A DNA stretch of 64,000 nt from Gammaproteobacteria bacterium (lineage in GTDB: Bacteria; Pseudomonadota; Gammaproteobacteria; HK1): the NCBI GenBank assembly GCA_022826505.1, contig JAJDUQ010000227.1, positions 21,078 to 85,077 of the forward strand, in the 5' to 3' direction. The position numbers and the translations under genes were made by a program. The notes under the pieces were generated by a model. It was not told the origin of the DNA, ran no database searches, and was given only the letters and a program-made list of their open reading frames with translations. Of this stretch, positions 1 to 64,000 are shown piece by piece (the first letter of the stretch is position 1; the number at the start of each line of letters is the position of its first letter).

Positions 1-192
1 CGCATCGTGTTTCATCCCGAACCCGATGTCGATCCGGGCAGCGTGATCCGGCTCGTACAGAGCGAACCCGGACGATTCAGGCTCGACGGCGCCGAGCGCC
101 TGAGATTCGCAGGGGACTTTCCGGATGTGGAGAGACGGGTGGAAGCGGTGCGGAATCTGCTCGGTGCACTCGAGATTCGAGCCGCCGCATGA
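1..192 (+). CDS. mfd: Transcription-repair coupling factor Mfd, C-terminal fragment (5' truncated by window edge)
   Basis: Open frame from base 1 (RIVFHPEPDVDPGSVIRLVQ...) resembles the Mfd extreme C-terminus; followed immediately by a CsiV-like gene, a common gammaproteobacterial pairing. Confidence 0.55.
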   Translation, partial: RIVFHPEPDVDPGSVIRLVQSEPGRFRLDGAERLRFAGDFPDVERRVEAVRNLLGALEIRAAA

Positions 193-962
193 GCGCCTCA
201 ACGGGGTGTACTACACTCGTCGCGCTCCCGTGGAGGAACGAGACACGCGAGTCTTGCATGGAAGGGCAGTGCGCAACCACGACCACCCGAGACATCTTCC
301 GCTTGGCGAGGTCGGGCATCCGGTTCTACGCCGCGTCGGCGATCGCCGCGGTGTTCGCAATGACGCTCGCAATGCCATCGAACGCATCCGAGCGGTGGTT
401 CACGGTCGAGCTCATCGTGTTCGACGATCTGCGAATCGACGGCCTTCAGGCCGAGCACTGGCCCGTCGATCCCGGCGAGCCTCCTCTCCACGACACGATT
501 GAACTCACGGACTGGCCCGGCGGCGAATCCGGCGGAGCCGCTCACGCCTTTCGCATGGTGAAGCGCAGCGAACATTCGCTCAACGCAGTCTGGAACAGGC
601 TCCGAAGCTCGGAGCACTACCGACCTTTCCTGCACTTGGGGTGGCGACTTCCGGGCCTTGGCGAGAACGCGGCGCGCCCGGCGCATGTCAGCCCGCATCT
701 CGGCCGCAGTAGTTCCGGGACCTCGGAGTCCGTCCGCGGCGGGCGACCAGTCGCGCACGGTACGGTCAAGGTTTCACTCGCGCGCTACCTGCAGGTTGAA
801 ATCGATCTCGTCTATCGACGACCAGAATTGCGTGACGCCGATGCACCAAGCCCCGTTCCCGACCGGTTTCGCATCACGTCGGTGCGCCGAATGCGTTCCG
901 GAGAGCTGCACTACTTCGACCATCCCCTGTTCGGGGTACTGATGCATGTCGCACAGCTCTGA
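189..962 (+). CDS. csiV: CsiV family peptidoglycan-binding/periplasmic protein
   Basis: Signal peptide-like N-terminus, ERWFTVELIVFDD and RRMRSGELHYFDHPLFGVL motifs; overlaps the mfd stop. The true start may be downstream of 189. Confidence 0.7.
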   Translation: MSASTGCTTLVALPWRNETRESCMEGQCATTTTRDIFRLARSGIRFYAASAIAAVFAMTLAMPSNASERWFTVELIVFDDLRIDGLQAEHWPVDPGEPPLHDTIELTDWPGGESGGAAHAFRMVKRSEHSLNAVWNRLRSSEHYRPFLHLGWRLPGLGENAARPAHVSPHLGRSSSGTSESVRGGRPVAHGTVKVSLARYLQVEIDLVYRRPELRDADAPSPVPDRFRITSVRRMRSGELHYFDHPLFGVLMHVAQL

Positions 963-1134
963 GCCGCACACGGGAAGGCATCGATGGGTGAATCGAAGGG
1001 TTGACTAATCGTACCCATCCAGTAGCTTTCAAGGTCCGAACCCGATACAGGGCGAGACTCGACCTTCACCGGTCGCCCCGTCTCGCGAATCTCGGGCATG
1101 AGCGCCTGGCTCGATCTGGTCGAACGGGACCTCG

Positions 1135-1665
1135 ATGACGGTACGAATTGACACGGCGAGACGGTCAAGATTCGGAATTCGCGATATCGCGGGACTCATC
1201 CGAATCTACGAAGCGAATTACGTGCGCCTCGCGAAACTTGTCCCCGAGTTGGCGACCTGCGATCGGGCGATGGTCTCGCGTGTCGCGGGCGCCCTCGACC
1301 TGCACCTTCAGATCGTCGAATGTCAGCCGTACACGACTTCACTGGTGTTGACGTATCTGTTCGAGGACCGCGACGGTTTTGTGCTGGAGCCGAATGCACG
1401 CATCAACGTCTACCACGACGTTCGGGCGGTGGAAGTCGTTTCCCATTGTCGTCGACGCAGGAGCTACAGAACTCGCCCATGGACACCGGGGCGCATGCCG
1501 GAACTGGATCGCAAGTGGCGAATGAATCGGTTTCTTCTGAAGTGGCTCCGATTCTGTACGCTCCAGGGACATCTCTTCCTTCCCGGTGTGACCCCTGCTC
1601 TGGACGAATGCCGAGTGATTCCCGCACCGCACGTACATCGCCATCGATATCGTCCAACCCGCTGA
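1135..1665 (+). CDS. DUF1249 family protein
   Basis: YEANYVRLAKLVP ... INVYHDVRAVEVVS ... PGRMPELDRKWRMNRFLLKWL pattern matches DUF1249/YqiB-type proteins. Confidence 0.65.
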   Translation: MTVRIDTARRSRFGIRDIAGLIRIYEANYVRLAKLVPELATCDRAMVSRVAGALDLHLQIVECQPYTTSLVLTYLFEDRDGFVLEPNARINVYHDVRAVEVVSHCRRRRSYRTRPWTPGRMPELDRKWRMNRFLLKWLRFCTLQGHLFLPGVTPALDECRVIPAPHVHRHRYRPTR

Positions 1666-1903
1666 ATCAGCCCCGTATTCGCATCCCGCCCGCCGGCAAT
1701 CCTCCGCCGTCGCCGGTAGAGGCCGCGGACGGTTGATTCGCCACCATCGCCAGACGCCGCAAGGGTGACCGAGGTCACGGCGTCGTCGTCCCGGGTTGCC
1801 CGCACGTATCCGAAAGAGCGTGTACACACAGGGAGATGCACGCGTCCGCTCCGGCAGACACGGCTCCGAAGCACGGGAAAATTCGTCTTGCCTCGGAACC
1901 CGA

Positions 1904-3838
1904 TTACAGATTGGCGCGGGCGGGCACCGGCGGCATCCGCTGGTTCAGTCGGGTTGGTTGCCGGCCGAGATGATGTTCGTAGATGGCACTGTAGGCCAGG
2001 ACGCGTCTGACGTAGCGGCGCGTCTCGGTAAAGGGAATGTTGTCGATCCACGCCGCTGCCTCGACTTCGCCTTCCGACGGGAGCCAGCCCCTGACCCGGT
2101 GGGGACCCGCGTTGTAGGAAGCCATTGCCAGAACGAGATTTTCGTCCATCTTCGAGAGCAACGATCGGATATATAGCGTTCCGAGATCCACATTGAGGTC
2201 GGGAACCAGTAGCTGTTTTCTGCTACGCAACTTGCGGCCGGTGGTGCGCATCAGCATGCGTCCGGTTCGCGGCATGATCTGCATCAGCCCAAGTGCGCCT
2301 GCCGGCGACCGGGCATCCGGCATGAAGGCGCTCTCCTGGCGAATGAAGGCATACACGGTGGCCGGTGCCAGTTTGCGACGGCTCGATGCCGATTCGACGA
2401 TTCCGCGGTAGAGCACCGGGAATCTCAGGTCCAGATCGTCTCGCTCCGGCGTGCGGGCGATGGTGAGAATCGCGCGTCCATGCCAATTCCGGCACTGCGC
2501 AATCCAGGACGCGGCCTTGAGCTCTTCGTCGTCCAGAACCTGAACGAGCGCATTCCATTCTCTTCGCGCGTCGATTCTGCGGTCCAGTTGGAGAAACTCC
2601 AACGCACGCTTCAGGGCAGGCATCGCGGCGACCCTCTCTGCCGTCTCATCCGCGACGTCGAGCGGACGATGGTTGAAGCGGTAGGGCCTTTCCAGTCGGT
2701 CAGCGGCAAGAAACCCATAGTAGTCCCGCTCCTGCGCGAGTGACTCGAATTCCCTGCGGGCTTCGTCGACCTGTCCCGTCACCTCCAGTGCACGCGCGCC
2801 CCAGTAGCGCCAGCGCTCCCGGTCACGCTCCTTGTCGGGCATGGAAGCAATTCCATCGATGACCTCGTTCCATCGCGAATGAAGCACTGCTGCCGCAATA
2901 CGCCACCGCTGCATGTGAAGGTCGGCATGGGCGGAATCGACGCGCCACAGCCAATCGACCGCATTCGGATCGTGTTGGCTGGCAAATGCCAGTCCGATAC
3001 GCCGCGCGACCCTGGCGCGTGCCGGGGCACCGAGCCCGACCCGGGCTTCGACTGTACCGAGCGTCCTTGCCGCGCCATCGGGGTCGCGGCGTGCCAGGCG
3101 CTCGAGCCCATGCGCAAGTATCTCCTCCACTCTCGACGGGTGACCCCTGAGTCTCATGGTGCCGACCCGCCTCGGGTTCTCGTGCACCTTGCGCCACGCC
3201 CCCGCCAAGGGTCGGTCATCCGGGTCGAGAAATCGCTCGAGATAGCGAGCCAGCCTGACGTTGCCGCGCGCCATCGCGAGGCCGATGCGTTCCCACGCCA
3301 GCGTCGCAGCGAATCGATCGGATTTCAGCCACACCGCAAATACGGGATCGCACGCCTTGGGTTGGGACTTGCCTGACATCCACAGCCGTTGCGCCGCCGC
3401 AAACGCGCCGGACTCGTCTCCGGTCTCCAGCATGGCCCGCGCGTGGTGACACTGCAGATCGACCGATGTACCCCCGGAGTACAACGCGAGGAACTTGCGC
3501 CACTCGCGCCGATCGGCAAGCAGGTGCAGCCACCGCCGCTTGAGCCGGAACGTCACCGGCTCTCCTTCATGCCGGCTCAGGAACTTCTCCACGTCGGCCG
3601 CGGCGACGTGCGGCCATTTGACCCGCAGACCGGCGAGTTCCACGTAGGGGAACAGTGGATAGGCACCGAGATCGCGTCGCAGCCGCTCCCATGCGCCACG
3701 ATTTCCGGGGGGAGACTTCTCGGCCTCGATGAACGCAGTGCGTCTGGCGGAGTCCTCGATTGCGGGACACATCGCTCCGGGGGCACTTTCGGCCAGGCAA
3801 GTCATCCCTACGATTGCGAGCACAGTCAATCCGCGCAT
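1904..3838 (-). CDS. slt: Soluble lytic murein transglycosylase
   Basis: C-terminal SLT domain: RQESAFMPDARSPAGALGLMQIMPRTGR...ASYNAGPHRVRGWLP; alpha-superhelical N-terminal region; signal peptide. Confidence 0.9.
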   Translation of the reverse strand: MRGLTVLAIVGMTCLAESAPGAMCPAIEDSARRTAFIEAEKSPPGNRGAWERLRRDLGAYPLFPYVELAGLRVKWPHVAAADVEKFLSRHEGEPVTFRLKRRWLHLLADRREWRKFLALYSGGTSVDLQCHHARAMLETGDESGAFAAAQRLWMSGKSQPKACDPVFAVWLKSDRFAATLAWERIGLAMARGNVRLARYLERFLDPDDRPLAGAWRKVHENPRRVGTMRLRGHPSRVEEILAHGLERLARRDPDGAARTLGTVEARVGLGAPARARVARRIGLAFASQHDPNAVDWLWRVDSAHADLHMQRWRIAAAVLHSRWNEVIDGIASMPDKERDRERWRYWGARALEVTGQVDEARREFESLAQERDYYGFLAADRLERPYRFNHRPLDVADETAERVAAMPALKRALEFLQLDRRIDARREWNALVQVLDDEELKAASWIAQCRNWHGRAILTIARTPERDDLDLRFPVLYRGIVESASSRRKLAPATVYAFIRQESAFMPDARSPAGALGLMQIMPRTGRMLMRTTGRKLRSRKQLLVPDLNVDLGTLYIRSLLSKMDENLVLAMASYNAGPHRVRGWLPSEGEVEAAAWIDNIPFTETRRYVRRVLAYSAIYEHHLGRQPTRLNQRMPPVPARANL

Positions 3839-3877
3839 TCTCGAAACCTTCCGTATCCTGAATATCGAGCCCGATGC

Positions 3878-4441
3878 TTACAGCGACGGAGCGGCCAGCA
3901 GCCTCTTCAGGCGACGCCAGTCGAATGCCGGTCCAGGGTCGGTCTTGCGTCGAGGCGCGACATCACAGTGTCCGACGATCCGATCCCGGCTTATCCCAGG
4001 CCAACGCTGCATGAGCGCCCCGCACACCCCTCCCAGACACTCGTACTGTGCAGCCTCGTACGGTGTGCAATCGGTGCCCTCGAGTTCGATACCGATGGAG
4101 AAGTCGTTGCACCGGACGCGATCGCCGTATCTCGATTCGCCTGCGTGCCAGGCTCGGTTGGAGAGAGCAACAAATTGCACGAGCGCACCGTCGCGACGGA
4201 TCAGAAGGTGGGCGGAGACCTTCAGATGTGCAATGGCGCCGAAACACTCGTGGGCATGCGGGTCGAGGCGATTGCAGAACAGTCGCTCGATGTGCGGGCC
4301 TCCGAATTCGCCGGGCGGCAGGCTGATTCCATGCACGACGACCAAGTCGATATCGCAGTGGGGCGGCCGGGCGTCGAAGTTCGGTGAATGGACACGGCGC
4401 GCAACGTCGAACCACTCACCGGTCGAATCGAACGTCAGCAC
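3878..4441 (-). CDS. ampD: 1,6-anhydro-N-acetylmuramyl-L-alanine amidase AmpD
   Basis: SPNFDARPPHCDIDLVVVHGISLPPGEFGG...SAHLLIRRDG...NDFSIGIELEGTD...IVGHCDVAPRRKTDPGPAFDW. Confidence 0.93.
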   Translation of the reverse strand: MLTFDSTGEWFDVARRVHSPNFDARPPHCDIDLVVVHGISLPPGEFGGPHIERLFCNRLDPHAHECFGAIAHLKVSAHLLIRRDGALVQFVALSNRAWHAGESRYGDRVRCNDFSIGIELEGTDCTPYEAAQYECLGGVCGALMQRWPGISRDRIVGHCDVAPRRKTDPGPAFDWRRLKRLLAAPSL

Positions 4442-4502
4442 AGGAATGCCTCATGCTCAATTCGAATCGAAGGCACGGCAACGAACGAGATGGCTGCCGC
4501 CG

Positions 4503-5246
4503 TCAGTCATCGGTGGACAGGTCATTCCAGATTCCACGGGCAACCGACCGGCCCTGTTCAAGTTGTGACGACGTGAGTAGTTGCGCCACCGACTCCCGCA
4601 ACTCGGGGCCCATCTCGAAACCACTCGCAGCCGATACCCCATACCAGGCGTACGCAAGCACATAGTCGCGGTCGACACCGTACCCCGCTCTGTACAAGTG
4701 CCCGATGTTCGCCTGCGCCTCCGCATTCCCCTGATCGGCCGATTCGCGGAAAAGATGCATCGCGCGAGCGTAGTCACGCGCCACTCCCCTGCCCTGCGCA
4801 TGCATCACACCCAAGCTCAGTTGCGCGCCCGCATCGCCCTTCTCGGCTGCCATCGCGAACCAGCGTGCAGCAATCTTGTCATCCTGAGGCACCCCGACAC
4901 CTTCCGAGTACAATTCACCGAGATTCTTCTCCGCGGCGCGCAATCCCTTCGTTGCAGCCGACCGAAACAGCGTGACCGCGCGTTCGAGATTCCGTTCCAA
5001 TCCGTGTCCGCGCAAGTACAGCACTCCAAGGCCGTTTTCCCCGCGAGGGTCTCCACTGGCGGCAAGCGCCTGGAACTCGCGGACCGCCGTTTCGAAATCA
5101 CCCGCTTCGGCCGCTCGAACCGCGGCTTCGAACTCGTCGTCGGCCATGCACAACGGCGCATGCATGAGGAAACAGGCAGCGACGACCGACGCAATTGCAC
5201 GCGAGGCCATGCATCGAGGGCGGTGCGAATCCATCCGCATCACCAC
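4503..5246 (-). CDS. Secreted SEL1-like repeat protein
   Basis: Repeated A..LG.LY..G.GV..D...A..W...AA..G..A motifs after a signal peptide. Confidence 0.8.
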   Translation of the reverse strand: MVMRMDSHRPRCMASRAIASVVAACFLMHAPLCMADDEFEAAVRAAEAGDFETAVREFQALAASGDPRGENGLGVLYLRGHGLERNLERAVTLFRSAATKGLRAAEKNLGELYSEGVGVPQDDKIAARWFAMAAEKGDAGAQLSLGVMHAQGRGVARDYARAMHLFRESADQGNAEAQANIGHLYRAGYGVDRDYVLAYAWYGVSAASGFEMGPELRESVAQLLTSSQLEQGRSVARGIWNDLSTDD

Positions 5247-5432
5247 CGACAGTCACCCGAACGCAACTCGCGGCTCAACGCGACAAACTGTGAGTATTGA
5301 ATTGGAACAACGGTATCGCTTGTCGACCACATGGGGGCGGACGAGGTCAACGAACGGGACATCCGGCATGAAGAACGGTTCCGATTCTGAACATGACCGA
5401 TCGAAGCCGGCAGATCGGCGCGGTACCGGAAA

Positions 5433-5509
<77 letters not shown>

Positions 5510-5531
5510 GTGACGGCGAATAGTAGCTCAT

Positions 5532-5888
5532 TCAGCGCTTGAGGATGATGAGAACATCTTCCAACTCCATGCGGAGTTGATGGATGATCTGTCGGCTCTG
5601 ATTGATGTCGTGCTTGGCCTCCTCGCCGGAGAGTCTTTGACGAGCGCCCCCGATCGTGAATCCGTGCTCGTAGAGAAGGCTTCGAATCTGCCGAATGAGC
5701 ATGACGTCCTGCCTCTGATAGTAGCGTCGATTTCCTCGGCGCTTCAGCGGCGCAAGTTGCGGAAATTCCTGTTCCCAGTAGCGCAGGACGTGCGGCTTCA
5801 CGCCACAGAGTTCGCTTACCTCACCGATGGTGAAATAGCGCTTCCCTGGAATTGCAGGAAGGTCGTTATTTGTCGACGGCTCCAGCAT
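5532..5888 (-). CDS. MerR family transcriptional regulator
   Basis: [47 protein letters not shown]; classical position downstream of ihfA. Confidence 0.88.
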
Positions 5889-6168
5889 AGGCTTCCACGC
5901 GGGACTTCAATTTTTGGCCAGGACGAAACGTGACAACCCGGCGGGCGCTGATTGGAATGTCTTCCCCGGTCTTGGGATTTCGCCCCGGACGTTCGTTCTT
6001 GTTCCTCAGATCGAAATTACCGAACCCCGACAATTTGACCTGAATGCCTGATTCAAGGGTGGCGCATATCTCCTCGAAGAACATTTCGACAAGCTCTTTG
6101 GCTTCTCGCTTGTTCAGTCCGAGTTCTTCGTAGAGGTTTTCCGCCATGTCGGCTTTCGTGAGCGCCAT
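5866..6168 (-). CDS. ihfA: Integration host factor subunit alpha
   Basis: [34 protein letters not shown]...[27 protein letters not shown]. Confidence 0.95.
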
Positions 6169-6169
6169 T

Positions 6170-8539
6170 TCATTCCCTCAATACAACGCCCAGCTTGTCG
6201 GTCAGGGAGCTCAGTATCACGGAAAGAGCAGTGTTGACCTCAGTGTCGTCAAGCGTGCGGGATCGAGATTGGAAGGTCAAGGCCAGAGACATGCTTTTCA
6301 TCCCGGAATCAATGCCTTCTCCGGCATATACGTCAAACAGCTCCAAGTTCGAAAGGACTTCGACACCTGCCCGCCCGATGCATTCGCGAACCGCCGAGGC
6401 GCAGACTGAGTCGGACATCAAAAGGGAGAGGTCACGTCGAACTGCAGGAAATCTGGATAACATGTTGAATTTCGGAATTGTACCGGTACTGACGGATTCC
6501 AGCCGAATTTCGAACAGCACCGCACCTGGAAGCTTGAATTCGGAAGCAAGCGCCGGATGGAGTACACCGATCATTCCGATGTGCTCGTCACGACAAACGA
6601 TTGATGCGGTTTGTCCGGGATGCAGCGCAGGGTGAGATTCCGCGACGAACTCGGCTCTCCGCCCCGAAATCGCGAGCAATGACTCCACATCGCCCTTGAC
6701 GTCGTAGAAGTCGACGATTCGATGAGGTTGCGCCCATTGCTCGGGGACTACCGGCCCCGCTGCGATGCCGCCGATCATCTTCGGTTGACGAACCTCGCCT
6801 CCGTCCGCAACGAACACGAGTCCGGTTTCGAACAGTCGGATTCGTGATTGCTGTCGATTGGCGTTGTGGACTGCTGCACCTATGAGTCCAGGCCACAGGG
6901 TCGTGCGCATGACGCTCATGTCAGACGCAATTGGATTGGCGAGGACGACCCCGGCGAGTGCGGGTGCGATACGCGCCTGCAGCACTGCGTCCACGAAGCT
7001 GTACGTCACCGCTTCGTGGTATCCGCGGTCGACGAGTTGGCCTCGGACACGTTCCAGATCGACGATGTTCTCCGCATGCGCATTGATGGCCAGGTTGGCG
7101 ATCGGCAGTGTCGCCGGCAAATTTGCGAACCCTACGATTCTCGCGACCTCTTCTATGAGGTCGACTTCGAGCTCGATATCCGGTCGATGCAATGGAGGTG
7201 TCACGGTCCAGCCTGTCTGCGTCTCCACGACGCGCATTTCGAGTCGCAGCAGTATGTCGCGCACCTCGTGCGCGGGAATCTCGGCACCGAGCACGCGCCG
7301 GATTCGCTCACGGCGCAACCCGATGGGCTGGGTACGCGGGAGGTGCTCCTCGACCACCGCTTCGACCGCCGGACCCGGTTTGCCTCCGACGACGTCCATG
7401 AGCAGTCTCGTGGCCCGCTCCATGGCGTCGCGCTGCAGATCCGATGCGACCGAACGTTCGAATCGGTGCGATGCGTCGGTGTGCATACCGCGCCGGCGCG
7501 CCTCCAGCCCGATGGTACGTGGCTCGAACCATGCACTCTCGAGGAAGACATCCCGAGTGTCCCCCGTCACCGCGCTCTCGAGACCTCCCATGACCCCGGC
7601 GAGCGCCACTGGCCGAGATGCGTCGGCGATGACGAGCGAGTCGTCATCAAGCTCGACGTCCGACCCGTCCAGAAGTCTCAGGCGTTCACCTTTCCGTGCA
7701 TTTCGGACCCGAATTCCGGAGTCGAGTCTCGCGAGGTCGAATGCATGCATCGGCTGTCCGAGCTCGAGCATGATGTAGTTGGTGACGTCTACGACCGCCG
7801 ACAACGGACGCACGCCACACCGCCGCAAACGCTCCGTGAGCCACACGGGGCTCCTCGCCCCCGGATCGATGCCGCGGACGATACGGCCGACGTAGCGCGG
7901 GCAACCCCGTGGTGCATCGAGAGCAATGGGCAGGACGTCGTCGACATGCGGCGGCATCGGCGAACGCTCGAGTGGCCGCATCACGACGCGATTCGCGACC
8001 GCTATCTCACGGGCGATGCCGGCGATGCACAGACAGTCGCCGCGATTGGGCGTGAGTCCCAGCTCGACGACCGCATCGTCGAGGCCGAGCCACTCGACCA
8101 GGTCAGCGCCGAGTGGTGCGTCGGAATCCAGTTCCAGAATTCCATCCGCCTCCTCTCCGAGACCCAGCTCTCGTGCCGAACACAGCATGCCTTGCGATGG
8201 CTCGCCTCGAATTCGGCTCTTGCGAATCTTCGAACCATCGGGCAGCCGCGCGCCGACGCGGGCAAAGGCGGAACGCATTCCCGCGCGGACGTTCGCAGCG
8301 CCGCAGACTACCCGGTAGGTCTGGCTGCCGCCATCGTCCACATCACAGAGCGAGAGTCTGTCGGCTTCGGGATGAGGCGTGACGCCCTTGATTTCCGCGA
8401 CTGCGATGTTCTTCATCGCCCCGGCCACCGAGTCGACGGACTCCACCTCCAACCCGACTGCGGTCAGGCACGCCGCCAGGGCTTCGGTATCAGTCGGCGG
8501 ATCGACCCACTCCCTGACCCAGCGCTCGTTGAACTTCAC
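6170..8539 (-). CDS. pheT: Phenylalanyl-tRNA synthetase beta subunit
   Basis: 789 aa; tRNA-binding N-terminal domain, B3/B4, B5 and anticodon-binding C-terminal domain recognisable; adjacent to pheS. Confidence 0.96.
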
Positions 8540-8556
8540 TCCCTTTCGCTCCGGCG

Positions 8557-9996
<1,440 letters not shown>

Positions 9997-10194
9997 TCAG
10001 GCGTAGGGGAGCATCCGCTCGACACTGGGCGAATCAGCCGCCGCCACTGTCTCGTGCGACCGCAGATGCCGCTTTCGCTTGGTGCTCTTCTTCGTCAGTA
10101 TGTGACGGCGATGTGACTGATTGCGCTTGAAACGTCCGCTCGAAGTCCGCTTGAAGCGTTTCGCCGCAGCGCGACTCGTCTTGATCTTCGGCAT
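9997..10194 (-). CDS. rpmI: 50S ribosomal protein L35
   Basis: [37 protein letters not shown]. Confidence 0.97.
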
Positions 10195-10246
10195 CGTTCA
10201 ACCCACTCGTTCGCTATTGCTCGAGCCTCCATCCGGCTCCAGTGCA

Positions 10247-10762
10247 TCATTTCCTGGGTGTCAGCACCATCGACAACCGCCGGCCTTCCATTCGCGGATA
10301 CTGTTCGACCTTTGCCAAATCTTGCAGGTCCGCCTCTACCCGCTTCAGAATTCTGGCCCCGAGCTCCTGGTGGCGCATCTCCCTCCCCCGGAACCAAAGG
10401 GTGACCTTCGTCTTGTCTCCGTGCGACAGGAATCGCTTCAAATTGCGAAGCTTCGTCTGGTAATCGGCTTCTTCCGTCCCGGGACGGAACTTGATCTCCT
10501 TGACCTGTACATGCGACTGCTTCTTCCTGGCCGCAGCCCGGCGCTTGTTTTGCTGAAAGAGATACTTCCCGAAATCCATCAACCGGCAAACCGGAGGCTC
10601 GGTGTTGGGGGATATTTCGACGAGGTCGAGTCCGACATCGTCGGCGATGCTCAGTGCCTCTGTTCGGCCGACGACTCCGATCTGCTCTCCACTTTCCGAT
10701 ATGAGGCGCACCGACTCAGCGGCAATTTCGGCGTTGATCCGATTTCGTTTTTCGGCAGCGAT
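10247..10762 (-). CDS. infC: Translation initiation factor IF-3, probable AUC start
   Basis: [24 protein letters not shown]...; frame extends upstream of the called GTG to an ATC codon preceded by GGAG. Confidence 0.88.
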
Positions 10763-10972
10763 CGCTTGCGTCTCCGGAAACTGAATGGACGTTCGGGGAG
10801 AAAGGCCTCAGGAACTCGTGACCCCGGGTTCCTCCCGTTTCACCATATGTCGGCATCGAGTGAAGAATCGAGCCGCACGACCTTGCTCCCCGATCTCGAA
10901 ACCAACCGGAAAATTCTACTTTCGGTACCGAACAGACTCAAGCGCTCTGTCGAAGGTTCGACGTCGTATGTG

Positions 10973-11047
10973 TGGTAGGCGCGAGTGGGATTGAACCACC
11001 GACCCCCACGATGTCAACGTGGTGCTCTACCACTGAGCTACGCGCCT
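10973..11047 (-). tRNA. tRNA-Val(GAC), CCA encoded
   Basis: AGGCGCGTAGCTCAGTGGTAGAGCACCACGTTGACATCGTGGGGGTCGGTGGTTCAATCCCACTCGCGCCTACCA; anticodon loop TTGACAT. Confidence 0.95.
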
Positions 11048-11106
11048 ATCGGGCGATGCGGACGATACCGAGTCGCACCGTCGCCCGCAAGCACTGCGCC
11101 GCGTCA

Positions 11107-13125
11107 TCAGTGACCTGCCGCCGCCAACCCCTGTTCGCGAAGCTCGCGAATTCGGTCGCGCACCAGAGCTGCCTCTTCGAATTCCAGGTTTCCGGCATGC
11201 CGATACATTTTCTGCTCCAGGCTGCGCAGGCGTGCGGCGAGCACCTCGGGTTTCATCGCCGCGTATGGCTCGATTGATTCGGCGACCTTTGCAAAACGGC
11301 GCGGCGAGCCGGGCGCACCTGCTCGCGCGCCTTCCATGATGTCCGTGACCGCCTTGCGTATACCCTTCGGGGTGATCCCATGTGCCCGGTTGAACGCAAT
11401 CTGCTTTCGTCGACGCCGATCCGTCTCGTCGATGGCGCGCCGCATCGAACCGGTGACCGATTCCGCGTAGAGAATTGCAGTGCCATTTATGTTGCGAGCC
11501 GCTCTTCCGATTGTCTGAATCAGCGACCGATCCGAACGCAGAAACCCCTCCTTGTCGGCATCGAGCACAGCGACCAGAGACACCTCCGGCATGTCGAGAC
11601 CTTCACGCAGCAGGTTGATCCCGACGAGTACGTCGAACGTGCCGAGTCGCAGGTCCCGGATGATCTCGACACGCTCGACCGTGTCGATGTCCGAATGCAG
11701 GTATCGCACACGCACTCCGTGTTCGGCCAGGTAGTCCGTGAGATCCTCGGCCATGCGTTTCGTCAGTGTCGTTACCAGCACTCGCTCTCGAGCGGCCGCG
11801 CAGCGGTGAATTTCCGAGAGCAGGTCGTCGACCTGGGTGGAGGCCCGACGTATCTCGACTCGGGGGTCGACGAGCCCGGTAGGACGCACGACCTGTTCCA
11901 CCACTTCCCCGGAGTTGGATTCTTCGTAGGGACCCGGCGTCGCCGATACGAAGACGGTTTGCGGAGCGAGCCGTTCGAACTCGTCGAAGCGCAGAGGACG
12001 GTTGTCGAGGGCCGAAGGAAGCCGAAACCCGTACTCGACCAGCGTTTCCTTGCGTGAGCGGTCACCGCGATACATTCCACCCAACTGTGGAACCGTCACA
12101 TGGCTCTCGTCGATGAACAGCAACGCGTCACGCGGGAGATAATCGAACAAGGTCGGCGGCGGTTCCCCGGGCTGACGTCCGGAGAGGAAGCGCGAGTAGT
12201 TCTCGATTCCCTTGCAATGGCCGATTTCGGTCATCATCTCGATATCGAACCGGGTCCGCTGCTCCAGGCGCTGGGCCTCGACCAGGCGGTTCGCGTCGCG
12301 GAGCATCGCGAGCCGGTCTACCAGTTCGTCCTTGATGGCCTCGATTGCCTCGAGAACGCGCTCTCGTGGTGTGACGTAGTGGCTCTTGGGATATATCGTG
12401 AGCCGAGGCACCCGACGAACGATCTCTCCGGTCAGCGGATCGAAGAAGCTCAGACTCTCGATTTCGTCGTCGAAGAGCTCGATGCGCACGGCATCCTTCT
12501 CCGACTCCGCGGGATACACGTCGATCACCTCGCCTCGGACGCGATATGTCCCGCGGTGCAGCTCGATCTCGTTTCTCGTGTACTGGAGTTCCGCGAGACG
12601 GCGCAGAACGAGCCGCTGGTCAATTTTCTCGCCTCGCACCAGATGCAGGACCATCGCGTGGTAGGCAGCCGGATCGCCCAGACCGTAGATGGATGACACG
12701 GTGGCGACGATTACGCAGTCGCCGTGCTCCAGCAGGGCCTTCGTCGCCGACAGCCGCATCTGCTCGATGTGGTCGTTGATCGACGCGTCCTTCTCGATAT
12801 ATGTATCCGTCGACGGAACATAGGCCTCAGGTTGATAGTAGTCGTAGTAGGAGACGAAGTACTCGACGGCATTCTGCGGAAAGAATTCCCGCATCTCGCC
12901 ATACAGTTGCGCGGCCAACGTCTTGTTCGGAGCCAGCACCAGTGCCGGCCGTCCGACCTTCTCGATCACCTTGGCCATCGTGAACGTCTTGCCGGAACCC
13001 GTGACGCCGAGCAGTGTCTGGTGGGCAAGTCCGGCTTCGATTCCGTCGATCAGGCGATCAATCGCAACAGGCTGGTCTCCGGCTGCGTCGAAGTCGGAGA
13101 CGACGGTAAGTGGTCGAGAGCTCAT
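11107..13125 (-). CDS. uvrB: Excinuclease ABC subunit B
   Basis: [44 protein letters not shown]...; C-terminal UVR domain. Confidence 0.97.
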
Positions 13126-13262
13126 GAACGCACACCGAGGACTATAGGTCACGACGAGAGAGTATGAACGTACGGGTCATGCCGGCCTCCGGACACGGTG
13201 GCATTCGTGCTGGCATTCGTTGACCGTGTTCGGCACGCCGCGTAGCATACGCCGCCTCTCAA

Positions 13263-13338
13263 TCCCCGGTAGCTCAGTCGGTAGAGCGGGTGACTGTTAA
13301 TCACTAGGTCGGCGGTTCGAGCCCGTCCCGGGGAGCCA
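13263..13338 (+). tRNA. tRNA-Asn(GTT), CCA encoded
   Basis: TCCCCGGTAGCTCAGTCGGTAGAGCGGGTGACTGTTAATCACTAGGTCGGCGGTTCGAGCCCGTCCCGGGGAGCCA; anticodon loop CTGTTAA. Confidence 0.96.
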
Positions 13339-13557
13339 AAAAAATCAGGTTGTTATGCAATTCTTCCAGATCTCATATCACGTCGGGTCACCAATCTGTA
13401 GTCACTTTGGGAAAATGCCGACCACTCCGACGCGGCGGCCTGGCTTTACAGCCGCGCAGAGGGCGAATCGAGGTGAATCGGAGCGGTGCCACTGCCGCAG
13501 ACCGGACTGGCACGACGTCCGTTCGGCGAATGTCACAGACGCGCAGGATTCGACTGC

Positions 13558-13974
13558 GTGAAGGCATGGATGCCGGTAATCGCCGCTGCGTTGCTCGGCA
13601 CTGCAGCCGTATCGGCGGACGAATGTTCGGAATTCCGAGACCGCGTCGACGCGGCGATTGCGGTGGAAGGATACGATGCGGTCGTTGCCGCATTCGACGA
13701 AGCCATCGACGCCTGGAAGATCGTCGAGGAGTCGAACCGCTGGAATCCTTCGGCGGACAACTTGGTACCCGCGCTCGTGGCCTCAAAGGAATCTGCGGAC
13801 AGAGCTTCCGATGCACGCGACAGGGTGTTCGAGCTACTCCCCCCTGCGACCGAGGCGGAAGATCGACAACGAGTGGAGATTTCAGTCAATCTGCTGGACG
13901 ACCTGTACCACAAGACCATGATCGCATTCTTCGAACTCATCTTCTTCGCCCACTGCGGCGACCAGCCTCGATGA
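13558..13974 (+). CDS. Hypothetical secreted/periplasmic protein
   Basis: GTG start then signal-peptide-like AWMPVIAAALLGTAAVSADECSEF; helical Ala/Glu/Asp-rich body; two mature Cys; no recognised family. Confidence 0.5.
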   Translation: MKAWMPVIAAALLGTAAVSADECSEFRDRVDAAIAVEGYDAVVAAFDEAIDAWKIVEESNRWNPSADNLVPALVASKESADRASDARDRVFELLPPATEAEDRQRVEISVNLLDDLYHKTMIAFFELIFFAHCGDQPR

Positions 13975-14211
13975 TGAGCACGTGCACGCGCGTCCCTGCA
14001 CCAACCCGGCCGAACATACGGCCGGCGCGCGATCGCCGGACTGAATGACGCCTCCAGTCAGGCTGGAAAATGGCCATTCGATCGGCGGTATCGGAACCCC
14101 GACATCCAGACGTCACGTAACCACGCTCACCTGACATTCAACGCCTGAACATCTTCGGTCCATGCAAAGGGAGCGGGCCGAGTCCTGCGTACTCGACCAA
14201 TCATGGCTCCG

Positions 14212-14775
14212 TCAGTCAGCGCTCCGCGGTCCGAACGCCTGATGGGCTTGAACCACCAGTCCTGGATATCCCTGCATGGACCCGAGTCGCGCTGCCGCGG
14301 ATTCGCGGCCGAGCTTCGCAAGTTCCGCCATCGAGCCTGAGCGAATCGCTCCCGTGGGGCAGATCTCCTCGCATGCGCGCGGCAAATCGAGCGGCCGCTC
14401 GCGCCCGGGCGTCTGACAGAAGTTGCACTTCTCCATCTTCCCGGCCCGGGTCGAGAGCTGAGGGGCGTTGAATGGGCAGGCCCAGGTGCAGAACCCGCAG
14501 CCGATGCACTTGTGGGGATCGACGACAACGATTCCGTCGTCCGCCCTCTTCGTGATCGCGGTCACAGGACACGCGGTCCGGCACGGCGCGTCGCCGCAGT
14601 GCATGCATGCCATTGATACGTTCATTGCCTGAACGTCGGGATACGTCCCACTCTCGATCTTCACCACCTCTCGCCACCGAGGCCCGACATCGACCTCATT
14701 CCAGCTCTTGCACGCAATCTCGCAGGCGTGACACTTCACGCAACGCTTGTGATCGAAATAGAAGCCGTGTTGCAT
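14212..14775 (-). CDS. 4Fe-4S ferredoxin-type electron-transfer subunit (DmsB/PsrB/HycB-like)
   Basis: Multiple Cys clusters: CVKCHACEIACK, CMHCGDAPCRTACP, CIGCGFCTWACPFNAP, CNFCQ...CEEICPTGAI. Confidence 0.88.
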   Translation of the reverse strand: MQHGFYFDHKRCVKCHACEIACKSWNEVDVGPRWREVVKIESGTYPDVQAMNVSMACMHCGDAPCRTACPVTAITKRADDGIVVVDPHKCIGCGFCTWACPFNAPQLSTRAGKMEKCNFCQTPGRERPLDLPRACEEICPTGAIRSGSMAELAKLGRESAAARLGSMQGYPGLVVQAHQAFGPRSAD

Positions 14776-14803
14776 CCTGCGTCTCCTCGGGCCGATACGT
14801 CGT

Positions 14804-16915
14804 TCAGGCGGGATAGACCTTGACCTTGCATTCGTTATAGCAGTTGGCGCCGGTGATGGGGTTCGTGTGAATGTCCATCAGGTTGTTGGAATGCGCACCC
14901 CGCCCCCGCGCCACGGAGCCCATGGCCCAGTGCCCGAATCCGTGTCCATGCCGGATGCTGACGCATCCGGGAACCAACCCCTCCACCACCTTCGCCTTGA
15001 TTCGAATCTTGTCCTTCGGTGATTTGACGATAACGTAGGCGTCGTCTTCCACACCGAATTTCGCGGCATCCATCCGATTGATCTCCACCCAGTTCTCGCC
15101 ACAAATCTCCATGAGGAACGGATTGTTCTGGGTGACGATGTTGCAGTGCATGCTGAGCTTCGAATGGGTCACCTGGAGAGGGAAATCGGCGTCGGGCTTG
15201 ACCGTGCGTTCCGACCACACCGGATAGCCCTCGAATCCCGCGTCCTCGTACGCCTTCGAGTGAATCTCGATTTTTCCGGAAGGGGTCGGAAGCCCTTCGG
15301 GCACTCGGTGGTAACGCATCTCGCCCGCCCAGAATCCCTGCTCCTTGAGCTCGTCGAGCGACATCGGCACGTTCTTCATCGCCACCTCGCCCCAGTCCTC
15401 CCACTTCTCGTACGGGAAGTGCTGACCACACCCCATCTTCTCGGCCAGAGCCTTGACGATTTCGTACGGAGGCTTCGATTCGCCGACCGAATCGACCACC
15501 GGCTGGCACAGGACGACCTCGGGTCCTTTCCACATGCCCTGCCGAATCTCCGCCTGTTCGTAGAAGGACGTCTCGGGCAGCACCACGTCGCATTCGAGCG
15601 CGGTCTCGCTCATGAACAGCTCGCAAGCCACTGCAAGCTCCAGGTGCGAGAACATCTCCTTCACCCGGTCCCGATTCGGATCGCTCATCACCGGATTGCT
15701 CGCTTGCACGAACAGCCCCTTCACCGGATACGGGTTGCCGTCGATGACGGCGTCGGGAAGGCGCGAGTTGGGCAAATCCGGCGCAAGCGGGTAGCCCATC
15801 GCGACGTGAAGCGGGTCCTTCGTCGGCACCGTCTTTGCGTCGTCGGGGATCTCGACCGGCGCGCCGAGCGGTGCCCAGTCCTTGAGCACCAGGTTTCCCG
15901 GCTTGTCGACCTCGCCGCAGATGGCGTCCAGGATGTAGCAGGCGCGACCGGCGTCTGCACCGTTGGTGTAGTAGCCGGAGCCCTTGAAGATCGCCGACAT
16001 CGCCGGCTTCGTGGTCGCGAACTCGCGTGCGATACGCCGGATCCGCTCCGCCGCGACGCCGGTGATCGGTTCGGCCCACTCGGGGGTATAGCCGCGCTCG
16101 CGCAGGTGTTCGCGGAATCCGTCGAATCCTTCGCAGTACCGGGAGACGAAATCCCTGTCGAACAGGTCCTCGTCGATGATTACGCGGCACATCGCGAGGG
16201 CGAGTGCGCCATCGGTGCCGGGCTGGATCGGTATCCACTCGTCGGCTTTCTGCGCGGTCTCGGTAAAATTGGGATCGACGACAACCAGTTTGCACCCGCG
16301 CTGTTTCGCCTCGATGAGTTCCCGGCTCTCCCACAGGCCCTGGTTGGCGCCGAGGTTGTTCATTCCCCACAGGATCACATAACGCGAGTTGATGAAGTCG
16401 TGCATCGGGAAAACGTGCCCGAACACCGTGAGGCAAGCCGAACGCCGGTCCTGCTCGCACCCCGACGTGTGTGCGTACATGTTCGGACTACCATACAAAT
16501 CCCGGAGCAGGGTCCAGTAAAACACGGTGTTCGGATCGTGGTGGCACGTGAACGCCACGGCCTCAGGGCCCCATCTCTCCTTGATCTCCTTCAGCTTGCC
16601 CGCAATGAAATCCAGCGCCTCGTCCCACGATGCCCGGCGGAATCGTCCCGGCTCGCCCTTGGGATCGGTACGCAACATCGGGTATTTCAATCGGTCCGGA
16701 TCTTGCGTCACCCACCAGCTCGCCATCCCCTTGGCGCACCGTGATCCAATGTTGTTGGGCGCACGGGAGTTCCCCTTGTGGTAGACGATTCTGCCGTCGC
16801 GCACGTACACCTCGGTCGGACACTGCCACGGGCAGGTGTAGCAGAAACTCTTGACGACCTGCGCCTGCTTGATGCGCGCAAGCTCGCTGGTAAGGTCGGT
16901 TTCGGCGGTGGCCAT
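14804..16915 (-). CDS. Molybdopterin-dependent oxidoreductase catalytic subunit (DMSO reductase superfamily)
   Basis: N-terminal CYTCPWQC...RCAKG 4Fe-4S motif, bis-PGD binding regions, C-terminal molybdopterin-dinucleotide domain; no Tat signal. Confidence 0.88.
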   Translation of the reverse strand: MATAETDLTSELARIKQAQVVKSFCYTCPWQCPTEVYVRDGRIVYHKGNSRAPNNIGSRCAKGMASWWVTQDPDRLKYPMLRTDPKGEPGRFRRASWDEALDFIAGKLKEIKERWGPEAVAFTCHHDPNTVFYWTLLRDLYGSPNMYAHTSGCEQDRRSACLTVFGHVFPMHDFINSRYVILWGMNNLGANQGLWESRELIEAKQRGCKLVVVDPNFTETAQKADEWIPIQPGTDGALALAMCRVIIDEDLFDRDFVSRYCEGFDGFREHLRERGYTPEWAEPITGVAAERIRRIAREFATTKPAMSAIFKGSGYYTNGADAGRACYILDAICGEVDKPGNLVLKDWAPLGAPVEIPDDAKTVPTKDPLHVAMGYPLAPDLPNSRLPDAVIDGNPYPVKGLFVQASNPVMSDPNRDRVKEMFSHLELAVACELFMSETALECDVVLPETSFYEQAEIRQGMWKGPEVVLCQPVVDSVGESKPPYEIVKALAEKMGCGQHFPYEKWEDWGEVAMKNVPMSLDELKEQGFWAGEMRYHRVPEGLPTPSGKIEIHSKAYEDAGFEGYPVWSERTVKPDADFPLQVTHSKLSMHCNIVTQNNPFLMEICGENWVEINRMDAAKFGVEDDAYVIVKSPKDKIRIKAKVVEGLVPGCVSIRHGHGFGHWAMGSVARGRGAHSNNLMDIHTNPITGANCYNECKVKVYPA

Positions 16916-17404
16916 CAGATTGTCTCCGGCAATCGCACTGCCACTCGGAACCGGAAATCGTTCGAGTGACTGGGACTGGTTGGAACGTACTTGGAGCAGA
17001 AGCGCAAAGGGGACGCGGCTTCGCGTTCCGTTGTTCCCTCGGCTCCCTGCATGAAGTCTGGCGTTCGGGTATGCGTCGTGTCAATCGCAGGCTTTCGACG
17101 ACATGGATGTGAGCTCGAACGGGTGCCGGAGCATCCGCGGCAAATCAGCGCCGCACGCTCGAAGCCACGCCGCGGCCCCCGCTGGACTCAATGCCCGGCA
17201 ATCGTCGCGGGCCTGTTGCAAGTGAATTCCACCATGTGCCGATTCGTCGAACTCGACACCGGCACGCTGGTTCGTGCCGCGGTTGCGCCGCGGCGTCGCA
17301 CCACCCTCGGGAAATGCACCTCACTCATGGCATCGCCATGGGTGCAGGGGGGAGCCCGGAGCGCCGAAGGCGGGCAGGTTCAGCACGACCGAGTCTTCGG
17401 GCGC

Positions 17405-20062
17405 TCAAAAACGGTAGCGCATTTGCGTAAAGTGTTGCCGGAACGAGATCACTTCGTCGCGCCAGACGCCCGAGGCGGATGATCCATCATCCCGGAGGAT
17501 TCGCGCCAGAAGCCCCGCGAGTTCCTGGAAGTCCGGCTCGTTCATCCCGAATCGCGTCATTTCCTGAGTTCCGAGGCGAATCCCGGAAGCGGCGGCGAAG
17601 CTCGAATCGTCGTAGAACGCCTGTGGATTGGTGATGATGTTGTTCCGCTCCAAACCCGAAGCCATCTCACCGCCTGTCCCTCTCGCGCCGCGCACCAGTA
17701 CCTGATGGGTATCGGTATAGCCGGCAACGGGATCGCCCTCGATCGCCAGTCCTTGCGCGGCAAGTGCCCGGGCGAACGCCCTGGCATTGCGGATCACCTG
17801 CGGCTGGTACTCGTCGCGGTAACGGATCATCTCGTAGGTCGCCCCCAGGAGCCCGAGCAGGGTCCCGAGATGATGGTTGCTCACATGTCCCGGGAACGCG
17901 CGCGATCGCACGAACTGCCAGAACTCCTCGAACGTGTGCCCATGGGTGATGTTGCTGAGGATTACGCCCCGTTGTGGACCGAAGAATGTCTTGTGAGTCG
18001 ATCCGGTGACCACGTCCGCGCCATCGGCCAGCGGATCCTGGAAGTGAGCGCCGAGCAAGCCGAGCACGTGCGCGCCGTCGTACATCACGAGAGGTCGCTC
18101 CGGGTTGTCGGCGCCGAACTCCGCGTGCACGAACTCGACGATGTCCCTGACCGGCTCGACGTGAATGATCACGCTGCGTCCGAACACGATGAGATCCGGC
18201 CGTCCTTCCACGATGAGCGACTTGGTCGCCTCGACGTCGATCGCGTGGGGAAGGTCTCGCCGGGGCACGAAGTGGTCCACGGCGGGCCGCTCGGTCCTCG
18301 GGTCATGGGAGACGTAGTTCTTGAGTGCACCACCGGTTTGAGCGCTCAGATGGCCCCCTTTGTTGAGATCGTGCACGAGCACCCGCCGAAGCGGCCGCGG
18401 CGTACGTCGCCCACGATGGCGGTTGCGAAACTGCTTCAGCGCGTCATAGACGGTGTCGTTGGCCATCTGCCCGCTGATGACTCTCACCTCCGCATCCCGA
18501 CAACCGAAGAAGGTTCCCAACGCTTCGATCAGCGCCTCCTCCTTCTCCATGCTGAAAGCGGTGCCCTTGTAGTACCGCACGTCCTCGGAGTTCACGCCGA
18601 GGGCTCGTAGCTGGTTGTGCTCGTTGTATCGTCCTGCCGGATCGGAAGTGCAGAGGCGTTCAACGAACTCGGAGACGCAATTCTCGGACGGGATGAGATT
18701 GATGCACTCGGTGCGCCGCCACCGGTGGTTGCTCTCGGCCTGCTCGACGAGACGATCAGCGAACAATTCCGCCTTCGAGGCAGGTGCCGAGATTCGCTCC
18801 GTGCGACGCTCGAAGCCTCCGAAGGGCCGCACGAACGGGGGCACCGACCACGCGTTGCGTTCCACGACCTGAGCGATCGTGGAATTGCCTCGGGCATCGA
18901 GCACTTCGATGTGAAGCGGTTCGTCGCTACGCGGCAGAATGTCCGATCGCAGCAACGCGAGCCCGATCGGTCGCATCGCGTGGTCACTGCCGGGGACGGC
19001 CGCGAGGCCCTCCCCTTCGAACACCGCATACGGTACGGTGGTGCCCGATGTGATCCACCCCGCGTCCTCGTCCCGGTACTTCACCGTGTAGCCTTGGCGC
19101 ATCGGCCGCCGGCCTTCAAATGCCGCGACCGGCTGCACAAGGTGCGTCAGATGTCGTGCGGATGGGGGAGTCGCCAGCTCGCCTCGCCGGATCGCCTCGT
19201 ATTCGGCGCGTTGCGCTCGCAACGCTCGGCAGCCCACGAATTCGCTCTCCGTACCGGTTCGAACGGCGAAGCGCGCCAGCGCGTTTGCAAACAGGGGAAT
19301 GTCACGGCCCTCTGGTCCGGGTCCGAGTTCATGCCCGTACAACGGCAACCCTGCTTCGAGACGCAACGAGTCCCGTGCCCCCAGACCTACCGGAGTCGCA
19401 CCGGCCTCTACGAGCCGCTCCCACAACCTGAGCGCGATGCCGTTTTCCGGGAATAGTTCGAAGCAGACCGACTCTCCGGTGTAGCCGGTTCTTGCAACGA
19501 TGACGTCCCGACCTTCGAAGCCGACCACCGAGATTCGATTACGCTTGTTCTCGGGCAGTCCGCGGGCGTCGACGAATCGCGTCAACACGTCGCTCGCGGC
19601 CGGGCCCTGAAGCGAAATCATGGACAGCTCGGCGCTCTGATCCGTCAGGCTCATACCGCTGTCGGGAAGGTAGCGGCCGAGCCACTCCCAATCCGCGGCA
19701 CGGTTACCCGCATTGACGACGAGCAGGAAGTCTTCGGTGGCGAGTCGGTAGAGATAGGCATCGTCGACGACTCCACCAGACTCATTGGCGATAAACGTGT
19801 ACTGCGCCTGCCAGGGTGCGAGTCCGGAGGCATTGTTGGTGAGCGTCGCCAGCAGGAACGCTTCGGCTCCCGGCCCCGTCACCCGGAAGCGTCCCATGTG
19901 GCTCACGTCGAACAGGCCAGCGCCTCGGCGGGTGGCCAGGTGTTCGGCAATGATGCCGGTCCGATACTGGACGGGCATGCTCCAACCGGCGAAGTCGACC
20001 ATCTTTCCGCCGTGGCCGGCATGCCAGTCATTGAGCACGGTTCTGCGCAGCGGTTCGCTCAT
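17405..20062 (-). CDS. Fusion protein: GcvT-like aminomethyltransferase (N-terminal) plus serine hydroxymethyltransferase-like PLP enzyme (C-terminal)
   Basis: N-term: GLFDVSHMGRFRVTGPGAEAFL, NESGGVVDDAYLYRL, ARTGYTGE; C-term: INLIPSENCVS, GRYNEH, DVVTGSTHKTFFGPQRGVILSN; one continuous 885-aa frame. Confidence 0.88.
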   Translation of the reverse strand: MSEPLRRTVLNDWHAGHGGKMVDFAGWSMPVQYRTGIIAEHLATRRGAGLFDVSHMGRFRVTGPGAEAFLLATLTNNASGLAPWQAQYTFIANESGGVVDDAYLYRLATEDFLLVVNAGNRAADWEWLGRYLPDSGMSLTDQSAELSMISLQGPAASDVLTRFVDARGLPENKRNRISVVGFEGRDVIVARTGYTGESVCFELFPENGIALRLWERLVEAGATPVGLGARDSLRLEAGLPLYGHELGPGPEGRDIPLFANALARFAVRTGTESEFVGCRALRAQRAEYEAIRRGELATPPSARHLTHLVQPVAAFEGRRPMRQGYTVKYRDEDAGWITSGTTVPYAVFEGEGLAAVPGSDHAMRPIGLALLRSDILPRSDEPLHIEVLDARGNSTIAQVVERNAWSVPPFVRPFGGFERRTERISAPASKAELFADRLVEQAESNHRWRRTECINLIPSENCVSEFVERLCTSDPAGRYNEHNQLRALGVNSEDVRYYKGTAFSMEKEEALIEALGTFFGCRDAEVRVISGQMANDTVYDALKQFRNRHRGRRTPRPLRRVLVHDLNKGGHLSAQTGGALKNYVSHDPRTERPAVDHFVPRRDLPHAIDVEATKSLIVEGRPDLIVFGRSVIIHVEPVRDIVEFVHAEFGADNPERPLVMYDGAHVLGLLGAHFQDPLADGADVVTGSTHKTFFGPQRGVILSNITHGHTFEEFWQFVRSRAFPGHVSNHHLGTLLGLLGATYEMIRYRDEYQPQVIRNARAFARALAAQGLAIEGDPVAGYTDTHQVLVRGARGTGGEMASGLERNNIITNPQAFYDDSSFAAASGIRLGTQEMTRFGMNEPDFQELAGLLARILRDDGSSASGVWRDEVISFRQHFTQMRYRF

Positions 20063-20158
20063 GAGACATCCCTTTGGTCTGGCCTGGCGTCCACGAACGG
20101 GGTTGACCGGTTCATCGAGAAATTCAGCCGGTTCAGCCGTGTGGCGCGGATTCGTACG

Positions 20159-21139
20159 TCAGCGAGGCGTCGATCCCACCGATCGGCAACCTCGACTTCG
20201 AGCACTTTCCCGGGCGATGCCGAATGCCAGTCGCTCGAGCACGAGCTGCTCGTTGGCGTTGGTGCGTCCAAGCACTCCGCTCCGGACCTCCAGACACCGG
20301 TCGAGCATCGGCAGCAGGCACGAGACCTGACGAGGTCCACGAACTCCCGGTACCGGATTGGTACTCACGTTGACACTCTTGCGCAGACGGTCGGCGAGAA
20401 TTTCGGTGAGCCACCAAGCGACCGTCGCGCGCCCGAATTCCTTCCACCGCGCCGCGACTGCCGTCGGGTCGCCACCTCCGAGAAGCTCGTCAAGATCGCG
20501 ATCAAGCCGTGAGCGTACCTCAATCAAACCGCTGCTCCACAATTCGACGGCCCGGACCGGCGCACCATGTGCGAGGGCAAGTGCAGCGCCCGGCTCCGGC
20601 ACCTTGCCGTGCAGCCATTCGACGGCGAGACCAGGGTCCGCGAGAGGAAAGTCGATCATCTGGCAGCGACTGCGGACCGTCGCCAGCAATTGTGCGGGAT
20701 TCGACGACACGAGAACGAACACCGTCGCCCCGGGAGGCTCTTCCAGCGTCTTGAGGATAGTGTTGGCCGCATGTCGATTCATCAGATCCGCAGGGTTGAC
20801 GATGACCACCTTGTAACGGCCGAACCGAGCGGTCAGACCCACCGAATGGACGAGATCACGGATCTGCTCGACGACGATTTCGCGGCGATCCGGCTCGAGC
20901 GTCACCTCAATCCAGTCAGGATGGCTGCCGGCGGCACAAAGTCGACAGGACTCGCACGTTTCGCATGGGGGCGCGTTCGATCCGCACAACAATTCCGCGG
21001 CAAGACGGGACGCGAACATCGCCTTGCCGTTGCCGCGCGCCCCACGCAGCAGGATTGCGTGAGGCATCCGTCCGGAACGAATGCTTCGCTCGATCCGGAG
21101 CCATTGCGGGCCGTGCCAGGGCAGACGTTCCGGAATCAC
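20159..21139 (-). CDS. holB: DNA polymerase III delta' subunit
   Basis: HAILLRGARGNGKAMFASRLAAELLCG, Zn-finger CETCESCRLC, NRHAANTILKTLEEPPG; adjacent to tmk. Confidence 0.9.
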   Translation of the reverse strand: MIPERLPWHGPQWLRIERSIRSGRMPHAILLRGARGNGKAMFASRLAAELLCGSNAPPCETCESCRLCAAGSHPDWIEVTLEPDRREIVVEQIRDLVHSVGLTARFGRYKVVIVNPADLMNRHAANTILKTLEEPPGATVFVLVSSNPAQLLATVRSRCQMIDFPLADPGLAVEWLHGKVPEPGAALALAHGAPVRAVELWSSGLIEVRSRLDRDLDELLGGGDPTAVAARWKEFGRATVAWWLTEILADRLRKSVNVSTNPVPGVRGPRQVSCLLPMLDRCLEVRSGVLGRTNANEQLVLERLAFGIARESARSRGCRSVGSTPR

Positions 21140-21861
21140 ATCAGTCGCTTCGAAATTTCGCCGATCAACCGCTCGGTGACCGTCGTCTCGTCCGCCGATG
21201 CGTCGATCAGCGCATACCGTTCAGGCCGTTCCCGAGCGCGTTCGAGATAGGTTTCGCGAACTCGCCGGAAGAACTCCGGATTCTCACGCTCGAACCTGTC
21301 TGCCGCACCACATTCGGTTCTCACCGCGGCTGATCCGTGCGGAAAGACGCTCGTTCGTCGCCTCCGGCGCTCGGCGCGCCAGAGCCCCGCCTCGACCGAA
21401 ACGTCGAGCACGAGCACAAGGTCCGGACGAACGCCACCCTGCACGGTCGACTCCAACGCTTCGATGGTGCCGGCATCGAGGTCGCGGCCACCTCCCTGAT
21501 AGGCAAACGTTGCATCGGTGAACCGTTCGCTCAGAACCCAGACGCCATCCTCCAGCGCGGGTGCAATCACCTTTGCAAGGTGCTCGGCCCGGGCGGCAAA
21601 CATGACCAGTAATTCCGCTACGGGCGACATGCCCGCGAAACGCGGATCGAGCAGTACGGCTCGCAGCGATTCGCCGAGCGGTGTCCCGCCCGGTTCGCGA
21701 GTCGCGAGTGTCCTGATTCCGCGACGGCGCAGCCACTGTTCGATTCTCGGCATTTGAGTCGACTTGCCCGCGCCATCTACGCCTTCGACTGCCAGGAATC
21801 GACCCCGTGAGAATTCGTTGTGCGTCATCAGTCCTCCGCCTGCGCGGTGCGCCGAGAACAC
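21136..21861 (-). CDS. tmk: Thymidylate kinase
   Basis: GRFLAVEGVDGAGKSTQ...TREPGGTPLGE...SERFTDATFAYQGGGR. Confidence 0.95.
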   Translation of the reverse strand: MFSAHRAGGGLMTHNEFSRGRFLAVEGVDGAGKSTQMPRIEQWLRRRGIRTLATREPGGTPLGESLRAVLLDPRFAGMSPVAELLVMFAARAEHLAKVIAPALEDGVWVLSERFTDATFAYQGGGRDLDAGTIEALESTVQGGVRPDLVLVLDVSVEAGLWRAERRRRRTSVFPHGSAAVRTECGAADRFERENPEFFRRVRETYLERARERPERYALIDASADETTVTERLIGEISKRLM

Positions 21862-22874
21862 TATTTCCCGAGCTGGTAACGGCGCACCGCCTTGCGGTGG
21901 TCCTCGTAACTGGTAGAGAACACGTGGCGGCCGTCTCCCTTCGATACGAAGTAGAGGGATCCGTCTTCAATCGGGGCAACCACGGCATCGATTGCCGCGG
22001 CGCCTGCAATCGCGATTGGAGTCGGGGGAAGCCCCTTGCGCGTGTAGGTATTGTAGGGGGTATCGCGCCGCAGATCGGTCTTCGTCAGATTTCCGTCGAA
22101 TCTGTCCCCCATTCCGTAGATGACGGTGGGGTCGGTTTCCAGCCGCATTCCGCGCCGCAACCGCGATACGAAGACGCCTGCAATTCTTGCACGCTCCTCC
22201 GCGGCGCCGGTTTCCTTCTCCACGATCGACGCGAGTACCAGAACCTCCTCGGGAGACGAGAGCGGAAGACCATCGGTTCGTCGCGCCCATGCGGCATTCA
22301 GGTAGGTGGACATCGCTCGAAACGCCCTCTGCAGAAGCTGTACGTCCGAGGAGCCGGTGGGGAAGTAGTAGGTCTCGGGGAAGAAGCGCCCTTCGGGATG
22401 CACTCCTTCGAGACCCAACCGTGTCATCACCTCGTCATCCGAGAGGCCTTGGAGGGTCTGGACAAATACCGAAGATTGGGAAACGCGCCTGCGAAGATCG
22501 CTGAACGTCCAGCCTTCGACGATTGTGAAGGGGTACTGAACGACGGTTCCCGCAACGAGCAGGTCGAGGAGACCGAGCGGCGTCAGACCGGGTTTGAGGG
22601 CATATTCCCCGGCCTTGATTCGGCTGGCCGAACCGTTCCAGCGCGCTTGCAGTTCCAGGCGCAATGCCGATTCGACGATTCCCGCAGCCTCCAGATCCTG
22701 AGCAATGTGCGAAATCGTAGTCCCTCTCGGAACGGTGTAGACGAATGGCTCGTCATCGATGTGCAACGGGCGCTCCATCGCATGCTGCTGGGTGTGGAAC
22801 AACCACAGCCCACCGACCGCGCTCGCCAGGAGAAACGCGAGGCCCGTCAATGCAATGCGGGTGAGTAGCTTCAA
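21861..22874 (-). CDS. mltG: Endolytic transglycosylase MltG (YceG)
   Basis: LASIVEKETGAAEERARIAGVFVSRLRRGMRLETDPTVIYG...PYNTYTRKGLPPTPI. Confidence 0.93.
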   Translation of the reverse strand: MKLLTRIALTGLAFLLASAVGGLWLFHTQQHAMERPLHIDDEPFVYTVPRGTTISHIAQDLEAAGIVESALRLELQARWNGSASRIKAGEYALKPGLTPLGLLDLLVAGTVVQYPFTIVEGWTFSDLRRRVSQSSVFVQTLQGLSDDEVMTRLGLEGVHPEGRFFPETYYFPTGSSDVQLLQRAFRAMSTYLNAAWARRTDGLPLSSPEEVLVLASIVEKETGAAEERARIAGVFVSRLRRGMRLETDPTVIYGMGDRFDGNLTKTDLRRDTPYNTYTRKGLPPTPIAIAGAAAIDAVVAPIEDGSLYFVSKGDGRHVFSTSYEDHRKAVRRYQLGK

Positions 22875-22936
22875 CCGTCAAGACCATCTCAGCATGGCCT
22901 GCACCGCGCTCGCCGTCCGCCTCGGAGAATGCGTGA

Positions 22937-24172
22937 TCAGCTCTGTCGCTTGAAGATGAGCGTACCGTTCGTTCCGCCGAATCCGAACGAGTTCGACATC
23001 GCGACGTCAATTCTCGTTTCCCGTGCGGAATGAGGGACGTAGTCCAGATCGCACTCGTTGTCCGGTTCGTGAAGATTGATAGTCGGCGGGGCGACCTGGT
23101 CGCGAATCGCCAGAATCGCGAATATCGCCTCGACACCACCTGCCGCGCCCAGCAGGTGACCAATCATCGATTTGGTCGAACTGACCGTCAACTCGAAAGC
23201 ATGTCTTCCGAACGTCCGCTTGACGGCTCGTGTCTCGATGACGTCACCGGCCGGCGTCGAGGTGCCGTGGGCGTTGATGTGGTCCACATTGTCCGCATCG
23301 AGCCCGGCATCGCGCAACGCGAGATTCATGCAACGGTACGCGCCGTCTCCATCGTCGGGAGGAAGGGTGATGTGATGGGCGTCGCTGCTCATTCCGAATC
23401 CGGCGAATTCAGCATAAATTTCGGCTCCGCGCGCGGTGGCGTGCTCGTACGACTCGAGAACCACGACCCCGGCACCGTCGCCAAGCACGAATCCGTCTCG
23501 GCCTTTGTCCCAGGGTCGACTCGCACCTTCCGGATCGTCGTTGCGCGTCGACAGCGCCCGGGCAGCAGCGAATCCCCCGAGCCCCATCGGAGATGTCGCC
23601 ATCTCGGCACCCCCGGCGATCATCACGTCGACGTCGCCGCGCTCGATGAGGCGCGCCGCGTCACCGATGTTGTGCGTACCGGTCGAACAGGCGGTGACTA
23701 TCCCGTAGTTGGGACCCAGGATTCCCAATTCTATCGACAGATTGCCGGCAATCATGTTGATGATGTTGGACGGGACGAAGAACGGCGAAATTCTGCGCGG
23801 TCCTCCGGCGAGAAAGCTGTCGTGACCCTTCTCGATTCCGGGCAGGCCTCCGATGCCCGATCCAATTGCGATGCCGATCCGCTCGCGATTCTCGTCGGCC
23901 ACTTCGATGCCCGCATCGGCAATCGCCTGCTTCGCCGCGGCGATACCGTAGTGGATGAACGGATCGGTCTTGCGGCTCTCCTTGGGCGACATGTACGGGG
24001 AGAGGTCGAAATTGGTGACCGTCGCGCCGATTCGGCTCGCAAACCCACTGGTGTCAAACTTGTCGATTTCGGAAACGCCGCTCCTGCCGGCGACGATGTT
24101 CTTCCAGGTCTCGTCAACTGTGTGTCCGACCGGGGTGACCAGCCCGAGACCGGTGACGACGATTCGACGCAT
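22937..24172 (-). CDS. fabF: Beta-ketoacyl-ACP synthase II
   Basis: [22 protein letters not shown]...[17 protein letters not shown]...[11 protein letters not shown]...[10 protein letters not shown]. Confidence 0.96.
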
Positions 24173-24197
24173 CAGACACTACCCTGGGCGAAGGACG

Positions 24198-24235
24198 AAA
24201 AAAGGCCGCAATCATCATGAACGATTCGCGGCCTT
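24198..24235 (-). terminator. Rho-independent terminator between acpP and fabF
   Basis: Minus strand AAGGCCGC...GCGGCCTT followed by TTTT (T6 run overall): 8-bp perfect outer stem plus inner AATC/GATT. Confidence 0.75.
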
Positions 24236-24260
24236 GCTGATGTTTTCCGTTGCAGGCGGA

Positions 24261-24497
24261 CTATTCGCTGTGAGACTCGATGTAGCTGATGGCCTCCTGC
24301 ACGGTGGTGATCTTCTCGGCCTCCTCATCGGGAATTTCGCAGTTGAATTCCTCCTCGAGCGCCATCACGAGCTCGACGGTATCCAGAGAGTCTGCGCCGA
24401 GATCGTCGACAAAGGAGGAATCCGGGCTGACCTCCTCCTCCTTGACGCCGAGCTGCTCGACGACGATTTGCTTGACCCGCTCTTCCACTGTGCTCAT
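24261..24497 (-). CDS. acpP: Acyl carrier protein
   Basis: [23 protein letters not shown]...[21 protein letters not shown]. Confidence 0.98.
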
Positions 24498-24767
24498 TTG
24501 CGGATGTTCCTCTGCGTATATTGCGAGGGACCGTGGCGATCCCGACGCTGAACGTGTGTTCGTGACGTTGCCGGTTCGTACGGCACCGCACTCGCGCGCC
24601 CCGTGTTCCATACCCCATCACCGCCCCGTCTCCCCGCAGGAGATGGGAATCCGAATTCAAGCCCGGGGATCACACCGTCTGGAACGGCGACCTAGTGTAT
24701 TCAAACCCTACCGAGTTTCAAGGCAGCCGCCCATGACAAGAAAGTGCATCCACGAAGCGGGAGACAC

Positions 24768-25514
24768 TTACCCCATGTACATTCCGCCATTGACGTGGAG
24801 CGTCTCGCCGGTAATGTAACTCGCCTGCGGCGACGCGAGAAACGTGACTGCAGCGGCGATTTCATCAGGGGTTCCGAGACGTCCGAGCGGTATCTGCTCC
24901 AGCATGCGGGCCCGTTGCTCGGGTCCGATGTCTCGCGTCATGTCCGTATCGACGAATCCTGGAGCGACGGCATTGACCGTGATCGATCTGCCGCCGAGCT
25001 CTCTGGCGAGAGCGCGCGTGAATCCGACGATTCCGGCCTTCGCCGCCGCGTAGTTTGCCTGCCCCGCATTACCGGTAAAGCCGACAACCGACGTCACATT
25101 GACAATCCGACCACCCCGGCGCTTCATCAGATGCCGAACACACGCCTTGCACGTGCGATACAGGGAGCTGAGGTTGGTGTCGATAACCGCATCCCAATGC
25201 TCGTTGCTCATTCTGACGAACAGCGTGTCGCGAGCAATTCCCGCATTGTTCACGAGGACCCCGGGCAGAAGGCCGGTGTCTGCCAACGACGCGAAGGCCG
25301 CATCGACCGAGGAGGCGTCAGCGACGTCGAGTACGAGCCCCTTTCCCGGATGCTCTGCGTCCGCCAGCATCCGCTCCACGATTCGGGCTCCGTTGCCGGT
25401 AGTGGCGGTCCCGACGACCGTGGCCCCCTGTTGCGCAAGTGAACGGGCGATAGCAGCTCCGATGCCACGACTCGCGCCGGTGACGAGCGCGACCTCTCCG
25501 TTCAGATTCTTCAT
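24768..25514 (-). CDS. fabG: 3-oxoacyl-ACP reductase
   Basis: MKNLNGEVALVTGASRGIGAAIARSLAQQGA; fab cluster context. Confidence 0.96.
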   Translation of the reverse strand: MKNLNGEVALVTGASRGIGAAIARSLAQQGATVVGTATTGNGARIVERMLADAEHPGKGLVLDVADASSVDAAFASLADTGLLPGVLVNNAGIARDTLFVRMSNEHWDAVIDTNLSSLYRTCKACVRHLMKRRGGRIVNVTSVVGFTGNAGQANYAAAKAGIVGFTRALARELGGRSITVNAVAPGFVDTDMTRDIGPEQRARMLEQIPLGRLGTPDEIAAAVTFLASPQASYITGETLHVNGGMYMG

Positions 25515-26464
25515 CCACCTGCTCCATTCATCACTGCCTGAAGCGCCGCGTCGAGCGATTCGCCATCGTGCACGGACATCGCCGCAATCCCCCGATCGAT
25601 TCGCCGGGCGAGACCGGTCAGCACTCTGCCCGGTCCGAATTCGACCATGGTCGTTGCTCCTCGCTCACGCATCGTGATGACGGTCTGACGCCACCTGACC
25701 GGGCTCGCGAGTTGTCCCGCAAGGGCATCCCGAATCGACGCTCCGTCCGGCCGGGTCTCGACGTCCACGTTGTGGAGGATGGGCACGGTGGGCGGATGAA
25801 CGCGTATCGCGCCCAGTGTCGCTTCCAATTTTCTCGTCGCCGGCGCCATCAGCGGGCAGTGCACCGGGACGCTCATCGGTAAACGAATCGCACGCCGGGC
25901 GCCCACTTCTCGAGCCTGCGCAATTGCCGCGTCAAGTGCACGTGACGCGCCAGCGATCGCGACCTGGCCCGGCGCGTTGAAGTTGACGGCGGATACATGA
26001 CCGAGCTCCGCCCTTTCGCTGATTTCGTCGCACAGCGCTACGACGGTCTCGTCATCGAGGCCGACGATAGCGGCGATTCCTCCCGCGTTTTCGGGAACCG
26101 CCTCCTGCATGAATCGACCTCGCGCGGCAACGGTTCGAATCGCATCCGCGAATTCGAGAGCCCCGAACGCCACGAGCGCCGAGTACTCGCCCAGACTGTG
26201 ACCCGCTGCGACACACGGGAGAACTCCACCTCTCGACACCCAGCATCTCCACGCGGCCACACCCGCTGCGAGCATCGCCGGTTGCGTCTGTTCGGTGGCG
26301 TTCAGACGGCGTTCCGGCCCTTCCTGTACCAGGGACCACAGGTCGAAGCCGAGTGCATGCGTCGCCTCCTCGAAGGTCTCGCGTACTTCCGTGCATGCCT
26401 GCGATAGTTCCGAGAGCATTCCGATGGACTGGGAGCCCTGGCCGGGAAAGGTGGCGGCAAACAT
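25511..26464 (-). CDS. fabD: Malonyl-CoA ACP transacylase
   Basis: MFAATFPGQGSQSIGML...VAAGHSLGEYSALVA. Confidence 0.95.
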   Translation of the reverse strand: MFAATFPGQGSQSIGMLSELSQACTEVRETFEEATHALGFDLWSLVQEGPERRLNATEQTQPAMLAAGVAAWRCWVSRGGVLPCVAAGHSLGEYSALVAFGALEFADAIRTVAARGRFMQEAVPENAGGIAAIVGLDDETVVALCDEISERAELGHVSAVNFNAPGQVAIAGASRALDAAIAQAREVGARRAIRLPMSVPVHCPLMAPATRKLEATLGAIRVHPPTVPILHNVDVETRPDGASIRDALAGQLASPVRWRQTVITMRERGATTMVEFGPGRVLTGLARRIDRGIAAMSVHDGESLDAALQAVMNGAGG

Positions 26465-26483
26465 GAATCGATTCCTGGCTGAG

Positions 26484-27452
26484 TCAATAGCGAACGAGGG
26501 CCGATCCCCAGGTAAATCCGCCGCCGAACGCTTCGAGAAGGAGCACTTGACCCGGCTGCACTCGGCCATCGCGAACTGCGGCATCCAGCGCGAGCGGCAC
26601 CGATGCCGCCGAGGTATTCCCCTGGTCCTCCACCGTCACAATCACCCTGTCCATCGGCATGCCGAGCTTGCGAGCGGTGGCCTCGATGATTCGAATGTTG
26701 GCCTGGTGCGGAATCAGCCAGTCGACATCGCTCTTCGTCATGTCGTTCGCGGCCAGGGTCTCGTCGACGATGCGGCGCAACGTTCGCACCGCAACCTTGA
26801 AGACCTCGTTTCCCTGCATCTTCGTGTACGCTCCGCCGTCCGAGATACGCCCTGCGCCGCGCGGTGTCCCCCCTTTGACGTAGAGCAGCGGCTCGTAGCG
26901 GCCGTCCGCATGAAGGTGTGTCGACATCACGCCCGGAGCGTCGGACGCTTCGAGCACCACGGCCCCGGCACCGTCACCGAACAACACGCAGGTTCTCCGG
27001 TCGGACCAGTCGAGCAGTCGAGAATGGGTGTCGGCACCGACCACCAGGGCGCGGCGGACGCTTCCTGCGCGAAAGAACTTTTCGGCCACGCCGAGTGCGT
27101 AGATAAAGCCGGTGCAGACCGCCTGCACATCGAACGCCGGGCACTCGCCTGCACCCAGGCGTGCCTGCAAACGGCACGCGGTCGAGGGGTAGATTCGATC
27201 GGGGGTCGTCGTGCCCACCACGATGAGGTCCAACGCACCCGCATCGATGCCAGCCGAATCGAGCGCATTGCGCGCGGCGCGTTCGGCAAGATCGCAGGTT
27301 GACTCCGATTCATCGACGATATGGCGCCGTCGGATGCCGGTGCGCTCCCGAATCCAGGCATCGGTGGTGTCCACACGCCTGGAAAGTTCGGCGTTGGTGA
27401 CGACATGTTCCGGGAGGCTCGAGCCGGTTCCTGCGATTTTCGGATAGATCAC
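26484..27452 (-). CDS. fabH: Beta-ketoacyl-ACP synthase III
   Basis: TGSSLPEHVVTNAEL...VQAVCTGFIYAL...WLIPHQANIRII. Confidence 0.96.
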   Translation of the reverse strand: MIYPKIAGTGSSLPEHVVTNAELSRRVDTTDAWIRERTGIRRRHIVDESESTCDLAERAARNALDSAGIDAGALDLIVVGTTTPDRIYPSTACRLQARLGAGECPAFDVQAVCTGFIYALGVAEKFFRAGSVRRALVVGADTHSRLLDWSDRRTCVLFGDGAGAVVLEASDAPGVMSTHLHADGRYEPLLYVKGGTPRGAGRISDGGAYTKMQGNEVFKVAVRTLRRIVDETLAANDMTKSDVDWLIPHQANIRIIEATARKLGMPMDRVIVTVEDQGNTSAASVPLALDAAVRDGRVQPGQVLLLEAFGGGFTWGSALVRY

Positions 27453-28477
27453 ACCGCTTCCTTCGCGACGAGGACGGAGGCGATGCGTTCGCTGATGCGT
27501 TCGGGCACGTTCTTTCTGATCTCGGCGACGGCTTCCACGATTGCGCGCTTGAATGCGACGATATCGGCGCTGCCGTGGCTCTTGATCACGATCCCGCGCA
27601 AGCCCACGAAGCTCGCTCCGTTGTAACTGCGCGGATCCATGCGCCCGGCCAGATTTCGCAGTATCGGACGGGCGAGGAATCCGACCAGACGGTTGACGAA
27701 CGTGCGCTCGAACTCGTCGCGCATCAGATCGGAGATCATTCGCGCTACGCCCTCACTCGACTTCAACGCGACGTTCCCGACAAAACCGTCGCATACCACG
27801 ACGTTTGCGGTGCCCCGGTAGATGTCGTCACCCTCGACGAATCCGATGTAGTGGAGGCCGCTCGCCGCGAGAAGGTGCGCAGCTTCCTTGACCTGTTCAT
27901 TGCCCTTGATGTCTTCCTGTCCGATGTTGAGCAACCCGACACTCGGACGCCTGATGTCGTCCACCGCGCTCACGAGTTCCGAACCCATCACCGCAAACTC
28001 GAACAGATGGCGGGAGGTCGATTCCACGTTGGCGCCGAGATCCAGGACGTGTGTATGCCCCGTCTCGGTGGGAATGGCCGAGATGATGGCGGGACGATCG
28101 ATGCCCGGCAGGGTTTTCAGCACGAACCGTGCCATCGCCATCAGCGCGCCGGTGTTGCCGGCGCTCACACAAGCATCCGCGGTGCCGTCCCGCACGAGGT
28201 CCAGCACGACCCGCATGGACGAATCCCGCTTCGATCGCAGGGCCTGAGAAGGCGGCTCGTCCATCTCCACGCTCTGTGAAGCATGCTGAATGGAGATGCG
28301 GTCACTCGGGATCGCGTGATTGCGCTCGAGCGCAGCGGCGATGACAGGTTCATTGCCGACCAGAACCAGGTCGATATCGGAAACTTCTGCGACGGTTTCG
28401 AGCGCGGCGGGTACCACGACTCCCGGACCGTGATCTCCGCCCATCGCATCGAGGGCGATGGTGTAGCGTGACCCCAC
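27449..28477 (-). CDS. plsX: Phosphate acyltransferase PlsX
   Basis: IALDAMGGDHGPGVVVPAAL...VSAGNTGALMAMARFVLKTLPGIDRPA. Confidence 0.96.
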   Translation of the reverse strand: MGSRYTIALDAMGGDHGPGVVVPAALETVAEVSDIDLVLVGNEPVIAAALERNHAIPSDRISIQHASQSVEMDEPPSQALRSKRDSSMRVVLDLVRDGTADACVSAGNTGALMAMARFVLKTLPGIDRPAIISAIPTETGHTHVLDLGANVESTSRHLFEFAVMGSELVSAVDDIRRPSVGLLNIGQEDIKGNEQVKEAAHLLAASGLHYIGFVEGDDIYRGTANVVVCDGFVGNVALKSSEGVARMISDLMRDEFERTFVNRLVGFLARPILRNLAGRMDPRSYNGASFVGLRGIVIKSHGSADIVAFKRAIVEAVAEIRKNVPERISERIASVLVAKEAV

Positions 28478-28489
28478 CCGGAGCCGCCG

Positions 28490-28669
28490 TCAGTCGTCCC
28501 GGCCCTCGACAATCTTCCTCCCTCGGTAGTACCCATCGGGGCTCATCTGGTGCCGGAGGTGGGTTTCTCCGGTGGTCGGCTCGGTTGACGTCGTCGGAAC
28601 GCGCAATGCGTCATGGGCCCGGCGCATTCCACGCTTGGACCGCGACTTTCTGTTTTGCTGGACCGCCAT
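28490..28669 (-). CDS. rpmF: 50S ribosomal protein L32
   Basis: [22 protein letters not shown]; upstream of plsX. Confidence 0.95.
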
Positions 28670-28744
28670 TTCGTTTCTCCTCTTGCTCGGTCGCCAACTC
28701 CCCGATTCGGAAACCGGGTACGGCAACTGGGTGCACCGATCAGT

Positions 28745-29266
28745 TCAATCACTCACGCCGATTTGCGAACGCAATTCACGGAGCGCCGCGAACTGACTGG
28801 TGCTCGGTGACGCAGACGGGTCGCCGCCGGTCCGAATCGGTGGCGCTTGACATGTCCCGAAAGCGTGGACCGGCGCAGTCGGCAGCGCGAGCAGCAGCTC
28901 ATCCTCGACGACGGAATTCAGCTCGATTCGCCCATCGGAACAAACCACGGCATCCGACCCTCTCGATTCCTCCCGCTCGTGGCCGACCACAGAAGACTCG
29001 AATCTCGTGTCGAATTTCCATTCGAAGTTCTCGAGGCACCGCTGACAGACCAGCGACAGCACTCCCTCCGCGCGTCCGCTCATGGCCGCCCTGCCCGAAA
29101 CATCTCGGCTGAACGTAATGCGATACGCAATCGAACTCGGCTTGGACGCAATGACCTCGAGAAGCCGCGGCATCGACACAGGATCCACGAAACCGGCGAG
29201 AGTCACCCCTTGCGAAGCGAGTTCTTCTACGTCCAGAAACCGTTGAGTGTTCGCGGATTCCCGCAT
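28745..29266 (-). CDS. yceD: YceD family protein (DUF177)
   Basis: LVCQRCLENFEWKFDTRFESSVV...VEDELLLALPTAPVH; upstream of rpmF. Confidence 0.88.
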   Translation of the reverse strand: MRESANTQRFLDVEELASQGVTLAGFVDPVSMPRLLEVIASKPSSIAYRITFSRDVSGRAAMSGRAEGVLSLVCQRCLENFEWKFDTRFESSVVGHEREESRGSDAVVCSDGRIELNSVVEDELLLALPTAPVHAFGTCQAPPIRTGGDPSASPSTSQFAALRELRSQIGVSD

Positions 29267-29472
29267 TTCTCACCACACCCCGGCTGCGGACGCGGACCTC
29301 ACGGGATTGTCCGCGGTACGATCGTAAAGAGCCCATGCTTTCCCTGTCAAAATGTTTGGCAGACCCGGGGAAGACACCCTGGACTTCGATCGGGACATGC
29401 TGAAGTGCATTGCCAACACCGGCAACCGCCAGCTATAAGCACCTTCACCAGGCAATGCAACCCAGACCTCCG

Positions 29473-30102
29473 ATGCATCGGCTCGTCCTCGGCTCCCGCT
29501 CGCTGTCCCGCCGGAATCTTCTGCAAGGTCTTTCGATTCCATTTCTCGTCGTCCACCCCGACATCGACGAATCTCCATTCGAGGGAGAAACGCCGAATGC
29601 GCTCGTCAGACGCCTGTCCGAGCAGAAAGCCCTTGCGGTTGCCGCACGGGTTGGAACCGGGCTGGTAATCGGCTCCGATCAGGTCGCTCTGCTCGGCGAC
29701 TCGGTACTGGGAAAACCCGGCAATCATGCGAACAACGTCGCTCAGATCGCCATGGCCAGCGGGCGCTGGCTCGAATTTCGTACCGGGATCGCGGTTCTTG
29801 ACGCAGCAAGCGGTCGAATCGAGAGCGACGTCATTCCATTCGCGGTGAAATTCAGGCCGCTCACTGCAACGGAAATCGAGTCATACGTGTCGCGAGAGCG
29901 GGCATATGACTGCGCGGGCGGCTTTCGGGCAGAGCGTCTGGGATCCGCACTCTTCGAACGCATGCACGGAGAGGATCCCACCGCCTTGCTCGGACTTCCG
30001 ATGATTCGACTGTGCGCCATGCTGCGATCAGCGGGCCACGACGTCCTCCACGCTCCCGGCGACTCGTTCGCCGGTGCATCGGCGGGAACACCGCATACCT
30101 GA
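29473..30102 (+). CDS. Maf family nucleotide pyrophosphatase (YceF type)
   Basis: LVLGSRSLSRRNLLQGLSIPF...GSDQVALLGD...GKPGNHANNVAQIAMASGR...YDCAGGFRAERLG. Confidence 0.9.
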   Translation: MHRLVLGSRSLSRRNLLQGLSIPFLVVHPDIDESPFEGETPNALVRRLSEQKALAVAARVGTGLVIGSDQVALLGDSVLGKPGNHANNVAQIAMASGRWLEFRTGIAVLDAASGRIESDVIPFAVKFRPLTATEIESYVSRERAYDCAGGFRAERLGSALFERMHGEDPTALLGLPMIRLCAMLRSAGHDVLHAPGDSFAGASAGTPHT

Positions 30103-30239
30103 TCGACGTGCGCCGATGCTGCATCGCGCACTGTCCGGCGCCGGCATGACGCAGATTCGAACCGCATCGTATCCAGGCACACGCGAGTTCGATGCAACCA
30201 GCCCGCCCGATGGTCTCACAAGGCTGTCGGAGACAACGT

Positions 30240-31211
30240 TCATGCAGGAATCGGGGCGGCAGCGAACCCCATGGAATCGAGTACCGACACGAGATTGGAA
30301 TCGAGCGGTGCTTCGAATGCCATCCGATTCTCTCCGGAGCCAATCGAAACCGACGCTGCATGCAGAAACAGTCGTTTCAGACCGTGTGACCGCATCAACC
30401 GATTGAACGCGAAATCGCCGTATTTCTCGTCACCGGCCAGCGGCATGCCGAGGTGCGCTGCGTGCACTCGAATCTGGTGTGTGCGTCCCGTGCGCGGTTG
30501 CGCCACTACCAGACTGGCGACATTGCCGACTTCGACCGGAATGAATTTCGTCGTCGACGCCTTGCCCTGCGCATGCACCCGCACGATGCGTTCTCCCGTG
30601 CGGCGTTGTTCTCGCAGCAGTCGCGCGTCGCTACGACGATTCCGTGGACCAACATTGCCGCGCACAAGGGCGAAATAGCGCTTTTGCACTCGTTCGTTTC
30701 GTAGCGCCTCGTGCAACGAAGCGAGCATGCTCCGCTTCTTCGCGACAAGAAGACAGCCGGAGGTGTCGCGGTCGATGCGGTGGGCCAGTTCGATTCGACG
30801 CACGGCCGGCCGAACCGCACGCAAACACTCGATAACGCCGAAATCGACTCCGCTGCCCCCATGCACCGCCCATCCCGCCGGCTTGTTCAACACGATCAAT
30901 GCGTCGTCTTCGTACAAGATCGCTCGTTCGATGGCTTGCCGCCGTTTCTCGGTCGGCGTCTGTCGCGACTCGGTCTCCTTCGTCCAGACAGGGGGAATAC
31001 GCACGATGTCGCCGACGGCGAGTCGGTAATGCTGCCGCACGCGGCCACGGTTGACCCGGACTTCGCCACGACGCAGCAGCCGGTAGATTCGAGGGCGAGG
31101 GACGCCCTTGAGATGGAAGGTCAGGAAGTTGTCGACTCGCTGCCCGGAGACCGACTCGTCCACGGTGATTTCATGGACCGCTTTCCTGCACACTCTGCCT
31201 GCTTCGACCAT
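30240..31211 (-). CDS. rluC: 23S rRNA pseudouridine synthase (RluC type)
   Basis: S4-like N-terminus; LAHRIDRDTSGCLLVAKK; PRTGRTHQIRVHAAHLGMPLAGDEKYG; divergent from rne. Confidence 0.9.
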   Translation of the reverse strand: MVEAGRVCRKAVHEITVDESVSGQRVDNFLTFHLKGVPRPRIYRLLRRGEVRVNRGRVRQHYRLAVGDIVRIPPVWTKETESRQTPTEKRRQAIERAILYEDDALIVLNKPAGWAVHGGSGVDFGVIECLRAVRPAVRRIELAHRIDRDTSGCLLVAKKRSMLASLHEALRNERVQKRYFALVRGNVGPRNRRSDARLLREQRRTGERIVRVHAQGKASTTKFIPVEVGNVASLVVAQPRTGRTHQIRVHAAHLGMPLAGDEKYGDFAFNRLMRSHGLKRLFLHAASVSIGSGENRMAFEAPLDSNLVSVLDSMGFAAAPIPA

Positions 31212-31782
31212 CGACAGATGGTATCAGTGTGGACCACCTGCAAGACATGCTATAGTTCCAGCGATGGAAAGGGGTTCGTCGCAATCAACGACAATCAATT
31301 GAATAACAATGGGATCTGACGGGAAAAGTAGCGAACCGCTGACCAGTCAACGAATCAACGACGCGACGCCGATCATCGAAGGCGGAGCGGTGCAGAGAAT
31401 ACGAGACGAAGATTTCGTAGCCGGCCGGAAGCTTGAATCAGTCCAACCTGCGGAATGTCGATGCGAGTACGCTCGCGCTTCAAGGCGACGAACGCGACGT
31501 GCCTGGCCACGAACGAGTGCTGAAGTGTTGCAAATCGCCCGGACGCCAGCCGATAGCGCTCAACAGCGACCCATGACGGCAACGCGCTGAATCCCGGGAT
31601 CCGGCATCGGGTCATACCGGTATACGACTTCGTTCAAATCGGGCCATCCTGACCGGCCCGCAGAAGCATATGGGACTCGCCGCGCTTGTGGCGCGCGAAC
31701 CTGTGCGCTCTCTTCACTCCTCCCTCTCATGATCCGGTGCGGGACAACGCGGCGGAGCCGCCGCACAGGCTCGGATCGAACA

Positions 31783-34254
31783 ATGAAAAGAATGCTGATC
31801 AACGCAACCCAACCCGAGGAGTGCCGGGTTGCGATGGTGGATGGACAGTTTCTCTACGACCTCGACATCGAAGTTGCCGCCCGCAGCCAGCGCAAGGCAA
31901 GCATCTACAAGGCGAGAATTACCCGGGTCGAACCCAGTCTGGAAGCCGCCTTCATCGATTTTGGAGCAGACCGGCATGGCTTCCTGCCATTCAAGGAAAT
32001 CGCGCGCGAGTACTACGCCGGGGAGACGACTGCGCCCGGTGAGTCGGCGTCCGTGAAGGACGCCCTCGCGGAAGGACTCGAACTCGTCGTGCAGGTCGAG
32101 AAGGAAGAGCGTGGCAAGAAGGGGGCTGCACTCACCACATTTCCGAGCCTCGCCGGACGTTATCTCGTTCTCATGCCGAACAACCCCAGGGCGGGAGGTA
32201 TTTCGCGTCGAATCGAGGGCGAAGAGCGGTCGGCGCTGCGCGAGGCACTGAGCGCACTCGAGGTGCCGGCCGGAATGGGTCTCATCGTGCGTACGGCCGG
32301 TGTCGGAAAATCCCAGGAGGAACTCCAGTGGGATCTCGACTACCTGCTCAAGCTTTGGAACGCGGTCGAAACAGCGGCAAAGGAACGTTCCGCGCCGTTT
32401 CTCGTCTACCAGGAAAGCGACGTCATCATTCGTGCGATCCGCGACTACTTCGACAAGGACATCAACGAGATCCTGATCGACGACGAAGGGGTCTACCGGC
32501 AGGCCAAGGAGTTCATCACGCAGGTAATGCCGGAGAGCGCGGGCCGGGTGCGCCGCTACGACGGGCGCGTGCCCCTGTTCAGACGTTTCCAGATCGAGAG
32601 CCAGATAGAATCCGCGTTCTCCCACTCGGTGCGGCTGCCCTCCGGCGGCAGTCTGGTCGTAGACCACACCGAGGCGCTGGTGAGCATCGATGTGAACTCG
32701 GCACGCGCGACCAAGGGAGGAGATATCGAGGAGACCGCACTCAACACGAACCTCGAGGCGGCCGACGAGGTGGCGCGCCAGCTTCGGCTGCGCGATGTCG
32801 GAGGATTGATCGTCATAGATTTCATCGACATGACTCCGGCACGCAATCAACGCGATGTCGAGCATCGGTTGCGCGAAGCGTTGAAGCAGGACCGGGCACG
32901 GGTCCAGCTCGGACGCATCTCACGCTTCGGGCTTCTCGAGATGTCGCGGCAGCGACTGCGTCCTTCGCTCGGTGAGTCGAGTCTGAGGACGTGTCCGACC
33001 TGCAACGGGCGCGGTTCCGTTCGCGGACCCGAATCCCTTGCGCTGTCGATTCTGCGAATCATCGAAGAAGAAGCGATGAAGGATCTGACGGGCCGTATCG
33101 TCGCGCGGCTCCCCATCGAAGTCGCGACCTTTCTCCTGAACGAGAAGCGAGAGGACGTCTTCGACATCGAGAAACGGACCGGCGTAAAGGTCATTCTGGT
33201 GCCGGACCCGTCGGTGACGCTGCCGAACTACGAAGTGGAACGCGTTCGAGAAGAGGATCACCAACATGAATCCGTTCGTGAGGTGAGTTACGAGTTGACG
33301 GGCGAGGTCGAGAGCACGCGCGCCTTCGCATTGGAACCGACGACTCCGGCGGACGAACCCGTCGTCAAGGTCGTGCCGCCGTCGACCCCTCCTCCCAGTC
33401 GAGCGCTATCGCGGACCGAGCCAGCGAGCGACCACGGGCTTCTGGCCAGATTCTGGAGAATGTTGTTCAGCAAGAGTTCCGAACCATCGAATGCGCCCGC
33501 TCGAACACGACCCTCGTCACCGGGCAGACGCCATGGCAATCGCCATGATTCGACCGGACGCAGCCGCGGAGACGGCGCCGAGTCGCGTCGTCGGGGCGCA
33601 GCCGCCAGACGCGGCGAGAGCCATCCTGGTCGTGGCTCTGGTCATGGAGACAGCCGCCGGCGTCGTGGAGCGAAGCTGACACCGGCCGAACCCGAAACAT
33701 CGAGCGAGCGTTCCGGTTCTCGCGCCGAAGACACGACGGCGCCCAACGTGGAGAGCCGATCGCGCAATTCGAGACGCGGCTCCCGTCGTGGACGTCGCGG
33801 AGGGGGGCGCAATCGAGGCCGGGAAAGTACGCGGGCCGTTGCAGGAGGCACCGAGTCGACGGATGCGTCGCGCTTCGCGGCGCCGGACAGCATGAACGAA
33901 AGCGCGAGTCCGGGGGAGGTCACATCTGCCGCGCCCGTACCAATCGAGAACGCCCACAGTCGGCCGGATGCCGGCACGGCGATCGAATCGGTACGGAGTA
34001 TCGACGGCAAGGTGGCCGATTCGGTTGCGCCGACGACTTCCAGAGCGTTGCCGGTATCGCCCCACGAGCCGGTCGTCTCGGGTTCGTCTGTGCGACCTTC
34101 CCCGCGAGAGCTTCAACCGCGCGATGCATCGGACACGAGGCCGGTTCCGGATACGGCTTCCGAACGCGAACCGACGTCCGCGGCCACAGTGGACGCACAG
34201 CCGCGTCGCTCCGCAGTGACGGAGCGCAGTGTCGAACCGCCGGCCGACGGCTGA
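31783..34254 (+). CDS. rne: Ribonuclease E
   Basis: [31 protein letters not shown]1 region, catalytic core, CPTCNGRG Zn-link, long Arg/Glu-rich C-terminal tail. Confidence 0.95.
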
Positions 34255-34327
34255 TTGGCGCGGCCGACGGAATGCCGCATCGACTTCGGCCGCGAACGGG
34301 TTGCTTCCCGGCCAGAGTACACGACGT

Positions 34328-35089
34328 CTATCGCCTCCACAGCCGTCTCGAGACGAGTGCGCGACCTCCGCAGTGCTCGTCGATGATGGAACGCATGAGA
34401 AGCTTGGCTTCACCGAGTGCGTGTCGGTCGTCAAGCTGCTCGCGTGCAAGCGCGAGCAAGGTCGATCCGCTCACGCATACCCCGGATGAGGTGCCATTCG
34501 ACCAGCGTTTCGGGCCGGAATCCACGGTGTATCGATATTGTTCCTTGGGCTCGATTGCCCGTCCGGAATCGCTCTCGGTCTCAAGCTCGAGCGCGTATCC
34601 GACCGCCTGGAGGAGGCGTTTTTCGAAAATCCGAAGGATGGGTTCCGAATCGTCCGCGCGCGAAATCCTGTCGAGAGCCGCTCGATAGTGATCGAACAAC
34701 AGCGGCTCCGGGTCGTGACGGTGGAGAAAGCGCAGCAGGAGCTCGTTAACGTAGAACCCGACGATTGCAGCCGAGCCGACGAGCGGCAGGACGCTTCCTT
34801 CGGGTTCGGCGCTGACCAGCGTGGCCAATTCGCCCTTGCCGCGCCACGACAGCAGCAGCGGAATGAACGGCTGGAGCAGGCCGCGCATTCTCGATTTCGG
34901 CCTCCGGGCGCCACGAGCAATCATTCCCAGACGACCGTGGCGACGACTGAACGACTCGACGATCAGGCTCGTTTCTCGCCAGTGCCGGGTGTGCAGTACG
35001 AACGCGGGTTCCAGATCGGTTCGCTCGAGCCTGCTCATGTCGCGCCGAACTCGACACCCCGCCGCATTACTCGGCAATTCCCAACCCAT
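34328..35089 (-). CDS. recO: DNA repair protein RecO
   Basis: AFVLHTRHWRETSLIVESFSRRHGRLGMIARGARRPKSRMRGLLQPF; adjacent to era. Confidence 0.93.
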   Translation of the reverse strand: MGWELPSNAAGCRVRRDMSRLERTDLEPAFVLHTRHWRETSLIVESFSRRHGRLGMIARGARRPKSRMRGLLQPFIPLLLSWRGKGELATLVSAEPEGSVLPLVGSAAIVGFYVNELLLRFLHRHDPEPLLFDHYRAALDRISRADDSEPILRIFEKRLLQAVGYALELETESDSGRAIEPKEQYRYTVDSGPKRWSNGTSSGVCVSGSTLLALAREQLDDRHALGEAKLLMRSIIDEHCGGRALVSRRLWRR

Positions 35090-35975
35090 GCAACGCGTGT
35101 TCGTCGTCCGACCACCCCTCCCTGACCTTGACCCAGATTTCCAGATGCACCGGACGTCCGAGCAAGCGGGAAATCTCCAGTCTCGCCTCGGTTCCTGCTT
35201 CTTTCAGTCGTCCACCGTTACGACCGATGACGATCGCCTTGTGTTGTTTCCGCTCCACCCAAACCAGAACATTGATCAGCGTGCGTCGCTTCCCGTCGAC
35301 GAACCGCTCGACCTCCACGGTGAGCCGGTGAGGCAGTTCCTGCCCCAGTCTGCGGATGATCTTCTCCCGCACGATCTCCGCAGCCAGAAACGATTCGCTT
35401 CGATCCGTGAATTGTTCCTCGGGGAACTCCGATGGCCCGACCGGAATGCGCGATTCGACCTCGGAGCTGAGACGATTCAGATTCTCGCCGGTTCGCGCAC
35501 AAATCGGCACTACCGCAGCAAAGTCGTACCGCCGGGCCACGTCATCGAGCACCGGGAGCATCGACTCCCGACACTTGATGCGATCGATCTTGTTGAGCGC
35601 GAGAATTGCGGGAGCCGATTCGGTGCTGATTCGCTCGAGAATGCAATCGTCGTCGAACGACCAGCCCGATGCCTCGACGACCATGACGATGAGGTCGACC
35701 CCTATCAATGCCCTCGACGCCACACGGTTCATGTGCCGGTTGAGGGCACGTGCATGGCCGGTGTGAATTCCGGGGGTATCGACGAAGATGACCTGGGACG
35801 TGTCGTTCGTGGCGATTCCCAGAATTCGATGGCGCGTGGTCTGGGGACGATTTGAGGTAATGCTGAACTTCCGGCCCACGATTCGATTGACGAGTGTCGA
35901 TTTCCCGACATTCGGTCGGCCCACCACGGTGACGAAACCGCAGCGATGATCGTGCTCAGTCGTCAAGTTCATCAA
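35067..35975 (-). CDS. era: GTPase Era
   Basis: GFVTVVGRPNVGKSTLVNRIVGRKFSITSNRPQTTRHRILGI...C-terminal KH domain. Confidence 0.97.
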   Translation of the reverse strand: MMNLTTEHDHRCGFVTVVGRPNVGKSTLVNRIVGRKFSITSNRPQTTRHRILGIATNDTSQVIFVDTPGIHTGHARALNRHMNRVASRALIGVDLIVMVVEASGWSFDDDCILERISTESAPAILALNKIDRIKCRESMLPVLDDVARRYDFAAVVPICARTGENLNRLSSEVESRIPVGPSEFPEEQFTDRSESFLAAEIVREKIIRRLGQELPHRLTVEVERFVDGKRRTLINVLVWVERKQHKAIVIGRNGGRLKEAGTEARLEISRLLGRPVHLEIWVKVREGWSDDEHALHGLGIAE

Positions 35976-36648
35976 GAATGGCCATCATGCGCTTCGCCGC
36001 GTTCTGCTCAGCCCGTCTCCGACTCGTGCCGGTTCCCGTCGTGTCCTCGTCGAGCCCGTCGACCCGACAGCTCACGATGAACGACTGGCAGTGCGCGGCG
36101 CCTCCGACCTCCACGATCCGGTATTCCGGCAGTGACTTTGCCCGTGCTTGCAGACGCTCCTGCAGACGAGTCTTTGCATCCTTGCCGCCGTCGTCCAGCG
36201 ACGCCGCTTCGAACCACTCATCCAGCAACACTCGTGTACGGTCCCGACACGTCGCGAAGTCCGAATCGAGATAGAGAGCTCCCACGAGGGCTTCGAAGGC
36301 CCCGGCCAGAATCGAATCGCGCTCGCGGCCTCTCGTCTTTCGCTCGCCGGCGCCCAGTATCAACGCGTCGCCGACACCCAGTTTGCGCGCCGCATCCGCC
36401 AGGCTCTCGCGCCGGACAACTCGGGAGCGCAGGCGAGTGAGCTTGCCCTCCGACGCATCGGAGTACGTGTCGAACAGATGCTCGCCGACCAGGAAGGCAA
36501 GAATTGCGTCACCGAGAAACTCGAGCCGTTCGTTGTTGCACGCACCCGCACTGCGATGAGTCAGCGCGCGGACAAGCAGTTCGGGTTGGTCGAACGAATG
36601 ACCGAGCCGATATGCAAGCCGGTGTTGGGCCCTGGTCACCGTAACCAC
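35956..36648 (-). CDS. rnc: Ribonuclease III
   Basis: NERLEFLGDAILAFLVGEHL...DAKTRLQERLQAR...dsRBD. Confidence 0.96.
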   Translation of the reverse strand: MVTVTRAQHRLAYRLGHSFDQPELLVRALTHRSAGACNNERLEFLGDAILAFLVGEHLFDTYSDASEGKLTRLRSRVVRRESLADAARKLGVGDALILGAGERKTRGRERDSILAGAFEALVGALYLDSDFATCRDRTRVLLDEWFEAASLDDGGKDAKTRLQERLQARAKSLPEYRIVEVGGAAHCQSFIVSCRVDGLDEDTTGTGTSRRRAEQNAAKRMMAILDELDD

Positions 36649-36672
36649 GCCAATGCACCTCGGCGCCGTGTT

Positions 36673-37479
36673 TCAGTCAATCGCCTTGCCAATCCGCTTC
36701 CAGTCGATACCGTGACCGAAATCCCAGTTCATCCAGATGCGAAACGCCTTGCCGATGAGCAGGTCCTCCGACACGGTACCCCAATACCGACTGTCCCGAC
36801 TGTTGTCCCGGTTGTCGCCCAGTACGAAGTAGTGACCCTCGGGAACCACCGCGGTGCCCTGAACGGTATGTGCCTCGGGTTGAACCAGGATGTGGTGTTC
36901 GCCTTCGGCGAGCCGCTCTACCTGCAGACGCGCGCCGGTCATCACCGCCCCGGAGCCGAACCCGACGTAACGCCCCGCCGAACTCTGTTCCATCGGCTCG
37001 TCGTTGACGTACAGTATCTTGTCATAGTACGCGATTCGGTCGCCGGGCACGCCGACGACCCGCTTGATGAACGGCGTGGATGGGTCTTCCGGGAACCGGA
37101 ATACGACGACATCGCCGCGCTTCGGCAAGTCGATGTCCACGACTTTGGTGTCTACCACCGGCAACCGAATGCCGTAGTCGAACTTGTTGACCAGAATGAA
37201 ATCTCCGGTCAGCAGCGTCGGCATCATCGAATTGGACGGAATGCGAAACGGTTCCACGATGAACGAGCGGAGAACGAGAACAATCAGGAACACCGGGAAG
37301 AACGATTTCGAATACTCGACGATACGAGACGGCGGGGCGGTGAGCGCGTGGTCTGACGCATTCTCTCCATCGCGTGCGGCGGCGCGTCGGCGGGGCGCGA
37401 GCACCGCGGCGTCGAATGCCCATATGAAGCCGGTGGCGAACACGAGCACCACGATGAGCGTGGGGAAGTCGAACCTCAT
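36673..37479 (-). CDS. lepB: Signal peptidase I
   Basis: EPFRIPSNSMMPTLLTGDFILVNKFDYGIRLP...KRVVGVPGDRI...VLGDNRDNSRDSRYWG. Confidence 0.96.
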   Translation of the reverse strand: MRFDFPTLIVVLVFATGFIWAFDAAVLAPRRRAAARDGENASDHALTAPPSRIVEYSKSFFPVFLIVLVLRSFIVEPFRIPSNSMMPTLLTGDFILVNKFDYGIRLPVVDTKVVDIDLPKRGDVVVFRFPEDPSTPFIKRVVGVPGDRIAYYDKILYVNDEPMEQSSAGRYVGFGSGAVMTGARLQVERLAEGEHHILVQPEAHTVQGTAVVPEGHYFVLGDNRDNSRDSRYWGTVSEDLLIGKAFRIWMNWDFGHGIDWKRIGKAID

Positions 37480-38960
37480 TCGGGTTTCAACGCAAGGAAG
37501 ATTGGATTGCCCTGGCGTTGAACGAGCACGGACACCGCCTTGCCCTGCGGCAATTCCGCCGCGAGTCGTTCGAAGCCCTCGCTGTTTGCGACCTTCTGGT
37601 TGTTCAGCATGAGGATCAGATCACCCTCGCGAATTCCGGCGCGTTGGGCGGGACCATCCGAAACCTCACTCACGACGACGCCGTGATCGGGGTCGTCCAT
37701 CGATGCGCGCTCCTCGTCGTTCATGTCTCGTACGACGATGCCAAGTCTCGCGGCTTCCACGCCATCGGGCGTTCGGGCCGCTGCAACCTGGAGGTCGTCA
37801 TCCGCGGGCAACTCGTCCGTCGTGACCATCAAGGTCATCGATTCGCCACCTCTCAGGATCTGGACCGCCACCTCCAGGCCGACTCGCGTGCGTCCGACAA
37901 TCGGCGGCAAGTCCGACGATCGTTCGATCTCGTGCTCGTCAAACGAAAGAAGAATGTCCCCGACTTCGAATCCCGCCCTCTCGGCCGGGCTACCATCGAG
38001 CACCTTGGCGACGAGTGCGCCTTGCGGCTTGGCCATTCCGAAGGACTCGGCGAGTTCTCTCGTGACGTCCTGAATCAGGACACCGAGCCACCCTCTGGAA
38101 ACACGTCCCTTGTCACGCAACTGGTCCGCGACGTCCATCGCGACATCGATGGGAATCGCGAACGAAAGCCCCATGAATCCACCGGTTCGGCTGAATATCT
38201 GAGAATTCACGCCTATGACTTCACCTTGCAGGTTGAACAGCGGGCCACCGGAATTTCCCGGATTGATCGCGACGTCGGTCTGAATGAACGGCACGTAGTT
38301 CTCGCGCGGGAGGCTGCGGCCCTTGGCGGACACGATTCCCGCGGTGACCGAATGATCGAAACCGAATGGGGAGCCTATCGCCAGCACCCATTCGCCCACC
38401 TTCAGCTCGTAACCGGTCCCGAGGCGGGCCACGGGCAAACCTTCGGCGTCAATTTTCAGGAGAGCGACATCACTGGCCTCGTCCGTGCCCACGACGTTCG
38501 CCTTGTACTCTCGGCGATCGCTCAGCCGCACGATGATCTCGTCGGCGTTTCGCACGACGTGGTTGTTCGAAATGATGAACCCGTCCTGCGAAATGATGAA
38601 CCCGGAGCCCAACGATTGGGCGTCGAATTCCTCGATCTCTCCTTCGCCGAAAAATCGTCGGAAGAATTCCCGGAACGGGCTGTCCTCCGGCAGATCCGGA
38701 ATCTCGAACCCTCGAGGCATTCGAGGCCGTTCGGTCTGCAACCGTCGTCGTTGCGTCGTGCTGATATTGACGACGGCGGCCCGATTGCGTTCGACGAGTT
38801 CGGTAAAATCTGGAAGGGCACGTGCGACCGCCGGACCGGACCCGAGGAATGCCACGGCAATCGACGCCGCGCCAACCAAGGCGGCCACACCCGAGAGAAT
38901 CGTCGGTCGGACGTTCCGACTCCGCGCCTGGGCGGTGATTGTGCAGTACATTGTGGTCAA
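37476..38960 (-). CDS. mucD: Do/DegP-family periplasmic serine protease (MucD-like)
   Basis: SDVALLKIDAEGLP, GNSGGPLFNLQGEVIGVN, two PDZ domains; context rpoE-rseA-rseB. Confidence 0.93.
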   Translation of the reverse strand: MTTMYCTITAQARSRNVRPTILSGVAALVGAASIAVAFLGSGPAVARALPDFTELVERNRAAVVNISTTQRRRLQTERPRMPRGFEIPDLPEDSPFREFFRRFFGEGEIEEFDAQSLGSGFIISQDGFIISNNHVVRNADEIIVRLSDRREYKANVVGTDEASDVALLKIDAEGLPVARLGTGYELKVGEWVLAIGSPFGFDHSVTAGIVSAKGRSLPRENYVPFIQTDVAINPGNSGGPLFNLQGEVIGVNSQIFSRTGGFMGLSFAIPIDVAMDVADQLRDKGRVSRGWLGVLIQDVTRELAESFGMAKPQGALVAKVLDGSPAERAGFEVGDILLSFDEHEIERSSDLPPIVGRTRVGLEVAVQILRGGESMTLMVTTDELPADDDLQVAAARTPDGVEAARLGIVVRDMNDEERASMDDPDHGVVVSEVSDGPAQRAGIREGDLILMLNNQKVANSEGFERLAAELPQGKAVSVLVQRQGNPIFLALKPE

Positions 38961-38978
38961 AGCCCCTGTTGATGCCGC

Positions 38979-40025
38979 CTATTGTTTCACGATAGCCGTC
39001 GCGATCTTCTCTACCGTGATTCCGGGCACCTCGCCGACCACGCTGACCTGATACTCGTCGACGACTCGACCGAAAGCATTGATCGCACCGACGGATGACA
39101 ATCCCTCGTGCCGGTCGGCAGCCTGGAATCCCGGCTCGATGAAGATCGACAGCGATGCCAGTCCGTCACTGTACACCCGGTGATCCACGGATTCGCGCCC
39201 GGGTTGAATCGGACCGTAGGACGCATCCGACATCTCGAATCCCGGAGGCAGCCAGGCAATCGTCCATTCCTGTGCTCGGCCGGTCGAGTCGTTTTCGTCG
39301 CGGCCCCCCGCGGCGGCTTCGTAGCGCGTGAATCCGACATGGGAGACGCCGGGTTCCAATGCTTCATCTGGAATTGATTCCGGCAGATCGAGGTGCGTGT
39401 AAACAATCTGCTCGAGTGCGGACATATCGTTGTCGAGCAGCTCCGATTTCAGCAGCAACCCCGTCTCGTGATCGACCGCCAATCGATATCCGTAGCGATA
39501 CCGGTCCTTGGGCATGACATCGATCACGTTGGCTTTCCGATCCGCGACTCGTTCGATCCCGTTGGTCGACAACGAATAGCTCTCGACGATATCGTCATCA
39601 ATAATTGTCAATTCGGACTCGAAAACCGCGGAAGGGTACAGCGCGCCCGACTGACGCTTCGCAACGACCACGATTCCGTCGTCGGGAAGAATGCAAGTCA
39701 CCAGCTCTCCCTCCCGAATGACTTCGCGGGCCGCGCCCGACAGCGCAACGAGCCGCTCTCGGCTCCCTTCGACATGCGCCTTGTGGATGATTCTCATCGA
39801 CTGCATCGTCGAGCCGTTGCGATAAACGAATGTGCCGATGTAGTCGAGCGAACGGGACGCGCGCACCATTCGCTCGAGCAATCCACGCGCCTCCCCCACG
39901 TCGGCGGCGTGCAGCGTGGCAGCCCCGCCACTCAGCGTCACGAACATGATGACGCCCGTCAGCAATTCGACACCGGGCCCGAGTCGCTGCGACGCGACGC
40001 GCGCAAACCGGCGCGCGATGTCCAT
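38979..40025 (-). CDS. rseB: Sigma-E factor regulatory protein MucB/RseB
   Basis: ASRSLDYIGTFVYRNGSTMQSMRIIHKAH...; position between rseA and mucD. Confidence 0.92.
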   Translation of the reverse strand: MDIARRFARVASQRLGPGVELLTGVIMFVTLSGGAATLHAADVGEARGLLERMVRASRSLDYIGTFVYRNGSTMQSMRIIHKAHVEGSRERLVALSGAAREVIREGELVTCILPDDGIVVVAKRQSGALYPSAVFESELTIIDDDIVESYSLSTNGIERVADRKANVIDVMPKDRYRYGYRLAVDHETGLLLKSELLDNDMSALEQIVYTHLDLPESIPDEALEPGVSHVGFTRYEAAAGGRDENDSTGRAQEWTIAWLPPGFEMSDASYGPIQPGRESVDHRVYSDGLASLSIFIEPGFQAADRHEGLSSVGAINAFGRVVDEYQVSVVGEVPGITVEKIATAIVKQ

Positions 40026-40648
40026 CAGTGCTCTGCCTCGGAAGGCCGATAGGCGACAATGCGGACATACGGCAGCACGCCGCGCATACCGTCGCCCGCA
40101 TACACGTGATGGTTGACCAGGTATGCGTTGAGACGCGCCTCCGTATCAGGCGCAACATCACTCCACTGCAGTCGGGACGGTCGAGGGGCGCCAGGGGGAG
40201 GCGACATCGCCGCCATGCGCGGCGTTGACGAATCGGAGGCGTTCGAGACCGGCTCCCGGGATGCGGCTTCGGGACGCGAAACACCGGCGATGGGGCGGAG
40301 CCCCGCTCCGCCGTGGTCGAGGCTGTGGATTCCCAGGACCGCGACGGCTGCAATTGCTGCGGCAACGGCCAGCCCGGCAAGCGGGCGCAGCCCGAAGCGC
40401 AGTGGACGAGGCCTGAACCGCACGACCTGCTCGGCGCGGATCGCGACACTCACGTTTCCGGCGATGGAATCGGCGCCCGGTACGGGACCGATCTTCCTCA
40501 CCGCGTCTCCGATGAGATGGAAGCGCGCCCACGCGCGTCGCAGATCGGAACTTCCGTAGACGGCGTCAACAACCCGGCCTCGCGCGGGGTCCTGAAGTTC
40601 ACCGTCGACGAACGCGGAGAGGTCTTCGTTCGTATCGGGTTCGTTCAC
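40025..40648 (-). CDS. rseA: Anti-sigma-E factor RseA/MucA family
   Basis: EDLSAFVDGELQ...WARFHLIGDAVR; single TM LRPLAGLAVAAAIAAVAVLGIH. Confidence 0.9.
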   Translation of the reverse strand: MNEPDTNEDLSAFVDGELQDPARGRVVDAVYGSSDLRRAWARFHLIGDAVRKIGPVPGADSIAGNVSVAIRAEQVVRFRPRPLRFGLRPLAGLAVAAAIAAVAVLGIHSLDHGGAGLRPIAGVSRPEAASREPVSNASDSSTPRMAAMSPPPGAPRPSRLQWSDVAPDTEARLNAYLVNHHVYAGDGMRGVLPYVRIVAYRPSEAEH

Positions 40649-40660
40649 CGTCAGTGGTCC

Positions 40661-41239
40661 TCAGCAGTCGAGCAGCGGATCGAGTCGTGCGTTGATCGCT
40701 TCGCGAGCGCGAAATATTCTCGATCGGACAGTGCCGATTGGACACTCCATGGCTTGAGCGATGTCCTCGTAGCTGAACCCTTCGAGTTCACGCAGCGAGA
40801 TGGCAACCCTGAGGTCCTCCGGCAACGCCTCGATTGCCGCGGCCACCGTCTGCTGAATTTCCTCTGTGAGGGCGAGTCCTTCCGGGGTGGCCGACTCCTT
40901 CAGTTCGGCAACACCGTCGAATTGTTCGGCGTCCGATACGTCGACCCCCGAATCCCTCGGCCGGCGCGCCTGGGCCGCCAGATGGTTCTTTGCCGTGTTG
41001 ATCGCAATTCGGTACATCCAAGTATAGAACGCGCTGTCGCCGCGAAATCGTGGTATTGCACGATACGCTTTCAAGAACGCTTCCTGCGCGACATCGAGAA
41101 CTTCGGCCGGGTCCTGGACATAGCGAGCGATGAGCTTGGCGATTCGGTGCTGATACTTGAGCATCAGCAGGTCGAACGCCCTCTGCTCCCCCCGTTGCAC
41201 CCGCTCCACGAGTTCGCGGTCTGAATCGTTGTCGGACAT
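40661..41239 (-). CDS. rpoE: RNA polymerase sigma-E factor (RpoE/AlgU)
   Basis: DRELVERVQRGEQRAFDLLMLKYQHRI...DVAQEAFLKAYRAIPRFRGDSAFYTWMYRIAINTAKNHL. Confidence 0.96.
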   Translation of the reverse strand: MSDNDSDRELVERVQRGEQRAFDLLMLKYQHRIAKLIARYVQDPAEVLDVAQEAFLKAYRAIPRFRGDSAFYTWMYRIAINTAKNHLAAQARRPRDSGVDVSDAEQFDGVAELKESATPEGLALTEEIQQTVAAAIEALPEDLRVAISLRELEGFSYEDIAQAMECPIGTVRSRIFRAREAINARLDPLLDC

Positions 41240-41490
41240 TGCCCCGACTCGTGACTCCATACCCCGCCCCGACGAACGCATCAGCGTGTCGAATCGGCTG
41301 CCGTACGTTCGTGCTCGGCGAGCAACGCCGGGTGCCAAGCCTGTCGCGTTCCCGAATTCGGGAAAGTGAATCTGCCTTGGTGATCATACTCTGTAGCCCG
41401 GGAAATAGCCGAGCCCTCGCTCCTCTCGGAAATCAAGCGCATGACAATTTCATTGGACAACCGTTCGTGCGGCGAGTTTCGTTCGCACCG

Positions 41491-42492
41491 TCACGTGCGG
41501 TCCGACGGGAATGCCAGCACATCATGCAGTGTCCGGTAGCCACCGGCGAGCATCACGAGGCGATCGAGTCCCATCGCTACTCCGGCGCAAGCGGGCAATC
41601 CGGCGGCATGGGCGGCCAGCAGTCGATCGTCGACTTCCACCCGCATCCGTCCCGAACCGCGCCGCATTTCGGTGTCATTGCGCATGCGCCGCCTCAGTTC
41701 CACCGCGTCCTGAAGCTCATGATAACCATTGGCGACTTCGATTCCGTCGACATACAGCTCGAATCGTTCCGCAACGCGCGGGGGACCCGCGCGAACCCGC
41801 GCGAGCGCCGCCTGAGAAGCCGGATAGTCGAGCAGGTAGACCCTTCCCGGCCCGAGCGCGGGCTGCACCGTCACGGCAAGGAGATAGTCGAGACACTCGT
41901 CGCGGCTGGCCGTGGCCGCCCGACTCGAGAACCCGCGGGTCTCGCAGGCGTCGTGTAGCTGCGCCGTCGCCGCGGTAAACGGATCGAGTTCGAGATGGCG
42001 GATGAATGCCTCGCGGAAAGTCATCCGTCGCGACGTTTGCGGACCAAGTACCTCGTCGAGCAATGCGTCGACGTCCTCCATCAGGAGGTGGTGGTCGTAT
42101 CCGACCCGGTACCACTCCAGAATCGAGAACTGAATGTCGTGGTGTCGGCCGTGCTCGCCGCTGCGATACGCGCGGGTGATCTGATAGATGGATCCGCTAC
42201 CCGCCGCGAGCAGTCGTTTCATCGCGAATTCGGGTGACGTCTGGAGGAACCAGGTGCGCCCGCTTCGATCATGCGCAACGATGCTCTCGATCGAAGGGTC
42301 CGTGACGGTGTGAGAGCCCAACGCAGGAGTCTCCACCTCCAGGACGCGCTGGGAGTCGAAGTACGCCCGGACCGTACGCAGGACGCGAGAGCGCAATCGG
42401 AGCGCATGGATATCCGCGCTCGGCCGCCAATCCACGGCCGGTGTCGACGCTCCCGCTTCCGACCGGGACTCCTGATCAGGATCTCGTGTCAC
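41491..42492 (-). CDS. epmA: EF-P lysine lysyltransferase EpmA (GenX/PoxA)
   Basis: Class II LysRS catalytic core without anticodon domain; QVLEVETPALGSHTVTDPSI, GVAMGLDRLVMLAGG; next to efp. Confidence 0.94.
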   Translation of the reverse strand: MTRDPDQESRSEAGASTPAVDWRPSADIHALRLRSRVLRTVRAYFDSQRVLEVETPALGSHTVTDPSIESIVAHDRSGRTWFLQTSPEFAMKRLLAAGSGSIYQITRAYRSGEHGRHHDIQFSILEWYRVGYDHHLLMEDVDALLDEVLGPQTSRRMTFREAFIRHLELDPFTAATAQLHDACETRGFSSRAATASRDECLDYLLAVTVQPALGPGRVYLLDYPASQAALARVRAGPPRVAERFELYVDGIEVANGYHELQDAVELRRRMRNDTEMRRGSGRMRVEVDDRLLAAHAAGLPACAGVAMGLDRLVMLAGGYRTLHDVLAFPSDRT

Positions 42493-42516
42493 GACTCGGC
42501 GACGGGAACCGGGTGC

Positions 42517-43086
42517 TCATTCCTTGGCGCGCGAGACATACTCGCCGGTGCGGGTGTCGATCCGTATGAGCTCACCCTGCTCGACGAACAAGGGAACCTT
42601 GATGACGGCTCCGGTCTCGACGGTCGCGGGCTTGGTCGCACCGCTCGCGGTATCGCCGCGTACCCCCGGGTCGGTTTGCGTGATTTGCAGCGTCACGAAA
42701 TTTGGCGGAGTGACGGCTATCGGTGTGCCGTTCCAGAGAGTGATCGTGCAGATGTCCTGCTCCTTGAGCCAGCGTGCGGCGCCGCCAACGGCTTCAGGGG
42801 CCGCGGCGTATTGCTCGAACGTCTCTTCGTCCATGAAGAAGAACATGTCGCCGTCGCTGTAGATATACTGGAGGGACACCTCGAGTACGTCCGCCGCCTC
42901 CACCGACTCTCCCGACTTGAACGTGCGCTCGATGACCCTTCCGGTCTTGAGATTGCGGAACTTGGCTCGAACGAAAGCCTGTCCCTTTCCCGGCTTGACG
43001 AATTCGTTCTCGATGATCGAGCACGGATCTCCGTCGAGGATGAGCTTCAACCCCGACCTGAATTCACTGGTGCTGACATTCGGCAT
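42517..43086 (-). CDS. efp: Elongation factor P
   Basis: [49 protein letters not shown]. Confidence 0.97.
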
Positions 43087-43109
43087 GGATGAGTTTCCTC
43101 GATCTCCGT

Positions 43110-45365
43110 TCAGGCCCCTGACACTTCAAGACGATCCGCTCGCTGGAATCCGCGAGGCAGCAGCCTTCCCGTACGTCCCCGTCCGAGCAGATAGTGCGCG
43201 AGATCGGATGGTTTCAATTTGATGTACCGCCTGCCCGCATGAACCGTGAGCGCGGCACGAGGGGGCACCACCTCGATGTCGACCACGAATTCCTCCCGAC
43301 TCCCGGACTTCGGCTTTGGAAGTTGAATGATTTTCGCACCCTTGCCTCTGGCCAGTTGGGGAAGTTCGGCCAGGGGGTGGACGAGGAGCTTTCCAGCGCT
43401 GGACACGGCGGCAAGCATCGCGTCGCCCGGATCGCGTATCGGCCGCGGAACGACAAGATTCGCACCCGGCGCGACCGAGACACATGTCTTGCCGGCACGA
43501 TTGCGCGACCAGAGATCTTCCAGGCGAACAATGAATCCGTAACCGGCGTCGGTTGCCACCGCGTAGAGCTGATCGGCGGACCCGATCATGACTCCCCGAA
43601 AGGTCGCGCCGTCCGGCGGATTGATTCGTCCCGCAAGCGGCTCACCCTGCCCGCGGGCGGATGCGAGAGTATGAGAAGCCACGCAGTACACGCGACCGGT
43701 GGAGTCCAGAAATACCGCCAACTCGTTGCTGCGACCGCGGGCCATTGCGCGGTAGGCATCGCCGGAACGGTAGCTCAGGCTCCGGGGATCGATCTCGTGC
43801 CCTTTGGCGGCGCGTACCCAACCGCGTTCGGAGAGCACGACGGTAATCGGCTCGGCCGGTGTCAGATCGGTGTCTCCGAGCGCCTGTGCCGCGGTGCGCT
43901 CGACGAGCGGCGAACGGCGGTCGTCTCCGTAGCGTTCGGCGTCTTCGACAAGCTCGTCCCTGACCAGCATGTGAACGCCACGCTCGCTCGCAAGGATCTG
44001 AGTCAGCCGGCTGCTCTCGGTCGAGAGTTCCGACTGCTCGGCCCGAATCTTCACTTCCTCCAGCTTCGCGAGGTTGCGAAGCCGCAGATTGAGGATAGCC
44101 TCGGCCTGGACATCGGTGAGTGCGAACCGGTTCATCAGGGCCTGTCTGGGGCGCTCTTCTTCGCGGATGATCGCGATCACCTCGTCAATGTCGAGGAAGG
44201 CGACGAGCAGTCCGTCCAGTACGTGCAGTCGGTCGTTGACCTGATCGAGGCGGTGCTCGACTCGGCGACGCACCGTGGCAATCCGGAACTCGAGCCATTC
44301 GTCCAGAATCGACTTCAGATCCCCGAGCCGCGGGCAACTGTTTCGACCGACAACGGTCATGTTGACCCGGTAGTTCCGCTCCAGGTCCGTCGTAGCGAAC
44401 AGATGCGACATCAGTCGTTCGACGTCGACGCGATTCGATCTCGGCACGATGACGAGGCGCGTGGGGTTCTCGTGGTCCGACTCGTCACGCAGGTCTTCGA
44501 CCATCGGCAGCTTCTTCGCGAGCATCTGTTGCGCGATCTGTTCGAGCACCTTCGAGCCGGAGACCTGATACGGGAGAGCGGTCACCACGATCGCGCCGTT
44601 GTCGCGCTCGTACCGCGCGCGCAGTCGCACACTGCCCGATCCGCCTTCGTACATCGCGAGGAGGTCCTTGCGCGGGGTGACGATCTCGGCCTCGGTCGGA
44701 AAGTCCGGACCGAGTACGTGCTCGCAGAGGTCCGCGACCGACGCCTGCGGCTCGTCAACGAGCCGCACGCAGGCGGCGACGACTTCGCGCAGGTTGTGCG
44801 GCGGCACGTCGGTCGCCATGCCGACCGCGATTCCCGCCGCTCCGTTCAGCAGGACGTGGGGAAGACGGGCCGGCAGCAGCTTCGGCTCATCGAGCGTCCC
44901 GTCGAAGTTCGAATTCCACTCGACGGTTCCCTCACGCAACTCCCGGAGCAGGACCTCGGCGAATCGGGTGAGCTTCGCTTCCGTGTATCGCATCGCCGCG
45001 AAGGACTTGGGATCGTCCGCGGATCCCCAGTTTCCCTGACCGTCAATCAGCGGATACCGCGTCGCGAAGGGCTGTGCGAGCAATACCATCGCCTCGTAGC
45101 AGGCACTCTCCCCGTGCGGGTGGAACTTGCCGAGGACGTCGCCCACGGTTCGAGCGGACTTCTTGTACTTCGCTCCCGCGGTCAGGCCGAGCTCCGACAT
45201 CGCGTAGACGATGCGCCGCTGCACCGGCTTCAGACCATCGCCGACATGGGGCAGGGCGCGATCCAGAACCACGTACATCGAGTAGTCGAGATAGGCCTTT
45301 TCGGCGAACTCCTTCAGAGGACGTCGTTCGACTTCCTCGAACTCGAATGACATTTCGGATTGCAT
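43110..45365 (-). CDS. parC: DNA topoisomerase IV subunit A
   Basis: [38 protein letters not shown]...[30 protein letters not shown]. Confidence 0.97.
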
Positions 45366-45410
45366 TGCTTCGTTGACAGGACTGGATTCGATTGGAATCT
45401 GGCGTTCGTC

Positions 45411-47297
45411 TCAGATCTCGGCGAGATTCCCGTTGCGTTCGAGCCAGTCGCGGCGATCGGCGGCACGCTTCTTCGCAAGCAGGAGATCGAGCGCTTCGTC
45501 GGCATCGTCGTCGGGGGCGACGGTGAGTCGAACGAGGCGGCGAGTTTCCGGCGCGATGGTCGTCTCGCGAAGCTGCAGCGGATTCATCTCTCCCAGTCCC
45601 TTGAATCGCTGAACGTTGACCTTGCCCTTGAACTTCTCGGCCGCGATTCGATCGAGAACGCCCATTTTCTCACCATCGTCGAGGGCGTAGAACACGTCCT
45701 TTCCGGCATCGATACGGTACAGCGGCGGCATTGCTACGTGGACACGATTGTCGAGCACGAGCGAGCGGAAGTGTCGAAGAAACAGGGCGCACAGCAATGT
45801 CGCGATGTGCGCGCCGTCCGAGTCGGCGTCCGCGAGGATGCAGACCTTTCCGTATCGCAGCCCGCCCAAGTCGCACGATCCGGGATCGACCCCGATCGCG
45901 ATGGCGATGTCGTGCACCTCCTGCGACGAAAGCACCTGCCCGGACTCCACCTCCCAGGTGTTGAGAATCTTGCCCCGCAACGGCATGACCGCCTGGAACT
46001 CCCGATCCCGGGCCTGTTTGGCGGAACCACCGGCGGAATCGCCCTCGACCAGAAACAGCTCCGTGCGGGCGAGATCCTGTGAGGTGCAGTCGGCAAGCTT
46101 GCCGGGCAAAGCCGGTCCGGACGTGACCTTCTTCCGAACCACTCGCTTCGCCGATCGCATGCGGAGCTGTGCGCTGGCAATTGCGACCTCGGCGATGCGA
46201 TCACCGGCGTCCGGATGCTGGCCCAGCCACAGGCTGAACGCATTCTTCGCGACCCCGGAAACGAACGCCGCGCATTCTCTGGACGACAGCCGATCCTTGG
46301 TCTGTCCGGTAAACTGAGGCTCGTTCATCTTCACCGACAGCACGTATCGGCACCGGTCCCAGAGATCCTCGGGCGCGAGCTTGACTCCGCGCGGAAGCAG
46401 ATTGCGGAACTCGCAGTACTCGCGCAATGCCTCCAGAAGTCCGGCGCGAAACCCATTGACGTGCGTTCCGCCGAGGGTCGTGGGGATCAGGTTGACATAG
46501 CTCTCGGCGGGCCCCTCCCCGCCCTCCGGCAACCATACCGCGGCCCAGTCCACGGCCTCGGTGTTGCCTTCGAGGCTTCCGATGAACGGCGAACGCGGTA
46601 TGACGTCGGCGGCCTCGATTGCGTCACGAAGATAGGCGCTCAGGCCATCCTCGTAGTGCCACTCGGTTCGTTCGCCCGTCGCCTCGTCCTCGAACGACAC
46701 CCGCAGACCGGGACAGAGCACAGCCTTGGCGCGCAACGCATGGAGGAGCCGCGGCGTCGCGAATTTCGGAGAGTCGAAGTACCGCGCATCGGGCCAGAAG
46801 CGGATCGTCGTGCCCGTGTTCCGGCGACCTACGGAACCGACAACCTCCAGATCGACCACCTTCTCCCCGCCCGCAAATCTCATCGCGTATTCGTTGCCGT
46901 CTCGCTTCACGCGTACCTCGAGTCGTCGCGACAGCGCGTTGACGACCGACACCCCGACCCCGTGGAGGCCGCCCGAGAAGCGATAGCTCCCCGACGAAAA
47001 CTTCCCGCCGGCATGGAGGCGGGTGAGAATGAGCTCGACGCCGGGGATGCCCTCTTCGGGGTGGACGTCGACGGGCATCCCGCGCCCGTCGTCGCTGACC
47101 GTCAGCGAGTCGTCCCTGTGCGCGACGACCGAGAGGCAGCTCGCCTGTCCGACAAGCGCCTCGTCGACGCTGTTGTCGATGACTTCCTGCGCGAGATGGT
47201 TCGGGCGTGTGGTATCGGTGTACATGCCCGGGCGCTTGCGCACCGGATCGAGCCCGACCAGGACCTCGATGGAGGCGGCATCGTATGTCGCGTTCAT
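45411..47297 (-). CDS. parE: DNA topoisomerase IV subunit B
   Basis: LVGLDPVRKRPGMYTDTTRPNHLAQEVIDNSVDEAL...LVEGDSAGGSAKQARDREFQAVMPLRGKILN. Confidence 0.97.
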   Translation of the reverse strand: MNATYDAASIEVLVGLDPVRKRPGMYTDTTRPNHLAQEVIDNSVDEALVGQASCLSVVAHRDDSLTVSDDGRGMPVDVHPEEGIPGVELILTRLHAGGKFSSGSYRFSGGLHGVGVSVVNALSRRLEVRVKRDGNEYAMRFAGGEKVVDLEVVGSVGRRNTGTTIRFWPDARYFDSPKFATPRLLHALRAKAVLCPGLRVSFEDEATGERTEWHYEDGLSAYLRDAIEAADVIPRSPFIGSLEGNTEAVDWAAVWLPEGGEGPAESYVNLIPTTLGGTHVNGFRAGLLEALREYCEFRNLLPRGVKLAPEDLWDRCRYVLSVKMNEPQFTGQTKDRLSSRECAAFVSGVAKNAFSLWLGQHPDAGDRIAEVAIASAQLRMRSAKRVVRKKVTSGPALPGKLADCTSQDLARTELFLVEGDSAGGSAKQARDREFQAVMPLRGKILNTWEVESGQVLSSQEVHDIAIAIGVDPGSCDLGGLRYGKVCILADADSDGAHIATLLCALFLRHFRSLVLDNRVHVAMPPLYRIDAGKDVFYALDDGEKMGVLDRIAAEKFKGKVNVQRFKGLGEMNPLQLRETTIAPETRRLVRLTVAPDDDADEALDLLLAKKRAADRRDWLERNGNLAEI

Positions 47298-47866
47298 TGG
47301 CGAGCGACGCATGCGTCGTGTTGTGTCGCAAACGCAATTGGACCAACCCACCGAGGCTCGTCACAAGCTCTCTCGTCTCTCCGCCTCGTCTCTTTCACAC
47401 CTGGATCCCGCCCGTCGCTTCTTCACCCGGTGCTGCCGGTTCGGACGTCTTGCACCCTCGGAGCCGCCGGTGTTGAGCCCTTTCCCGCCCGCGGCTCGTC
47501 GAGCTGTGTCATTCGGCCGGAGCGCAGCGCACGCGCCATGCCGGGTACACTATGGCTTGGCTTCCGACAACACAACATCTTGCGTTCCAATCCCCGCACG
47601 GACGCTAGCTGTTGCGGTTGGAACGCTTCGCCGATTGTCCGACATTTTGACCCCGCGCACAGTCGCCGCACAATACCCGACTCCCGGCAGATCGTGGATG
47701 CCCGTCAGTGGGTGCGACCGCACATCCCCGCGCGGAGGGAAGTTGATGCGCTTTTCGCGCCCGGCTTCGTACACGCTCGGGATTGGTTTTCGAAAGCCGT
47801 CTTCGAAATTCCGATCCGGATTCGAGGCGAGCAGGCGAATGCAAACGTGACCGGCCGTCCCGGGAT

Positions 47867-48445
47867 TCAGTCGATGTCCGCGACCAGTGCCGCGCGCGAT
47901 GCCTCCGACAGCACGCAGTCGTGCCGATACCGGTCATGCTCGATTCCGAATTGCATCGCGGCTCTGTCGCGGAGGGCATCGTGCATTCCATCCGGAAGCT
48001 CGAATCGCAGAAAATGGACCGCGGAGGTCTTGTCGTCGTTCGCCCTGTCGAGATCCTCGTCCGCGACCGCAAACGTGCGATCTCCTCCGGCGCCCAGCCA
48101 GACTCGGTCTTCGATTCCGCGAAGACTGCCGAGCATGCGCCGCCGTTCATCCGGATCCTCGTACTCCAGCATGAACGTGGCCTTGAGGTTGGTACCGTCC
48201 GGTATGAGCGGGTTGTAGGCGGCAAGCTCCTCCTCGATGGCTTCGGATTCGAAGATTCGCTCCACCCGCAGCATTTCCTGAATCTGATACTGGATGGTCA
48301 GCCGATCCTCGAAATACAACGTGGCATTCGGTCCGATCGACACCTTCCTCAAGCGCTTGTGAGCCAGCACGCGGGCCCGGAACTCCGCTCGAATCTCGTG
48401 GTACCGCTCGAGGCTGAACAGGTCGGATCGGCTGAGCTTGTCCAC
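47867..48445 (-). CDS. DUF3501 family protein
   Basis: RAHKRLRKVSIGPNATLYFEDRLTIQYQIQEMLRVERI; adjacent to GlpC-like Fe-S protein and rubrerythrin. Confidence 0.8.
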   Translation of the reverse strand: MDKLSRSDLFSLERYHEIRAEFRARVLAHKRLRKVSIGPNATLYFEDRLTIQYQIQEMLRVERIFESEAIEEELAAYNPLIPDGTNLKATFMLEYEDPDERRRMLGSLRGIEDRVWLGAGGDRTFAVADEDLDRANDDKTSAVHFLRFELPDGMHDALRDRAAMQFGIEHDRYRHDCVLSEASRAALVADID

Positions 48446-48448
48446 GAT

Positions 48449-49795
48449 TCAGATCCCGTACGCTCTGCGCAGCAGAGACATCGGGGCGACGGGGACGGAG
48501 CCGTCACCGAGCGTGTTGCCGATGTGATGCGCGGCCATGATGCAGTCGCTGGTGTAGTAGTCCGGATTCGACTCGGTCACCTTGCGCGCGACCGGTCTCG
48601 CAATCTTCGTCGCGACCTCGTGAAATTCCTTCTTCACTGCGTACGTTCCGTCATGACCCGAGCATCGTTCGATGACCGTGACCTCGGTATCCGGTACGAG
48701 CGCCAGCACATCGCGGGTCTTCAAGCCGATGTTCTGGACCCGCTGGTGGCATGCCGCGTGATAGGCGACTCTCCCGAGCCCGGTGCGGAAGTCGGTGTTC
48801 AGCCTGCCGGCACGGTGTCGCAGCGCGAGGTACTCGAAAGGATCGAAGAACGCCGCACGCACCTTCTCCACCTCGGGGTCGTCGGGAAACAGGAGCGGGA
48901 GTTCCTGCTTGAACATCAGTACGCACGAGGGAATGGGCGCAACGAGATCCCATCCATCGTCCACGAGACGAGCCAGCTCCCGGACGTTGACCTCCCTGGC
49001 CTGCGAGACGGCATCGAGGTCGCCGAGCTCGAGTTTCGGCATTCCGCAGCATCGCTCCCGCGCCGCCATGGTGACAGGGATGCCGTTGTGTTCGAACACG
49101 AGCACGATGTCTTCGCCGACGTCGGGTTCGTTGTAATTTGCGTAGCAGCCCGCAAACAGCGCCACCCTGCCGCGTGTCTCCGGAGTCGGCACGGCGTCAG
49201 CGTGAGACGTCCTCCTCGAACGGAGCCGGCTTCTCAGGGTCCGTGACGCATAGGGCGGCAGGCGAGCGTCCCGATGCACTCCGAACACGGTCTCGAGCGC
49301 CACCCGAGCCGGCTTCGACGCATTCGCCGCGTTCACCAGCGGTGCCATGACCGGCTTTGCCGCGAGGGTCCCGACGGCATCGGTCGAGCTCAGCGTCCGG
49401 TTGCGCAATCCCGCTCCCTCGCGGCGATGCTTGACCGCCTTGGCCCGCAGCATCAGATGCGGGAAATCCACGTTCCATTCGTGCGGCGGAACGTACGGGC
49501 ACTTCGTCATGAAGCACATGTCGCAGAGGTAGCAGTGATCGACGACCTTCCAGTAATCGGTCCTCGAGACCCCATCCAGCTCCATGGAATCGGACTCGTC
49601 GATGAGGTCGAACAGGGTCGGAAACGCGTGACAGAGATTGAAGCACCTGCGACAGCCGTGGCAGATGTCGTACACACGCTCGAGCTCTGCGAACAATGCG
49701 GCCTCGTCCCGGAACTCCGCGCTCTTCCAGTCCAGCGGATGACGCCGCGGCGCCTCGAGACTTCCTTCGCGGCGGTCGGTGGTGGGGGATGTCAT
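48449..49795 (-). CDS. (Fe-S)-binding, heterodisulfide reductase/GlpC-like protein
   Basis: CHGCRRCFNLCHAFPTLFDLID...CYLCDMCFMTKCPYVPP; CCG-type domains (RERCCGMPKLELGD, RCSGHDGTYA). Confidence 0.88.
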   Translation of the reverse strand: MTSPTTDRREGSLEAPRRHPLDWKSAEFRDEAALFAELERVYDICHGCRRCFNLCHAFPTLFDLIDESDSMELDGVSRTDYWKVVDHCYLCDMCFMTKCPYVPPHEWNVDFPHLMLRAKAVKHRREGAGLRNRTLSSTDAVGTLAAKPVMAPLVNAANASKPARVALETVFGVHRDARLPPYASRTLRSRLRSRRTSHADAVPTPETRGRVALFAGCYANYNEPDVGEDIVLVFEHNGIPVTMAARERCCGMPKLELGDLDAVSQAREVNVRELARLVDDGWDLVAPIPSCVLMFKQELPLLFPDDPEVEKVRAAFFDPFEYLALRHRAGRLNTDFRTGLGRVAYHAACHQRVQNIGLKTRDVLALVPDTEVTVIERCSGHDGTYAVKKEFHEVATKIARPVARKVTESNPDYYTSDCIMAAHHIGNTLGDGSVPVAPMSLLRRAYGI

Positions 49796-50034
49796 GAAGT
49801 GGACCGTGGCGCTCGGGTAGGTCCGAGGCAGGTATACGGTTCGAGCGGGACGCGGACGGAAAGGCCGGCCGCGTCATTCGACGCTATCGGCCGCACCGCT
49901 GCACGACTTCGTGCTCGCACAATTCGTCGGAACCCGGAAATCAATGCCGCAGCCGGGGGTCCGACACCGTCCGTCCGGACGGGCGGCGGATCTCCAACCG
50001 TGCTCGCCGATGCCGGACTGCGGGCAACGGTCGA

Positions 50035-50454
50035 TCAGGCGTCCAGATTGTCGAGGGCCTTCTGAAAGCGATTCGCGTGCGAACGCTCGGCCTTCGCGAG
50101 AGTCTCGAACCAGTCCGCGATCTCGTCAAACCCCTCGTCCCGTGCGGCCTTGGCCATGCCTGGATACATGTCCGTGTACTCGTGCGTCTCGCCGGCAATC
50201 GCGGCCTTGAGATTGTCGGACGTGGTGCCGATGGCAAGGCCGGTCGCCGGATCGCCGACTGCCTCGAGGTACTCGAGGTGGCCGTGCGCATGCCCGGTCT
50301 CTCCTTCGGCGGTCGAACGGAACACCGCAGACACGTCGTTGTAGCCCTCGACATCCGCCTTTTGCGCAAAGTACAGGTAACGGCGGTTGGCCTGCGATTC
50401 ACCGGCAAATGCATCCTTCAGGTTCTGCTCGGTCCTGCTTCCCTTGAGTGCCAT
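50035..50454 (-). CDS. Rubrerythrin
   Basis: [52 protein letters not shown]; ferritin-like, no C-terminal rubredoxin domain. Confidence 0.93.
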
Positions 50455-50521
50455 GAATGTTTCTCCGCGTGTAGTGAATCCGGAAACCTGCGGGGCGAGA
50501 CTCCGCTCCTGCGCAGTAGAT

Positions 50522-50536
50522 TTAGACTCGTTCTAA
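50522..50536. promoter_or_regulatory. 7-1-7 inverted repeat TTAGACT-C-GTTCTAA, candidate PerR/Fur-like operator for the rubrerythrin cluster
   Basis: Two outer TTAGA/TCTAA half sites match exactly; lies about 70 nt upstream of the rubrerythrin ATG. Confidence 0.4.
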
Positions 50537-50546
50537 GGCGGCCGGC

Positions 50547-50575
50547 AGCCTACCCCCGGGTAGACGGAGTGTCAA
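50547..50575 (-). promoter_or_regulatory. Candidate sigma70 promoter TTGACA-N17-TAGGCT with CTACCCGGGGGTAG palindrome in the spacer
   Basis: Minus strand reading of 50575-50547; perfect -35, weak -10, 6-bp inverted repeat with 2-nt centre at 50550-50563. Confidence 0.45.
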
Positions 50576-50797
50576 TGCAAATCGGCGGTGAACAAACCGC
50601 GACGGGAATCCGATGGATCCGAGTCGGGTCGCATTCGGAACGAGACTTCAAACGTCGCCGGCGACCCACCACCGCGCGATTCATGTGACTTCCGAAATCG
50701 CTCTCCGGTTCGCCGTGCGACCGCCGAACTCGTATCGAATTGACCGCTGGAGAGAGGCTGCTGTAGCTTCGACACATCACGTACCAGAGACCGTGCC

Positions 50798-51046
50798 GTG
50801 GAAATTCCAAAGGAAGCGCCCGCGTTCGAGGACGCATTGGAAGAGCTCGAAACGATTGTCGAGCGGATGGAAGACGGCGAGCCGAGCCTCGAAGAATCCC
50901 TGAAGATCTTCGAACGCGGAATGGATCTGACGCGCACATGCCAGAAGGCACTCGATGATGCCGAGCAGCGCATCCGGACGCTCGCCGAGTCGGAACCTCC
51001 ACCGGATGCGACGGATGCGGACGAGACCTCTGCCTCGAATGACTGA
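50798..51046 (+). CDS. xseB: Exodeoxyribonuclease VII small subunit
   Basis: [53 protein letters not shown] start. Confidence 0.93.
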
Positions 51047-51926
51047 ACCGGTTCCGTTCACCGAGCGGTTCTCCGAATATCAGGAACGTGTTCACGCGAT
51101 GCTTGAGCGTGCGTTGCCGCTGGCGACCGAACCACCACAACGGTTGCACGAGGCAATGCGATACGCGGTGCTCAGCGGTGGCAAGCGCATTCGCGCAATT
51201 CTCGTCATCGCCACCGGACAGACCCTGAATGCCCGCGTCGAGCGTCTCGAGCCACCGGCGTGCGCGGTGGAGTTCATCCACGCCTACTCGCTGGTGCATG
51301 ACGACATGCCCTCGATGGACGACGATGATCTGCGCCGCGGTGTACCCACATGCCACCGGGCCTTCGGAGAGGCGACCGCGCTCCTGGCCGGCGATGCGCT
51401 GCAGTCCCTGGCGTTTGAAACACTCGCATCGGCGCCGGCGCCGAATGCGGGGGACCTGGTGCGCGTCCTCGCACACGCCAGCGGTTCGCAGGGAATGGCC
51501 GGAGGTCAGGCGGTCGATCTCGAATCGGTCGGTGAAACGCTGACGCTCGACGAACTCGAGCACATGCATCTCAGGAAGACCGGCGCTCTCATCCGGGCGA
51601 GCGTGCGTCTCGGCGTTCTCAGCGCCGGAGCACGAGACCCGGAGATTCTCGATCGACTGGACGAATTTGCGCGCTGCATCGGTCTGGCCTTTCAGATTCG
51701 CGACGACGTTCTGGACATCGAAGGAGAGACGGCAACGCTCGGGAAGCGTCAGGGAGCCGACGTGGCGCTCAACAAGCCGACCTATCCGGCGATACTCGGA
51801 CTCGAAGCATCCAAGGCGCATGCTCGCGCACTGCATGAGCGGGCCGCGGAGCAAATTGCCCCCTTTGGAGACGACGCCGACTTCCTGCGTGCGCTCTCCG
51901 GGTTCATCGTGGACCGGATGAATTGA
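51039..51926 (+). CDS. ispA: Farnesyl diphosphate synthase / polyprenyl synthetase
   Basis: [45 protein letters not shown]; starts in overlap with the xseB stop. Confidence 0.94.
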
Positions 51927-52130
51927 AGATTCGGATCATGACGGAGCTTCTTGCACACGGTCTCGAACGGGAAAGGTTCCATTCGGCCTTCGGGTCTTCG
52001 GTGATGCAGAACCACCGATTTGACGCTCGTTCGCTTCATCGGGGGTTCTGTCCGTAGCGCTCGGTCTGTGGTGCGGCGAGAAATTCCTGAGTAAAATGGT
52101 CGGAATTAGTCGGCGCATGCATCATGCGCG

Positions 52131-52991
52131 ATGACACGGGGCACGACGGGAATGACGACGAACGCGGTTGCCATCGAATCTCCTGCACGGACGGTGGAGA
52201 TTCCCGATGTTCAGGGGAGTCCGGATACCCGCAACATTGCCATCGACAAGGTGGGTATCAAGGGAATTCGCCACCCGGTACGCGTCCGCGATCGCTCGCA
52301 GGGCGAGCAGCACACCGTCGCCAGCTTCAACATGTACGTGGAGCTCCCCCACAACTTCAAGGGGACTCACATGTCGCGCTTCGTGGCGATCCTGAACAAC
52401 CACGAGTACGAAATCACCGTCAAGTCATTCCGCGACATGCTGCGCGAAATGACCACGCTGCTGGAGGCGGATGCCGGTCATATCGAGATGACCTTTCCGT
52501 ACTTCGTCCGCAAGGCGTCGCCGGTCACGGGAGTGACGAGTCTCATGGACTACGAGGTGACGCTGGTGGGGCGAATCGCCTCCGGCTCCCCCCGCATCGA
52601 GGTTCACGTGGTGGTTCCGGTCACCAGTCTGTGTCCCTGCTCGAAACAGATTTCGGACTACGGAGCCCACAACCAACGCTCGCACGTGACGGTGAGAGCC
52701 GCGACACGCGGGTGGTTCTGGATCGAGGAGCTGATCGATATCGTCGAATCGGAAGCCTCGTGCGAGCTGTTCGGGCTGCTGAAGCGCCCCGACGAGAAAT
52801 TCGTCACCGAACGAGCGTACGAAAACCCGAAGTTCGTCGAGGACATGGTGCGCGACGTCGCCCGTCGACTGAACGACGAGGAGCGGATTGTCGGTTACGT
52901 GGTCGAGGCGGAGAACTTCGAGTCGATACACAATCATTCCGCGTACGCGTTCATCGAACGCGACAAGGAGCGCGATATCGCGCGCGGCTGA
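52131..52991 (+). CDS. folE2: GTP cyclohydrolase I type 2 (FolE2); start may be 52152
   Basis: [25 protein letters not shown]...[27 protein letters not shown]...[12 protein letters not shown]. Confidence 0.93.
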
Positions 52992-53017
52992 ACCCTGAGG
53001 TCGGAGACTTCGAGTGC

Positions 53018-53818
53018 TCAGTCGACGATGCCTCGGCCTCCTTCCTCTGCCTTGATTTCCGTCCAGAGCTTGTCAAGCTCCGCCAGGGTCAGAGTCTCGG
53101 CGCAAGCGCCGTCTGCGGTCGCACGGCGCTCCAGCTCGCGAAATCGACGCTCGAATTTTGCGTTGGCGGAACGAGCGCATCGTTCCGGATCGGCACCGAC
53201 GTGGCGCGCAAGGTTGACCACACTGAAGAGCAGATCGCCGAGTTCGTCGTCGATACCGTCTCGATTGTCCGCCTCGACCGCCTCCTTCAATTCACCCAGC
53301 TCTTCGGCGATCTTTTCAATCACCTCAGCGGCGTTCGGCCAGTCGAATCCACCTCTTGCGGCGCGGCGCTGAAGCTTCGCGGCACGGGTCAAGGCCGGCA
53401 GCGCAACGGGGATATCGTCCAGAAGGCTCTCCCCGCTTCCGCTCTCGGCCCGCTCGGCCGCCTTCATCTCTTCCCATCGCTGCGACTGTTCGGCGTGGCT
53501 CGTGTCGATGCCGTCCCCGAAGACGTGCGGGTGACGTCGGATCATCTTGCCGGCGATTGCGTCGACGACTTCCTCGAAACCGAACGCACCCGCTTCGCGG
53601 GCGAGCTGCGCATGGAACACCACCTGAAACAGCAGATCGCCGAGCTCGTCGCGCAGATCCGGCAGGTTCTCTCGTTCGATTGCGTCCGCAACTTCATAGG
53701 CCTCCTCAATCGTGTACGGAGCAATCGTGCGATACGTCTGCACCCGGTCCCACGGGCAACCGCGCTCAGGATCACGCAGCCGTGCCATGATGCCGATGAG
53801 GTCTTCAATTGTGTTCAT
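53018..53818 (-). CDS. mazG: Nucleoside triphosphate pyrophosphohydrolase MazG
   Basis: LIGIMARLRDPERGCPWDRVQTYRTIAPYTIEEAYEVADAIE...LRDELGDLLFQVVFHAQLA; second MazG repeat present. Confidence 0.95.
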   Translation of the reverse strand: MNTIEDLIGIMARLRDPERGCPWDRVQTYRTIAPYTIEEAYEVADAIERENLPDLRDELGDLLFQVVFHAQLAREAGAFGFEEVVDAIAGKMIRRHPHVFGDGIDTSHAEQSQRWEEMKAAERAESGSGESLLDDIPVALPALTRAAKLQRRAARGGFDWPNAAEVIEKIAEELGELKEAVEADNRDGIDDELGDLLFSVVNLARHVGADPERCARSANAKFERRFRELERRATADGACAETLTLAELDKLWTEIKAEEGGRGIVD

Positions 53819-53928
53819 GAGCCAGATTCGAGATTGGATGTCATCGGGAACCGAGGTGACCATCGAGGATTCCGTCGACGCCGCCTCGCTGCCGGGTCGG
53901 CACGCCTTGCGATCCCCGGCCGCTGCTC

Positions 53929-54669
53929 TCAGCCGCCGGACACGAATTCGCAGAGCAGTCGCTGCACCCCTGCAACTCCCGATGCCAGGTTCGATCGAAT
54001 CACGTCCATCGTGAGCGCCTCGGCACTCCTGCCCGCCGCGCGGTTCGACACCACCGCGCAATGCGCGTAGCTCATGCCGAGTTCCCTTGCCAGCGCGGCT
54101 TCCGGCATTCCGGTCATGCCGACGAGATCGCAACCGTCGCGTTCCAGGCGGTCGATCTCGGCCGCCGACTCGAGTCGTGGACCTTGCGTGGCGGCATACG
54201 TGCCACCGTCGGCGGCATCGATTCCGGCACGCCGCGCCGCTTCGAGCAATCCTGCGCGCAACTGCGCGCAATAGGGAGAGGTGAAGTCCACGTGCGTCAC
54301 GTGCTCGAGGTCATCCTCGAAGAACGTATGCGCGCGGCCCCATGTGTAATCGACAATCTGATCGGGGACCACGACAGCCCCGCTATCGAGCCCGGATCGG
54401 ATTCCCCCGACCGCTGCGACCGCGACGATTCGACCAATCCCCGCTTGGTGCAGGGCCCAGATATTGGCGCGGTAATTCACCCGATGGGGCGGAATTGCGT
54501 GCGGGACGCCGTGACGGGCGAGAAACGTAATCGCGATACCTTCCAACAGACCATGGCACAGCGGTGCGGATGGCCGACCCCACGGCGTGTCGACGGTGTC
54601 GCGGCGTACGATTCTCAGACCTGCGAGTTCGATCAGGCCCGATCCTCCGATGACGGCCAGACCGTTCAC
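53929..54669 (-). CDS. S-methyl-5'-thioinosine/thioadenosine phosphorylase family
   Basis: LAVIGGSGLIELAGL...FLARHGVPHAIPPHRVNYRANIWAL...EAALARELGMSYAHCAVVSNRAAG. Confidence 0.88.
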   Translation of the reverse strand: MNGLAVIGGSGLIELAGLRIVRRDTVDTPWGRPSAPLCHGLLEGIAITFLARHGVPHAIPPHRVNYRANIWALHQAGIGRIVAVAAVGGIRSGLDSGAVVVPDQIVDYTWGRAHTFFEDDLEHVTHVDFTSPYCAQLRAGLLEAARRAGIDAADGGTYAATQGPRLESAAEIDRLERDGCDLVGMTGMPEAALARELGMSYAHCAVVSNRAAGRSAEALTMDVIRSNLASGVAGVQRLLCEFVSGG

Positions 54670-55214
54670 GAAGTATCGAGCGCGTAGATTGCGGGCAGAT
54701 TGCGAAAGTAGCCCCGGTAATCCATGCCACAGCCGAAGACGTATCGATCGTCGACCTCGAGCCCGGTGAAGTCCGCGCGGGCAACCTCACGGGGCCGGCC
54801 AATCTGCTTGTCGACGAGCACTGCACAGTAGATTTCGCGGGCCCCCAGCTCTTGGCAGTGTGCGATGATCGCCGCGAGGGTGACTCCCTCGTCGAGAATA
54901 TCGTCGACAACGAGCACACTTCGGCCCTTGAAATCACTCGACGGGTGTGCAATCCATTCCAGTGTCCGGCCTCGCACGTCACCGCGATAGCGTGTCGCGT
55001 GCACGTAGTCGATTTCGAGCGGGAACTCGAGCTGCGACACGATCCTCGACGCAGGCACCATGCCACCCATCATCACCGGAATGATCAGCGGCGTGCTCCT
55101 ACTCAGGACACTCGAGATGTCGCGAGCGAGCCTCACATATGCCGCGTCCACATCGGTCTCGCCCCACACGAGATCCGCTTCCTCCAGCACCCGCGTGTAC
55201 TCGGCAGAATTCAT
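54666..55214 (-). CDS. hpt: Hypoxanthine-guanine phosphoribosyltransferase
   Basis: PLIIPVMMGGMVPAS...VLVVDDILDEGVTLAAI; adjacent to the mtnP-like gene. Confidence 0.9.
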   Translation of the reverse strand: MNSAEYTRVLEEADLVWGETDVDAAYVRLARDISSVLSRSTPLIIPVMMGGMVPASRIVSQLEFPLEIDYVHATRYRGDVRGRTLEWIAHPSSDFKGRSVLVVDDILDEGVTLAAIIAHCQELGAREIYCAVLVDKQIGRPREVARADFTGLEVDDRYVFGCGMDYRGYFRNLPAIYALDTS

Positions 55215-55217
55215 GGC

Positions 55218-56408
55218 TCAGCTTTCCGGGTCCGAAAGTGAGCGCGATGGAACCGGCCGCGCCTGAACCGGCGAGGCAACGGCGTACCGAGGCGGAACGA
55301 CCTCACGCATCGAGTCGTCTGAATCGTGCCCGGCGGGGTTGCTCTGCACCTGCACCCATCCGCCGGCGACGGTCCGCCTCGTATGCCTCGTAGTTGCCCT
55401 CGTACCACTCGACTCGGCTGTCTCCTTCGAATGCCAGAATTCGCCGAGCCTGGGACCCGGAGGTATGTGTATCTGCTTGGTTTCGCTCCGCTTCTGGAAC
55501 TCCCGGGACACAAGCTCCTCGTATCGCTGCATCCTCGCCCTGCTCTTGGCATGCCGCCCCCTCGGATGTGTGCGCACCCATTCGAGTTCAGCCTTGATGG
55601 CGCGCCGATGGGCGGACTCTTCGCGCTCTTCCTGCGCAAGCCGACGTTCCTTCTGTTCGAGCCACGACGAGTAGTTCCCCTTCCACGGAATCCCGCGTCC
55701 GCGGTCGAGTTCGAGGATCCAGCCCGCGACGTTGTCGAGAAAATATCGATCATGAGTCACCGCGACCACCGTTCCCGGGAACTCCTCGAGGTAACGTTCG
55801 AGCCAGGCGACCGATTCCGCATCCAGGTGGTTGGTCGGCTCGTCGAGAAGCAGCATGTCCGGCGCCGACAGCAACAGGCGACACAGCGCTACCCTGCGCC
55901 GCTCCCCACCGGACAGGCGCTCGACCGATGCATGCCATGGCGGCAGGCGCAGCGCCTCGGACGCCACCTCCAGCCGCCGGTCGACCTCCCATCCGTTCGC
56001 CGCTTCGATCGCGTCCTGGACTCGGCCCTGCTCCTCCAGAAGCGCACTCATCTCCTGCTCATCGAGAGCCTCCGAGAAACGCGCGCTTATTCGATCGAAT
56101 TGGTCGAGCAGGCGCTTGACTTCCTCGATTCCCTGCTCGACGTTTCCGCGCACATCCGCCGTGTGGTCCAGCGTCGGTTCCTGTGGCAGGTATCCCACGC
56201 GAATCCCTGCCTGAGGCCGTGCTTCCCCATGATGATCCCCATCCAGCCCGGCCATGATGCGCAGAAGCGACGACTTTCCGGACCCGTTCAGACCCAGCAC
56301 ACCGATTTTCACGCCAGGAAAGAACGACAGCGAGATGTCTTTCAGGATTTCACGCTTGGGCGGCACCACCTTGGTGACGCGGTTCATGGTGTAGACGTAC
56401 TGGGCCAT
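55218..56408 (-). pseudogene. ettA: Energy-dependent translational throttle protein EttA, internal deletion with frameshift (NBD2 missing)
   Basis: Complete ABC domain 1 through IPPGPRLG, then aberrant frame; the normal C-terminal end ILAFEGDSRVEWYEGNYEAYEADRRRRMGAGAEQPRRARFRRL is in another frame starting at 55440. Confidence 0.8.
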
Positions 56409-56496
56409 GGCGTGCGTGCGGACGAGTATCCGTCCGCCTCACCGTCGACAGGTCGAATCGGATTCAGGCAACGGACCCGGCGTTGCGCGCGGAACG

Positions 56497-57243
56497 CTAG
56501 TCCGCCGAGGCGACCTCTTCAATGTCTTCGTCGTCCTCCCCGAAATCTCCAATCGGAGGATTGCCGTCATACACCAGGAACGTCCGTCGCTGGCGGTACG
56601 CTTCACGGGTAAAGATGTACGGGTCGAATGCCGATTCATCCCGCAGCCTCGCCGCACTGGCGAGGGTTGCTCGAGTGTCGACGATATCCAGCAGTGCCAG
56701 CGGAAGCGCGGCGACGTAGGTCAGAATATCGGTGAACGTCCCCATCACGATTCCCGGGGTATCTCTCACCGAACTCGCTCCCAGCAGCGGGTAGTGAATG
56801 TAGTTTCCATCCCCCATTCCCCACACCGCCAGGGTCTGCCCGAAGTCCTCTTCGTGGCGTTCGAGACCCATGCCGGTCGCGACGTCGAACAAGCCACCGA
56901 TACCCAACGTCGAGTTGAACACGAATCGAGCGGTGCCTCGCATGCCGGATTGGAACTTGCCCTGCAGAAACTGGTTGAGCACCGTACCGGGATACCCGGC
57001 GTTGTCGAGAAAGTTGTGGATGCTGTCGCGCAACCCGTCGGGAAGACGCAGGTACAGGTTGGCAACCGGCTCCAGCACCGCCCGATCGAGTGCGTCGTTG
57101 AACGAATAGAAGGCTCTATTCGTGGGCTCCCATGGATCGGACGGATCGCCGGAAAGGCTCGCAGTAGTGGCGCACCCGGACAAGACGAGCACAACCGCCC
57201 CCGCGATGATCGCCCGGAATCCGGGGAGTGCGTCGAAAGTCAT
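56497..57243 (-). CDS. mlaA: MlaA (VacJ) family lipoprotein
   Basis: Lipobox VLSGC; DPWEPTNRAFYSFNDALDRAVLEPVANLYLRLPDGLRDSIHNFLDN...RFVFNSTLGIGGLFDVA. Confidence 0.93.
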   Translation of the reverse strand: MTFDALPGFRAIIAGAVVLVLSGCATTASLSGDPSDPWEPTNRAFYSFNDALDRAVLEPVANLYLRLPDGLRDSIHNFLDNAGYPGTVLNQFLQGKFQSGMRGTARFVFNSTLGIGGLFDVATGMGLERHEEDFGQTLAVWGMGDGNYIHYPLLGASSVRDTPGIVMGTFTDILTYVAALPLALLDIVDTRATLASAARLRDESAFDPYIFTREAYRQRRTFLVYDGNPPIGDFGEDDEDIEEVASAD

Positions 57244-57500
57244 GGTCGGCCCGTTGATTCCGCAGGTTGACGAAGCGGCGATTCATCATGCGGGAATCAG
57301 GTGCGGCATTCAAGGAAAAGTGTCCGCACAAAATCTCCGGAGAACGAATTGACGCTGGCCTGGCACGGTACGACTCCGCAATGGCCCGGAGCGGTCAGAG
57401 GCGCGCCCGCCGATCGAGCGATGGCACGATGGAATTCGGACGCATTCGGACATGACGTGGCAGGTCGGAACTCCACGCCGGACGGAACGAGGCAGGTGCG

Positions 57501-59876
57501 TCAGGCAATCTCTGCCGCGGCGCGGCGGCGACGGAACTGGGACAAACCTACGAGACCAAGCAGGGCCACGCCGAAGGGATAGACCAGCTCCTTGGGCGGC
57601 AGGCCGACCTGCTCGACATCGACGCCGGTGACGTAATCCCCCCAGTCGACGCCGGCCCGTTCCGCCAGGCCATTGAAGGCCAGATCGGCCACTGCATGGC
57701 GCCCGTCGGCTTCCTGTTCCAGCACGAGACCGAAGGTCTCGGCGGGCGTCCGGGACGACTGCTCCGGCGTCTCCAGCCGGAACAGCTTGAAGCGGTCGCC
57801 GTATGGGGTCTCCCGGGTGACATGCAGGCGGACCTGCCGACCCGGCTCGGGGGCGAACTCACCGGAGGCGAAGGCCGCGAACTCGACCGGTTCGAAGGGC
57901 GGCGCAACCTGGTCCATGAAGAAGCCGGGCCGGAACAGCATGACGCAGGCCACGGCGAGCAGGACACCCTCGTACCACCGTACCTTGACGAACATCCAGC
58001 CCTGGGTGAGCGAGCTGAACGCCAGGATGGCGAGCAGCGACATGACCGCGACCATCACCCCGTGCCAGACGCTCTCCACGCCGATGAGCAGCAGCTCGGT
58101 GTTGAACAGGAACACCAGCGGCAGCACCGCGGTACGAATGTCGTAGAGGAAGGACTGCACGCCGGTCTTCAGAGGGTCCGCCCGCGATATCGCCGAGGCC
58201 GCGAACGCGGCCAGACACACCGGCGGCGTCGAATCCGCCAGGAGCCCGTAGTACAGGACATAGAGGTGGACGGCGATGAGCGGCAGGACGAGGCCGGCGG
58301 CGCTGCCGAGTTCGACCAGCACACCGCCGAGCAGGGAGGCCACCACGAGGTAGTTCGCAGTGGTCGGCAGCCCCATGCCGAGAACGATGCACAGTACCGC
58401 GGTCAACCCGAGCAACAGGTAGATGTTGCTTCCCGCGATGGCCTCGACGACGCCGACCATGGCGTTGTTGAGACCGGTCGACGAGACTGCGCCGACGATG
58501 ATGCCGGCCGCCCCCACCGCCACCGCGATGCCGATCATGTTGCGCGCGCCCGAGACCATGCCGGCATGGATCTCCTTCAGGCCGTAACGGATGGCGCCCG
58601 CGATGGTGCGGCCGTCTCCGCGAACCGACTCGACCACGTGCCGGGCGAGGATGATCGCCATCAGCGAGACGATGGAGTAGAACACCGCGCTGTGCGCGCT
58701 CCACCGCTCGACCATGAGAAGGTAGACCAGGATGACGATCGGGATGAAGTGGTGGGCGCCGCTGACGAAGGTCCTGCCCAGCGCCGGGATCTCTGCCCGG
58801 GGAAGGCCGGAGAGCCCCAGCTTCTGCGCCTCCAGGTGGGAGATGTAGAACAGCGCAATGTAGCTGAGCGCGGCCGGAATGGCCGCGGCCACGACCACGT
58901 CCACATAGGAGATGCCGACGAACTCGGCGATGATGAAGGCAGCCGCGCCCATGATGGGCGGCATGATCTGGCCGTTGGTCGACGCTGCGACCTCGATGGC
59001 GCCAGCTTTGACCGCGGGCATGCCGATGCGGCGCATGACGGGGATGGTGAAGGTGCCGGTCGTGACCACGTTGGCGATGGACGAGCCGGAGATCATCCCC
59101 GTCATGCCCGAGGCCAGGATCGCCGCCTTGGCCGGGCCGCCGCTGAAGCGTCCGACCAGGGCGAACGACAGGGACAGGAAGTAGTGTCCGGCCCCCGCCT
59201 TGTCGAGCAGGGCCCCGAACAGGACGAACAGGAACACGAAGCTGACCGAAACGCTGATCGGGATGCCGAAGACCGCCTCGCCGGTCAGCCACTGGTAGCC
59301 GATCAGCCGGTTCAGGCTGAGCCCCTTGTGCGAGACGATGTCCGGCATCGACTGACCGAATATCGAGTAGACGAGAAAGATCGAGCACACGATGACCAGC
59401 GGAATGCCGATGGCCCGACGGGTCGCCTCGAGCAGCAGCAGGATGCCGGCGCCCCCGAGAATCGCCTCGACCGGAATGCCGTTCCAGACGTAGAGCAGGC
59501 CCTGGCGGGCGACCAGGCCGTCCCAGCCGAAGAACAGGTAGAAGGCGGCGAACCAGGCCAGCAGGGCGCACGCGACATCGTGCGGCGGCAGACCGCCCGC
59601 CCCCCGGCGGCGGGACAGCGGAAAGATCAGAAAGCACAGCAGCAGCGCGAACGACAGGTGGATGCCCCGAGCGGGCACGTCGCCGATGATGGCGAAGTCC
59701 AGCATGAAGGGAAACGGCGAGGCGATCCAGAGCTGGTAGAACGACCACGCGAAGCAGAGCGTGCTGACCATAATGGCCAGCCTCCGGCCCTGGCTGCGGC
59801 CCTGGTACTCGACCTCCCCGGGACTCTCGTCGACCTCGGAGGGCGTGGCGGCGGCGTTCGGTTCGTCGTGCTTCAC
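57501..59876 (-). CDS. TRAP transporter fused permease (DctQ-DctM type) with C-terminal DUF3394-like extension
   Basis: Many TM helices; GIVGAV/ILASGMTGMISGSSIANVVTTGTFTIPVMRR-type TRAP motifs; soluble tail ending LAERAGVDWGDYVTGVDVEQVGLPPKELVYPF. Confidence 0.9.
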   Translation of the reverse strand: MKHDEPNAAATPSEVDESPGEVEYQGRSQGRRLAIMVSTLCFAWSFYQLWIASPFPFMLDFAIIGDVPARGIHLSFALLLCFLIFPLSRRRGAGGLPPHDVACALLAWFAAFYLFFGWDGLVARQGLLYVWNGIPVEAILGGAGILLLLEATRRAIGIPLVIVCSIFLVYSIFGQSMPDIVSHKGLSLNRLIGYQWLTGEAVFGIPISVSVSFVFLFVLFGALLDKAGAGHYFLSLSFALVGRFSGGPAKAAILASGMTGMISGSSIANVVTTGTFTIPVMRRIGMPAVKAGAIEVAASTNGQIMPPIMGAAAFIIAEFVGISYVDVVVAAAIPAALSYIALFYISHLEAQKLGLSGLPRAEIPALGRTFVSGAHHFIPIVILVYLLMVERWSAHSAVFYSIVSLMAIILARHVVESVRGDGRTIAGAIRYGLKEIHAGMVSGARNMIGIAVAVGAAGIIVGAVSSTGLNNAMVGVVEAIAGSNIYLLLGLTAVLCIVLGMGLPTTANYLVVASLLGGVLVELGSAAGLVLPLIAVHLYVLYYGLLADSTPPVCLAAFAASAISRADPLKTGVQSFLYDIRTAVLPLVFLFNTELLLIGVESVWHGVMVAVMSLLAILAFSSLTQGWMFVKVRWYEGVLLAVACVMLFRPGFFMDQVAPPFEPVEFAAFASGEFAPEPGRQVRLHVTRETPYGDRFKLFRLETPEQSSRTPAETFGLVLEQEADGRHAVADLAFNGLAERAGVDWGDYVTGVDVEQVGLPPKELVYPFGVALLGLVGLSQFRRRRAAAEIA

Positions 59877-59944
59877 AGGCCCATCATACCGCGCCGGCCG
59901 GCGACGCCATCATGCCGGCGGGTGAAAACTCGAAGGGAACGAAA

Positions 59945-59974
59945 CGGCCGGCACCCGTGTCCGGGTGCCGGCCG
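59945..59974 (-). terminator. 13-bp perfect hairpin in the gap between TAXI solute-binding protein and permease genes
   Basis: CGGCCGGCACCCG-tgtc-CGGGTGCCGGCCG; only a weak T-rich stretch (TTTCGTTCCCTT) follows on the minus strand. Confidence 0.5.
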
Positions 59975-59987
59975 CGGAGCTGGGAAC

Positions 59988-60989
59988 CTACATCAGGCCG
60001 TTCTCCTTGTAGTACTTCTCGGCGCCCGGGTGCAGGGGTGCCGACAGGCCGTCCTTGATCATGTTGGCCGGGTTCAGGTTGGCGAAGGCGGGATGCAGCG
60101 AACGAAAGTCGTCGATGTTCTCCATCACCGCGCGGACAACCTCGTAGACCACGTCCTCGGCCACGTTCTCGTGGGAGACGAAAGTCGCCATCACACCGAA
60201 GGTCGTCACGTCCTCGCCGGTCGTCTTGTAGGTGCCGGCCGGAATGGTCGCGAATGCGTAGAAGGGATTGTCCGCCACCAGCTTCTGCTCGACGTCGCCG
60301 GTGAGGTTGACGATGTACGCGCCGCACCCGTCGGTCGCCACCGCCACGCCGGCGTTCGGCACGCCCACCGTATAGCCGTAGGCGTCAATCTTTCCGTCGC
60401 ACAGGGCCTGGGACTGCTCGGTGGAGGTCAGCTCGGTCGCCACCGCGAAGTCGTCGGTGCTCATGCCGTAGCCGTCCATCAGCACCTCGGTGGTGCCGCG
60501 CTGGCCCGAGCCGGGGTTGCCGATGTTCACCCGCTTGCCCTTGGTGTCGGTGAACGAATTGATGTTCGCCCCATCGCCGGCGATGAGGTGGAAGGGCTCG
60601 GGATGCACGGAGAAGACCGCCCGCAGGCCTGGGCAGTTGGTGACCTTCTCGGAGCTGCCGTTGACCGCATGGAACTGCCAGTCGGACTGGGCCACGCCGA
60701 ACTCGAGCTCGCCCTGGCAAATCTGACCGATGTTGTAGGTCGAGCCGCCGGTCGAGGGCGCGGCGCAGCGAATGCCGTGCTTGCGGCCCTTCTTGCGGCC
60801 CTCCGCCGCCTCCTTGTGGACCATTCGGCAGACGGAGTTGCCGACCACGAAATAGACGCCGGTCGGGCCGCCGGTGCCGATGGAGATGAATTGCCGTTCC
60901 TGCGCGACCGCGTCGCCGACGGCGCCGAGACTGGCGCCGACGACGGCGGCCGCGGCGAGTGCGGCTGCCGTGAATCTGAATTTCTTCAT
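59988..60989 (-). CDS. TAXI family TRAP transporter solute-binding protein
   Basis: Signal peptide MKKFRFTAAALAAAAVVGA; FISIGTGGPTGVYFVVGNSVCRMV ... CAAPSTGGSTYNIGQICQGELEFGVAQSDWQ. Confidence 0.92.
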   Translation of the reverse strand: MKKFRFTAAALAAAAVVGASLGAVGDAVAQERQFISIGTGGPTGVYFVVGNSVCRMVHKEAAEGRKKGRKHGIRCAAPSTGGSTYNIGQICQGELEFGVAQSDWQFHAVNGSSEKVTNCPGLRAVFSVHPEPFHLIAGDGANINSFTDTKGKRVNIGNPGSGQRGTTEVLMDGYGMSTDDFAVATELTSTEQSQALCDGKIDAYGYTVGVPNAGVAVATDGCGAYIVNLTGDVEQKLVADNPFYAFATIPAGTYKTTGEDVTTFGVMATFVSHENVAEDVVYEVVRAVMENIDDFRSLHPAFANLNPANMIKDGLSAPLHPGAEKYYKENGLM

Positions 60990-61437
60990 GAAGCGTCCTC
61001 CCATTGGGGTGATGCCGGACGATGATGTACGCCGGCCGGACAGTGATTTCGCCGGCGACTCGCCATCCGCCGAAGCGCGGTGACGAACGGTCTTTCGCTC
61101 CTGGTACACCCCGGATGACCAAGCCGCCGACTCGCCGACAACTATAGTCGAAATGCATGCTGGATGTTGTACAGCGAAGCCGGCCTCAGTATCTCCTCCG
61201 ACTTATGGAGGAGTTGCGACATACTACTGTCCGGAACCGCTCCGAGGGTCGGTGCCGGGACGAAGCCGAGGGCCGAGTTCGGGACACTCCTGCTGCCCGA
61301 TTGGGCGGCGCGAGCGCCGCGCCATCTTATGGGCGCGAATGGGATCCTGCAGTGCGAACTTGCAGCGGCGCCGTCGCATCGATTTCATGGGCGGGTCACA
61401 GTCTCCGGACGCTCACCCACCAATCAGGCGCAGCCAC

Positions 61438-61965
61438 ATGTCCAACCACGACCTGAATCAGCGCAAGCAGTTCAACGTGCTGTTCCTCTGCACCGGAAAC
61501 TCGGCGCGCAGCATCATGGCCGAGTGTCTTCTCGAACGCATCGGCGGCAACCGGTTCTTGGCATTCAGCGCGGGGAGCTTTCCGGCCGGTGCGGTCAATC
61601 CGTATACGCTCGAACTCCTGGAGCGCCGCAATCATTGCACCGATCATCTCCGGTCGAAGAACTGGGACGAATTTGCGGTGCCCGGCGCGCCGGTGATGGA
61701 TTTCGTGTTCACCGTCTGCGACAGCGCGGCGGGAGAGGTCTGCCCGGTATGGCCGGGGCAGCCGGTGTCCGCCCACTGGGGATTCCCCGACCCCGCCGCC
61801 GTCGAGGGACCGGAGGCCGTGATTCGGGCGGCGTTCGCCGACGTGTACCGGGATATCTCGACCCACATCGAAATCTTTGCCAGCCTCCCCCTCGATTCGC
61901 TCGATGGTCTCGAACTCGGGCAGAGACTCCGGGAAATCGGTGCGATGTCCTCGAACACTACCTAG
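61438..61965 (+). CDS. Low-molecular-weight phosphatase-type arsenate reductase (ArsC-like)
   Basis: NVLFLCTGNSARSIMAECLLERIG ... PVMDFVFTVCDSAAGEVCPVWPGQPVSAHWGFPDPA. Confidence 0.85.
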   Translation: MSNHDLNQRKQFNVLFLCTGNSARSIMAECLLERIGGNRFLAFSAGSFPAGAVNPYTLELLERRNHCTDHLRSKNWDEFAVPGAPVMDFVFTVCDSAAGEVCPVWPGQPVSAHWGFPDPAAVEGPEAVIRAAFADVYRDISTHIEIFASLPLDSLDGLELGQRLREIGAMSSNTT

Positions 61966-61994
61966 CCGCGATGCGGCTCCGTTCCGGTCCGTCG

Positions 61995-63710
61995 TCAGCG
62001 CGGCCTGCGCTGCTGCCTGCCCCAAGTGTCGCGCAGAGTGACCGTGCGATTGAACACCGGAGTCCGATTCGAGTGGGTTTCGGAATCGGCCACGAAGTAG
62101 CCGAGACGTTCGAACTGGAAGCGTTCACCGGCACTGGCGAGCGCGAGCGAAGGCTCGATGACGCTGGACCGGAGCACTTCCAGGGAATCCGGATTGATCT
62201 CCTCGGCGAGGCGCTTCACGTCCCGACCCGGCGCCGCGTCCCGGAACAGCCGGTCGTAGAGCCGCACCGTCGCGGGAACTCCGCTGCGAGCACATACCCA
62301 GTGGACGGTGCCCCTTACCTTGCGGCCGTCGGGCGCCTTGCCGCCGCGTGAATCGGGATCGTAGCGCCCGCGTATCCCGACAGTCTCCCCGGTTCGAGGA
62401 TCCCGATCGACGCCCGTGCAGGTGACGAGACACGCGTAGCGCAGCCGAACTTCACGACCTGGGGCAAATCGAAAGAACTTGCGAGGCGGATCCTCCATGA
62501 AATCGTCGTTCTCTATGAACAGCTCTCGCGAGAAGGGCACACGGCGCGTGCCGAGCGCCGGGTCCGCGGGGTGGTTGGGAGCCTCGAACCACTCGGAACC
62601 GTCCTGCGGATAGTTCTCGATGACGAGCCTGAGCGGTCGCAGCACCGCCATCGCCCGCCGGGTGTCGGTCTCGAGACCGGCGCGGACGCTGGTCTCCAGC
62701 CGCTCGAATTCCACCGCACCGTCGTTCTTCGTGACTCCGACCCGTTCGCAGAAGTCGCGCAGCGCCGCCGGAGTGAACCCCCGCCGCCGCATCCCCGCGA
62801 TGGTGGGCATGCGGGGGTCGTCCCATCCGTCGACATGACCACCCTCCACCAGTCGGGTCAGGTAGCGCTTGCTCATGACGGTATGGGTCAGGTTCAGCCG
62901 ACCGAACTCGATCTGGCGCGGCGGAGAAGGAATTTCCAGCCTCTCCAGGAACCATTCGTAGAGCGGGCGATGATCCTCGAACTCGAGCGTGCACAGCGAG
63001 TGGGTCACGCCCTCGATGGCATCGGAGAGCGCCTGCGCGAAGTCGTACATGGGATAGACGCACCAGGCGCAGCCGGTCATCGGATGCGGCGTGTGCACGA
63101 TCCGGTAGATCACCGGGTCCCGGAGATTCATGTTCGGCGAGGCCATGTCGATCTTTGCTCGCAGCACGTGGGCTCCTTCCTCGAACTCGCCGTTGCGCAT
63201 GCGTTCGAACAGACCGAGATTTTCCTCGACCGAACGCGACCTGTACGGGCTGTCGCGTCCCGGCTCCGTCAGGGTGCCCCGGCAGGCGCGGATCTCCTCG
63301 GGTCCGAGGCTGCACACGTAGGCGTGGCCCGACTCGATGAGTCGCACCGCGTAGTCGAACAGCGACTCGAAATAGTCGGAGGCATGCCGGGGACGATCGC
63401 CCCAGTCGAACCCGAGCCAGCGAACGTCGGCCTGGATCTCCTCCATGAAGTCGAGGCGTTCCCTGGTCGGATTCGTGTCGTCGAACCGCAGCCGACAGAT
63501 TGCTCCCGGATAGTCGCGCGCGATTCCGAAGTTCAGGCAGATCGACTTTGCGTGCCCGATGTGCAGATACCCGTTCGGCTCCGGCGGAAACCGGGTCACG
63601 ACCGTTTTCGGCACCTTTCCTGCCACAATGTCGGCGTCGATTGCCTGACGGATGAAGTTGGTGGGCATCGCATCCCGCGCCTCGGCGCGCGCGTTCCTTG
63701 TCTCGGCCAT
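61995..63710 (-). CDS. glnS: Glutaminyl-tRNA synthetase
   Basis: TRFPPEPNGYLHIGHAKSICLNFGIA...FDDTNPTRERLDFMEEIQADVRWLGFDWG...VMSKRYLTRLVEGGHVDGWDDPRMPTI. Confidence 0.95.
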   Translation of the reverse strand: MAETRNARAEARDAMPTNFIRQAIDADIVAGKVPKTVVTRFPPEPNGYLHIGHAKSICLNFGIARDYPGAICRLRFDDTNPTRERLDFMEEIQADVRWLGFDWGDRPRHASDYFESLFDYAVRLIESGHAYVCSLGPEEIRACRGTLTEPGRDSPYRSRSVEENLGLFERMRNGEFEEGAHVLRAKIDMASPNMNLRDPVIYRIVHTPHPMTGCAWCVYPMYDFAQALSDAIEGVTHSLCTLEFEDHRPLYEWFLERLEIPSPPRQIEFGRLNLTHTVMSKRYLTRLVEGGHVDGWDDPRMPTIAGMRRRGFTPAALRDFCERVGVTKNDGAVEFERLETSVRAGLETDTRRAMAVLRPLRLVIENYPQDGSEWFEAPNHPADPALGTRRVPFSRELFIENDDFMEDPPRKFFRFAPGREVRLRYACLVTCTGVDRDPRTGETVGIRGRYDPDSRGGKAPDGRKVRGTVHWVCARSGVPATVRLYDRLFRDAAPGRDVKRLAEEINPDSLEVLRSSVIEPSLALASAGERFQFERLGYFVADSETHSNRTPVFNRTVTLRDTWGRQQRRPR

Positions 63711-63911
63711 CCCCGGCTCCAGTTCAATGGGCCGGCGCATGTTACCGATACGGGCCGACACGCGACACGGAGGGATTCTGTTGGCAGCGGGACTGGTCAT
63801 CCAGCTTTACAAATTGAGGGGTGCTGGAGCGGGAGAACTGGGAAGGCGCCGGTCGGGGTCTGTGGGATGATTCGAGGTGACGAAGACTCGGGCATCCACA
63901 GGAGCAAGCCA

Positions 63912-64000
63912 GTGACCGTACTCCAACGCACCGACCTGACGACTTCCCAGAAGATTCAGTGGGCCGCAGCGGCGGTGGCGGGACAACACACCCACGGCGC
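63912..64000 (+). CDS. N-terminal fragment of an unidentified protein (3' truncated), possibly a DNA-binding/transposase-type protein
   Basis: AGGAG followed 8 nt later by GTG and open frame VTVLQRTDLTTSQKIQWAAAAVAGQHTHG to the window end. Confidence 0.3.
   Translation, partial: MTVLQRTDLTTSQKIQWAAAAVAGQHTHG

Follow-up and report, generated by a model that had tools for sequence, protein, structure and literature searches.

A fused GcvT-SHMT gene with an archaeal-like SHMT half in a gammaproteobacterium and its relatives

The T-protein of the glycine cleavage system (GcvT) and serine hydroxymethyltransferase (SHMT; GlyA in E. coli) are well-known enzymes whose functional link is textbook knowledge, and a long-standing question is whether folate enzymes hand 5,10-methylene-tetrahydrofolate (methylene-THF) directly to one another. 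Separate glyA and gcvT genes are neighbors in many bacteria (including Arthrobacter, Rhodococcus, Priestia and Azoarcus plasmids); this arrangement places the same pair of functions together as the gene described here, but it does so with separate polypeptides and with a canonical GlyA. Here we analyze a 64,000-nucleotide stretch of a gammaproteobacterial contig (hereafter, the window), in which a GcvT-type half and an SHMT-like half are joined in one gene. A keyword search of titles and abstracts in the open literature found no paper describing a GcvT-SHMT fusion, and the fused architecture with an archaeal-type SHMT, as well as its spread, is apparently undescribed in the literature searched at that level.

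The fused gene and its two halves

The gene is a single open frame of 885 codons, which begins with an ATG at position 20062 and ends with a stop codon at 17405-17407 (Table 1). Pfam domains in the 885-aa product are limited to GCV_T at residues 10-248 (E = 4e-78) and SHMT at residues 438-850 (E = 2e-32), and the motifs GGVVDDAYLYRL, TGYTGE and STHKTFFGPQRG are seen in the protein. In the AlphaFold model (mean pLDDT 85.7), residues 405-423 of the linker are disordered. The gene lies 96 bases downstream of a same-strand 326-aa frame (20159-21139), which we take, from its sequence and position, to be holB-like. Promoter and terminator patterns were sought at 16800-20400 and none were found; likewise, no riboswitch or other RNA was found near the gene, and the RNAs of the window consist of three tRNAs only. 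The fusion is followed on its strand (14212-16915) by genes for a PhsA/Fdh-like molybdopterin oxidoreductase of 703 aa, which reaches none of the model cut-offs, and a DmsB-like 4Fe-4S subunit.

Table 1. Position of the fused gene and of its parts in the window
Feature	Position	Strand	Basis
GcvT-SHMT fusion gene, 885 aa	17405..20062	-	open frame; Pfam GCV_T and SHMT; orthologues in 8 related genomes
GcvT (T-protein) half, residues 1-404	18851..20062	-	GCV_T, TIGR00528, B. subtilis 1yx2
Inter-domain linker, residues 405-428	18779..18850	-	pLDDT <50 at 405-423; length and sequence vary among relatives
SHMT half, residues 429-885, archaeal-like	17408..18778	-	PF00464 at 438-850; M. jannaschii SHMT 4bhd/4uqv
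Asp100, equivalent of E. coli GcvT Asp97	19763..19765	-	alignment; invariant in 13 family sequences (A1)
Glu481, equivalent of E. coli GlyA Glu57	18620..18622	-	alignment; invariant in alignment A3
Lys691, PLP lysine (E. coli Lys229)	17990..17992	-	alignment with E. coli GlyA; invariant in alignment A3
AAAGGGA, likely ribosome-binding site	20069..20075	-	read directly, 6 nt before the fusion ATG

The N-terminal half shares with described T-proteins (TIGR00528/PF01571) the full-length fold, the catalytic Asp and the folate-site residues; it passes the TIGR00528 cut-off (237.9 bits as compared to 235.85) and scores just under that of NF001567 (298.8 of 300 bits). The fusion differs from these proteins in its C-terminal SHMT domain of 450 aa, in its usual location outside a gcvH/gcvP operon and in the placement of its T half in a distinct clade. 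The best solved relative of the T half is the B. subtilis T-protein (1yx2), and Foldseek comparisons of the fusion model with the B. subtilis and T. maritima T-proteins gave whole-length matches (target-normalized TM-scores 0.87-0.88). Although Pfam GCV_T_C remains under its cut-off in the fusion, these whole-length matches suggest that the C-terminal barrel of T-proteins is likely present. The folate-site motifs T192-E197 (TGYTGE) and G226-A237 (GLGARDxLRLEA) align with E. coli GcvT and are invariant or nearly so, and the checked Tyr, Glu and Arg positions of the E. coli GcvT folate pocket are kept in the fusion, as is Asp97 (D100). Identity as a sarcosine/dimethylglycine dehydrogenase or as a TMAO demethylase is disfavored by the domain content of GCV_T and SHMT only (FAD and DUF1989 domains are absent according to Pfam) and by scores far under the cut-offs of the corresponding models (TMAO demethylase, 132.5 of 1100 bits; sarcosine oxidase alpha, 112.8 of 1164 bits). 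In a tree, the T half groups with true GcvT, away from a DMGDH-type sequence.

The C-terminal half passes the Pfam SHMT gathering score (112.7 bits as compared to 27) but fails the cut-off of NCBIfam NF000586 (242.6 of 335 bits), and we thus file it as SHMT-like at the Pfam level rather than as canonical GlyA. The nearest solved sequence is the SHMT of M. jannaschii (4bhd/4uqv; E = 9e-50), which also matches in fold (target-normalized TM-score 0.87) and shares the motifs STHKTFFGPQ and FPGxVSNHHL, with SNHH replacing the GGxGG loop in both proteins. Unlike the fusion half, the archaeal enzyme is stand-alone and lacks approx. 9 extra residues before the Tyr65 equivalent as well as other insertions; it reportedly functions as other SHMTs do, except that it uses tetrahydromethanopterin (PMC3697235). 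Identity to E. coli GlyA is approx. 27% (measured for the copy of an alphaproteobacterium, G060), but the catalytic PLP and substrate residues of canonical GlyA are found at the tested positions: S35, Y55, E57, Y65, H126, S175, D200, H203, H228, K229 and R363 of E. coli GlyA are conserved throughout the aligned fusions and unfused relatives, and K691, D662, H665, R829, E481 and Y498 of the fusion match the PLP Lys, the Asp, the His, the carboxylate Arg and the catalytic Glu and Tyr, respectively. The main exception is Asn347, which is replaced by Gln in all aligned members. Together with the NF000586 score and the insertion between the Glu57 and Tyr65 equivalents, this replacement agrees with the initial annotation, which had described the SHMT half as divergent. 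As the GlyA residues are kept and the half resembles M. jannaschii SHMT, it looks archaeal-like and, judged by its residues, catalytically complete.

An alternative reading of the fusion could be that the T half serves glycine cleavage while the SHMT half has shifted to another aldol-type reaction, which would use a formaldehyde-level carbon or proceed folate-free (e.g., as a beta-hydroxy amino acid aldolase, a transaldolase or an alpha-methylserine enzyme). Such a shift would fit the score well under the NCBIfam SHMT cut-off, the fixed insertion near the folate/substrate loop and the Gln at Asn347 in all aligned members, and the presence of canonical glyA in most carriers. However, Glu57, Tyr65 and the PLP residues are retained, the score against the fluorothreonine/L-threonine transaldolase model (TIGR04506) is 127.9 bits where 650 are needed, the closest solved relative is an experimentally characterized, genuine SHMT (PMC3697235), and G060 has no SHMT-family protein other than the fusion; we thus regard a shifted SHMT half as unlikely.

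Conservation, spread and co-inheritance of the halves

As the window's genome is a draft (346 contigs, 94.5% complete, 7.4% contaminated), the fusion could be an assembly or frameshift artifact that joins two neighbor genes, and the initial annotation had itself named a missed stop or a frameshift between the halves as the finding that would overturn it. Uninterrupted orthologues are, however, carried by every one of the five genus genomes (71-100% identity, with the window's own genome included), of which two consist of one 5.7-Mb contig each, and by four further members of the family (62-64% identity). Across the eight genomes other than the window's own, identity is 62-82%. Comparisons of the window with its genus mates gave dN/dS values of approx. 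0.11 in both halves and higher values in the linker; both halves are under purifying selection. Orthologues in independent assemblies and the dN/dS values rule out a missed stop or frameshift and, with 37 uninterrupted fusions in many assemblies and one annotated isolate replicon (see below), leave an artifact with practically no probability. The two-enzyme fusion in one frame, as initially described, is thus borne out by the frame itself, the Pfam domains, the orthologues and dN/dS, and lies on the minus strand.

The search for further GcvT+SHMT fusions that the initial annotation had called for was fruitful. A scan for conserved motifs of the SHMT half in 84,980 species (one genome per species), which gives a lower bound, found at least 42 loci, i.e., 37 uninterrupted fusions and 5 unfused SHMTs. 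The motifs containing the catalytic Asp and the PLP lysine are 586-603 residues apart in the 37 fusions. According to record titles, the loci belong to Gamma-, Alpha- and Betaproteobacteria, Ca. Muproteobacteria and Acidimicrobiia/Actinomycetes, and nearly all are metagenome-assembled. No conserved operon or neighborhood around the fusion was found in the 42 loci. Among 399 genomes sampled evenly across the phylum, the fusion was seen in a single one, that of the window, and is thus rare and patchy. Unfused relatives with 48-49% identity occur in Dehalococcoidia; in two drafts of this class (G085 and G086; loci L174 and L175), the unfused archaeal-like SHMT is the only SHMT-family protein and GcvP was not found. 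A search for carriage by phages found only ordinary SHMT at approx. 30% identity.

A further fusion, of 881 aa and 46% identical overall, is carried by Vescimonas fastidiosa, a cultured gut bacterium of the Clostridia (L218; NZ_AP023416.1, 358967-378283), where it is directly followed by gcvH-gcvPA-gcvPB-lpdA and the gene for 5-formyl-THF cyclo-ligase. The T half thus stands where gcvT would be expected in an otherwise complete operon for glycine cleavage. As this protein is annotated just as "glycine cleavage system aminomethyltransferase GcvT", its SHMT half is hidden, and metabolic models for serine and glycine may record SHMT as absent where such annotations conceal it.

In trees built with a quick method, for which deep placements are uncertain, canonical GcvT falls outside a single clade (SH-aLRT 99) that comprises the T halves and in which the Vescimonas fusion and an unfused T-protein of another family (G044) branch at the base. 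The phylogenies of the two halves, a comparison also proposed initially, agree with each other; their path distances correlate (r = 0.90, or 0.81 when Vescimonas is left out; 0 of 2000 permutations), indicating that the two halves travel together. Unfused T-proteins of a related genus (g2) nest among the fusions (support 87-88), and we conclude from this placement that the g2 lineage lost the SHMT half and kept the T half. Unfused alphaproteobacterial SHMTs also nest among the fusions (support 89-95), and their T half appears to have been lost or moved; two of them adjoin gcvP genes, i.e., gcvPB (L156) or an NAD-kinase-like gene with gcvPA-gcvPB (L167).

Glycine cleavage and SHMT genes of the carriers

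The initial annotation had noted that no gcvH or gcvP lies nearby, which holds for the window but not for the genome, where both genes are located together on contig C126; gcvH and gcvP are also present in all five genus genomes. No other protein over the TIGR00528 cut-off was found in these genomes, and the best T-protein candidate in each is the fusion (slightly under the cut-off in G002 and G003). In g2, the T-half orthologue (55-59% identity) is the only T-protein over the cut-off and occurs along with gcvH-gcvP. G002, G003 and G004 have a canonical glyA, which was not found in the drafts of the window's own genome (G000) and of G001; as the glyA neighborhood of the relatives is missing or rearranged in these two drafts, loss of glyA is unproven. 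Accordingly, the search for stand-alone genes that had been suggested for the window's genome yielded gcvH and gcvP, and neither another gcvT over the cut-off nor canonical glyA.

In G060, a chromosome-level genome (3.52-Mb contig), the fusion is the only PF00464 protein, and gcvH and gcvP are adjacent with no gcvT beside them; a distant separate gcvT may exist. Among fusion genomes outside the family, 26 of 27 also hold a better-matching SHMT, and several carriers (G009, G014, G062 and G067) have their own gcvT-gcvH-gcvP, indicating that the fusion is often a second copy. No GcvP over the cut-off was found in carriers G006, G011, G056, G074 and G076, all of which are drafts.

Carriers without GcvP would be expected if the T half were fed not by GcvH but by an N-methyl or other donor (sarcosine, dimethylglycine, a TMAO route), with methylene-THF then passing to the SHMT half; an N-methyl donor had also been raised in the initial annotation. 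Richness of the window's genome in GcvT-domain proteins (21 matches, mostly in open frames >800 aa) points in the same direction; these long frames are probably of the dimethylglycine/sarcosine-dehydrogenase type, and the number of matches suggests heavy use of N-methylated compounds. On the other hand, the fusion has no FAD or DUF1989 domain and remains far under the cut-offs of the demethylase models, its T half passes the GcvT model and groups with true GcvT, and the Vescimonas copy is part of a gcv operon. The proposal of an N-methyl donor is hence not supported, and we consider this reading quite improbable; the presence of gcvH-gcvP in the window's genome makes aminomethyl-GcvH the likelier donor.

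Proposed reaction of the fusion

We consider it probable that the fusion is a natural bifunctional glycine-serine enzyme, in which a T-protein of the glycine cleavage system, a short flexible linker and an archaeal-type SHMT would together allow serine to be formed from two glycines. Through GcvP and GcvH, whose genes lie elsewhere in the genome, glycine would be decarboxylated and its aminomethyl group offered on GcvH; the T half would move the aminomethyl carbon to tetrahydrofolate, yielding methylene-THF and ammonia; and the SHMT half, which presumably forms a dimer as other SHMTs do, would join this carbon to another glycine molecule, yielding serine. The net reaction would be 2 glycine -> serine + CO2 + NH3 + NADH, or the reverse. 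Both activities, the tetrahydrofolate cofactor, the net direction and a possible channelling of methylene-THF are what we infer, whereas the fused architecture, its conservation, the joint inheritance of its halves, the retained catalytic residues and the association with glycine cleavage genes in relatives are what we observe. A possible hand-over of methylene-THF made by the T half to its SHMT partner is supported by the intact catalytic residues, the co-inheritance of the halves and the homologous fusion in a complete gcv operon. Evidence against one universal role comes from the five carriers without detectable GcvP, the frequent canonical glyA and the lack of a conserved fusion neighborhood. 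The low NCBIfam score of the SHMT half, its insertion and Gln replacement, and the loss of this half in related genomes also count against the bifunctional reading, whereas the split-off SHMTs beside gcvP genes, the gcvH-gcvP pairs that lack another gcvT in the genus, and the common adjacency of separate glyA and gcvT speak for it. A natural fusion of a methylene-THF maker and a methylene-THF user would let direct transfer be tested in one protein, and represents a candidate part for synthetic formate-to-serine pathways.

We tentatively raise the possibility, clearly less likely than the bifunctional enzyme as such, that methylene-THF is passed from the T site to the SHMT site without release, in a dedicated two-glycine-to-serine module, and that, where a lineage has an NAD-kinase-like-gcvPA-gcvPB locus that lacks GcvH, the fusion or the split SHMT is part of a second glycine-cleavage-type pathway apart from the housekeeping one. 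Loci in which gcvPA-gcvPB occur with an NAD-kinase/AcoX-like gene and with no adjoining gcvT or gcvH (L182, L188, L189, L191 and L192-L195; also L167, 7390-11437) were observed in eight genomes with a fusion or a split SHMT, often alongside a canonical operon for glycine cleavage, and may possibly represent such a second pathway.
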